Shown: piece by piece, positions 1 through 37,847 of the stretch
Layout of the letters: the number at the start of each line of letters is the position of its first letter
Numbering within the stretch: position 1 is the stretch's first letter
Assembly (NCBI RefSeq): GCF_001484195.1
Contig: NZ_LLYW01000027.1
Coordinates: 1 to 37,847 of the forward strand
DNA length: 37,847 nt
Direction: 5' to 3'
Origin: Thermococcus celericrescens
GTDB taxonomy: Archaea; Methanobacteriota_B; Thermococci; Thermococcales; Thermococcaceae
Notes under the pieces: generated by a model
What the model was told of the DNA's origin: nothing
What the model saw: the letters and a program-made list of their open reading frames with translations, nothing else
Database searches by the model: none
Translations under genes and position numbers: made by a program

Positions 1-1184
1 GCCACGCCGATCTCCGGTCCGGCGTGGGTGTAGAGGGTCATGTCCGCCACGCGGGTAGCCATGCTGCCGACGACGTTGACTATCGCGAGAACCTTAGCGC
101 CCCGCTTCTTCGCCAGCTTCATCGCCGCGAGAGTGTCGGCGGTTTCCCCGCTCTGGGTTATCGCTATCACGAGGGTGTCCTCGTCTATCAGGTCCTCGAA
201 CTCGTAGCGGAACTCGCTTGCGTCTTCAACGATCGGAACCCTCTTCGCGAGCCTCTGGAAGAGATACCTGCCCACGAGACCCGCGTGGTAGGAGGTGCCC
301 ATTGCGATTATGAATATCTTCTCATAGCGGGCTATCTCCTCCGCCGCCTTCTTCACGGCGTCGATGTTGCCGTGGATTGCGTCCTTTATCGCCATCGGCT
401 GTTCGTATATCTCCTTGAGCATGAAGTGTGGATAGCCGGACTTCTCGGCCATTTCAAGCGTCCATTCAATCTCCTGGACCGGCTTTTCAACGACCTCGCC
501 GGTTGCGAGCTTTTTGATAACGTAGAAGTCCTTTCCTATGACCGCGTACTCCCCGTCGTCGAGGAAGATGGCCCTGTTTGTGTACTCGAGGAAGGCCGGC
601 ACGTCGCTGGCCGCGAAATTCTCGCCGTCCCCTATTCCAAGGACGAGGGGACTTTCATTCCTCACGAAATAGAACCGGTCGGGTTCCCCGGCGTAGATTA
701 TGCCAAGCGCGAAGGAGCCCCTCAGTTTCAGGAGGGCATTCCTCATGGCGTCTTCGAAGCTGGGGGCACTCTTAAGCTCCTCCTCTATCAGGTGGGCTAT
801 AACCTCGGTGTCGGTATCGCTTTTGAAGGCGTGCCCCCTGGAGAGCAGGTGCTCGCGAATCTCGGCGAAGTTCTCGATTATACCGTTGTGGACGAGCGCT
901 ATCCTTCCGGTGCAGTCTGTATGGGGGTGAGCGTTAACATCGCTTGGAACGCCGTGGGTGGCCCAGCGAGTGTGCCCTATCCCGCGCTTTCCGGGCATCT
1001 CAAGGAGGCCGAGCTTTTCGGTGAGCTCGTCTATGGCGCCGGCCCCCTTCTTTATGAAGAGCTTTCCTCCGTCCTCCGTTACAACGCCGGCGGAATCGTA
1101 CCCCCTGTATTCGAGCCTCTTGAGCCCCTTGACTATTACCTCGCACGCGGCCCTATCTCCGATGTAGCCTATTATTCCACACAC
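1..1184 (-). CDS. glmS: Glutamine--fructose-6-phosphate aminotransferase (isomerizing), 3' end outside window
   Basis: Makes glucosamine-6-phosphate from fructose-6-phosphate and glutamine, the first step towards UDP-GlcNAc for glycans. About 394 of the usual ~600 residues are present. The N-terminal class II glutamine amidotransferase domain starts [15 protein letters not shown], so Cys2 becomes the N-terminal nucleophile. [15 protein letters not shown] and the SDTDTE stretch of this domain follow. The first SIS (sugar isomerase) domain has GTSYHAG near residue 300 and TQSGETADT near 345. The second SIS domain lies beyond the window edge. The start is a GTG at 1184, chosen because the catalytic Cys must follow Met directly. 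A GGGTGG ribosome binding site lies just upstream. The only larger frame here is a plus-strand shadow. Confidence 0.97.
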
Positions 1185-1227
1185 GGCAACCACCCGCTTT
1201 ATTACTCTCTTCCCTGATAAACCGCCG

Positions 1228-1246
1228 AGAGTTAAAAGCCTTTCTC
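1228..1246 (-). promoter_or_regulatory. glmS promoter (BRE/TATA)
   Basis: Read on the minus strand, GAGAAAGG followed by CTTTTAAC resembles an archaeal BRE plus TATA box. It is centred about 50 nt before the glmS GTG, which predicts a leader of roughly 25 nt containing the ribosome binding site. Confidence 0.5.
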
Positions 1247-1344
1247 AGGGGGGCTTTTTTCAGGCATTAATATGCCCTTTGGTTCATCCATCGATTGGGA
1301 AAAAGTCTTTAATAGTTGTTGGGCTACCTACTCAGGGTGGCCGG

Positions 1345-1548
1345 ATGAACAGGACGCTCGATGAGTTCCTTGGGGCGACTCCCCCGAAGGTTCTGGAGGA
1401 TGGAGATAGCGGGGAGCGGAGGAGAAAAAAGAAGCGGCTGAAATCAACCAGTCTGGAGTCTTTTCTTCCGCAGGAACACGTGGACTACTTCAAGCAGCTC
1501 CGCATAGGGTCGAAGAAAATAAGAAACGCCCGGGTGGAGGAGCTATAG
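1345..1548 (+). CDS. Small basic hypothetical protein (67 aa)
   Basis: No family recognised. The frame stays open upstream to 1279, but the ATG at 1345 has a well placed GGTGG (1336-1340) and begins [18 protein letters not shown]. The middle is a basic stretch ([12 protein letters not shown], about residues 26-37). The tail carries an aromatic-rich segment ([16 protein letters not shown]). There is no membrane segment or signal peptide. A TATA-like TCTTTAATA at 1306-1314 sits about 25 nt before the ribosome binding site. The last 6 nt overlap the end of the convergent methyltransferase gene. The basic tract would suit nucleic acid or ribosome binding, but that is inference only. Codon use looks like the neighbours, which supports a real gene. 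Confidence 0.65.
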
Positions 1549-2694
1549 CGCCTCTGCTACCACGGCCTTCCCGCCGACCCTGAAGACGAAGGCCCTTCTG
1601 TCCCCGCTCAGGTTGGCCTCTATCCTCTTCCTAACCCGCCAGTACTCCTCCTGTGGAACGCTGAGCTTGAGCGTGGCCCTTCCGAAGCCCTCCCTTCTCA
1701 GGAAGTCGTTTATCCTCACCGGGTGGAACGGGACAACGCCGACCACGACGTAGGTTCTCTTGAGGTACGGGCTTTTCAGGGGCGCGTCACCCGTTGCAAG
1801 AACGCGTCTCTTTTCGCGGAGGAGCATTTTGGCCTCCCCGTTTAGAACGTGGAACAGCTCGTTCAGCAGATCGGCGTAGTCAACGGCCTGCGGGACCTCG
1901 TAGAGGTACTCGCCGGGCTTGTCTGTCCATTCGAGGATGTTCTCAAGGTCCGGATTGCTCTCCAGCCTTGCTCCTGCAGGAAGAACAACCGCGCTCCTCT
2001 CCGCCCCGGCAAGGGGTTCGGTGTAGAAGGTCAGCCTGTTGAGGGCCCCGAAGAGGTCTATGTACTCAAACTCCCCCTTCCAGGGTATCCTCTCGCGCCT
2101 TATCTGCGGCGGGAGGTCGAAGATGAACGCATCGGCCCGGGATTTGTACGTTTCGTAGATTCTCAGCGGGCTGGGCAGGAGGTCTTCCAGCCGCCTTTCG
2201 GGCATTTCCGGGGGCCTGGCGGGGTCTGAGAAGATGACCTCGGCGTCGATCCTCTCGACCGTCTCGGGGGCGAGCGAGTCGGCGTTGATGAACTCGATGT
2301 TCGGGACTCTGTACTTTTCGGCGTTTCTCCTGGCGAACTCGACCTTTGCGGGGTCTATGTCGATCCCGTAGGCCCTCTCAACCTTCATGGCGTAGAATAT
2401 GAGCTGGATCCCAATACCGCAGGAGACGTCCGCTATGCTCCTCACGCCGGCCTTCTCAAGGCGCTCCGAGCGGTACCTCGCGACTATCTCATGGGTTGAG
2501 TAGCGCAGACCCTCGAGATCCATCCAGAGGTCGTCGCGCGAGAACTTGTCCTTCGCTTTGATCCGCGCCCTGGCTATCTCCGCAATGATTTCCCAGTCAC
2601 TGCCAAGCCTTGCGCGGAGCTTCCTCTCGTCGTAGCCATTTTTAATCAGCTCCACAGCTTCCCTGACCTTCTCCTCGCTTATCCCTTCGAACAT
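1543..2694 (-). CDS. Class I SAM-dependent methyltransferase with THUMP-like C-terminal domain
   Basis: A 383-residue protein. An N-terminal helical region (1-75) precedes a Rossmann methyltransferase core. Motif I is [15 protein letters not shown] (about residues 88-102), the acidic end of strand 2 is [18 protein letters not shown], and the motif IV position reads FSDPARP (near 160). DPxR in place of (N/D)PPY is typical of the archaeal/bacterial methyltransferases that carry a THUMP_like C-terminal domain. That second half (about 270-383) ends [14 protein letters not shown]. The substrate is unknown; RNA is a reasonable guess. The longer upstream frame lacks a ribosome binding site. The ATG at 2694 ([10 protein letters not shown]) sits about 25 nt downstream of a TATA box and may be close to leaderless. 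Confidence 0.8.
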
Positions 2695-2711
2695 GTTTTC
2701 GCCTAAGGGGA

Positions 2712-2728
2712 GAGGCTTAAAAACGTTG
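2712..2728 (-). promoter_or_regulatory. Methyltransferase promoter TATA box
   Basis: On the minus strand CGTTTTTAAGCC lies about 25 nt upstream of the ATG at 2694, within the divergent gap shared with the glycosyltransferase starting at 2756. Confidence 0.4.
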
Positions 2729-2755
2729 CCCGCGATATTCCTGCTTGGTGGTATA

Positions 2756-4141
2756 ATGCAGTGGCGAAGGATAGCCTTCATTCTGATAGTTGCCGTCACT
2801 ATCATCGGCTCCCTGTGGTACCTGTATGACTTTGCTTCCCGGCCCGTTTTTCGTGACTACGTGGGGGATGAGGTCTGGTACGTCCCCGCGGGCAGGAACA
2901 TCCTCCACAGGCTCGGCGTTGATCTGACCTACGTGAACGAGACCACGGGCTCCCAAGGGGTAAACGTCATCTTCTCCAACCAGAGCATGCGGATAAAATA
3001 CCAGTACAGAGTGGAGAAAATCGCCATGGGGCACGGGGCAACCTACGAGAGGGAGTACCTCAAGTTCCCGGGCGTTTACTTTGAGCTCCCTCCAGACGAG
3101 TTCGAGCCCTTCCTTGAAGAAGTCCGGAGGGAAATACCCGAGGGGGCTTACTATACGGTTCCCGGCTACTGGTATCCCGACAAGGACAACATCCAGAACT
3201 ACCTCAACACCGAGCATCCTTTCCTCGGGAAGGACCTCATAATGCTCGGCATGCTCCTGGGGGATAAGCCGATAAACTGGCGCATACCCGGCATCATCGC
3301 CTTCGCCCTCATCGAGCTCCTCGTCGTCCTCGCGACTTACCGGGTAAGCGGGAGCTATCTGGCGGCCCTCATAGCCCTGGCCTTTATCGTCGCGGACCCC
3401 ACCCTCCAGGCGATGTCTGTGGTGGCCATGCTTGACATCCACGTCGCCCTGTTCGTCGCCCTGTTCGTGTTTTTCCTGGCCTACGATAGGGACCGCCTCG
3501 CGGCCTTCGCCATTGGACTCGCCGGCTCCACCAAGCTCAGCGGCGCCTTCGGGTGGCCCATCCTCCTTGGGAGGGCCCTCAAAAGGGAGAAGAACCTCAT
3601 CAGCTTTCTCGTGACGATAGCGGTTCTTCCAGCGGTTGGATTCCTCCTGCCGAACGTTCCGGCGATGGCAGCTATCGGACCGAAGAAGTGGTTCGACGAA
3701 TTCCTCGGAGGCTTCAGATGGCATCTCTCCAACAAAGGAGGTCATCCCGCCGCCTCTCCCGTCTGGGAGTGGTTCATAAACAAGAAGGCCTTCGCCCTGC
3801 ACTACAACCCGGACATCTTCGCCCAGACCGATCCCTTCCTCCTTCTGGCGATGGTGCTCTTCATCCTTGCCCTCCCGTGGCTTTACAGGAAAAAATCCGG
3901 AATCCTGGCATCTTTCGGAGTGTTCTGGAGCACTGTGGCAGTATTCCTCCTCCAGTACGCACTCGGGGGCACGACACAGTTCAGCTTCTACGCAACCGCC
4001 CTGGTTCCCCCCGCGGCGGTGGTCATGGGGGTGGCCCTCAACGAGCTCCTCCGCTGGGAGGCCTTCAGGGAGTCAATCTGGCTCTACCTGGAGTGGCTGC
4101 TGGAGATAAAGGACAGGATAAGGCTGAGGCTGGGGAGGTGA
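2756..4141 (+). CDS. PMT-family (GT39-like) membrane glycosyltransferase
   Basis: A 461-residue multipass membrane protein of the dolichyl-phosphate-mannose protein mannosyltransferase type. The first helix is residues 6-26. The extracytoplasmic loop after it carries the family signature Asp-Glu (YVGDEVWYVPAGRNIL, about residues 37-52), used in catalysis in the GT-C fold. About eight further hydrophobic segments follow from residue 175, including a helix bearing LDIHVALF with the metal/substrate-type Asp-His. A large loop at 100-170 is rich in aromatic and acidic residues. The start is ATG 2756, seven bases after GGTGG. It probably transfers a sugar from a polyprenyl-phosphate donor to a surface protein or lipid; donor and acceptor cannot be read from the sequence. 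It ends at TGA 4139-4141 and is followed in the same frame by decayed coding sequence. Confidence 0.82.
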   Translation: MQWRRIAFILIVAVTIIGSLWYLYDFASRPVFRDYVGDEVWYVPAGRNILHRLGVDLTYVNETTGSQGVNVIFSNQSMRIKYQYRVEKIAMGHGATYEREYLKFPGVYFELPPDEFEPFLEEVRREIPEGAYYTVPGYWYPDKDNIQNYLNTEHPFLGKDLIMLGMLLGDKPINWRIPGIIAFALIELLVVLATYRVSGSYLAALIALAFIVADPTLQAMSVVAMLDIHVALFVALFVFFLAYDRDRLAAFAIGLAGSTKLSGAFGWPILLGRALKREKNLISFLVTIAVLPAVGFLLPNVPAMAAIGPKKWFDEFLGGFRWHLSNKGGHPAASPVWEWFINKKAFALHYNPDIFAQTDPFLLLAMVLFILALPWLYRKKSGILASFGVFWSTVAVFLLQYALGGTTQFSFYATALVPPAAVVMGVALNELLRWEAFRESIWLYLEWLLEIKDRIRLRLGR

Positions 4142-4330
4142 GGGACGTTCATCGTCGAAACTCCTGGAAAGTTGCAAGCTGGGCATTCTACCCCAAGATA
4201 TGACTTGAACATAGGGATCTACTTCACGGTGGACGAGTTCGTTGAGGGGAGAGAGTTCGAGAGGGCCGAGGAGCTTCTGAGGAGGCTGGATAAACGCAAG
4301 GGTTATATCCAAAACAACAAGATGAAAGTT
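4142..4330 (+). pseudogene. Decayed coding remnant between glycosyltransferase and nucleotidyltransferase
   Basis: This stretch has no start codon and no intact gene, yet it reads like protein. In the glycosyltransferase frame, directly after its stop codon, comes an open run to TAG at 4331. Its later part, GIYFTVDEFVEGREFERAEE, then LLRRLDKRKGY, has the composition of an amphipathic helical domain. Just before it the next frame gives SWAFYPK, so a frameshift near 4195 may have split one reading frame. G+C is high here like the core genome, while the following gene is AT-rich, so this may be the 3' end of a native gene truncated when the next gene arrived. The family is not identified. Confidence 0.3.
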
Positions 4331-4341
4331 TAGTGAGTGGT

Positions 4342-5469
4342 ATGCCAACAATTTTTGAGATAATCAAGTCTCCAAAACTTAGTGAAAAACTCGAGGAGCT
4401 CATCGAGACGGTAGAAGACATTAACGATGATTATTACCCTTTTGAGATTAGAGAAATTCACATTTCCGGAAGTGTCTTACGAACCTCGAAAGCGAGAGAC
4501 GTCGACATAACCATACACGCCTTTGAAGTCCCGGAAGTTAAAGAAGAATGGGAAGCTTTTATGAAAGCCCTCCGGGAGAACAAATTCAACATCCTGAATC
4601 TTGTTGACTCATACCGGGAGGATATATATCCAGATAGAGTTAATTTCGAGGAGTTTGTCTACTGGCACTTCGAGGAGCTAACTGAGCTGGGGCTAGAACA
4701 ATTCTGGGTTAAAAACTGGCTCCCGCTATTTCGACTGGGAGACTTCACAGAGGCTGCAGCCCCTTGGGACGTACGGAGCTCGATATCAACTTTAATCCAG
4801 AGAGAAATCTGCAAAAGAATCCACTGTGGAAATCTCGAGCTCCATGTAGTATACTACGCCGAGGGGAAGTGGCCAGAAAAGGAGTATTTTCTCAAAATAC
4901 CAAGTATACCTATTTGGGATTATAACATGGGGCTCCTTGAGATCTCAGAAGATAAGCTCAAAGAGCACTTCATTAAGGAATTCCACCGTCTAATTGAACT
5001 GAGTCTAAAAATAATCGATGGTAGCATTGGCGTTTTTGCATACAGGCCCGCCATTTATTTGATGAAAGAGGAAGGGGATAATTCGTTCCTGACAAAGATT
5101 TTCAGAGAGGCCGTTCAAAGGGAGATTTTGATTCTACAAAAGCTGGTTGAGAAAGGAAGGCAACTAAACCTGGCATCGTTATCTATTCAGGAGCTTCAGG
5201 ACATAAACACGAAACTTAGGAACAGCCAGAAACATATAGAGCATCTCGGGATAGTATGGGAAGCAACAGCTGACGTCTGGGATGAGCTGATAAGAACGCC
5301 TATGACATATTTACCAACACTTTCTAAGAAGCATAAAGTCCAAACCTTTGAAAAACTGCTCTTAAAAATGGTTTCACGGAGGGTAATCTCTTCATACCCT
5401 AGAGTTATTAAAAGCAAGGATGTAAAAGCAATTTTCGAAGAAGTAGGACTTTTAAAGGGTGAAAAATAA
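4342..5469 (+). CDS. Orphan nucleotidyltransferase-fold protein (375 aa), AT-rich
   Basis: The N-terminal region has the polymerase-beta-type signature: helix, then HISGSVLRTSKARDVDITI, giving Gly43-Ser44 and the metal-binding pair Asp53/Asp55. A later strand, NLELHVVYY, could supply the third carboxylate (Glu). The rest is helical, with basic and aromatic residues and no membrane segments. It is not recognisable as CCA-adding enzyme, poly(A) polymerase or a short MNT antitoxin. The GS-x8-DxD spacing and T48 loosely recall cGAS/DncV-like enzymes. A+T content is visibly higher than in neighbours and AAA/AGA/ATA codons are common, which suggests transfer. TATA-like GGTTATATCC at 4301-4310 puts the transcript start near 4330. 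ATG 4342 was preferred over GTG 4333, but either is possible. Its end is 12 nt from the infB end. Confidence 0.6.
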   Translation: MPTIFEIIKSPKLSEKLEELIETVEDINDDYYPFEIREIHISGSVLRTSKARDVDITIHAFEVPEVKEEWEAFMKALRENKFNILNLVDSYREDIYPDRVNFEEFVYWHFEELTELGLEQFWVKNWLPLFRLGDFTEAAAPWDVRSSISTLIQREICKRIHCGNLELHVVYYAEGKWPEKEYFLKIPSIPIWDYNMGLLEISEDKLKEHFIKEFHRLIELSLKIIDGSIGVFAYRPAIYLMKEEGDNSFLTKIFREAVQREILILQKLVEKGRQLNLASLSIQELQDINTKLRNSQKHIEHLGIVWEATADVWDELIRTPMTYLPTLSKKHKVQTFEKLLLKMVSRRVISSYPRVIKSKDVKAIFEEVGLLKGEK

Positions 5470-5480
5470 AAACTGAAAAT

Positions 5481-8400
5481 TCAAACAGCCTTCCAGAACG
5501 GGTCCTGCTGAGCCTTCACCTTCGCTGTCATCTTGAGGGCCCTTATGTCGGTCTCGTCCATCTCGTTCTTGAGCTGCTTGGCGAGGATTATGACATCGTT
5601 CTTGCTCAGGTCAACGTAGAGCGTCTCCCCCGGGTGGATGTGCCTGCCGACCATCGCGCCCTCGATGGCTATAGCAACGGCGTCGCCCTTCTTGGCCTCC
5701 TGGACGAAGTCGTTCTTGTTCTTGATGGACTTGATGACGCCGATCTTCTGGCCGTTCTGCTTGATGAGCGCCACTCCGGGTCTTATGCGGCCCTCCACGA
5801 CTTCGATGCCGACTATGGCCGGGTGGCTCCTCCTGAAAATGTAGCGCTCGTCCGGGTAGAGCCTGATGACGCCCGGGAAGGTGACCTTGCTGAAGAGTTC
5901 GCGCTTCCGCTTTTCTTCCTCCGCCCTGATCCACTCCTCGTAGTCCTCGATGAGCTTGTATATAATGCTCCCAACGAAAATCGGGACGCCCTTGGCCTTG
6001 GCGACCTCTTCAGCGTCCTCGTTCACCCTGACGTTGAAACCCAGAACAACGCCGTACTTCTCTTCCTCCTCGCGGACGCTCAGGGCCTCCATCACGTCGG
6101 TCTTGCTGATGTTCCCTACGTCGGCCTTTCTGATGGGGATCCCCTTCTCCTGAAGCTCCTTGCTGAGGGCCTCGAGGCTTCCGAGGGTGTCGGCCTTGAC
6201 TATGACGCCCACCTTGCCGGTGCTTATGACGACGCTCTGTATCTGGCTCAGGATCTCCTGCCTGGCCTTTTCAACGTCCTCCTCCGAGCGGGCCGCTATA
6301 ACCGGCGAGCCGGCTAAAGCCTCCTCAAGTCCCGGGGCGGCTATCTTTATACCCGCCGCGGCGGCGACCTCCTCAACCTGGTCGAAGCGGAACCTCGGGT
6401 CGCGTATCTCGTCGAGGGGCTTCGGCTTGAGGAGGGCGCGGATTTTTGTAACTATCGCCTTGTCCTTGCCTCCAACCACGATGGTGTCGTCCCTGCGGAG
6501 GGTTCCGTCGTATATTATGACGTCAAGCGTGGTTCCCAGGCCGACTTCCTCGCGTATCTCCAGTATAGTACCGCGCGCCGGTCCTTCAACCTCGATCTTG
6601 AGCTTCTCCTCGAGGTACTTCTGGCTGAGACCGGCGATGAGAACGAGAAGTTCAGGAACGCCTATGCCGTACTTGGCCGAAATCGGGACTATCGCCAGCT
6701 CGCGGGTGAAGTTCTGAACGCGGTCAAAGCGGTTGGCCTGGAAGCCCATCTCGTAGAACTTCCCTATGAGCTCCCAGAGCTTGGTTTCAAGCTCTTGCTG
6801 GGCCCTCTGATCCTGCTTTTTGATGTTCACGAGGAACGGCTCGTCCTCCTCCACTTTCCATCCCTTAATCCTGTCTATCTTGTTGGCGGCGACGATGAAG
6901 GGTGTCCTGTTCTTCCTGAGGATCTCGATGCTCTCTATGGTCTGCGGCTGGAAGCCCTCGTTGATGTCCACGATGAGTACAGCCAGGTCCGCCAGGCTTC
7001 CTCCCCTCGCGCGCAGGCTCGTGAAGGCCTCGTGGCCGGGAGTGTCGATGAAGAGCAGTCCAGGAAGCTTTATCTCGCCCTTCCAGAGCTGGATGAGCGG
7101 GCCGGCGAGTCCTTTGACTGTCTCGATCGGAACCTCCGTCGCGCCTATGTGTTGGGTTATTCCGCCGGCCTCCTTGCCGGCGACGTTCGTGCGCCTGATC
7201 CTGTCAAGGAGGGTTGTGTTGTGAACGAGTATGCCGTTGGCCACGAAATTGTGGGTATCGGTGGTAAGGTCATATACGTAGCCGTCGTATTCTTCCTCCT
7301 CAACGGCCTCAACCGGAATGAAAACAAGGTTCTCGGCGATGTTGCGGAGGTAGGCTATATCCCTTGAGTCGAACTCTCTGTTGCGCCATACCTCGATAAG
7401 TTCCCTTCCAAGTTCGGTTAGCTTTCCATTTTTGATCAGGCCATCCCTCTCAAGGGCCTTCAGGTAGTTGTGGTCTCTCGAACGCCCCTCAAGGACAGCT
7501 AACTTGCGCTGGAGCGTTGGGGAGCCCCTCTCAATGGCATCAAGGATCCTCATCAAAGTTTCATAGCTTGGCGCTTCCTCCCCCTCGTACTTACCGTAGA
7601 ACGGAACGTAGGAGTTAAGTTCCGTCCTTGTGAATCCAAAGAGCAGTCTGAGCCTCTTAAGTTCCTCGAAGATCGGGTAGGGCTCACTCTTCCTGCTCTT
7701 TTCTATGATCCGCTCGAGCCTTTCCCATTTCCCCTTCACCGTGAAGCCGATATGCCTCTCGAATGCAAGGAGATTTCTCTTTCCGGAGATGACGAGCGTG
7801 GTGTATTCCGAGTGGTAGACCTTGGAAACTATTCCGTAGCGGAGGAGAACCAGTGAGAGATCCCTGATGAACTCCCCCGACGCGCTCGTCACCTCGATTC
7901 TGGCGTTTTTAATGCTCACGTAACCATCGGCGTCAAAGTATCCCCTGAGGAACTCGGCCACGTACTCCCCGGGTGCCATGAAGAGGACGTTGGGAACCCT
8001 CATCCTGTGCGCCTTCTTCTCATCCGGGAACTCGAAGAGATGCCTCAAGAGGCGCAGGAGGGCGTTCTTACCTTTCCTCACCTCAATTTCCCAGGAGGTC
8101 CTCCTTCTAACGCGTCTCAGCTCAACTCCGAGACTTTCGATCCTCCTCAGCCTTTCGAAGATCTCAACGTCGTTGTTCGCTATCTTGTCCTGACTTCCGT
8201 CCCCGAACATCACTCCAGCAAAGTAGAAGAGAGCTCTCCATTCCTCATCGGTTTTGGGGAGCTTTACGTAATGGAGAGGCTTGCCGGAGCGGTGGATTCT
8301 TGGTGTGAAGGCTATCCTCTCAACGTGCTCCCAGCCGATATTCCCAATGTCTTCCGTGCGGAAGACGTTTCTTTTCACCTTGTAAGCCTTTTCTCCCCCA

Positions 8401-8912
8401 AACGTCATCTCTGCTTTCTTTAGGCCGTTCTCATCGAGCTTTGCAATGAGCTCCTCCGTTGAGATCTTCGAAATGACGTATGAGCTGAATACCCCTTTAT
8501 CCTCGTTTCCGTGGATGAACCTTGGAACGGCAACGTAGTCCCCAGGTTTGAGTTGATCTGCCCTCACCCATCCCCGTGTCGTCAGGAAGGGATGTTCTGG
8601 GGTCACTCCAACGCTGTGCCAGTTTTTGAGCTTAACCCTTACGATTTTGCCCCTGTGCCTTACCCTCCAAACGTAGGGACTTTTCAGGGATGAGAGCTTC
8701 CCATCCCCAGTGGCCCCGATTACGATTTCTTCAAAGAGCCTTATCTCCTTTTCCGGGTCTTTTTCCACAATGTCCTTTCCACGTTCAAAGACTTCCTTAA
8801 GGGTGATCATTCCAATGCTTGGGAGCACCACCTTCTCCTCGGGGAGGAGGCACTTACCATGGTCAACATGACCGAGAACCGCAATGATGGGCTGCCTGAT
8901 CTTCTTCGTCAT
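5481..8912 (-). CDS. infB: Translation initiation factor aIF5B (IF-2 family), intein-containing precursor
   Basis: A ribosome-dependent GTPase that promotes subunit joining and initiator tRNA placement. The 1143-residue precursor holds a 545-residue intein, leaving a mature 598-residue factor, the normal archaeal size. G-domain motifs outside the intein are GHVDHGK plus TT (P-loop, split), FIDTPGHEAF (G3), AANKIDRIKGW (G4) and SAKYGIGV (G5). After these come the beta-barrel domain II, domain III and the C-terminal domain IV, ending QQDPFWKAV. The ATG at 8912 is used because GAGGTGAGG lies just before it; a GTG nine bases earlier would overlap that site. The gene is last in the rpl7ae-rps28e-rpl24e-ndk-infB order known from Thermococcales, though other genes now separate the parts. 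TATA CTTTAAAAG lies near 8948. Confidence 0.97.
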   Translation of the reverse strand: MTKKIRQPIIAVLGHVDHGKCLLPEEKVVLPSIGMITLKEVFERGKDIVEKDPEKEIRLFEEIVIGATGDGKLSSLKSPYVWRVRHRGKIVRVKLKNWHSVGVTPEHPFLTTRGWVRADQLKPGDYVAVPRFIHGNEDKGVFSSYVISKISTEELIAKLDENGLKKAEMTFGGEKAYKVKRNVFRTEDIGNIGWEHVERIAFTPRIHRSGKPLHYVKLPKTDEEWRALFYFAGVMFGDGSQDKIANNDVEIFERLRRIESLGVELRRVRRRTSWEIEVRKGKNALLRLLRHLFEFPDEKKAHRMRVPNVLFMAPGEYVAEFLRGYFDADGYVSIKNARIEVTSASGEFIRDLSLVLLRYGIVSKVYHSEYTTLVISGKRNLLAFERHIGFTVKGKWERLERIIEKSRKSEPYPIFEELKRLRLLFGFTRTELNSYVPFYGKYEGEEAPSYETLMRILDAIERGSPTLQRKLAVLEGRSRDHNYLKALERDGLIKNGKLTELGRELIEVWRNREFDSRDIAYLRNIAENLVFIPVEAVEEEEYDGYVYDLTTDTHNFVANGILVHNTTLLDRIRRTNVAGKEAGGITQHIGATEVPIETVKGLAGPLIQLWKGEIKLPGLLFIDTPGHEAFTSLRARGGSLADLAVLIVDINEGFQPQTIESIEILRKNRTPFIVAANKIDRIKGWKVEEDEPFLVNIKKQDQRAQQELETKLWELIGKFYEMGFQANRFDRVQNFTRELAIVPISAKYGIGVPELLVLIAGLSQKYLEEKLKIEVEGPARGTILEIREEVGLGTTLDVIIYDGTLRRDDTIVVGGKDKAIVTKIRALLKPKPLDEIRDPRFRFDQVEEVAAAAGIKIAAPGLEEALAGSPVIAARSEEDVEKARQEILSQIQSVVISTGKVGVIVKADTLGSLEALSKELQEKGIPIRKADVGNISKTDVMEALSVREEEEKYGVVLGFNVRVNEDAEEVAKAKGVPIFVGSIIYKLIEDYEEWIRAEEEKRKRELFSKVTFPGVIRLYPDERYIFRRSHPAIVGIEVVEGRIRPGVALIKQNGQKIGVIKSIKNKNDFVQEAKKGDAVAIAIEGAMVGRHIHPGETLYVDLSKNDVIILAKQLKNEMDETDIRALKMTAKVKAQQDPFWKAV
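7218..8852 (-). mobile_element. Intein with LAGLIDADG homing endonuclease, in the aIF5B P-loop
   Basis: The element runs from Cys21 to Asn565 of the precursor. It begins CLLPEEKVVLPSIGM (block A). Block B has TPEHPFLTTRGW with the TxxH motif. Two dodecapeptide endonuclease motifs follow, FAGVMFGDGSQDK and FLRGYFDADGYVS. Block F is DLTTDTHNFVANG, and the element ends ILVHN before the extein Thr. All splicing residues (Cys1, block B His, terminal His-Asn, +1 Thr) are present, so splicing should work. Each endonuclease motif keeps its acidic residue, so homing activity is plausible. Inteins at this same IF2 site are known in Pyrococcus and T. kodakarensis. The insertion separates the P-loop Lys and Thr, so the factor cannot bind GTP properly until spliced. 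Confidence 0.96.
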
Positions 8913-8943
8913 CTTCCTCACCTCTGAGCTTAACTCCGGCGGG

Positions 8944-8960
8944 GGCTTTTAAAGGTTCGC
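8944..8960 (-). promoter_or_regulatory. infB promoter TATA box
   Basis: Minus-strand ACCTTTAAAAGC lies about 40 nt before the infB ATG. It gives infB its own promoter, consistent with the opposite-strand gene now separating it from ndk. Confidence 0.5.
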
Positions 8961-8994
8961 CGGCGGAAGGATTAAAAGTTCCAGTGGTAATCCC

Positions 8995-9972
8995 ATGAGG
9001 GTGTGTGAAATGCTGGCCGGGTTTGCAGTTACGGTGATTTCAGCGGTCATTGGATTCGGGGTATCCCTGCTGGTCTGGAAGGGGGACGGGTACAGGGCCT
9101 CGGTTTACGGCATGTTTACATCCCTTACGCTGACCATCGTCTGGATGTTCTACTTTGCGACCATCAATCCCCTCCGCGGGGAGATGGTGGCGGGCGAGAC
9201 CGCTTCCGGGAGAGGAATCGGCCTGGCTCTGCTGTTTGCGGTGTACCTCAGCTACCTCATCGCCTACCTGCTCGTTAGGAACGCCGGCCTGACCCTTCAC
9301 CGGGCCGCCTCATGGGAAAACAACGTAAGGAAGATGTCCCTCTTCGTTTCGCTCGTCTCTGTGGGTCTGTATCCCAGGCTCCTCGGTGTCTATGCTTCCC
9401 TTTACCTTATAATCGGCGCCTGGCTCCTTAAAAATCGTGAGGAGTATATAATGAACATGACAAACGCCGAAAGGCTCGACCCTGGCTGGATCAGGGGCTT
9501 CCTGAAGAAGTACGGTGTTGATGTGGAGGATGTGTACGGCATAAAGGACTGCTTCACGGCCTTGCTGACGGGAAGACGGCTCTTCATCGGCGAAAGGCTC
9601 CTGGAGTTTGAACCTGATGAGACGAAGGTGATGGTGCTTGGGGCCGCCTACGTCGAGAGCAGAAGAATAGCCGTGAGACAGCTAATCCTTGGTCTCCTTG
9701 TGTTCCTCATATCCGGGATGGTAGTCGCGGACATCGGTGATTGGACCCTCAAGCTGGCGGGTGCGGCCTTTCTGACGCTTCTCTCGTGGGGTGTTGACTT
9801 GGCGTACATAATTCAGGTACGCACGGCTACGGACAGGTTCGTGGCGGAAGAGCTCGGCAAGGAAACGCTCCAGAGAACTTTGAAGAGGGTTACAGAACTC
9901 GCGAAGAGGCGCAAAGGGAAGGATGAGTTTATGGCGCTCGCAAACGTGGAGAAGAGAATGAAGAAGGTTTAA
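8995..9972 (+). CDS. Multipass membrane protein resembling an M48 (HtpX-like) peptidase without the zinc site
   Basis: 325 residues with hydrophobic segments at about 5-27, 35-57, 70-92, 112-145, 226-247 and 252-275. The soluble loop at about 150-225 includes [20 protein letters not shown], which runs parallel to the M48 pattern GLLellDEdELravlaHElgH. The position expected for HExxH reads GAAYVES, so both zinc histidines are gone. The homology is my inference from this local pattern and the flanking two-helix hairpin; if right, this is a pseudo-peptidase. The start is ATG 8995 with GTGGTAA upstream. The gene is on the opposite strand to the translation cluster and its stop overlaps the ndk stop by 4 nt. 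It may be simply an uncharacterised membrane protein. Confidence 0.6.
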
Positions 9973-10493
9973 CGTTCAAGGCAGTCCATGCTGTCGAGGT
10001 ACTCCCTCTTTGCCCTGGCGTGCGTGTGGTAGAACCAGTCTGCGGCTTTGCAGTATCTGTAGAGCTCATCCGGCTTGAAGTAGAGGTTTATCTCCCTCTC
10101 AGCGCTCTCCGGGCTGTCGGAGGCGTGGATGACGTTATAGATGGCATCGCCGACGTCGAGGCCGTAGTCGCCGCGTATGCTCCCGGGCTCGGCGTCCTTG
10201 GGGTCGGTGGCACCGGCCATCTTCCTGACGACGCTTATAGCGTAGCGTCCCTCCACGACCATTACAACGCTTGGGGCCTTGGTGATGTAGTCTATAAGCG
10301 GCTCGAAGAAGGGCTTACCTTTGTGCTCCTCGTAGTGCTTCTCAGCCAGCTCGCGGGTAATCCATATCATCTTCATGCCTACGATTTTAAGCCCCCTCTT
10401 TTCAAAGCGGGAGATTATTTCGCCCATCAGCCCGCGGACAACGGCGTCGGGCTTTAGTATGACGAGTGTTCTTTCGATCTTCTTCTCAGCCAT
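9969..10493 (-). CDS. ndk: Nucleoside diphosphate kinase
   Basis: Transfers the gamma phosphate between nucleoside triphosphates and diphosphates through a phosphohistidine. The protein has 174 residues, somewhat longer than bacterial Ndk because of a C-terminal extension typical of Thermococcales. [20 protein letters not shown] is the N-terminal signature. The catalytic His lies in [12 protein letters not shown], and [13 protein letters not shown] precedes it. The start is ATG 10493 (MAEKKIERT), six bases after GAGGTG; the upstream extension to 10502 has no ribosome binding site. It belongs to the conserved ribosomal protein/ndk/infB cluster, but here it is separated from rpl24e by the KaiC-like gene. 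A TATA-like CCTATTAACAC near 10523-10533 suggests independent transcription. Confidence 0.96.
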
Positions 10494-10543
10494 TGACAAC
10501 ACCTCAATGAATACAACGGGATAGTGTTAATAGGTTTTTGGAT

Positions 10544-11728
10544 TCACTTTTTGCGTCTGAACACGAATTCACAATATTCTGAGCCCATCGACTGACATTT
10601 GACCTCTTCTCCCTCCCACTGCTCACCCGTGAACTCTGTCAAAAACTGGGAGAGTTCGCCCGCGTAGTTAATGTGGAACTGGTATGAGTAACCCTTCCGG
10701 GAGGGGAACAGGTTTCTGCCCCTTAGAACGACGAAATCTTCCTGAACCTCCACTATCTCGATCCTTCCGCCTCCACTGGATTCAGTTGCGAATTTAACGG
10801 ACAGCAAAGCATCGCGAAGGTTGTCGTACTGATTCCTTGCAGCCCTGCCGATACCTATGAACTCCTTCCTTCCCCACAGGTAAAGGAAGCGTTTTCCGTC
10901 CTCCGGGCCGAGGTATTCGTAAACGAACTCAACCAATGATGCCTCGCTGTCCTCGTTTATGAGCTGAACCCTGGAGTCGCCCATCCACAGATTCCCTTCA
11001 TCATCGAGCCAGAGATCCCTTTTTATGGATTCAAGAGTTGTGTGTCTCTCCAGAATGGCCTCCACACCGAGCTCGGTTTTGATATACGGCACCTTGGGGG
11101 AAGGTATTTTGAGAGGCTGGAGAGAGCGACGCAGGGTTATATATCCATCCCTAACATCAAAGACGTAGTCAAAGGGCATTAAACCCGCCGTTAAGTCGCT
11201 TCTCTCAAACACGTCCTCGGAAAAAGCCGCGAAGGTTTGGAACCCCTTTCTCTTTATTGAGTTCACCAGCCTCACGATTGCCCTGAGGTACGCCTTTGAG
11301 TTGGACTGGAGGGTGTAAAGAACGTTTAGGTCGTCTATAACGAGGAAATCAAACCCCCCTCCGGACATTGTGTCCCTTATCACCGCGGACGTTATTCCGA
11401 GGTCGAGAGGATTGGAGAGCACGTTGGCCCCCTGGATTCTCTCAACCCCGTAGAGGTTTGAAAAACCATCGAAGATCCGCAGCTGACCGTTCTCCACAAA
11501 ACCTGAGTAGTCGATGTTGTAGTGAAGGAGCTCTTTTCTGAGCATGTCCGGGGACTGCCGGAACTCCACAATCAAAACCCTGTATCCCGCCTTCAGAAGG
11601 TTGAAAACAAGCTGATGCATTAGGACAATGTTGTCTCGACAGATTGAACCTACAAACGCAAGGCTGGATCCCTCTTCAATGCCCCCACCTAGTACCTCAT
11701 CCAGGCGCTTCATTCCCAGCGGAATCAT
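10544..11728 (-). CDS. KaiC/RAD55-like pseudo-ATPase fused to a C-terminal V4R domain
   Basis: 394 residues. The N-terminal ~230 residues follow the RecA/KaiC fold: GMKRLDEVLGGGIEEGSSLA is the standard entry. Next should come GxxGxGKT, but the sequence is GSICRDNI (27-34), so the Walker Lys and Ser/Thr are Asn and Ile. The Walker B strand FDFLVIDDLNVL is intact. Residues ~270-394 look like a V4R (4-vinyl reductase-type small-molecule sensor) domain, ending GEEVKCQSMGSEYCEFVF with the paired cysteines typical of that family. ATP hydrolysis is unlikely; a ligand-sensing or scaffold role is an inference. ATG 11728 follows GGGGGA, and the TATA GTTATAAATCC (11757-11766) implies a leader under 10 nt. 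It lies between rpl24e and ndk. Confidence 0.75.
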   Translation of the reverse strand: MIPLGMKRLDEVLGGGIEEGSSLAFVGSICRDNIVLMHQLVFNLLKAGYRVLIVEFRQSPDMLRKELLHYNIDYSGFVENGQLRIFDGFSNLYGVERIQGANVLSNPLDLGITSAVIRDTMSGGGFDFLVIDDLNVLYTLQSNSKAYLRAIVRLVNSIKRKGFQTFAAFSEDVFERSDLTAGLMPFDYVFDVRDGYITLRRSLQPLKIPSPKVPYIKTELGVEAILERHTTLESIKRDLWLDDEGNLWMGDSRVQLINEDSEASLVEFVYEYLGPEDGKRFLYLWGRKEFIGIGRAARNQYDNLRDALLSVKFATESSGGGRIEIVEVQEDFVVLRGRNLFPSRKGYSYQFHINYAGELSQFLTEFTGEQWEGEEVKCQSMGSEYCEFVFRRKK

Positions 11729-11753
11729 AGGATTCCCCCGGGTTAAAGTGTAT

Positions 11754-11769
11754 TGAAGGATTTATAACA
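11754..11769 (-). promoter_or_regulatory. Promoter of the KaiC/V4R gene
   Basis: Minus-strand TTGTTATAAATCC is a good TATA box centred about 33 nt upstream of the ATG at 11728. It shows that this gene is not simply read through from the ribosomal genes. Confidence 0.45.
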
Positions 11770-11814
11770 ATTGCGAATATTCAAGGTAAGTTATTAGAAC
11801 GGGAGTCGGCAAAC

Positions 11815-11835
11815 ATATGGGAGAAAAGAAAGAAA
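11815..11835 (-). terminator. Pyrimidine-rich terminator after rpl24e
   Basis: Immediately after the rpl24e stop the minus strand runs TTTCTTTCTTTTCTC, a T-rich tract of the kind that ends archaeal transcripts. There is no strong hairpin. Confidence 0.4.
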
Positions 11836-12042
11836 TCACTTCTTCCTCTTGGCCCTCTGAAGGCGGGCCTCCTCGAAGGCCTTGGTCCACTTGAGCTTCC
11901 TCGGGTTCCTGCCCATGAAGTAGTACTTCTCGCACTTGCCCGAGCAGAAGAACAGGACTCTGCCGTCGTTTCTGACGTACATCTTGCCGGTTCCCGGCTC
12001 GAACTCCTTTCCGCAGTAGGAGCAGACGTTCCACCTGGCCAT
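11836..12042 (-). CDS. rpl24e: 50S ribosomal protein L24e
   Basis: A 68-residue zinc-binding protein of the large subunit. The four-cysteine zinc site is [13 protein letters not shown] with CSGKCEKY, and [19 protein letters not shown] is characteristic of L24e. It ends in a basic tail (RLQRAKRKK). ATG 12042 follows GGAGGTAA at good spacing, five bases after the end of rps28e, so the two are surely co-translated from one mRNA. Third gene of the rpl7ae-rps28e-rpl24e operon. Confidence 0.97.
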
Positions 12043-12047
12043 CGCGA

Positions 12048-12260
12048 TTACCTCCTGGTCCTGATCTCCCTGGCTTCACGCTCGGTCTCCCTGAGGATGA
12101 CTATGTCGCCGACGCGGACCGGGCCCTTGATGTTCCTCCTGATGACGCGGCCCTTGTCACGGCCCTCAAGAACCCTAACCTTGACCTGAGTAACGCCACC
12201 GGTGACGCCGGCCCTGGCGACTATCTCAATAACCTCAGCCGGGTATCCTTCGTCGCTCAT
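12048..12260 (-). CDS. rps28e: 30S ribosomal protein S28e
   Basis: A 70-residue OB-fold protein of the small subunit, located near the mRNA exit on the platform. The sequence includes [20 protein letters not shown] and the highly conserved tail [17 protein letters not shown]. Full family length. ATG 12260 follows GGGGTGTGAG. It lies between rpl7ae and rpl24e on the same strand, an order shared with many archaea. Confidence 0.97.
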
Positions 12261-12335
12261 TTCTCACACCCCTTAACCTAAAAATCCCTCGCACGGATGA
12301 ACTTAAATCTTTCCGTGAATGAAGGGAAAAGGAGC

Positions 12336-12707
12336 TCACTTCATGAGCTCCCTGACCTTCATAGCGATGTCCTCAACGAGCTCGCGGCCCTTGCCGGGCT
12401 CAACGATGGCTATGCTGGCCGACGGGACCTCAAGCCCGGCAGCGGCGCCGAGCTCCTTCTTGCTCGGAACGTAAATGTACGGAATCTCCTTCTCCTCGCA
12501 CAGCGGCGGGAGGTGGGCAACAATCTCCTCGGGGTCAACGTCCTCAGCGATGACAACGAGCTTGGCCTGGCCCCTCTCAACGGCCTTGGTCGTCTCGTTG
12601 GTACCCTTCCTAATCCTTCCGGTGTCGCGAGCGAGCTCGACGGCCTCAAGAGCCTTCTCAGCAAGCTCAGCCGGAACCTCAAACTTGACGTAGCTTGGCT
12701 TAGCCAT
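12336..12707 (-). CDS. rpl7ae: Ribosomal protein L7Ae, K-turn RNA-binding protein
   Basis: 123 residues. In archaea this protein binds kink-turns in 23S rRNA and is also a core part of box C/D and H/ACA guide RNPs and of RNase P. The RNA-binding signature [20 protein letters not shown] and the strand [19 protein letters not shown] are both present, as is the loop that discriminates K-turns ([14 protein letters not shown]). ATG 12707 follows GGAGGGATG. Promoter CTTTTAAAGC lies at about 12768-12780, giving a leader near 40 nt. First gene of the ribosomal operon. Confidence 0.97.
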
Positions 12708-12765
12708 TTTTCATCCCTCCGGAATCCTCATCGTTCATCGAGTTGTGCATGCTCGATTCTGGGGG

Positions 12766-12782
12766 AGGCTTTAAAAGGATTT
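12766..12782 (-). promoter_or_regulatory. rpl7ae operon promoter TATA box
   Basis: Minus-strand ATCCTTTTAAAGCC. With the usual 25 nt spacing the transcript would start near 12748, giving an untranslated leader of about 40 nt, long for this organism. No K-turn could be assigned confidently in that leader. Confidence 0.5.
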
Positions 12783-12860
12783 CGATATCAGCAGCGGCCA
12801 AGCTCTTCATCCCCCCAAGGGGTCAGAAAAGGAAAGAAAACCTCATCATCTCCGGTGTTC

Positions 12861-13475
12861 TCACCGGGACTCCCTGCCGTAGCCCTGGTATATCTCCAGG
12901 CTCCTCCTGGCGCGGGCACGGGGAATCGAGTGGCCCATAATAGAGACGATTTTGTCTGCCCTCGCCCCACCGTGGCGGAGCATCTTGGTCTCGGTCTTTA
13001 TCTTCTCGATCCGGAAGGTGTAGCCGCCGACCTCTAGAACCTCGCCGACGACGAACTCCTCGTCCCTGCCGACTTTGACCTTGAAGGCCTGGGTTACGCC
13101 CTTCGGCAGATAGATGGAGACCTTGATGACCTTCGGGTAGGTTAAGCTCTCGCCCCAGAGGGTTCTTATCTCGCCTATCTCGGCCCTTTCCACGCGCCTG
13201 TCGCCCTCAAGCTCTATGCCGGTTATCCTAACCTCATCGTCTTCGGTCTCAACTATGTCGCCCACCCGTATTTCCTCGCCCTCCGGCAGTTCGACGGAGG
13301 TTCTGAAACTCCTCTCGTGCTTGCTGACTATCAGCGGAACCTTGATGAGCTTTGGAAGCGTGATGATCCACACGTTGCCGCACTCGTTGCAGCGAAGGGT
13401 GAGCTCCCTTCCCCTCTCCTTGATGACCTCAACGTCATCGCTACCGCACTCTGGACAGATGAAATACTCCTCCAT
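12861..13475 (-). CDS. HVO_0476-family zinc-ribbon protein
   Basis: 204 residues. The N-terminal zinc ribbon has CPECGSDDVEVI and CNECGNVWI, four cysteines about 22 residues apart. A long beta-rich region follows (about 50-165) with repeated RVGDIVE / FVVGEVLEVGG-like turns resembling small barrel domains. The basic tail HGGARADKIVSIMGHSIPRA (about 170-190) is conserved in the archaeal family. The function of the family is unknown; a zinc ribbon plus barrels suits nucleic acid binding. The start at ATG 13475 (MEEYFICPEC) follows GGTGAGA; a GTG nine bases earlier overlaps that site and was rejected. It is the downstream neighbour of the membrane-bound winged-helix gene. Confidence 0.75.
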   Translation of the reverse strand: MEEYFICPECGSDDVEVIKERGRELTLRCNECGNVWIITLPKLIKVPLIVSKHERSFRTSVELPEGEEIRVGDIVETEDDEVRITGIELEGDRRVERAEIGEIRTLWGESLTYPKVIKVSIYLPKGVTQAFKVKVGRDEEFVVGEVLEVGGYTFRIEKIKTETKMLRHGGARADKIVSIMGHSIPRARARRSLEIYQGYGRESR

Positions 13476-13520
13476 GTCTCTCACCAGTGGAAAGAAGAGG
13501 GGAGGCGTTTATAAAGGTAC

Positions 13521-14477
13521 TCACTCCTTCAGGAAGACCCTGTAGGTTCTTCCCTCCTTCATGCGGGTGATGAGCCCCTTCTCCTCCATCTCGCGGAGGA
13601 TTATGCTGACCTTCGCCTTCGAAACGCCGAGCTTATCGGCGAGTTCGCTCTGGAGAACCGGGCCCTCCCTCAGCAGGGCGAGTATCTTCTCCTCGTCGCT
13701 CCTCAGGTGGGTCTTCTCCCCCTCGCGCTTCCTCTCGCGGTAGAGGATGTAGCCGTAAACGGAGCCGCCGCCGATGAGGATGCCCACCAGGAAGGTCCCC
13801 ACATAGAGGAGCGGGGATGGCTGGGAGGGGGTCGTTATCTCGCCTGAGAATCCCACTATGAAGTAGAACTCGTCGCCGGCGCGGAGGTCGCGGCGCGTCC
13901 ACTCAAGCAGGAGCCGGCTTGTGGAGCTCTCGACCCTGTCCGGCGATGGAATTATCGGGGAGAGTACCGCGTAGCCCCTGGGGACGACCAGCTGCATGTG
14001 GAAGAGGCCCACCGGCTGGCTGAAGCGTATGTAGTAAGTGAACTGCTTCTTCCCTTCGTCCTCGGTTATCATGCCTCTGGTCGTGAAAGTCAGCCGTATC
14101 CTCGCGCTCTCGCCCGGACCAAGGGTTGGGAAGTACAGGTAGATGGCGTTCGTTCCCCCCAGGACCTCCCTGACCGTCACGTTTGCCGGTTTCACGCCGC
14201 TCTGAAGGTCTAGAACGGCCCGCGGATCCTCCACGGGGTAGTCCGTGTAGATAACGTACTGGCTGAGGTTTGTATGGGAAGTTAAATCAATCTCAATCGT
14301 CTCCTCCACCTGGCTGGGAGTAACCACGTCGAAATAGACGGCGTAGGCGTTTATCTCGTAGTCGTATTCCTGTGCGCCCACACCGTGGAGCGCGAAAGAG
14401 AGGAAGAGGAGAATGGAGACTAACCCAATTAAAGCTGGCTTCCTTCCGCGGGGTTTTTGATTTTCAGCAGAGGGCAT
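13521..14477 (-). CDS. Membrane-anchored winged-helix regulator with extracytoplasmic domain
   Basis: About 318 residues in four parts. A signal sequence or first helix (ALIGLVSILLFLSFALHGVG, about 15-34) is followed by a beta-rich extracytoplasmic domain (35-215). A transmembrane helix comes next (YVGTFLVGILIGGGSVYGYI, about 222-241), then a basic linker and a cytoplasmic MarR/ArsR-like winged helix (EEKILALLREGPVLQSELA through VFLKE). DKLGVSKAKVSIILREME is the helix-turn-helix. The extracytoplasmic part probably senses something outside the cell and passes it to the DNA-binding domain; ligand and targets are unknown. ATG 14477 lies inside the 3' end of the upstream reductase gene (49 nt overlap), so the two are probably translationally coupled. 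A GTG at 14489 is an alternative start. Confidence 0.72.
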   Translation of the reverse strand: MPSAENQKPRGRKPALIGLVSILLFLSFALHGVGAQEYDYEINAYAVYFDVVTPSQVEETIEIDLTSHTNLSQYVIYTDYPVEDPRAVLDLQSGVKPANVTVREVLGGTNAIYLYFPTLGPGESARIRLTFTTRGMITEDEGKKQFTYYIRFSQPVGLFHMQLVVPRGYAVLSPIIPSPDRVESSTSRLLLEWTRRDLRAGDEFYFIVGFSGEITTPSQPSPLLYVGTFLVGILIGGGSVYGYILYRERKREGEKTHLRSDEEKILALLREGPVLQSELADKLGVSKAKVSIILREMEEKGLITRMKEGRTYRVFLKE

Positions 14478-16324
14478 ACGTCCATACACTCCCTGCAGTG
14501 GGTGCAGAGCTCACCGTTCACGACGATCTTTCTGCTCCTCGGGTCGATGCTGAGCGCCCCTTCCGGACACTTACCGACGCAGACGCCGCAGCCGACGCAC
14601 TCGTAGGCCCTCTTTATGAGGTAGTACGCCTGAACTCCCTCGCCGAAGTCTCCGGTGTATGCGCCGTCCTCCCTAAAGATAACCTCCCCTGCTCTTATGT
14701 AGTTTTCGCCCTCCTCGACCTCTCCAAGGATCGGGGCGACCTCTTTAATCCTCCTCAGGTTCACGACGGTGTTGAAACGAACCGTGAAGGTGCCGTCATC
14801 GTTCTCCACCATCGAATACTTCACGGGCTCCCAGGAGCGCTCCTCCGGAACATCCACGCCCAGCTCCTTCGCTATCGCCTTCTCGCCCCTGCTGAGCTTC
14901 TTCCACCGCCAGAAGCCGTAGGTTATCCACTCGTCAGGCATTCCAAAGCGCTTCCCCCAGCGTTTGAGCTCGTTCTCCCACCTGGCCCAGAGTTCGGGCT
15001 TCTCCTCCTTGAGGGTGTAGATTTCCGCCAGGGAGGCGCTCGGGCAGAGGAAACAGCCTATTCTGTCAAGTCTGTCCTCGTAGAGCGGGTTGTACTTGAG
15101 GTTCCTGCTGAAGATGTAGAGCCAGACCTCCAGCGCGCGCCAGTGGAATATCGGCGATGCTCCGGTCTCGTTCGGCACCCAGGGGTTCTTCCAGACCCTC
15201 GGCTGTTTAAACCTCTTTATGCTCTCGTACTTCCTCTGACCGACGAACATGAGAACGCCCTTCGGGTAGTTCTCCTTTATCGCCATGGTTATCGGGCCGA
15301 GCTTCGTTACTTTACAGCACCAGCGGTAGTCCCTGCCCGGCGGGGAAAAGACGTGAAGGGCGCGCCAGAAGGCGTCGCCGGCATCGGCAACTATGAACTT
15401 AATCCCCTTTGGCTCAAGCTCCTTCCTCAGCTCCTCGACGTATTCGAGCGTTTCCGGGAACTCTATGCCGGTGTTGTTAAAGAAGACGGTGAAGCCCTCG
15501 TCGCCGAACTCCTCCAGAGCCAGGCCGAGAACCGCCAGGCTGTCCTTTCCGCCGGAGAAGGCCACCGCTATCGGCAGGTCGGAGTAGCGCATGGCAGTTT
15601 TTCTCATGAAGCGCTTCGCTTCCGCCACCTTCTTCTCGAGCTCGATGCTGTTTGCCCTCAGCACATCTTCCATCGTGGCCTTCCTTCTCTCGCGGTAGTT
15701 TACCGCCTTTTGCCGCCTGACCTTAACGCCGGTTCCGCGCTCTTTGTTGGCCAGGGATTCGTAGTCCTTCTTCGCTATGCCGGTTGCGATGACCTCACCG
15801 CTCTCGGAGACGAGGATTACGTCGTCGTTCCGCCTTATGCTCTGCTCCGCCTCGATTATCCCGACGGGCAGGAGGTTGGAGCCGTTAAGGATCGGCTCTA
15901 TGGCACCTTCATCGACGATTATCCACTTCCCCATTGACTTCCCAAAGCGCTTCCACAGCGCCATTGCCCCCTCGACCTTCAGGCCGGGCTTCCACTTCAG
16001 CTCCAGCGGGTCGAAGCGTATCCAGCCGAAGACGTAGCCATCGAGTATTACCTCGTAGGTGTCATCCTCCCCGGGCGTCTTGTTGAGGAGCACCACCTTC
16101 CCCTCGAACAGCTCGCCGAGGTCGACGCCGTAGTGCTCCCTGAAGACCGAGCGTATGAATTCAATGTCCTTTTCAAAGGCGAACCTCAAATCGCCCGGGG
16201 GAGTGATGTTAAGGCGGAAAACGCTCTCCTTTCCGTGGACGGCACAGCTATCTCCGATGAGCGGGACGTTGCACTTCTCGCACCAGTTTATGTAAGCCTT
16301 ACCGAGGAATACCGGCCTTCCCAT
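14429..16324 (-). CDS. PAPS-reductase-family PP-loop protein with zinc finger, PUA-like and ferredoxin domains
   Basis: 631 residues, far longer than a plain PAPS reductase. An N-terminal zinc knuckle (WCEKCNVPLIGDSCAVHG) is followed by a region ending in a PUA-like domain (about 140-225, with VILVSESGEVIATGIAK). The PP-loop SGGKDSLAVLGLALEEFG (about 255-272), RWCCKVTKLGP and GCFLCPSASLAEIY form the adenylylating/reductase-like core. Two 4Fe-4S motifs close the protein: CVGCGVCVGKCPEGALSI and CTHCRECMDVCP. Databases usually call it phosphoadenosine phosphosulfate reductase, but the PUA-like domain suggests an RNA substrate, for example tRNA thiolation; this is inference. ATG 16324 follows GGTGAG, with TATA TTTATAAAC at 16360-16368. 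It overlaps the downstream winged-helix gene. Confidence 0.82.
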   Translation of the reverse strand: MGRPVFLGKAYINWCEKCNVPLIGDSCAVHGKESVFRLNITPPGDLRFAFEKDIEFIRSVFREHYGVDLGELFEGKVVLLNKTPGEDDTYEVILDGYVFGWIRFDPLELKWKPGLKVEGAMALWKRFGKSMGKWIIVDEGAIEPILNGSNLLPVGIIEAEQSIRRNDDVILVSESGEVIATGIAKKDYESLANKERGTGVKVRRQKAVNYRERRKATMEDVLRANSIELEKKVAEAKRFMRKTAMRYSDLPIAVAFSGGKDSLAVLGLALEEFGDEGFTVFFNNTGIEFPETLEYVEELRKELEPKGIKFIVADAGDAFWRALHVFSPPGRDYRWCCKVTKLGPITMAIKENYPKGVLMFVGQRKYESIKRFKQPRVWKNPWVPNETGASPIFHWRALEVWLYIFSRNLKYNPLYEDRLDRIGCFLCPSASLAEIYTLKEEKPELWARWENELKRWGKRFGMPDEWITYGFWRWKKLSRGEKAIAKELGVDVPEERSWEPVKYSMVENDDGTFTVRFNTVVNLRRIKEVAPILGEVEEGENYIRAGEVIFREDGAYTGDFGEGVQAYYLIKRAYECVGCGVCVGKCPEGALSIDPRSRKIVVNGELCTHCRECMDVCPLLKIKNPAEGSQL

Positions 16325-16357
16325 TTTCTCTCACCTGAGGCGAGAAGGGAGCGGGGG

Positions 16358-16408
16358 TTTATAAATGCGACTGGGATGCAGCCGCTCCCTCCCCAAGGTT
16401 TTTAAATG
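16358..16408. promoter_or_regulatory. Divergent promoters: PP-loop gene (-) and stomatin (+)
   Basis: Minus-strand TTTATAAAC at 16360-16368 serves the reductase-like gene. Plus-strand AGGTTTTTAAATGG at about 16396-16409 serves the stomatin gene, with a leader near 25 nt containing GGAGGAGAT. Confidence 0.5.
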
Positions 16409-16451
16409 GTTTCACTTCAGGGCTTATGAACACTAACCGGAGGAGATAGTA

Positions 16452-17411
16452 ATGCCATTTGCTGGAGCAGCGCTTATCATAATCGGAGTGTTCCTTTTGA
16501 TAATGCTTCTGCTGAGCGTGAAGGTGATCCGTCCGTATCAGAAGGGTCTCGTCGAGAGGCTCGGAAAGTTCAACAGAATCCTGGAACCGGGAATACACTT
16601 CATAATACCCTTCATGGAGCGCGTCAAGGTTGTGGACATGCGCGAGCACGTCGTCGATGTGCCGCCGCAGGAGGTCATCTGTAAGGACAACGTCGTCGTC
16701 ACCGTCGATGCCATCGTTTACTACCAGATACTCGACCCCGTCAAGGTCGTTTACAACGTCAGCAACTTCCTGATGGCCATCATCAAGCTCGCCCAGACCA
16801 ACCTCCGTGCCATCATCGGTGAGATGGAGCTCGACGAAACGCTGAGCGGAAGGGACATCATCAACGCCAAGCTGAGGGAAGAGCTTGACAAGATAACCGA
16901 CCGCTGGGGTGTCAAGATAACCCGCGTTGAGATACAGCGCATAGACCCGCCGCGGGACATACAGGAGGCCATGGCCAAGCAGATGACTGCTGAGCGTGAG
17001 AAGAGGGCCATGATACTCCTCGCGGAGGGCGAAAGGGAGAGCAAGATAAAGAAAGCCGAGGGTGAAAAGCAGGCAGCCATACTCCAGGCCGAGGGTGAGA
17101 AGCAGAGGCAGATACTGGTCGCGGAAGGTCAGGCCGAGGCAATACGGAAGGTTCTCGAGGCACTCTCGATGGCCGACGAGAAGTACCTCGCCCTCCAGTA
17201 CATCGAGAAGCTCCCCGAGCTCGGAAGGCAGGGCAACCTGATCGTGCCCTACGACACCGAATCCCTAATCGGACTGCTGAGGATACTCCAGAAGGTGAAG
17301 GACATCCCGATGCCCGAGACGCCCAAGCCTTCCAGCGGCGATGGTGGGGAGGAAGTGACCCCCTCCGAGCCGGGTGAAGGTGGCTCAGATTTGAATCCGG
17401 AAAAGGCTTAA
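16452..17411 (+). CDS. Stomatin-like SPFH/band-7 membrane protein (slipin)
   Basis: 319 residues. One N-terminal hairpin or transmembrane segment (LIIIGVFLLIMLLLSVKVI, about 7-25) precedes the SPFH domain, which opens RPYQKGLVERLGKFNRILEP and includes DMREHVVDVPPQEVICKDN. The C-terminal third is a coiled coil of AEGE repeats (KKAEGEKQAAILQAEGEKQ, about 198-216). Such proteins oligomerise into ring or cage scaffolds at the membrane. In Pyrococcus horikoshii the homologue PH1511 works with the NfeD-type protease PH1510. Here the next gene, 32 nt downstream, encodes a short NfeD protein without the protease part, so the pair is a scaffold plus its OB-fold partner. ATG 16452 follows GGAGGAGAT. 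Confidence 0.93.
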   Translation: MPFAGAALIIIGVFLLIMLLLSVKVIRPYQKGLVERLGKFNRILEPGIHFIIPFMERVKVVDMREHVVDVPPQEVICKDNVVVTVDAIVYYQILDPVKVVYNVSNFLMAIIKLAQTNLRAIIGEMELDETLSGRDIINAKLREELDKITDRWGVKITRVEIQRIDPPRDIQEAMAKQMTAEREKRAMILLAEGERESKIKKAEGEKQAAILQAEGEKQRQILVAEGQAEAIRKVLEALSMADEKYLALQYIEKLPELGRQGNLIVPYDTESLIGLLRILQKVKDIPMPETPKPSSGDGGEEVTPSEPGEGGSDLNPEKA

Positions 17412-17443
17412 AGGCCCTTTCTTAATTTTTGATGGTGGTGAGC

Positions 17444-17863
17444 ATGGAAGCGCTCCCAATTTCCCTTCTTATCCTCGGCCTCCTCGTGATAGCCCTGGAC
17501 ATGATGGTTACCGCGTTCATAACCCCGATCGGAATAGCGATGGTCGTCATGGGGCTCCTGATGGGGTTCGGGGTGAGCTTCACGGAGAGCTTCGTCGCGG
17601 CCCTCATAGCGGCGGTAATCTCGTACATAATCGTTGGCCGCTACGTAAGAAATGATGTCCAGGATGCCGGAAAGGGCAAGTACACCTTCGAGCTGAAGGG
17701 CAAGCGCGGGAAGGTGGTTGAAATAGGAAAGGACCACTACATCGTCGAGCTTGAGGGGGACAGGTGGATAGCGCTGGCCGAGGGGGACGAAAAGCCCGGA
17801 ATCGGCGACACCGTTGAGGTCGTCAATGTGGACGGCGTCAAGCTCATGGTCAGGAAGGTCTGA
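17444..17863 (+). CDS. Short NfeD-family membrane protein
   Basis: 139 residues. Three or so closely packed hydrophobic helices ([52 protein letters not shown]) fill residues 4-66. A C-terminal OB-fold domain of NfeD type covers about 80-139 ([20 protein letters not shown] then [19 protein letters not shown]). The ClpP-like serine protease domain of long NfeD proteins is absent. It follows the stomatin gene directly, the usual pairing. The start is ATG 17444 after GGTGGTGA; the in-frame TTG, ATG and GTG codons at 17429-17438 overlap that site. The last 14 nt overlap the convergent amidohydrolase gene. Confidence 0.88.
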
Positions 17864-19106
17864 ACTCCGCCCACAGCTCCTCCATCCTTTTTCCAAGTTT
17901 CGTGAACAGGCCGTTTCTGTAAACGATCTCTCCGTTCACCATGACCAGCTCGACATCGCTTCCCCGGGCCGAGTAAACCACATGGGAGTGTGGGTTCTCC
18001 CCGGGAAGGAACTGGGCCTTTCTGGCGTTTATCAGGACTAGATCCGCGAGGTAGCCGGGCTTTATGAGGCCCGCCCTCAGCCCGAGGGCCTTTGCACCCC
18101 CGACCGTAGCCCAGCGGAAAACTTCCCTCGCCGAGGCGACGTCAGTTCTTCTCCTCCAGACCTTGTTCAGAACCGCCGCGAAGCGCATCTCCGTGAACAT
18201 GTCCATCAGGCCCACTGGATTAGGGGAGTCGTTTCCGAGGGCGATGTTCGTTCCCCTCTCAAAGAGTTCTATTATCGGGGCTATCCTTCCCTCAAGCTTT
18301 GCCATGCTCAGGGAGCAGTGAACGAGCGCCGCACCGCTTTTCGCGTAGAGGGAAACCTCTGAATCGCTCAGATAGATGCCGTGGACGCCAATAAGGTTGT
18401 CCCCAAGTACGCCGGCCCTTTTGAGGTATTCCACGGGGGAGAGACCGTAGCGGCGTTTGACCTCCAGCACCTCCCCCATGCTCTGGGAGAGGTGAACGTG
18501 AATCAGGGCGTTCCTACCGCGGGCAAACTCGCCGATTTCCCTCATCAGCTCGAGGGACACCGTGTTGGTGGCGTGGGGCGCGAGGGTGGGGGTCACGAGC
18601 TCATCCTTCCCCACCCAGTCCTTAAAGAACCTGAAGCCCTCCTCGGGCGCGGCTATAGGGAAGTCAATCGTATCCATAACGGTCTGGCCGATGAAGGCCC
18701 TTATTCCAACTTCCTGGGCAGCCTTCGCTATTTCGTCGGCGAAGAAGTAGTGGTCGTTTATCGTCGTCGAACCGTTGGCCAGCGCCTCAGCCATTCCGAG
18801 GAGCGCCCAGCGGCGAACGTCCCCGGGCTCCCACTCCAGCTCCGCGGGCCATATGACGTCGCTGAGCCACCTTTCTATAGGCACGTCCTCACCAAGGCCC
18901 CGGAACTTCGACATGGCGGTGTGGGTGTGGGCGTTGACCAGGCCAGGCAGGATGATGTAGCCGTCTCCCCCGTAAACTTCATCGACGGCGTATTCACCGA
19001 CCCTTTTCCGGGGGATGACGTCCCGAATGAACCCGTTTTCCACTATGACCGCGATGTTCTTTCTGGCCGATCCGCAGTCAACGGCGGTTCCTATAAGTGC
19101 GAACAT
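17850..19106 (-). CDS. Amidohydrolase, MTA/SAH deaminase-like
   Basis: 418 residues, metal-dependent TIM-barrel hydrolase of the ATZ/TRZ group. [19 protein letters not shown] gives the HxH metal site. [11 protein letters not shown] and [12 protein letters not shown] supply the later histidines, and the metal Asp is in [35 protein letters not shown] is typical of the 5'-methylthioadenosine/S-adenosylhomocysteine deaminase branch, so removal of the 6-amino group of an adenosine derivative is the best guess. The exact substrate cannot be fixed from sequence. The start is ATG 19106 ([12 protein letters not shown]), chosen for GAGGGTGATG upstream; the longer frame has none. Minus-strand ATATTTAAG at about 19137-19147 is its TATA box. 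Confidence 0.85.
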
Positions 19107-19133
19107 CCCATCACCCTCTTGGACATCTGACGC

Positions 19134-19150
19134 GCAGGTACTTAAATATT
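19134..19150 (-). promoter_or_regulatory. Amidohydrolase gene promoter
   Basis: Minus-strand CAAAATATTTAAGTACC contains a strong TATA box about 35 nt before the ATG at 19106, placing the leader and its GAGGGTGAT ribosome binding site within one short 5' UTR. Confidence 0.5.
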
Positions 19151-19177
19151 TTGACATATCGACATAAAGTTGCCCAA

Positions 19178-19345
19178 AGGGTTTAAATGGGGAGTGTCCC
19201 GAATATCCCCCATGCCACTACTGATAATCGTCAGACTCGGGATTGGGACGGTCACCCTGTGGCCGAATTGACGCTCTTCTGGGAGCCGTTGCTCCAAATC
19301 GCTACCGTTATAAAGCCCCCCTCAAAGCCTCTGGAGGTGGTAATG
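19178..19345 (+). promoter_or_regulatory. asnS upstream region with two TATA boxes and small hairpins
   Basis: The gap holds GGGTTTAAATGG (about 19179-19190) and, nearer the gene, CCGTTATAAAGCC (19306-19318). The second TATA alone would start asnS transcription near 19337, giving a leader under 10 nt. The first is unassigned; it could start a longer leader or a small RNA. Between them GGTCAC-CCT-GTGGCC (19251-19265) and GCTC-TTCTGG-GAGC (19273-19286) can form hairpins. There is no T-box or known riboswitch pattern, and no box C/D pair. Confidence 0.35.
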
Positions 19346-20638
19346 ATGATTGATAAGATTTACTGTGTCGATGTTCAGCCCGATATGGAAGGTAAACGCG
19401 TCAAGCTCGCAGGATGGGTTTACAGAAAGAGGGAAGTGGGAAAGAAGGTCTTCATAGTCCTCCGCGATTCAAGCGGGATAATTCAGGCCATATTTAAGAA
19501 AGAGCTGAGTGAGGAAGCCTACGAAAAAGCCAAAAAGGCGGGTATAGAGTCGAGCGTCATCATCGAAGGAACCGTCAGGGCAGACCCCCGCGCGCCCACC
19601 GGTGTTGAGATTCAGGCGGACAGAATTGAGATCGTGCAGAACGTGGACTTCTTCCCGATAACGAAGGACGCGAGCGAAGAGTTCCTCCTCGACGTCAGGC
19701 ACCTTCACCTGCACTCACCCAAGGTCGCCACGATAATGAAGGTCAAGGCGACGATGATGCAAGCAGCTAGAGAGTGGCTCCTCCAGGACGGTTGGTACGA
19801 GGTCTTTCCCCCGATACTCGTCACCGGTGCCGTCGAGGGTGGAGCGACGCTCTTCAAGCTCAAGTACTTCGACAGGACGGCCTACCTCAGTCAGTCGGCC
19901 CAGCTCTACCTTGAGGCCGCCATCTTCGGCCTTGAAAAAGTCTGGTCGCTCACGCCGAGCTTTAGAGCGGAGAAGAGCAGGACCAGGAGGCACCTCACCG
20001 AGTTCTGGCACCTTGAGCTTGAAGCGGCGTGGATGGACCTCTGGGACATCATGAAGGTCGAGGAGGAGCTCGTCAGCTACATGGTTCAGCGCACCCTGGA
20101 ACTCAGAAAGAGCGAGGTTGAGACCTTCAGGAAAGACTTAACCACCCTCAAGAACGCGGTTCCGCCCTTCCCGAGGGTGAGCTACGACGAAGCCATAGAC
20201 ATCCTCCAGAGCAAGGGCGTCGAGATAGAGTGGGGAGAGGACATGGGCGCCGACGAGGAGAGGATCCTCACCCAGGAGTTCGAGGCCCCGTTCTTCGTCT
20301 ACGGCTATCCAAAGGGCATTAAAGCATTCTACATGAAGGAGGACCCGGAGGACCCGCGCAAGGTTCTCGCCGCGGACATGCTCGCGCCCGAGGGGTACGG
20401 CGAGATCATCGGCGGTTCCCAGCGTGAGGACGACTACAACAAGCTCGTGCAGCGCATCTTAGAGGAGGGCATGAAGCCGGAGGACTACGGATGGTACCTC
20501 GACCTCAGGAAGTACGGCAGCGTTCCGCACAGCGGCTTCGGCCTCGGCCTTGAGAGGCTCGTCGCCTGGGTGCTGAAGCTCGACCACGTCCGCTGGGCAA
20601 CCCTGTTCCCGAGGACGCCGAGCAGGCTGTATCCGTGA
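19346..20638 (+). CDS. asnS: Asparaginyl-tRNA synthetase
   Basis: Class IIb synthetase, 430 residues, close in length to the P. horikoshii enzyme. An N-terminal OB-fold anticodon-binding domain (VKLAGWVYRKREVGKKVF, residues 18-35) is joined to the catalytic domain. Motif 2 is FRAEKSRTRRHLTEFWHLE and motif 3 is GFGLGLERLVAW. ILVTGAVEGGATLFKLKYF is shared with archaeal AsnRS; archaeal AspRS is otherwise very similar, so the Asn assignment rests on recall of that sequence. Two ATGs stand in tandem. The second (19346) is chosen because GGAGGTGG at 19334-19341 is too close to the first and because related enzymes begin M-I-[DE]-K. Ends RTPSRLYP. Confidence 0.93.
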   Translation: MIDKIYCVDVQPDMEGKRVKLAGWVYRKREVGKKVFIVLRDSSGIIQAIFKKELSEEAYEKAKKAGIESSVIIEGTVRADPRAPTGVEIQADRIEIVQNVDFFPITKDASEEFLLDVRHLHLHSPKVATIMKVKATMMQAAREWLLQDGWYEVFPPILVTGAVEGGATLFKLKYFDRTAYLSQSAQLYLEAAIFGLEKVWSLTPSFRAEKSRTRRHLTEFWHLELEAAWMDLWDIMKVEEELVSYMVQRTLELRKSEVETFRKDLTTLKNAVPPFPRVSYDEAIDILQSKGVEIEWGEDMGADEERILTQEFEAPFFVYGYPKGIKAFYMKEDPEDPRKVLAADMLAPEGYGEIIGGSQREDDYNKLVQRILEEGMKPEDYGWYLDLRKYGSVPHSGFGLGLERLVAWVLKLDHVRWATLFPRTPSRLYP

Positions 20639-20713
20639 GCCCGCTTTCCATTATCTCCTTTATCTCATGGCACGGTCTCAAAGGGAAAAATTAAAACACT
20701 GCCGACCCAGGGC

Positions 20714-21145
20714 TTAAAAAGAGTCGCCATTGTGCGAGAACCTATCCAGTTCCAGGATTAAAAGGAGCCTATCCCCCTTCTTGGCGATGCCCCTTAAATA
20801 CTGGCTCTGCTGGGATTCCAGTGCTCGGGGAACTTTTTCAATTTGTTCCTCATTTAAGGACACGACGTCCGAGACATCGTCCACAACGAAGCCCACGATA
20901 TCCTCCCCGGCATCAACGAGAATTATCTTCTTGTCTTCGATGGGACCCTCCTCATAGTACCCAAGGACTTTCTTCAAGTTCAATATTGGGATTACCTGTC
21001 CCCTTAGATTTACAATACCCTCCACTTCTTCCGGCGCCTGTGGTACCTTTGTTATTGGCATCATCTCCTTGATCTCACGAACTTTCGAAATGTCCATGCA
21101 GAACTCCTCTGATCCAACGGTAAATGCAACAAACTGGTGCTCCAT
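20714..21145 (-). CDS. cheW: Chemotaxis coupling protein CheW
   Basis: 143 residues, the full length for a single SH3-like CheW. It links chemoreceptors to the CheA kinase in signalling arrays. HQFVAFTVGSEEFCMDISKV opens the domain. GIVNLRGQVIPILNLKKVLG is the conserved receptor/kinase-binding segment, and VVDDVSDVVSLNEEQIEK follows. It begins 31 nt after the end of the chemoreceptor gene on the same strand, with GGGGGTGGAATT before ATG 21145, so the two form an operon. No cheA, cheY or archaellum gene lies in the window, so they must work with a che cluster elsewhere or form a side pathway. Confidence 0.93.
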   Translation of the reverse strand: MEHQFVAFTVGSEEFCMDISKVREIKEMMPITKVPQAPEEVEGIVNLRGQVIPILNLKKVLGYYEEGPIEDKKIILVDAGEDIVGFVVDDVSDVVSLNEEQIEKVPRALESQQSQYLRGIAKKGDRLLLILELDRFSHNGDSF

Positions 21146-21176
21146 AATTCCACCCCCGAAAAGGGTAGGGAAAAGG

Positions 21177-22295
21177 TTAAAGCCCCTTGGTCAGGAGCGC
21201 TATGAGATCCTCCATTCTTCTATGGAGTTCGTCTGTTGCCCTAGAGATTTCTTCAAGAGCAGCATTCTGTTCCTGAGCCGAGGAGCTGACCTCCTCCGCA
21301 GCTGCAGTGTTTTCCTCGGCACTCGCAGCGAGAGCATCTACAGCCTGAAGAACCTTCTGAACTTCATTCTCCGCCTCTTCGACCTTCTGTTTCAGTTCTT
21401 CCATCTGGGGACCAAGTTCAGACACGAGTTCGTTGATGTTGGTCATGTATGCAATGGTTTCTTCTAGGATGCCACTTGCTTCTTCCACTACACTAACACC
21501 ATTCTCAGCCGCACTGGCAGCTTCATCAACCCTTTCGGTCATCGTCTCAATTATCTTTTTGATGTTGTTCGCGGCATCCTTGCTTTCCTCCGCAAGTTTG
21601 CGGATCTCCTGGGCGACGACCGCGAAGCCCCTGCCGGCCTCCCCAGCTCTTGCAGCTTCAATCGCCGCGTTGAGAGCCAGAAGGTTTGTCTGCCCGGCAA
21701 TACCAGTAATAACGTTGGTTATCTCTCCAATCTGTTTTCCCATCTCCTTCACAGCCTGGATAGTCTGCGTAATGTTCGTCATAACATCCTGAATCTTCGT
21801 AATCTCCTGAGTCGCAAGTCTGCCCCTCTCTTCCCCCTCCTTGGAGATAGAGACGACCTCATCCACAGCTGCACTCACATGATCAGTGGCTTGGCTGGTA
21901 ACAGCGACGGTATCCTGAACGACATCCATTGCGTTTTTGATTTCAGAAATCGTCTCCTGCTGGCGCTGGGCTTCGATGCTGACCTGACTTATAGCCTCAG
22001 TCACCTGGTTAATTGCCTCGCCGATGCCTTGAATATTCTGGGAGAGGGAATCTATCTTTGACTGAACATCATGTGAGACTTCGGATACGGTATGCACAGT
22101 AGTTCCAAGGGCCTCCTTGAGCTTTTCCAGGTTCCTGATGGCATCGTTAATTTCCATCTGAATGTGGGAATCGAGGTTCTCTTCGGAAACCCCTCTCAAA
22201 ATATGAAACACTTCATCAAAAGCTTCGTTAATGGACTCTTCCAAGTCTCTCTCTCTCGGAGTATAGCCAAAGTCCGAGTGTAGTGCTTTTTGCAT
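21177..22295 (-). CDS. Soluble methyl-accepting chemotaxis protein
   Basis: 372 residues, with no transmembrane helix and no HAMP domain. An N-terminal ~95-residue helical segment ([20 protein letters not shown] and onwards) is too short for a usual sensor domain. The rest is the receptor coiled coil. The hairpin tip that binds CheA and CheW is [20 protein letters not shown] followed by [15 protein letters not shown] (about 217-251). Methylation-type Glu/Gln-rich helices flank it, such as [20 protein letters not shown] near the C-terminus. It may report an intracellular cue or pair with another protein's sensor; no PAS, globin or other ligand domain is visible. ATG 22295 follows GGGGGGAGTG; the extension to 22334 has no site. 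Co-transcribed with cheW. Confidence 0.9.
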
Positions 22296-22325
22296 GGCAC
22301 TCCCCCCAACTGCAGAACATATTGC

Positions 22326-22380
22326 ACTATACACGTCGCTTTACCTTAATAAGTAGTTTTTGTGTATGTATCTGTGTAGG
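22326..22380 (-). promoter_or_regulatory. Chemoreceptor/cheW promoter region
   Basis: Minus-strand CTTATTAAGG at about 22344-22353 is the likely TATA box. ATACAC (22329-22334) and GTGTAT (22362-22367) form a short inverted repeat on either side, and TGTGTA is repeated at 22361 and 22373. These may be binding sites for a regulator, but short repeats of this kind also occur by chance. Confidence 0.3.
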
Positions 22381-22471
22381 TTACTATGTACGTATAGTTC
22401 GAGGGTCGTCCTAGAAGAGCATCCCGTTTTAGATAGCGGATCAGTAAACAATGTCGCAGGCAAAGTTTCTT

Positions 22472-22549
<78 letters not shown>

Positions 22550-22571
22550 TCGCTCCTAAGGTGCAGGGGCG

Positions 22572-22588
22572 CTCTTATAAAAGTTACG
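22572..22588 (-). promoter_or_regulatory. tRNA-Arg promoter
   Basis: Minus-strand GTAACTTTTATAAGAGC is a strong TATA element at the right distance for transcription to start a few bases before the tRNA. It sits just beyond the end of the thiamine-binding protein gene. Confidence 0.6.
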
Positions 22589-22610
22589 GTGGGGAGAAAA
22601 GGAAGAAACC

Positions 22611-23750
22611 TCACCGCCTCCTCCTGAGGAGGAGCGGGAGCACGGCGAGGCCAACCATCAGGGCCGGCCCGCATATGCCAGTGTTATCGGTTTCCCCGCC
22701 GGTTTCGGTGGTCGTCTTCCCGAGTATCTCATCCGGGCTCTTGCCCTCGACCATGAGCTGGGTCCACTGCTTGAGCCAGGTCTCGTAGTTGGTCTCTATC
22801 TCCCTGGAGTCTATTGCGACGGGCTTGTCCACCTTAACCGCGTACTGGAAGACCTCCGGGAGTTCAACGTCTCCGTTAACTGGGTACATCCACTGGTTGA
22901 GTGGGAGCTTCTCCTGAGCCTCCTCGCTTATGAGGAACTCGATGAACTTCTTGGCCAGCTCCTTGTTCTTGGCGCCTTTGATTATTCCCGCGCCCTCTAT
23001 CTGGAGGTAGTTGCCCTCCCTGAAGGCGACGGCTCCGACGTTGGTGTTGTTGTCGTAGTAGACGGTTGCAGCTGGGGAGGTGGCGTAGCTGAGGACGAGC
23101 GGGTACTCACCCTCGCTGAACGCACCCCACGCCTCGCTCCAGCCCTTGACTATCTGAACGTCGTTCTCCTTCAGTTTCTCCCAGTAGTAGAGCCAGTCGT
23201 CGCCGTAGACCGCTATCGTCCAGAGGAGGAAGGCCATTCCCGGCGAGCTCGTGCGCGGGTCTTCGATTATCAGCTTGCCCTTCCACTCCGGCTTGGTGAG
23301 GTCTTCGAGGCTGCTCGGCGGGTTCTGAACCATGTCCTTGCGGTAGTTGATGGCTATGAAACCGTAGTCGTAGGGCGTGAGGTGGTAGGTCGGGTCGAAC
23401 TTCTCAACGATCCAGTCCGGAATTACGTCTGCGTTGGCGGGCTTGTACGGCTCCAGCACACCTGCGTCTATGGCCTTCGCCAGGTAGCTGTTGTCTATGC
23501 CCACAACGACGTCAGCCTGGGGATTGTCCTTCTCGAGGATAAGCCTGTTTAGAACCTCACCGGCGTCACCGATGAGGACGAGGTTCACCTTGACCCCGTA
23601 CTTCTGTTCGAAAAGCGGTACTATCTCCTTCATCCACCACTCGATACTGTCGTAGGAGTAAACCGTCAGCGTCTCTTCAGCCGCGACCGGTTTTGGAACC
23701 AGGAGACCCAGGAGCAGCAGCACGGCGAGGAACGCACCAAGCTTCCTCAT
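22611..23750 (-). CDS. Thiamine ABC transporter substrate-binding protein, CGP-CTERM anchored
   Basis: 379 residues. Signal peptide 1-24 (MRKLGAFLAVLLLLGLLVPK then PVAAEE). The mature part is a class II periplasmic-binding fold of the TbpA/ThiB kind: TLTVYSYDSIEWWMKEIVP at the start, then PQADVVVGIDNSYLAKAI, TPYDYGFIAINYRKDMV, and FIEFLISEEAQEKLPLNQWM. A Thr/Glu-rich spacer (KTTTETGGETDNTG) leads to CGPALMVGLAVLPLLLRRRR, the CGP-CTERM sorting tail of Thermococcales, so the protein is held on the outer face of the membrane. No thiP or thiQ permease or ATPase gene is adjacent. ATG 23750 follows GGAGGTGTT. Thiamine or a pyrimidine relative is likely; iron and other anions are possible for the wider family. 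Confidence 0.85.
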   Translation of the reverse strand: MRKLGAFLAVLLLLGLLVPKPVAAEETLTVYSYDSIEWWMKEIVPLFEQKYGVKVNLVLIGDAGEVLNRLILEKDNPQADVVVGIDNSYLAKAIDAGVLEPYKPANADVIPDWIVEKFDPTYHLTPYDYGFIAINYRKDMVQNPPSSLEDLTKPEWKGKLIIEDPRTSSPGMAFLLWTIAVYGDDWLYYWEKLKENDVQIVKGWSEAWGAFSEGEYPLVLSYATSPAATVYYDNNTNVGAVAFREGNYLQIEGAGIIKGAKNKELAKKFIEFLISEEAQEKLPLNQWMYPVNGDVELPEVFQYAVKVDKPVAIDSREIETNYETWLKQWTQLMVEGKSPDEILGKTTTETGGETDNTGICGPALMVGLAVLPLLLRRRR

Positions 23751-23858
23751 GGCAACACCTCCAAATACTCGGTTTTGATTCCCAATAAGGGGGTAATAAC
23801 CGGATTAATAAAGCTTTGCTTCCCAGTTTCGGGAAGTCGGAAAAAGTTGAGAATGAAG

Positions 23859-24791
23859 TCAGAGCCTCACGGCACCGGTGGTGTAGGCGTACAGGAAGTA
23901 TGCGTACACTGCCAGAAAAACACCCGCAGTAACCCTGTCTATCCTTCCCGTGAGCCTCAGGACGGCGGTTAGGAGCCCCATAACGAGGAGGGTCAGCGGC
24001 AGGGTGAAGGTGTAAACCGTCGCATCCACCTTTATGGGGTTTATCAGAGACGCTATTCCTATGACCATAAGCACGTCGAGTATGTTGGCGCCGATTATGT
24101 TGCCGACGCTTATGTTGGGCAGCCTCTTGAGGGTGGCCATGAGGGAGTTCGTGAGCTCCGGCAGGGAGGTGCCTATGGACACCATCGTCAGACCGATCAC
24201 GATTTCCGGGACACCGTAGGCCCTGGCTATCGTTACGGCGCTGTCCACGACCAGTTTGGCGCCGATGACCACGACCAGACCGCTTCCGAGCATTATCAGG
24301 GCATCCCTGCGGGGGTCACGGGTTCCGCCCTCGGGAAGTTCCTCGAGCGTCATGTGCTTCCGGTAGAGGTAGTAGAGGAAGCCGAAGTAGATGAGTATGA
24401 GGCTGGCACCGTCGAGCCGGCTTATGGTCCCGTCGTGCATGAGCAGGCCCGCGTAGGCGGTGACGGCCACCATGAAGAGGGCATTTTTCCAGGCGGCTCT
24501 CTCAACGCTGAGGGGCATTATCAGGGCCGAGACTCCGAGGATGAGAGCTATGTTGGCGAGGGCGCTTCCTATGGCGTTTCCCAGGGCGATGTCCGGGTTC
24601 CCCTGGTAGGAGGATATGGCCGAGACCGTTACCTCCGGCAGTGTGGTGGCGATGCTCGCGAGGACGAGTGCGATTATGAACTCACTGACGCCGAACCCCT
24701 TGGCGACGCGGGAGGCCGCCTCCACGAAGTAATCGCTCCCCTTGATGAGAAGAACCAGACCAACGGCGAAGAGGATTATTTCAACTATCAC
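23859..24791 (-). CDS. Calcium/sodium antiporter (CaCA family, YrbG-like)
   Basis: 310 residues, around ten hydrophobic helices, with the two inverted alpha repeats that form the ion path. Repeat 1 has ALVLASIATTLPEVTVSAIS and GNAIGSALANIALILG. Repeat 2 has GLTMVSIGTSLPELTNSLMA and GNIIGANILDVLMVIG. The Glu in each LPE and the Asn/Asp in the GN(A/I)IG helices match the cation ligands of this family. A basic loop (about 145-165) separates the halves. The direction is probably calcium export driven by sodium, though proton coupling cannot be excluded. The start is GTG 24791, after GGTGGGAG. TATA ATGTTTTAAATGC is at about 24823-24836. It lies 108 nt upstream of the thiamine-binding gene with no sign of shared function. 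Confidence 0.9.
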   Translation of the reverse strand: MIVEIILFAVGLVLLIKGSDYFVEAASRVAKGFGVSEFIIALVLASIATTLPEVTVSAISSYQGNPDIALGNAIGSALANIALILGVSALIMPLSVERAAWKNALFMVAVTAYAGLLMHDGTISRLDGASLILIYFGFLYYLYRKHMTLEELPEGGTRDPRRDALIMLGSGLVVVIGAKLVVDSAVTIARAYGVPEIVIGLTMVSIGTSLPELTNSLMATLKRLPNISVGNIIGANILDVLMVIGIASLINPIKVDATVYTFTLPLTLLVMGLLTAVLRLTGRIDRVTAGVFLAVYAYFLYAYTTGAVRL

Positions 24792-24856
24792 TTTCTCCCA
24801 CCGGGCTGTTTCTTGGTTGGTAGCATTTAAAACATTTGGTGTCTTTTGGTTTGCGT

Positions 24857-24873
24857 AATTTTTAAAATATTCT
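24857..24873 (+). promoter_or_regulatory. Promoter of the structured RNA candidate
   Basis: Plus-strand AATTTTTAAAATATT is a strong TATA-like element in an AT-rich stretch. The usual spacing puts the transcript start near 24890, where the G+C-rich, foldable segment begins. No protein start follows on this strand. Confidence 0.4.
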
Positions 24874-24887
24874 TGGGCTTTGTTTTT

Positions 24888-25038
24888 GAGTGGTGTGATA
24901 GTCCCTGGTATGTGGGGTTTGTAAGCCCAAATGGGGACTGCGAAAATTCATGAAGATGTGGGGAGTTTCCGTTCCCCCCGAAAGCCAGCCAATGAAGACG
25001 AGAGGCCGGAAGGTTGGCCGTGACGAGGCATGCTCACA
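24888..25038 (+). ncRNA. Candidate structured non-coding RNA (~150 nt)
   Basis: This gene-free stretch changes abruptly from AT-rich to G+C-rich and folds. AGTCCC (24900-24905) pairs with GGGACT (24934-24939), enclosing a smaller GGGTT/AAGCCC-type hairpin. GGGGA (24960-24964) pairs with TCCCC (24973-24977). GCCAA (24988-24992) pairs with TTGGC (25014-25018), extended by GCC/GGC across an internal loop containing GTGACGA. GAGTG (24888-24892) can close the whole against CACTC-like CATGCTC (up to 25035), directly before ACA at 25036-25038, which would suit an H/ACA-type RNA. ATGAAGA occurs twice. I do not recognise a named family. The minus strand has its own TATA-like CTTTTGTAAAG at about 25043-25053, so strand is uncertain. 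Confidence 0.4.
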
Positions 25039-25087
25039 AACTTTACAAAAGTTACGGCTAACCAGAACGGTAGAATAGGGAAGGGAC

Positions 25088-25600
25088 TTAAAAGTTATTT
25101 GCCCGTTCCTCCCCCTTTCTCTCCATTCTTATCACGTAGTCGGCCGCGTTCTGAAGGGCCACGGAAAAGCCGGGTTCAACGCCTATGGCTATGGTCTCCT
25201 TACCCTTACGTTTGGCCTCGTTGATGAGGGGGAGAAAGTCCGCATCGCGGGTGGCCAGGGCGATGACCTCGACGTCCGAGTTGTAGATGAGCTCCATTGC
25301 CTCTATCGCTATCCTGACGTCCGTGTCACCGGCGACGATTATCGGCTCGAGTCCCTGATTGACGACGGCTTCGATGAGTCCCTGGGGGGCGTACTGATTG
25401 AGGACAACCTTGGCAACGCGTATCTTTCCGATCCTCTCAAGCGCCTCGACTATGTCCTCGAGCTTTATCCCGAACTCCTTGCGGAGAATATTCGGACCGT
25501 CGATTATCAGGCCGATGCTCTTGCCCCTCACGTGCTTGGGGGGCTCGGCCTCGACCTCCTTTTCGCCCCTGCGGAGCACCTTGAAGAGGGTCTCCTTCAT
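25088..25600 (-). CDS. NYN-domain (PIN-like) ribonuclease-family protein, acidic site intact
   Basis: 170 residues, LabA/DUF88-type NYN domain preceded by a short charged N-terminal tail. The acidic residues expected for a metal-dependent nuclease are present: Asp34 in LIIDGPN, Asp92/Asp94 in VAGDTDVR, and Asp119/Asp121 in ATRDADFLP. The family is predicted to cut RNA; the target is unknown. Its ATG overlaps the stop of the upstream gene (ATGA, 25597-25600), so it is the second gene of a tightly coupled pair. The two proteins align without gaps from the DGPN motif to the end of the domain. This one also contains [16 protein letters not shown] and [14 protein letters not shown], which are shared word for word. 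Confidence 0.85.
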
Positions 25601-26109
25601 TCCTCATCACCCTTCGGGTTCAGGATTATTGTGTAGTCCGCCGCGTGCTTGAGGGCCGCGGAAAAGCCCGGCTCTATGCCGAGCACTATCGTCTCCTTGC
25701 CCTTCTCCTTGGCCTTGAGGATGACCGGGAGGAACTCCGCATTTCGGGTTGCTATGGCTATGGCATCGATATTCTGGTTGTATATCTCGCGCATCGCCTC
25801 AACCGCGAGCTTCACCCCGGTCTCACCGGAGACGACCATGGTGTCGAACCCCTGGTTCGAGACGGCTTCGATGAGTCCCTGGGGGGCGTACTGGTTGAGG
25901 ACAACCTTGGCAACGCGCAGGTCGCCGAGTCCCTCGAGGGCCTCGACTATGTCCTCAAGCTTTATCCCGAACTCCTTACGAAGAATATTCGGGCCATCAA
26001 TGAGAAGAGCTATCCTCTTTCCCCGGCTCATCTTTCTCCGCATCATTCCGATGCTCCTCATCCCGTCCTTCGTCATCGATATTATCCGCTCCCAGTTGCT
26101 GCCCGCCAT
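25597..26109 (-). CDS. NYN-domain paralogue with eroded acidic site
   Basis: 170 residues, first gene of the NYN pair. The fold is kept: [38 protein letters not shown] and [17 protein letters not shown]. Only the first Asp survives (Asp38 of IDGPN). The next two acidic positions read GETGVK (Glu96, Gly98 instead of Asp, Asp) and the last pair reads TRNAEFLP (Asn123, Glu125). Metal binding is therefore probably lost or much weakened, and a regulatory or structural partner role for the downstream paralogue is the simplest inference. The N-terminus is longer and Met/Arg-rich ([20 protein letters not shown]). ATG 26109 follows GGTGACT. A recent partial gene conversion between the two genes is suggested by a near-identical 57-nt tract. 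Confidence 0.83.
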
Positions 26110-26255
26110 AGGGAGTCACCGTTGAAATTGTTCAACCAATCACGCGATCAGAGTGATACACTCTACCTACGGGACAATCCTATAAAAAGGTTGACTCCCG
26201 GAAATCGTATGTCGTTATCGAGTGCGGGGATACAAGCCGCACAAAAAAGAGGGAC

Positions 26256-28688
26256 TTAAAGGAGCCGCTTATAGTAGTACCAGAGGCCCCTGATGATGTC
26301 GCGCACCTCTATCATTGTGAAGGTTTCGGTTCTGTCTATGAGCTTCGCGGTTTCCTCCCAGCTGTGGGCCTGGAGCACGCGGTAGATCAGGAGTTTTATC
26401 TGGCGTTCGTCGAGGTAGGGCTTCATCCAGCCGTCCAGGAAGTAGAGCTTCACTATCGGCTTGACCGCGTCGAGCACGGTGTCGTAGGTGAGAACCTTGC
26501 CCGTGAAGGCGTCCAGCCTCTTCTTCTGGACGTCGGTGAGGTGAATCGGGTAATCCACGGCCTCACCGAAGGGCGTCTCGAAGAGCCAGCGCGCTATCTC
26601 AGGCTCAAGCTCCCTGTGGGTGTCGCCCAGCCACTCTGTGAGCCTGATTCTGAACTCATCGCTGGCCTGGCGAATGAGCCTCTTCGCCCTCTCGCTTATC
26701 GGCTTGAGGACTATCGCGGTGAACTCACCGCTGACAGGGTTGCGGGCTGGACTGAGGTGCACCACCGCGAAGCCGTTCTTGACCCAGAAGCGGGCCAGTT
26801 CTTCACTCGCACCGAAGCCCGAGCCTATCCAGTCGAGGCCCTTTTCCCTCGCCTCCTTCTCCAGCAGTTCAAGGGCTTTACTCCCCAGCCCCATGTCCAT
26901 CGCGTCCGGGTGGGTGGCTATCCTGACTATCCTGTATCCCTTCAGCTTGGCGAACTCCTTGAGCATGTGGTGCTTGACCATCATGTCCGGGATTATGTTC
27001 CCGCGCGGCTTGTAGCCCTTGGCCATCTTCTCTATGACCTTCTTTGGAATACCGCCCTCCTTGGCTATCTGCACGGCGGTAACGATTTTCCCGTTCTTCA
27101 AACGGAGCACCCTGGCCTCGTGATGCGGCGCATCGGCGAGCAGGGCCACATCGCTCGGCCTGTTGCGGTAGTGGGCGAGGATGTAGATACCGACGAAGTT
27201 TCTTAAGTCTTCCCTGTCGTGCTCGAACCAGTCGTCCAGATCCGGCTCCTCAAAGTAGACCTCCTTGTTCTTGATGAGCTCGTAGTCCTCCTCCGTCAGC
27301 TCAACCGGCTCAGCATCGAGCAGGAGGACGTCGAAGAGCCACTTCTCGATGGGGTCGCCTTCCGCATAGCGGATCGGCTCGTCCATGTGAAGCTCCTTGA
27401 ATTCCCTTTTCTCACGGGCCTTCTTCAGGAACTTGACGGAGAAGCCCCTTCCGGCACCCTCGTAGCCGTGTATCGTCGAGGAGTAGACGACGCGCGGCTT
27501 GTCCAGGTACTTGTGGAGTATGGGAACGTGGATTCCGGCGGCCTCGTCCAGGATGTAGAGGTCGGCGCTCTTGCGGTACCCCTCGGCCGGCGGGTAATAT
27601 CTCAGTCCAATCTTCCTTGCGTATAGCTCCTTTATGAGACCCTTTTCCTCGACGACGTAGGGCTTGAAGCCTAGCTTCTCGAGGGCGCGCTTTGCGAAGC
27701 GGAAGAGGGCCTGGACGTTCTCCGGCTCGGGGGCGGTTACAACGATGCGGGTGCGCTTGTTAAGGGCGAGAGCAAGCCCTATCGCGGCTATTCCGACGGA
27801 GACGCTCTTTCCACGGCCCCTGTCCGCCGTGAGGACGAGCATGCCCTCCTCCTCGACCAGCCCCTCGAAGGCCCTTAGAACCTCAACCTGGCCCTCGGTG
27901 AGCGCCATCTCGTACAGCTCGCGCGGGAAAACCGTCTCGCCTGGAATCTCAACGCCCCGGCGGCCCTTAATCTTTGCCTGGGTCTTGTTCCGCTTCGGCT
28001 TCTTCCTGAGCTTGCCGTTCTCGGTGATGATGTATATCCCGTCGTATTTGGTGAACTTACGGATGATGCGCCTGTTGAAGCGCTTCTTCACGTCGTCTAT
28101 CGTGTAGGGTGGCGTGACGAGGCTCTTGTGGAAGCCCGTCCACATCTTCTTCCACTTCTCAAAGGGATGGGCCAGGATGAAGATGAGTCCCCCTCCGCGG
28201 ACGGTCTCGATTATCCTGCCGAGGTCGTTGGGGGAGTAGTCGTAGCTCATGTCCAGAACGAGCAGGTCGTACGTCCTTCCGAGTATGTCGCGGGTGTGCT
28301 TGAAGGTCACGGCCTTCACATCGGCGTTTGAGCCCGCGAGGACGTCAAAGTGCTTTCTGAATGCTTCGTAACGCTTCCGCCCGAAGGTGTCCTCCCCCAG
28401 GGCGTCCGTTGCGTAGAGAACCTGTATCCCATCCTCACTCTCATCGCGGAGGCGCTTTTTCTTCAGTTCCTCCAGGGCATCGCTCAAAACGCGCGCTGAA
28501 GCTCCGGCCAGAATTCCAGCCAGCTCCGCCTTTCGCGGCGTATCGCCCTCTATCAGAATCATCCTTCTGTGGAACTTCTCAAGCGCCTGCGCCAGGGCAG
28601 TCTCGGTGAGCCTGAGAACATCGTCCTTAACCTTCTCGCCTTTGGCGTATTCTCTCACTTCCTTGTCAAAGCGGACCTTGACGGTCAC
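26256..28688 (-). CDS. tmcA: tRNA(Met)/RNA cytidine acetyltransferase TmcA (Nat10 type)
   Basis: 810 residues. Uses acetyl-CoA and ATP to make N4-acetylcytidine; the T. kodakarensis homologue modifies many rRNA, tRNA and mRNA sites and is needed for growth at high temperature. Domains in order: an N-terminal domain (about 1-200), a RecA-like helicase module with Walker A TADRGRGKSVSVGIA (near 290) and Walker B YILDEAAGIHV (near 380), a GNAT acetyltransferase region with ATHPDAMDMGLGSKALELLE (about 600), and a C-terminal tRNA-binding helical domain ending IIRGLWYYYKRLL. The GTG at 28688 is preferred because GGGAGGTGGC lies just upstream; the GTG nine bases earlier is part of that site. An independent gene by spacing. 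Confidence 0.95.
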   Translation of the reverse strand: MTVKVRFDKEVREYAKGEKVKDDVLRLTETALAQALEKFHRRMILIEGDTPRKAELAGILAGASARVLSDALEELKKKRLRDESEDGIQVLYATDALGEDTFGRKRYEAFRKHFDVLAGSNADVKAVTFKHTRDILGRTYDLLVLDMSYDYSPNDLGRIIETVRGGGLIFILAHPFEKWKKMWTGFHKSLVTPPYTIDDVKKRFNRRIIRKFTKYDGIYIITENGKLRKKPKRNKTQAKIKGRRGVEIPGETVFPRELYEMALTEGQVEVLRAFEGLVEEEGMLVLTADRGRGKSVSVGIAAIGLALALNKRTRIVVTAPEPENVQALFRFAKRALEKLGFKPYVVEEKGLIKELYARKIGLRYYPPAEGYRKSADLYILDEAAGIHVPILHKYLDKPRVVYSSTIHGYEGAGRGFSVKFLKKAREKREFKELHMDEPIRYAEGDPIEKWLFDVLLLDAEPVELTEEDYELIKNKEVYFEEPDLDDWFEHDREDLRNFVGIYILAHYRNRPSDVALLADAPHHEARVLRLKNGKIVTAVQIAKEGGIPKKVIEKMAKGYKPRGNIIPDMMVKHHMLKEFAKLKGYRIVRIATHPDAMDMGLGSKALELLEKEAREKGLDWIGSGFGASEELARFWVKNGFAVVHLSPARNPVSGEFTAIVLKPISERAKRLIRQASDEFRIRLTEWLGDTHRELEPEIARWLFETPFGEAVDYPIHLTDVQKKRLDAFTGKVLTYDTVLDAVKPIVKLYFLDGWMKPYLDERQIKLLIYRVLQAHSWEETAKLIDRTETFTMIEVRDIIRGLWYYYKRLL

Positions 28689-28738
28689 GGCCGCCACCTC
28701 CCGGATAAAGGGGAGAAGGGGGATTTAAAAAGGTGGCG

Positions 28739-29656
28739 TCAGGTGCAGTCCGGTTCCAGCACCTCAGCCAGTCTTTCCATTTCATCTTTTCTCAGGCGTT
28801 TCTCCAGGTACGCGAGGGTCTCGCAGGTGGCGGTTCTCCTGTCGTCACCCATGTAGTCGAGGGCCGCGTGGAAGAGCACGGAGTGGCAGTCCTCCAGGTG
28901 GACAACGTCACACCTGGGGTGGGCCGGCGTTGGGTGGTCGTTTTCTCCGTTTGGATAGGTGAGCTTCAGCGCCGGAATGGCGGAGCCGAAGAGGATGATC
29001 ATTAAAAGGAGCGCTACAATCACCCTGGGTGGACCGTTGAGGGGCAGCTTTGCAACGAGGAAGAGCCAGAGCCAGAAAATGCCGACGAGGGAAAAAGCAA
29101 CGGCCGTCCCGAACAGCATCGCCCTAAAGTCCCGGTACTCGCTGAGCTTTTCCAGGGCAGACCTCGATGACAGGACCCACTTCAGGGGAGGAGCCGGCCT
29201 GAAAGTCACGGCCGTCAGGTTCTTCAGGCAGAGCCTTTCTTCAAGCCTGAACATGAAGTAGCTCCTCTCCACCACCTGAAATGCCATCTCAACCTCCTCG
29301 TCGCTCCCGTTCGCGAGAAAGCCTCTGAGATAGGTTACCGAGTCGTCCAGCTCCCGGGAAAGGTGCCAGGAGAGGTCTTCGTACTCCGGATTTGGCTCCC
29401 CGAGCTTTCTGGGCACTACCATCTCAAGCTCGCCGGAGAAACCGTAGCGGTGGCCGATTGCTTCATCAAGGAGTTCCCCCGGCGGAAGGAACGACTCGAC
29501 CTCGAGCCTGTACGGCGCGGGGGAGAGGTTGCAGGGAAGCGAGCGGGCCTTCTCCTCGGCATTCTCGTACGCTACCCACTGGGCAGCGGAGATCAGGATC
29601 ATAAAGATGAGGGCAGTCGAAAGCACCGTTGAAACGACTTTTGGAACTGACTTCAT
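28739..29656 (-). CDS. Hypothetical three-helix membrane protein with cysteine-bearing outer domain (A of a pair)
   Basis: 305 residues, no family recognised. Helix 1 is about 8-26 (STVLSTALIFMILISAAQW). An extracytoplasmic region of ~150 residues follows, with NGS and NLT sequons. Then come two helices, AVAFSLVGIFWLWLFLV and VIVALLLMIILFGSAIPAL, with a short basic loop between. The C-terminal ~80 residues, predicted outside, hold four cysteines (CDVVHLEDC, TATCETL, PDCT) that could form disulphides. The upstream frame extends to 29749 but AGGTGC precedes ATG 29656. The next gene upstream on the same strand has the same layout, and they probably form an operon. Function unknown; membrane sensing or envelope assembly are guesses without support. 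Confidence 0.65.
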   Translation of the reverse strand: MKSVPKVVSTVLSTALIFMILISAAQWVAYENAEEKARSLPCNLSPAPYRLEVESFLPPGELLDEAIGHRYGFSGELEMVVPRKLGEPNPEYEDLSWHLSRELDDSVTYLRGFLANGSDEEVEMAFQVVERSYFMFRLEERLCLKNLTAVTFRPAPPLKWVLSSRSALEKLSEYRDFRAMLFGTAVAFSLVGIFWLWLFLVAKLPLNGPPRVIVALLLMIILFGSAIPALKLTYPNGENDHPTPAHPRCDVVHLEDCHSVLFHAALDYMGDDRRTATCETLAYLEKRLRKDEMERLAEVLEPDCT

Positions 29657-29771
29657 GTGCCATGCACCTGTCAGGGCTGTTTCATGGGAATATAAAGTGG
29701 GCCACTCTCCTACGAAGCTCACATCCCCGTGCCTAAATGGGAACTTCATTCTGAGAATCCCTTTCCCATTC

Positions 29772-30908
29772 CTATCCCTCCAGTATTATCCGAACCACCC
29801 TCATGTCACCGCAGTTGGGATAAATCACGCTCTCCACTCCAACCAGGTCTTTGGAAACATTAAAGAGGGCGACAAACGCTTCATCGGGTAGAACATCACC
29901 GTAAAGGTTCAGCAGGTCTAGATAAGCCGGAACCAGTGCTTCCCTCCACATTTCATCTCTCCTGCTGGCGTGAAGCTGAACGGAAACGGCCTTGACCGTG
30001 GTCACTTCCTTTAACCTGCCAACGAGATTTTCCGCCTCGTCTGGTGAAAGGAGCAACACCACCGTCCGTGCCCTCTTTCTTCCGTAAACTTCCCAGTCCT
30101 TGGCCATTTTGATAGCATCAATCAGCACATCGTCCACTTTTTCGTTTCTAACGACGGCGTAAGTGACGTAGGTGCAGTCTCCATCGCTGGTCCACCACAT
30201 CGGTCCCAGGCTCATTAGCGGGTCTTCTCTCGAGTTTCTCAGACTTGCAAAAACCAACAAACCAACGAGAAGAACTCCCAGCCAGGTCTTTCTCCTGGAA
30301 ACGAATTCAACCACCTCAGATGCAGAGTGGAGGAGGTAAATCGCGAGGGCTATGAGAAGCAGGGACGTTCCCAGATACCATGCTGAACCGGAGGAGTACA
30401 GGACGGCGTATGGATAGGGCGGCTCCACAATTACAAGGGTTCTGTTCTCCGAACGCTCCAGGGTGCTCAGCTCGACCTTCCACGGTAATGAGTGGGCTAA
30501 GTCAAAGGCCGCCCTGTTGAGGTACGACTCGTTCTTTGTGTTCCACCAGACAGTGAGTTCCTCAGCCGTGATGTTGAGGAAGGTAAAGTACCTCTCGCGA
30601 GCAACGCCCAGCAGTTCCAGGTACTCCTCCGATTTCCTGGACCCTTCCATCTTCCCCTCGACAACAACGAGATACCTTCTGGTGTCCGGATCGTGCCTGT
30701 AACCGACTATGCGCCCCCTTAGAGAACTCACGTAAAGGTGAGGCACCAGGGGACGTTTTTCCATGACATAGCCCGTCATCGTGCCGGCGAGGGGATAGTT
30801 CTCCAGAACCTCGCCCACCTGGCGATAGCTCCACCACTGGACGACGGTTAAGAGAACTATGCCAGCTATTGCGAGCGCCACGACACATTTTCTCCTGGGG
30901 AGTTTCAT
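29772..30908 (-). CDS. Hypothetical three-helix membrane protein (B of a pair)
   Basis: 378 residues, no family recognised. Helix 1 (VVALAIAGIVLLTVVQWW, about 9-26) leads to a ~150-residue outer region rich in sequons (NIT, NES, NRT). A helix pair follows at about 180-200 and 213-228 (YLGTSLLLIALAIYLLHSA; WLGVLLVGLLVFASL), with the basic loop FVSRRKT between. The C-terminal ~150 residues, predicted outside, include DGDCTYVTYAVV and YPNCGDMRVV, a likely disulphide pair. Helix 1 ending QWWSY here and QWVAY in the downstream gene, plus the same topology, suggest paralogy. ATG 30908 has no clear ribosome binding site, but TATA ATTTAAAG lies about 25 nt upstream, pointing to a leaderless transcript. 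Confidence 0.65.
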   Translation of the reverse strand: MKLPRRKCVVALAIAGIVLLTVVQWWSYRQVGEVLENYPLAGTMTGYVMEKRPLVPHLYVSSLRGRIVGYRHDPDTRRYLVVVEGKMEGSRKSEEYLELLGVARERYFTFLNITAEELTVWWNTKNESYLNRAAFDLAHSLPWKVELSTLERSENRTLVIVEPPYPYAVLYSSGSAWYLGTSLLLIALAIYLLHSASEVVEFVSRRKTWLGVLLVGLLVFASLRNSREDPLMSLGPMWWTSDGDCTYVTYAVVRNEKVDDVLIDAIKMAKDWEVYGRKRARTVVLLLSPDEAENLVGRLKEVTTVKAVSVQLHASRRDEMWREALVPAYLDLLNLYGDVLPDEAFVALFNVSKDLVGVESVIYPNCGDMRVVRIILEG

Positions 30909-30927
30909 CAAAACAACCAAAGTTAAT

Positions 30928-31002
30928 GTCTTTAAATACCTTTCGCAGTTGCAAATACGTCGCGGAGACGGCTATCGAAACGCTAAGCTTTTATACGAAA
31001 AG
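30928..31002. promoter_or_regulatory. Divergent promoters of the membrane-protein pair (-) and S9 peptidase (+)
   Basis: Minus-strand GGTATTTAAAGAC at about 30930-30942 lies ~25 nt from the ATG at 30908. Plus-strand AAGCTTTTATACG at about 30986-30998 serves the peptidase gene, leaving a short leader with GGTGG. Confidence 0.5.
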
Positions 31003-31026
31003 AGCCGAATTAATTCGGTGGTTTCT

Positions 31027-32925
31027 ATGGCGAAAGGCCTAACCGAGAAAGACCTCGAAAAGTTCAAGCTCGTCGGGAACATCGACGCCTTCAGGAGAAG
31101 GCTCGTTTTCCAGGTAACGGAGATAAGCGTTGAAAAGGACGACTACTTCTCAAGGATCTACCTCTACGACGGCAGAAAGGTTAAGCCCTTCACCTCCGGA
31201 AAGAAGGACGGAAACCCGCGCTTCTCCCCGGACGGAAAGCTGATAGCCTTCACCTCAAAGCGCGATAAGGAGAGCAAGGAGGCCGAGCTGTACGTTATTC
31301 CAACCGACGGCGGCGAGGCGAGACTTTTAGCGAAGTTCAAGTACGGGATCAAGAACCTCCGCTTCACAGAGGATGGTAAGAGCATAGCGGTCGTTACGCC
31401 AATAGACGTTGAGAAGAAGCCAAAGGACGACGTCCACGTCATCAAGGAAATTCCTTTCTGGTTCAACGGCGTCGGCTGGGTCTACGGGAAGAGGAGCGTG
31501 GTCTATCTCGTTGACCTTGAGACCGGCAGGAAGAGGAGCATAACGCCGAAGAACCTCGACGTCTCGCAGATTAGGTTCTATGAAGGAAAGCTCTACTTCA
31601 TAGCCCAGGAAGACCGCGAGAGGAAGCCGATGGTGAGCGACCTCTACGTCCTCGAGGGCAGGAAGGCAAAGAGGCTAACCCCCGGAGAGTGGAGCGTGAG
31701 CGACTTTATTCCCCTCGACGATGGAACCTTCATCCTCAAGGCCAACATCCGCGAGCGCGGGATTCCGACGAACACCCACATCTACCACTACAACCCGGAG
31801 ACGGGCGAGATGAGGAAGCTCACCGCGGAACTCGACAGGGCTGCATACAACTCCCTAAACTGCGACGTTAGGGGAAGCCAGAGGGCAGAACTGGTTTTCA
31901 GAGACGGCTGGGTTTATTACGTGGCAACGGACGGCCCGAGGGCGAACCTCTTTAGGGTAAACCTTAAAGGCAAAATCGAGCGCGTCATCGGCAGCGATAG
32001 AAGCGTTGAAAGCTTCGCCATCGGCGACTACGTAGCCTTTACCTCCCAGGACGCGGTCACTCCAACGGAGCTCTACATCCTCCGCGACGGAAAGGAGAAG
32101 AGGATTACGGACTTCAACAGCTGGATAAAGGAGTACGAGCTCTCCAAACCGGAGCACTTCAGGGTCAAAGCGAGCGACGGCGTTGAGATAGACGCCTGGA
32201 TCATGAAGCCCGTTGATTTTGAGCCCGGAAAGAAATATCCCGCCGTTCTGGAGATTCACGGGGGGCCTAAAACCGCCTACGGCTACTCCCTCATGCACGA
32301 GTTCCACGTTCTTACTGCCAAAGGCTTCGTCGTGATATTCTCCAACCCGCGCGGCAGCGACGGCTACGGCGAGGACTTCGCGGACATAAGGGAGCACTAC
32401 GGGGAGAGAGATTACCAGGACCTGATGGAGGTCGTTGACGAGGCGCTGAAGCGCTTCGACTTCATCGACGAGGAGAGGATAGGAGTTACCGGCGGTTCCT
32501 ACGGCGGCTTCATGACCAACTGGATAGTCGGACACACGAAGCGCTTCAAAGCGGCGGTAACCCAGAGGTCGATCTCCAACTGGGTGAGCTTCTTCGGAAC
32601 GACGGACATCGGCTACTTCTTCGCGCCCGACCAGATTGGCTCTGACCCTTGGAGCAACACCGATGCCTACTGGGATAAGAGCCCGCTGAAGTACGCGCCG
32701 AACGTTGAAACGCCCCTGCTCGTAATCCACTCGATGGAGGACTACCGGTGCTGGCTGCCCGAGGGACTGCAGTTCTACACGGCGCTCAAATACCTCGGCA
32801 AGACCGTTGAGCTGGCGCTCTTCCCAGGAGAGAACCACGACCTCAGCAGGGGCGGAAAGCCGAAGCACAGGGTTAAGCGCTTAGAGCTGATTGCCGGGTG
32901 GTTTAAGAGGTGGTTGAAGGGGTGA
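31027..32925 (+). CDS. Acylaminoacyl-peptidase-type S9 serine peptidase
   Basis: 632 residues, prolyl oligopeptidase family, cytoplasmic (no signal peptide). The N-terminal ~370 residues are a beta-propeller; blade motifs such as NPRFSPDGKLIAFTSKRD are clear. The alpha/beta hydrolase domain follows with EIHGGPKTAYGY (oxyanion region), the nucleophile Ser in GVTGGSYGGFMTNW, Asp in VIHSMEDYRC and His in FPGENHDLSRGG, so the triad is complete. It probably trims peptides, removing blocked or free N-terminal residues in protein turnover. The start is ATG 31027 after GGTGG; the frame extends far upstream into the divergent promoter but that part is not coding. C-terminus LIAGWFKRWLKG is typical. 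Confidence 0.93.
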   Translation: MAKGLTEKDLEKFKLVGNIDAFRRRLVFQVTEISVEKDDYFSRIYLYDGRKVKPFTSGKKDGNPRFSPDGKLIAFTSKRDKESKEAELYVIPTDGGEARLLAKFKYGIKNLRFTEDGKSIAVVTPIDVEKKPKDDVHVIKEIPFWFNGVGWVYGKRSVVYLVDLETGRKRSITPKNLDVSQIRFYEGKLYFIAQEDRERKPMVSDLYVLEGRKAKRLTPGEWSVSDFIPLDDGTFILKANIRERGIPTNTHIYHYNPETGEMRKLTAELDRAAYNSLNCDVRGSQRAELVFRDGWVYYVATDGPRANLFRVNLKGKIERVIGSDRSVESFAIGDYVAFTSQDAVTPTELYILRDGKEKRITDFNSWIKEYELSKPEHFRVKASDGVEIDAWIMKPVDFEPGKKYPAVLEIHGGPKTAYGYSLMHEFHVLTAKGFVVIFSNPRGSDGYGEDFADIREHYGERDYQDLMEVVDEALKRFDFIDEERIGVTGGSYGGFMTNWIVGHTKRFKAAVTQRSISNWVSFFGTTDIGYFFAPDQIGSDPWSNTDAYWDKSPLKYAPNVETPLLVIHSMEDYRCWLPEGLQFYTALKYLGKTVELALFPGENHDLSRGGKPKHRVKRLELIAGWFKRWLKG

Positions 32926-32980
32926 TTTTCCCTTTCTTTACTTCGAGTGGTTAAGGGGAGAGTTTAGAGAGCTGAAGCTC

Positions 32981-33829
32981 TCAGGCTGATTTTCTCCTCA
33001 TCAGGAGCCAGATTGTCAGGAAAACGAGAAATACCCCCACTGCGACGGTTTTGGGGTTGATGTTTCGTGCCTTCTCCTCTATCTCGAGAGTACTCAGGTT
33101 TCCGTCGTAGATGTAGAGCGTCCCATTTGACGCGATTAGGCATTCCCGCCCGTTGCAACTGATTGCGTCGCAGGAATCTGTTATCTCCTTCGTACCGTTC
33201 TTGGAGTGCTCGATGAGACCGTTGGAACACAGAAGGATTTTGCCGTTAAGGATATCAAAATCTTCCGCACAGTTGTCAAGTTGCAGAACCCTCTTAAAAG
33301 CCCCGTTGGAGTAAACGTAGACTCTGGTGCAGTTAATGAAGTAAAGCCTTCCTTCCACCGCCTTGATCCCTGCGCCGTCAATTGAACCGCAGGGAATCGT
33401 CTTCTCGACGCTTCCGTTCGAAGAGACCTGGAAAAGAGAGCAGTCCCCCATCCTCGCCGATTCCGAGATTGGGACGTAGTAAGTTCCGTTAAGGTAGGCG
33501 AAGCCCCTGCAGTCGTAACTGTGTATCCCGAAGAGAACGGAGCCGTTGAGGGTTTGAACTACCACGCTGTCCGGGACGAAGGTTTCAATCAGCCACTCGC
33601 TTCCGTTCCACGCTAAACCGCAGGGAGTCCCGTTGAGGTGGAGCGGAACCTTTGAGAGATGTCCGTCGGGCACCACCGTCGTCAGGTAATAGCTTCCGTT
33701 TTCTTCGCTCAAGAGGGCCCAGGTTGTTCCGTTCCAAGATACACTTATTGCATTTCCTAAGCCCAATGTAAATAATTCAAAAGTAAACAGGAGGAGAATG
33801 ACACTTCTGAATACATTGATTCTTTTCAT
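32981..33829 (-). CDS. Secreted, membrane-anchored sequon-rich surface protein
   Basis: 282 residues. A signal peptide (1-28) precedes short repeated beta units in which the turns are NG[ST]: WNGTTW, WNGSEW, LNGTYY, SNGSVE, KNGTKE, SNGTLY and others, about eleven N-glycosylation sequons in all. The spacing suggests a small beta-propeller. Several Cys residues (TPCGL, YDCRG, GDCSL, TIPCGS, NCTRV, NCAEDF) could form disulphides. A C-terminal helix (TVAVGVFLVFLTIWLLMRRK) anchors it outside the cell. No enzyme motif is seen. ATG 33829 follows GGTGAGGTA. Convergent with the S9 peptidase; 13 nt downstream of the DUF4855-like gene on the same strand. Confidence 0.7.
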   Translation of the reverse strand: MKRINVFRSVILLLFTFELFTLGLGNAISVSWNGTTWALLSEENGSYYLTTVVPDGHLSKVPLHLNGTPCGLAWNGSEWLIETFVPDSVVVQTLNGSVLFGIHSYDCRGFAYLNGTYYVPISESARMGDCSLFQVSSNGSVEKTIPCGSIDGAGIKAVEGRLYFINCTRVYVYSNGAFKRVLQLDNCAEDFDILNGKILLCSNGLIEHSKNGTKEITDSCDAISCNGRECLIASNGTLYIYDGNLSTLEIEEKARNINPKTVAVGVFLVFLTIWLLMRRKSA

Positions 33830-33842
33830 TACCTCACCACTT

Positions 33843-34631
33843 TTAGATAGTTGTTGAGGTCTGTGCTAAATAGTAAACTACATATGGGAACTTCCCGAAC
33901 CTTTTCTCAATGTCACCAAGTGACACTAAATAATCTCTTGCTCGCTCCGTACACTTTGTAGCATTACATCCGTACCCACAGTGCTCGCAATACCCTCTAA
34001 CTGCTGAGTCCCATTCCATCTCGACACCGAACCCATTTTCATGGCAGAACCACATGAACTCGTTTAAATCTTGATAATTCATACCATTTGGTCTGTAGTA
34101 ATCATCTTTAGTGTTGGTGACCATGTAGTAATGGGGTTGCGGAGCTACATGAGTAAATCCTACTTTTTGTACACATTTTCTTGTTAAATACAATGGATCA
34201 CGGTCCTCCCATCTTTCTATGGGTATCCACAGTACAGGTTTTTTGTAAGTGTCTCTAATGTAACTCACAATGTTTTTTATTTTAGTAGAATCACTAGACA
34301 CGGCCCCTGCTCCCTCCAGACTGAAGTAGTACCCCGTCACCCTTCTGGCCACAGTAGAGGATTCGACTTTAGTTACCCAATCCTTCATATCCTCGAGAGT
34401 CCTGCGCGTTTTAGTAGCATCATAATACGGGATTTCCACCCATATTTCAAATCCCAAACCGGATTCTGCTACGAACTTTTTCATGTCACTCAAGAGCGTA
34501 GAAAAATTCGAATATTTTCCTTCGTCGGTAGACAATAGCACAACTCCATCGAAATATTTTATAAACTCTGCAATTTGTTCTTTAGGTGTAATTTTCTTTC
34601 CAGCATAATAAAACAATGCCAGTCGAGTCAT
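33843..34631 (-). CDS. DUF4855-like predicted TIM-barrel protein, AT-rich
   Basis: 262 residues, no signal peptide. RLALFYYAGKKITPKEQIAE opens the domain. FEIWVEIPYYD, GYYFSLEGAG, PVLWIPIERWEDRDP, VGFTHVAPQPHYYM and GVEMEWDSAV read like successive strands of a glycosidase-type barrel. The WIP..., VAPQPHYYM and final ExEWD stretches recall DUF4855, a family of unknown function seen mostly in bacteria; this link is from memory and is not tested. Four cysteines near the end (YCEHCGYGCNATKC, 220-240) could bind zinc. A+T content is much higher than in the neighbours, suggesting horizontal origin. ATG 34631 follows GGTGATGCC. It ends 13 nt before the surface-protein start, so they may share a transcript. 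Confidence 0.6.
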   Translation of the reverse strand: MTRLALFYYAGKKITPKEQIAEFIKYFDGVVLLSTDEGKYSNFSTLLSDMKKFVAESGLGFEIWVEIPYYDATKTRRTLEDMKDWVTKVESSTVARRVTGYYFSLEGAGAVSSDSTKIKNIVSYIRDTYKKPVLWIPIERWEDRDPLYLTRKCVQKVGFTHVAPQPHYYMVTNTKDDYYRPNGMNYQDLNEFMWFCHENGFGVEMEWDSAVRGYCEHCGYGCNATKCTERARDYLVSLGDIEKRFGKFPYVVYYLAQTSTTI

Positions 34632-34715
34632 GGCATCACCGTTAATAATTGCTTATTCGATAACATATAAACTTTTCGTTGGATGACGTTTAAAGAACAA
34701 TATAAAAAAAGAAAA

Positions 34716-34894
34716 ATCAAAGCGTGTAGTCCAGAACTTCTTGGCCTCCGCGATGTGCTCGGGGTAGACGTTCTTGATTTCCGGATGTGGGCTCTAATAA
34801 CTCTGCCAGCAAGCACGAAGAGCGTTCCGGCTATGGTTGGAAGCATCGCCCAGATTTGCCAGGTTCCAGTAACAGAACACATGCAAAATTTCAA
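34716..34894 (-). pseudogene. Decayed gene fragment, probably a membrane protein
   Basis: Two adjoining minus-strand frames look like pieces of one protein. From 34894 one frame gives GTWQIWAMLPTIAGTLFVLA, a transmembrane-like segment. After about 34797 the sense shifts to another frame reading SPHPEIKNVYPEHIAEAKKF then WTTRFD, which has normal protein character. A frameshift in between breaks the gene, and no start or stop fits. The remainder of the gap (34632-34715) is AT-rich and empty. It marks the right side of the AT-rich island and suggests that a resident gene was disrupted there. Confidence 0.35.
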
Positions 34895-34932
34895 AACGCT
34901 GAATTTTTAAACAGTGAGTTGAGATGGCAACC

Positions 34933-35529
34933 ATGCTCGGGGTAATCCTGGCCTTCCCAGAAAAGCGGTGGGAGAACTACACTCTGCCCGTTGCAGATGA
35001 GCCGGTCGTCAGGCTCACGGAGAGGAGGCTCCTCACAAGCAAGAGGATAGATGAGGTCATCACGGTGGTCAGAAAGGACAAGCTCAGGACTTATTCCCTT
35101 CACGTCTCGAATCCCCTTCCTGTTTCCGCAAGGAGCAAGATGGAGGCCCTCCTGAAAGCCCTCCCCGGGGAGCCGTTCTTTCTGGCCGAGGGCAACATGC
35201 CACTGATAATGCCCTTCCTCGTGAACTACATGACCGGGCTCTTCTACGAGAACGAGCCGGAGGCGCTGATACCGGTCTGGAAGGACGGGACGGCGGAGGT
35301 TACGCATGCGGTTTACGAGCCTGACGCCCTTGCCGATGCCATTGAGGCGGCCCTGGCCGAGGGCTACCGGAATCTGAACCGGGTAACGGAGTTCCTAGAC
35401 TACGAACCGCTGTCCATTGAGGAGCTGGCAAAGAGGAACCCAAAGGTGACGCTGAGCTTCTTCAGGGTAAGGAACTCCTTCGACATCAGGTTCGCGGTCG
35501 AGACCCTCAAGCGGGAAGGACAAACGTGA
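34933..35529 (+). CDS. MobA-like nucleotidyltransferase-fold protein with eroded loop
   Basis: 198 residues. LGVILAFPEKRWENYTLPVA sits where MobA-type enzymes have LAGGxSxRMGxDK, and VVRLTERRLLTSKRIDEVIT, the AEGNMPLIMPFLVNYMTG segment and IPVWKDGTAEVTHAVYEPDA follow the fold of molybdenum cofactor guanylyltransferases. The glycine-rich nucleotide loop and its Lys are changed, so NTP use is doubtful; it may be a related but divergent transferase or a non-catalytic protein. The Asp expected in the metal-binding GDMP position reads GNMP. ATG 34933 is preferred over ATG 34924: TATA ATTTTTAAAC at 34903-34912 would start the message near 34933, making it leaderless, and the first strand begins right there. 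Confidence 0.62.
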   Translation: MLGVILAFPEKRWENYTLPVADEPVVRLTERRLLTSKRIDEVITVVRKDKLRTYSLHVSNPLPVSARSKMEALLKALPGEPFFLAEGNMPLIMPFLVNYMTGLFYENEPEALIPVWKDGTAEVTHAVYEPDALADAIEAALAEGYRNLNRVTEFLDYEPLSIEELAKRNPKVTLSFFRVRNSFDIRFAVETLKREGQT

Positions 35530-35544
35530 TTGAAAATTTTTCAA
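35530..35544. promoter_or_regulatory. Perfect palindrome TTGAAAA-T-TTTTCAA
   Basis: Seven-base arms around one T, starting at the base after the MobA-like stop codon. It could be a T-rich terminator for that gene, or an operator just upstream of the BRE/TATA of the next gene (35551-35568). Confidence 0.35.
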
Positions 35545-35550
35545 AATTGT

Positions 35551-35568
35551 GTAGGAAAGCTTAAATAG
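35551..35568 (+). promoter_or_regulatory. Strong BRE/TATA promoter of the secreted protein gene
   Basis: TAGGAAAGCTTAAATAG is a good match to a Thermococcus BRE plus TATA box. It predicts transcription from about 35588, just before the stem-loop in the 5' UTR. A second AT-rich run, CTATAATATATTTG (35578-35591), is less likely because it would start within the stem. Confidence 0.55.
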
Positions 35569-35590
35569 TGTAAAGTCTATAATATATTTG

Positions 35591-35626
35591 AGTAGAAGTT
35601 CCGAAAGTGCTTCTACTTGGTTCGGA
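35591..35626 (+). promoter_or_regulatory. 5' UTR stem-loop with overlapping second stem (possible pseudoknot)
   Basis: AGTAGAAG (35591-35598) pairs perfectly with CTTCTACT (35610-35617). The loop of that stem contains TCCGAA (35600-35605), which pairs perfectly with TTCGGA (35621-35626) beyond the stem. The ribosome binding site GGGAGAGAG follows at about 35633. The two stems could form an H-type pseudoknot or be alternatives to each other. The 3-nt linker across the 8-bp stem is short, so a complete pseudoknot may be strained. Confidence 0.45.
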
Positions 35627-35646
35627 CCATAAGGGAGAGAGTTGTT

Positions 35647-36681
35647 ATGAAAAAAATTTTGAGCGCGGCGTTATCGCTGCTTGTGTTGTTTAGTTTAATG
35701 GCCATGATTGGCCCACCATCCGTCTCGGCCAAACTGCTGACGGATTACAACGTACTGATTTTGAAAAATTCTGATGCCTGGGGTACGCCTGCTGTTGAGG
35801 ATACCCTCACGGACATGGGGGTACCATACGACGTTATGACGAGTACTGAACTTCAGAGCAAAACATCTCAGGATCTTATAGACACATACGACATGATCGT
35901 CATTGTCAGTGACCAGAGACAGCGGTTTTACGATGAGATAGGGTCTCAGATGGACAAACTTGAGGAATATGTAAGGGCCGGAAATGTCCTTGAGATACAC
36001 GCTGCCAACTGGGGATGGGGCGGCGGATTGTGGACTACACCGCTTCCCGGAGGGGTGGAGATAAGGAAGAGCTATTCAAGCCACGATTATGTACTTGCCA
36101 ACAGTACAACCCTCACAAGTAGCTATGCAAGCCACGGTTACTTCGTAGACCTTCCAGCGAATGCAGAGATAATCACCGTTCAGGCGCCTTTGGGAACCCC
36201 CGACAACACCAAGCCGAGCACAGTATTGTACTCCCTTGGGAGCGGTAAGGTCTTCGTAACGGGTCTGACCATTGAGTACAGCGTTGCAAGAATGGGATCC
36301 GACTGGGCCGCTTTCTATAAGGAAATGGTGACCCTGAACCTCGGTTATTCAACCCCTGCACCCGTCGTAAGCTCCCGGAGAGTGAGCTTTATGATGCTCA
36401 ACTTCTATTACTACCGCCGCTACACGGCCCTTCTTGAAAAATACAACGCACTCTATCTCGAGGCCGTTGAGGGTGGGCTGGACAACGAGACACTCATCGA
36501 GACACTCATGATGGCGCAGGGCTACAATTCAACCGCGGCGGAGTACTACACCAATGCAAGTAGATACGGACCGGTTCTTGGGAACCTGAGGAAACTCCAG
36601 ATATTGCCTGATATGCGGGAAGCGGCGCTTCATCAGAAGCAGGCAGTAAAAACCCTGAAAGATGCGATGGCAGAGCCGTGA
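35647..36681 (+). CDS. Secreted protein with GATase1/DUF4350-like domain
   Basis: 344 residues. Signal peptide about 1-28 (ILSAALSLLVLFSLMAMIG, cleavage near VSAKL). The mature domain begins YNVLILKNSDAWGTPAVEDT, with TDMGVPYDVMTSTEL, YDMIVIVSDQRQRFYDEI and VRAGNVLEIHAANWGWGGG, a flavodoxin-like order seen in GATase1-like domains, but without a Cys nucleophile at the expected turn. GSGKVFVTGLTIEYS closes this domain near 215. The last ~110 residues are helical with aromatic residues (FYYYRRYTALLEKYN), probably a coiled stalk or binding arm. There is no C-terminal anchor, so it is either released or bound to a partner. The catalytic role is unknown. ATG 35647 follows GGGAGAGAG; the frame extends upstream through the UTR stem and was rejected there. 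Confidence 0.72.
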   Translation: MKKILSAALSLLVLFSLMAMIGPPSVSAKLLTDYNVLILKNSDAWGTPAVEDTLTDMGVPYDVMTSTELQSKTSQDLIDTYDMIVIVSDQRQRFYDEIGSQMDKLEEYVRAGNVLEIHAANWGWGGGLWTTPLPGGVEIRKSYSSHDYVLANSTTLTSSYASHGYFVDLPANAEIITVQAPLGTPDNTKPSTVLYSLGSGKVFVTGLTIEYSVARMGSDWAAFYKEMVTLNLGYSTPAPVVSSRRVSFMMLNFYYYRRYTALLEKYNALYLEAVEGGLDNETLIETLMMAQGYNSTAAEYYTNASRYGPVLGNLRKLQILPDMREAALHQKQAVKTLKDAMAEP

Positions 36682-36688
36682 TCTGCCA

Positions 36689-37207
36689 TCACACCGTTTC
36701 CACCATTTTTCTGACCGCCCATGCTACACTCACCGCCACGGTAGCCTTTAGGATATCAAACGGCACGAAGGGCAGCACCCCAAGCCTGAAAGCACTCTCA
36801 AAGTCCCCGTTCATGAAGAAAGCGAGCCTGAGCCAGCCCAGGAGATAGATGACCGCGATGCCGCCCAGGGAGCCTGCGAGCATCCCCGCTTTTTTCTCCG
36901 TTTTTTCCGTTAGGTATCCGGCTATAAAAGCCGCTATTGGAAACGCGACTATGTAGCCCCCAGTCGGCCCGTAGAGGACGGCGAAGCCGCCCTGGGGGCC
37001 TGCAAACACGGGGATCCCCACCGCACCCATGACCACGTAAGCGAGCTGGCTTAGAAAGCCGAGCCTGGCACCAAGAACGAGCCCCCCGAGGAGAACGAAC
37101 AGAACCTGAAGCGTTATCGGAACCGGGCCTATAGGGATGCTTATTTGAGCACCAACCGCCGTCAGGGCGGCGAAGAGCGCCGCAAACGCCACGTCCCTAT
37201 TGTTCAT
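36689..37207 (-). CDS. bioY: Biotin transporter BioY (ECF S component)
   Basis: 172 residues, six hydrophobic helices. The family signature is strong: AAQISIPIGPVPITLQ-like VGAQISIPIGPVPITLQVLF (about 18-37), GLVLGARLGFLSQLAYVVMG, and GGFAVLYGPTGGYIVAFPIA, which forms the biotin-binding loop. It imports biotin, alone or with the shared EcfAAT module, which is not in this window. ATG 37207 follows GGGTGGTAG. It is divergent from birA with a 70-nt gap that holds one shared TATA box and an inverted repeat. The stop lies 7 nt from the end of the convergent secreted-protein gene. Confidence 0.95.
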   Translation of the reverse strand: MNNRDVAFAALFAALTAVGAQISIPIGPVPITLQVLFVLLGGLVLGARLGFLSQLAYVVMGAVGIPVFAGPQGGFAVLYGPTGGYIVAFPIAAFIAGYLTEKTEKKAGMLAGSLGGIAVIYLLGWLRLAFFMNGDFESAFRLGVLPFVPFDILKATVAVSVAWAVRKMVETV

Positions 37208-37241
37208 CCTACCACCCTCCTTTCCATCACCCGCAGGCAGA

Positions 37242-37270
37242 CGTTAATCTTTAAAATGTTTTAGTTAACG
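37242..37270. promoter_or_regulatory. Shared bioY/birA promoter with flanking inverted repeat (candidate BirA operator)
   Basis: CGTTAA (37242-37247) and TTAACG (37265-37270) are perfect inverted arms 17 nt apart. They enclose CTTTAAAATG, whose TTTAAA core can act as a TATA box in both directions. From its centre, +25 lands on the birA ATG (37278), and on the other strand it gives a bioY leader of about 20 nt. BirA proteins with a DNA-binding domain bind paired half-sites with similar spacing, and the birA here keeps that domain. Confidence 0.5.
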
Positions 37271-37277
37271 AAACTCG

Positions 37278-37847
37278 ATGGCCATGAGGGGACTCATCAG
37301 GGACAGCCGTGTTAAGAGGGGCATCCTGGGCATACTCCGGAGGGGTGAGAGGGTATCCGGCGACACTATGGCCGCGGAGCTGGGAGTATCCAGGGTCGCC
37401 GTATGGAAGCATGTGCGGGAGCTGATCGCCCTCGGCTACACCATAGATTCCTCCAGGAAGGGCTATATGCTCCTCTCTGAGCCCGGGGAGCCGTACCCAT
37501 GGGAGCTGGACGTGAGGAGCTACTACGTTCTGAGAACGCCATCGACCATGGACGTTGCAGGGAAGCTCGCAGAGGATGGGGAGCCTGGATGGACGTTTGT
37601 CATAGCCCGGGAGCAGACATCGGGCAAGGGACGCAGGGGGAGCCGCTGGGAATCCAGGAGGGGAGGACTGTACTTCTCCGTTATCCTCAGACCGGATATG
37701 AGGCTGGCGGATGTGTCCGGGCTGGTGCCCCCGACGCTCGACGCGATTGTTCGGACACTGTCCCACTACGGAATCGAGGCGGAGATGAGGGAATGCGGGG
37801 TCTATGTGACGGGGAGAAAAACGGCCGGCGTGCTGGTGGAGGCCGCG
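37278..37847 (+). CDS. birA: Biotin--protein ligase/biotin repressor BirA, 3' end outside window
   Basis: About 190 residues of an expected ~270-320. An N-terminal winged helix (residues 1-65; MAAELGVSRVAVWKHVRELI is the helix-turn-helix) indicates that this enzyme also regulates transcription. The ligase domain begins STMDVAGKLAEDGEPGWTFV, followed by the biotinyl-AMP loop EQTSGKGRRGSRWES, GGLYFSVILRPDM, and the metal/biotin region cut off at the edge (TGRKTAGVLVEA). The usual ligase Lys is in GRKTAGVLVE. No ribosome binding site precedes the ATG; the TATA box 25 nt upstream indicates a leaderless message beginning at 37278. A second ATG at 37284 is possible. It biotinylates the carrier domain of a biotin-dependent decarboxylase/carboxylase. 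Confidence 0.93.
   Translation, partial: MAMRGLIRDSRVKRGILGILRRGERVSGDTMAAELGVSRVAVWKHVRELIALGYTIDSSRKGYMLLSEPGEPYPWELDVRSYYVLRTPSTMDVAGKLAEDGEPGWTFVIAREQTSGKGRRGSRWESRRGGLYFSVILRPDMRLADVSGLVPPTLDAIVRTLSHYGIEAEMRECGVYVTGRKTAGVLVEAA

Follow-up and report, generated by a model that had tools for sequence, protein, structure and literature searches.

A miniature IS607-type element of Thermococcus celericrescens carrying a predicted solo TnpB guide RNA scaffold

Background

The guide (omega) RNAs of TnpB, the presumed ancestor of Cas12, lie at the 3' end of tnpB. Miniature elements (MITEs), and the palindrome-associated elements (PATEs) of IS200/IS605, consist of ends only, are non-autonomous and are mobilised in trans. 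Stand-alone omegaRNA loci, in which a guide RNA has no adjacent nuclease gene, were reportedly described for IscB by Altae-Tran in 2021. In the omegaRNA/reRNA systems of IS200/IS605 and IS607 TnpBs the RNA comes from the 3' end of the tnpB locus, its scaffold ends at the right end of the element and the flanking DNA supplies the guide (PMC8612924, PMC10278001, PMC11061315). The RAGATH-18 reRNA of bacterial IS607 TnpBs has a scaffold of ~180 nt, lies outside the tnpB coding sequence and is found in elements with a G-rich motif by the left end (PMC11061315). HgcC (Rfam RF00062) is another thermococcal RNA; in T. kodakarensis three of its transcripts begin inside transposase genes and two are unconnected with such genes (PMC4247193).

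The locus described here lies in a 37,847-nt stretch of Thermococcus celericrescens DNA (contig NZ_LLYW01000027.1), the whole of which is called the window. It is almost certainly an IS607-type MITE carrying an omegaRNA scaffold. As in the known TnpB systems, the scaffold corresponds to a tnpB 3' end, stops at the right end and is followed by flank that would act as guide, and NF040570 TnpB is common to those systems and to the complete relatives of the element. Unlike in those systems, the RNA is a solo unit preceded by a TATA box of its own, tnpB has been lost and no Rfam family is matched. With RAGATH-18 the element shares the IS607 context, the approximate scaffold length and the G-rich motif by the left end, whereas its scaffold overlaps tnpB coding sequence; the Rfam 15 library, in which no family was matched at E up to 10, may or may not include a RAGATH-18 model. 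It differs from MITEs and PATEs in having kept a promoter together with an RNA module located internally and not at the ends, from stand-alone IscB omegaRNAs in being of TnpB type and in sitting in a defined mobile element, and from HgcC in its scaffold. The novelty lies in the miniature promoter-omegaRNA element; the RNA chemistry is not of a new kind. No account of solo omegaRNAs in IS607 MITEs was found in the literature, which is weak evidence of absence as subscription journals were little covered.

Limits of the element and empty sites

Comparison of orthologous gaps between the CaCA exchanger and NYN genes delimits a 265-bp mobile insertion at window 24806-25070 (+). An earlier note had placed a structured RNA at 24857-25055; empty sites in two relatives, G027 and G032, replace those limits. 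The element and its ends are as follows.

24806..25070, plus strand: whole non-autonomous IS607-type element (MITE), a member of a repeat family, with empty sites in G027 (L055) and G032 (L053) and an insertion also in G021 (L002)
24803..24812, plus strand: left terminus GGGCTGTTTC, junction GG included, identical in solo copies and complete IS607 elements
25068..25070, plus strand: terminal CGG, which can pair with CCG at 24978-24980 and so close the scaffold (RNAalifold pairs, nearly invariant); the last GG is the right junction

The orthologous CaCA-NYN gaps of G027 and G032 are empty and read CCCACCGGGGTAGAATAGG, and the G002 site is empty too. The filled site in the window reads CCCACCGGG-CTGTTTC...CCAGAACGG-TAGAATAGG. 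Two genomes examined carry the insertion at this site, that of the window and G021, while the homologous gap in most Thermococcus species is without the element. The sequence is a transposable copy and not, as had been supposed, an RNA gene with a fixed place in the CaCA-NYN gap; conservation of the sequence in relatives was borne out.

The empty sequence CACC-GGG(G)-TAGAA, set against the filled CACCGGG/CGGTAGAA, leaves GG at both junctions and no longer target duplication at this one locus with an empty site, which is the pattern expected of IS607. In G027 and G032 the empty site holds one G beyond the prediction of the simplest model, and the exact core within the G run is ambiguous. A jump in G+C that had been pointed out before stands as a step from 0.32 in 24806-24892 to 0.52 in 24893-25070, owing to the A+T-rich left end; the block does not rise above the window mean of 0.55. 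Plasmid and phage collections searched with the element gave no match.

Complete relatives

The 3' ~120 nt of the element represent the tnpB 3' end of complete IS607-type elements. Three of these (L038, L039 and L040) reside in the same genome, each with a second gene just upstream of tnpB, and all three have the left and right ends of the window element. TnpA of L038 matches NF033518 (IS607 transposase, E 4.7e-72) and Pfam Resolvase, and TnpB of L038 matches NF040570 (RNA-guided TnpB, E 1.3e-53) and the Pfam Cas12f1-like TNB domain. The D/E/D motifs of TnpB are visible as GVDLN, ALEDL and EADRDV, and the PDB relatives of the complete-element TnpB are TnpB and Cas12f. The C-terminus of TnpB is extended in L040, and tnpB is broken in L036. 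An origin from IS200/IS605 (HUH) elements was dropped in favour of IS607 because TnpA proved to be a serine recombinase.

Family copies holding only the 3' half sit at the ends of ~394-codon ORFs (tnpB, ~394 aa). The autonomous elements come in two forms, tnpA plus tnpB and a small ORF plus tnpB. At L018, L025, L036 and L045 an ORF of ~54+ aa takes the place of tnpA, with tnpB kept and no TnpA; this ORF weakly resembles ribbon-helix-helix proteins (PF16762, E 4e-4, below cut-off). Judged by eye, the window-type left end, TATA box included, appears nearest to the small-ORF form.

Solo copies and their spread

A search of 61 Thermococcus genomes found copies in 31, either full length (query 1-222) or 3' half only (102-222), with 11 in the genome of the window. 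With covariance model R1 the family was found in 58 of 94 Thermococcales genomes and five of six genera, at up to 21 copies per genome, and no copy was found in G027 or G032. A pattern scan with each species represented by a single genome added copies on contigs that bear the labels Candidatus Hestiella, Archaeoglobales, Desulfurococcales and Thermoproteota, which are MAGs and some perhaps misbinned. A sample of 94 copies holds 50 solo and 44 tnpB-linked copies, a biased ratio since the sample was hand-chosen, partly for looking solo.

The window copy has kept the left end, the TATA box and the omegaRNA and has lost tnpA and most of tnpB. Its predicted RNA features are as follows.

24893..25070, plus strand: predicted omegaRNA scaffold (alignments A1-A3, covariation), its 5' end probably at ~24886-24893 by TATA spacing
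24899..24940, plus strand: hairpin H1, from the tnpB zinc-finger coding stretch (CPVCGxKLSPNG, first CxxC); covariation
24960..24977, plus strand: hairpin H2 (GGGGAG/UUCCCC), almost invariant and hence without covariation information
24985..25009, plus strand: hairpin H3 (CCAGCC/GGCCGG), with strong two-sided covariation in 4 of 6 pairs
25012..25063, plus strand: hairpin H4, 13 bp, the right-end palindrome (25012-25024/25051-25063), with two-sided changes in 10 of 13 pairs

After the TATA box, solo copies jump to H1, skip ~67 nt present in tnpB copies and resume as the tnpB 3' end and right end. The spacing from H1 to the core is 18 nt in most solo copies versus 85 nt in tnpB copies; other solo spacings are 13 or 23 nt (G003), 6 nt (Candidatus Hestiella) and 9 nt (T. 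paralvinellae). In the Hestiella copies the inner H1 motif is unchanged but sits within an outer stem that is altogether different (GGATGGCTTT/AAAGCCATCC in L105). Variation of spacing and outer H1 stem between lineages suggests several independent origins of solo copies, a pattern that gene conversion could mimic. The Candidatus Hestiella MAG contigs L098, L099, L105 and L107 carry solo copies whose left end resembles the tnpA-plus-tnpB type.

Structure and covariation

An intergenic block with several hairpins, as described earlier, was confirmed, and covariation was found across family copies. It is this covariation, not folding energy, that shows the structure; single-sequence folding was no better than chance against shuffles (z -0.30 on the plus strand, -0.22 on the minus strand). 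Helices H1-H4 were defined from the window sequence and their pairs then counted across copies. In the window copy H3 has one A-C mismatch and the H4 loop is longer by a 4-nt insertion; model R1 matches this copy at 24949-25070 with 125.7 bits. Among 25 solo copies 93.5% of cells pair, and the covariation score is 0.216 versus 0.128 +/- 0.007 in shuffles (0/500) and at most 0.075 in slid controls. The score is 0.297 versus 0.125 for 50 mixed copies. For all 94 it is 0.301 versus 0.122 (slid, at most 0.059), and 14 of the 25 pairs show two-sided changes, in an alignment made to model R1 and so fitted to, and leaning towards, the structure. Relatedness among copies is lost in the shuffles and kept in the slid controls. 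Taking the best of nearby registers, the outer H1 stem forms a mean of 7.7 of 8 pairs across 47 solo copies. Where a closing helix followed by ACA had been proposed, the family alignment shows a conserved CAGAACGG as the 3' end beyond the last helix.

The tnpB frame reaches its normal stop in 36 of 44 tnpB-linked versus 26 of 50 solo copies. In the remaining 24 solo copies, without tnpB frame or normal stop, 93.2% of pair cells still pair versus 34-51% when slid. These copies show that selection has acted on nucleic-acid structure in the absence of protein coding. The element might nevertheless be an inert MITE, an internally deleted IS607 copy with ends kept for TnpA alone and an RNA-like stretch that is passive tnpB debris. 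It is indeed a deletion derivative with intact ends, and H4 at the right end is a possible TnpA site; however, H1 (retained in 47 of 50 solo copies), H2 and H3, none of them terminal, keep their pairing, with compensatory changes, even where the frame is gone, the TATA box stands at a near-constant distance from H1, and distinct solo lineages, with linkers of ~6, 9, 13, 18 and 23 nt, all retain H1 and one common 3' core. Inertness is therefore considered unlikely. Serine recombinases such as IS607 TnpA act on double-stranded DNA, so that single-stranded DNA hairpins as in IS605 are unneeded. An RNA function is the simplest reason for the conservation of H1 and H3, and that of H4 may additionally serve TnpA binding.

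Probable promoter and host gene

Two TATA-like boxes, on opposite strands, bear on transcription of the element and of the adjacent exchanger gene.

24859..24869, plus strand: TATA-like box TTTTTAAAATA, probable solo-RNA promoter, the motif being present in 38 of 47 solo copies
25087..25095, minus strand: TATA-like box of the CaCA exchanger, CTTAAAAG, kept in nearly all orthologous gaps

The first of these confirms the upstream TATA box of the earlier note. The TTTAAATA-like box lies 35-38 bp before H1 in 31 of the 38 copies that have it, and mostly 27 bp before it in the G003 type. The TATA box of T. kodakarensis is a median of 23 bp upstream of start sites (PMC4247193), which would put the solo-RNA start shortly before H1; transcription probably begins near 24886-24893, ~24-28 nt beyond the first base of the TATA box. 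The idea of a structured RNA with its own promoter holds in so far as there are covarying helices and a promoter-like box at conserved spacing, with limits and meaning changed to those of a mobile element's TnpB guide scaffold.

The insertion separates the conserved TATA box of the exchanger from its start codon (24791), and the exchanger mRNA would in consequence carry an antisense omegaRNA copy as leader. This position speaks for a cis-regulatory exchanger leader, with the antisense strand as a long 5' UTR; yet only two genomes examined have the insertion at this locus, other copies lie elsewhere and the minus strand folds no better than chance. Such a purpose is very improbable, and the leader may be a side effect and not the reason for the element. 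Exchanger expression is possibly affected by the insertion (24791-25095). The two tandem paralogous NYN-domain genes at window 25088-26109 lie side by side throughout Thermococcus.

An H/ACA guide RNA, or any other housekeeping RNA bound by L7Ae, was suggested by the hyperthermophile host, the G+C step, the hairpins and the L7Ae gene, which the window does encode (minus strand, near 12587). This identity can be put aside with near certainty: nothing links L7Ae to the element, the Rfam search gave nothing on it at gathering thresholds or even at E up to 10, there is no ACA box and the 3' end is CAGAACGG, the sequence is dispersed, mobile and missing from many relatives, and the identical sequence forms the tnpB 3' end.

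Predicted guide and proposed partnership with TnpB

By the TnpB rule the guide is the sequence following the right end of the element (PMC10278001), which gives one further feature.

25071..25090, plus strand: predicted guide TAGAATAGGGAAGGGACTTA, host flank right after the element, positioned by the TnpB rule

At up to three mismatches the predicted guide matches its own site and the orthologous sites of G002, G021, G027 and G032 only, with no second target elsewhere in its own genome. The orthologous site is occupied in G021 and empty in G002, G027 and G032. Bacterial IS607 TnpBs require AGGAG or GAGGG as target-adjacent motif (PMC11061315); the left flanks of the family copies have only GG(G) in common. 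In the 15 genomes with both kinds of copy, similarity of solo cores to same-genome tnpB-linked cores is 0.809 versus 0.789 +/- 0.009 permuted (p ~0.02), a modest effect confounded by phylogeny. Both family matches found in G086 are solo, so some solo copies may lack a same-family TnpB partner.

Taken together, the element is probably a non-autonomous IS607 MITE that expresses a solo omegaRNA with a guide to its own site, TnpB and TnpA being supplied in trans. It would have originated when tnpA (or the small first ORF) and almost the whole of tnpB were deleted, while the left end, the promoter, the zinc-finger-derived H1, and the tnpB 3' end and right end that form the omegaRNA scaffold were spared. 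The RNA would read through the right end into the flank, the first ~16-20 nt of which (25071 on) would be the guide, and TnpB of full copies would bind it in trans. The resulting RNP would cut the empty allele (GGG + TAGAATAGG...) upon TnpA excision or with an empty homologue present, and repair templated by an occupied copy would restore the element. The occupied site would be spared from TnpB cutting, because the element parts the left-side motif from the target. Function of the solo omegaRNA in trans with TnpB is somewhat favoured, and the presence of copies at many sites suggests that TnpA mobilises solo elements in trans.

More speculatively, and with doubt outweighing confidence, the omegaRNA and not the transposase may be the cargo behind the success of these miniature elements, solo copies being tiny RNA-guided drives that use the TnpB of full-length copies against loss. 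Promoter-omegaRNA fusions would then have arisen by deletion more than once, each guide targeting its own empty site. Should solo omegaRNAs be used in trans, a single TnpB gene would serve many self-guided passenger elements, which would be a natural precursor of one nuclease with many guides and would help to account for guide-only elements being as common as tnpB-linked ones in the (biased) sample, 50 versus 44. Thermococcus is genetically tractable, and retention by trans-acting TnpB is thus directly testable.

HgcC loci

Identity of the element with HgcC was rejected, as the covariance model gave no match on it and the listed RF00062 hits lie elsewhere, none overlapping family copies. At 9 of 10 loci checked (L081-L088 and L090; RF00062 at ~1501-1650) the HgcC hit sits directly at the 3' end of a gene for a divergent TnpB, ~25-35% identical to the window-family TnpB. 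From this arrangement, HgcC appears to serve a different TnpB family as its omegaRNA.
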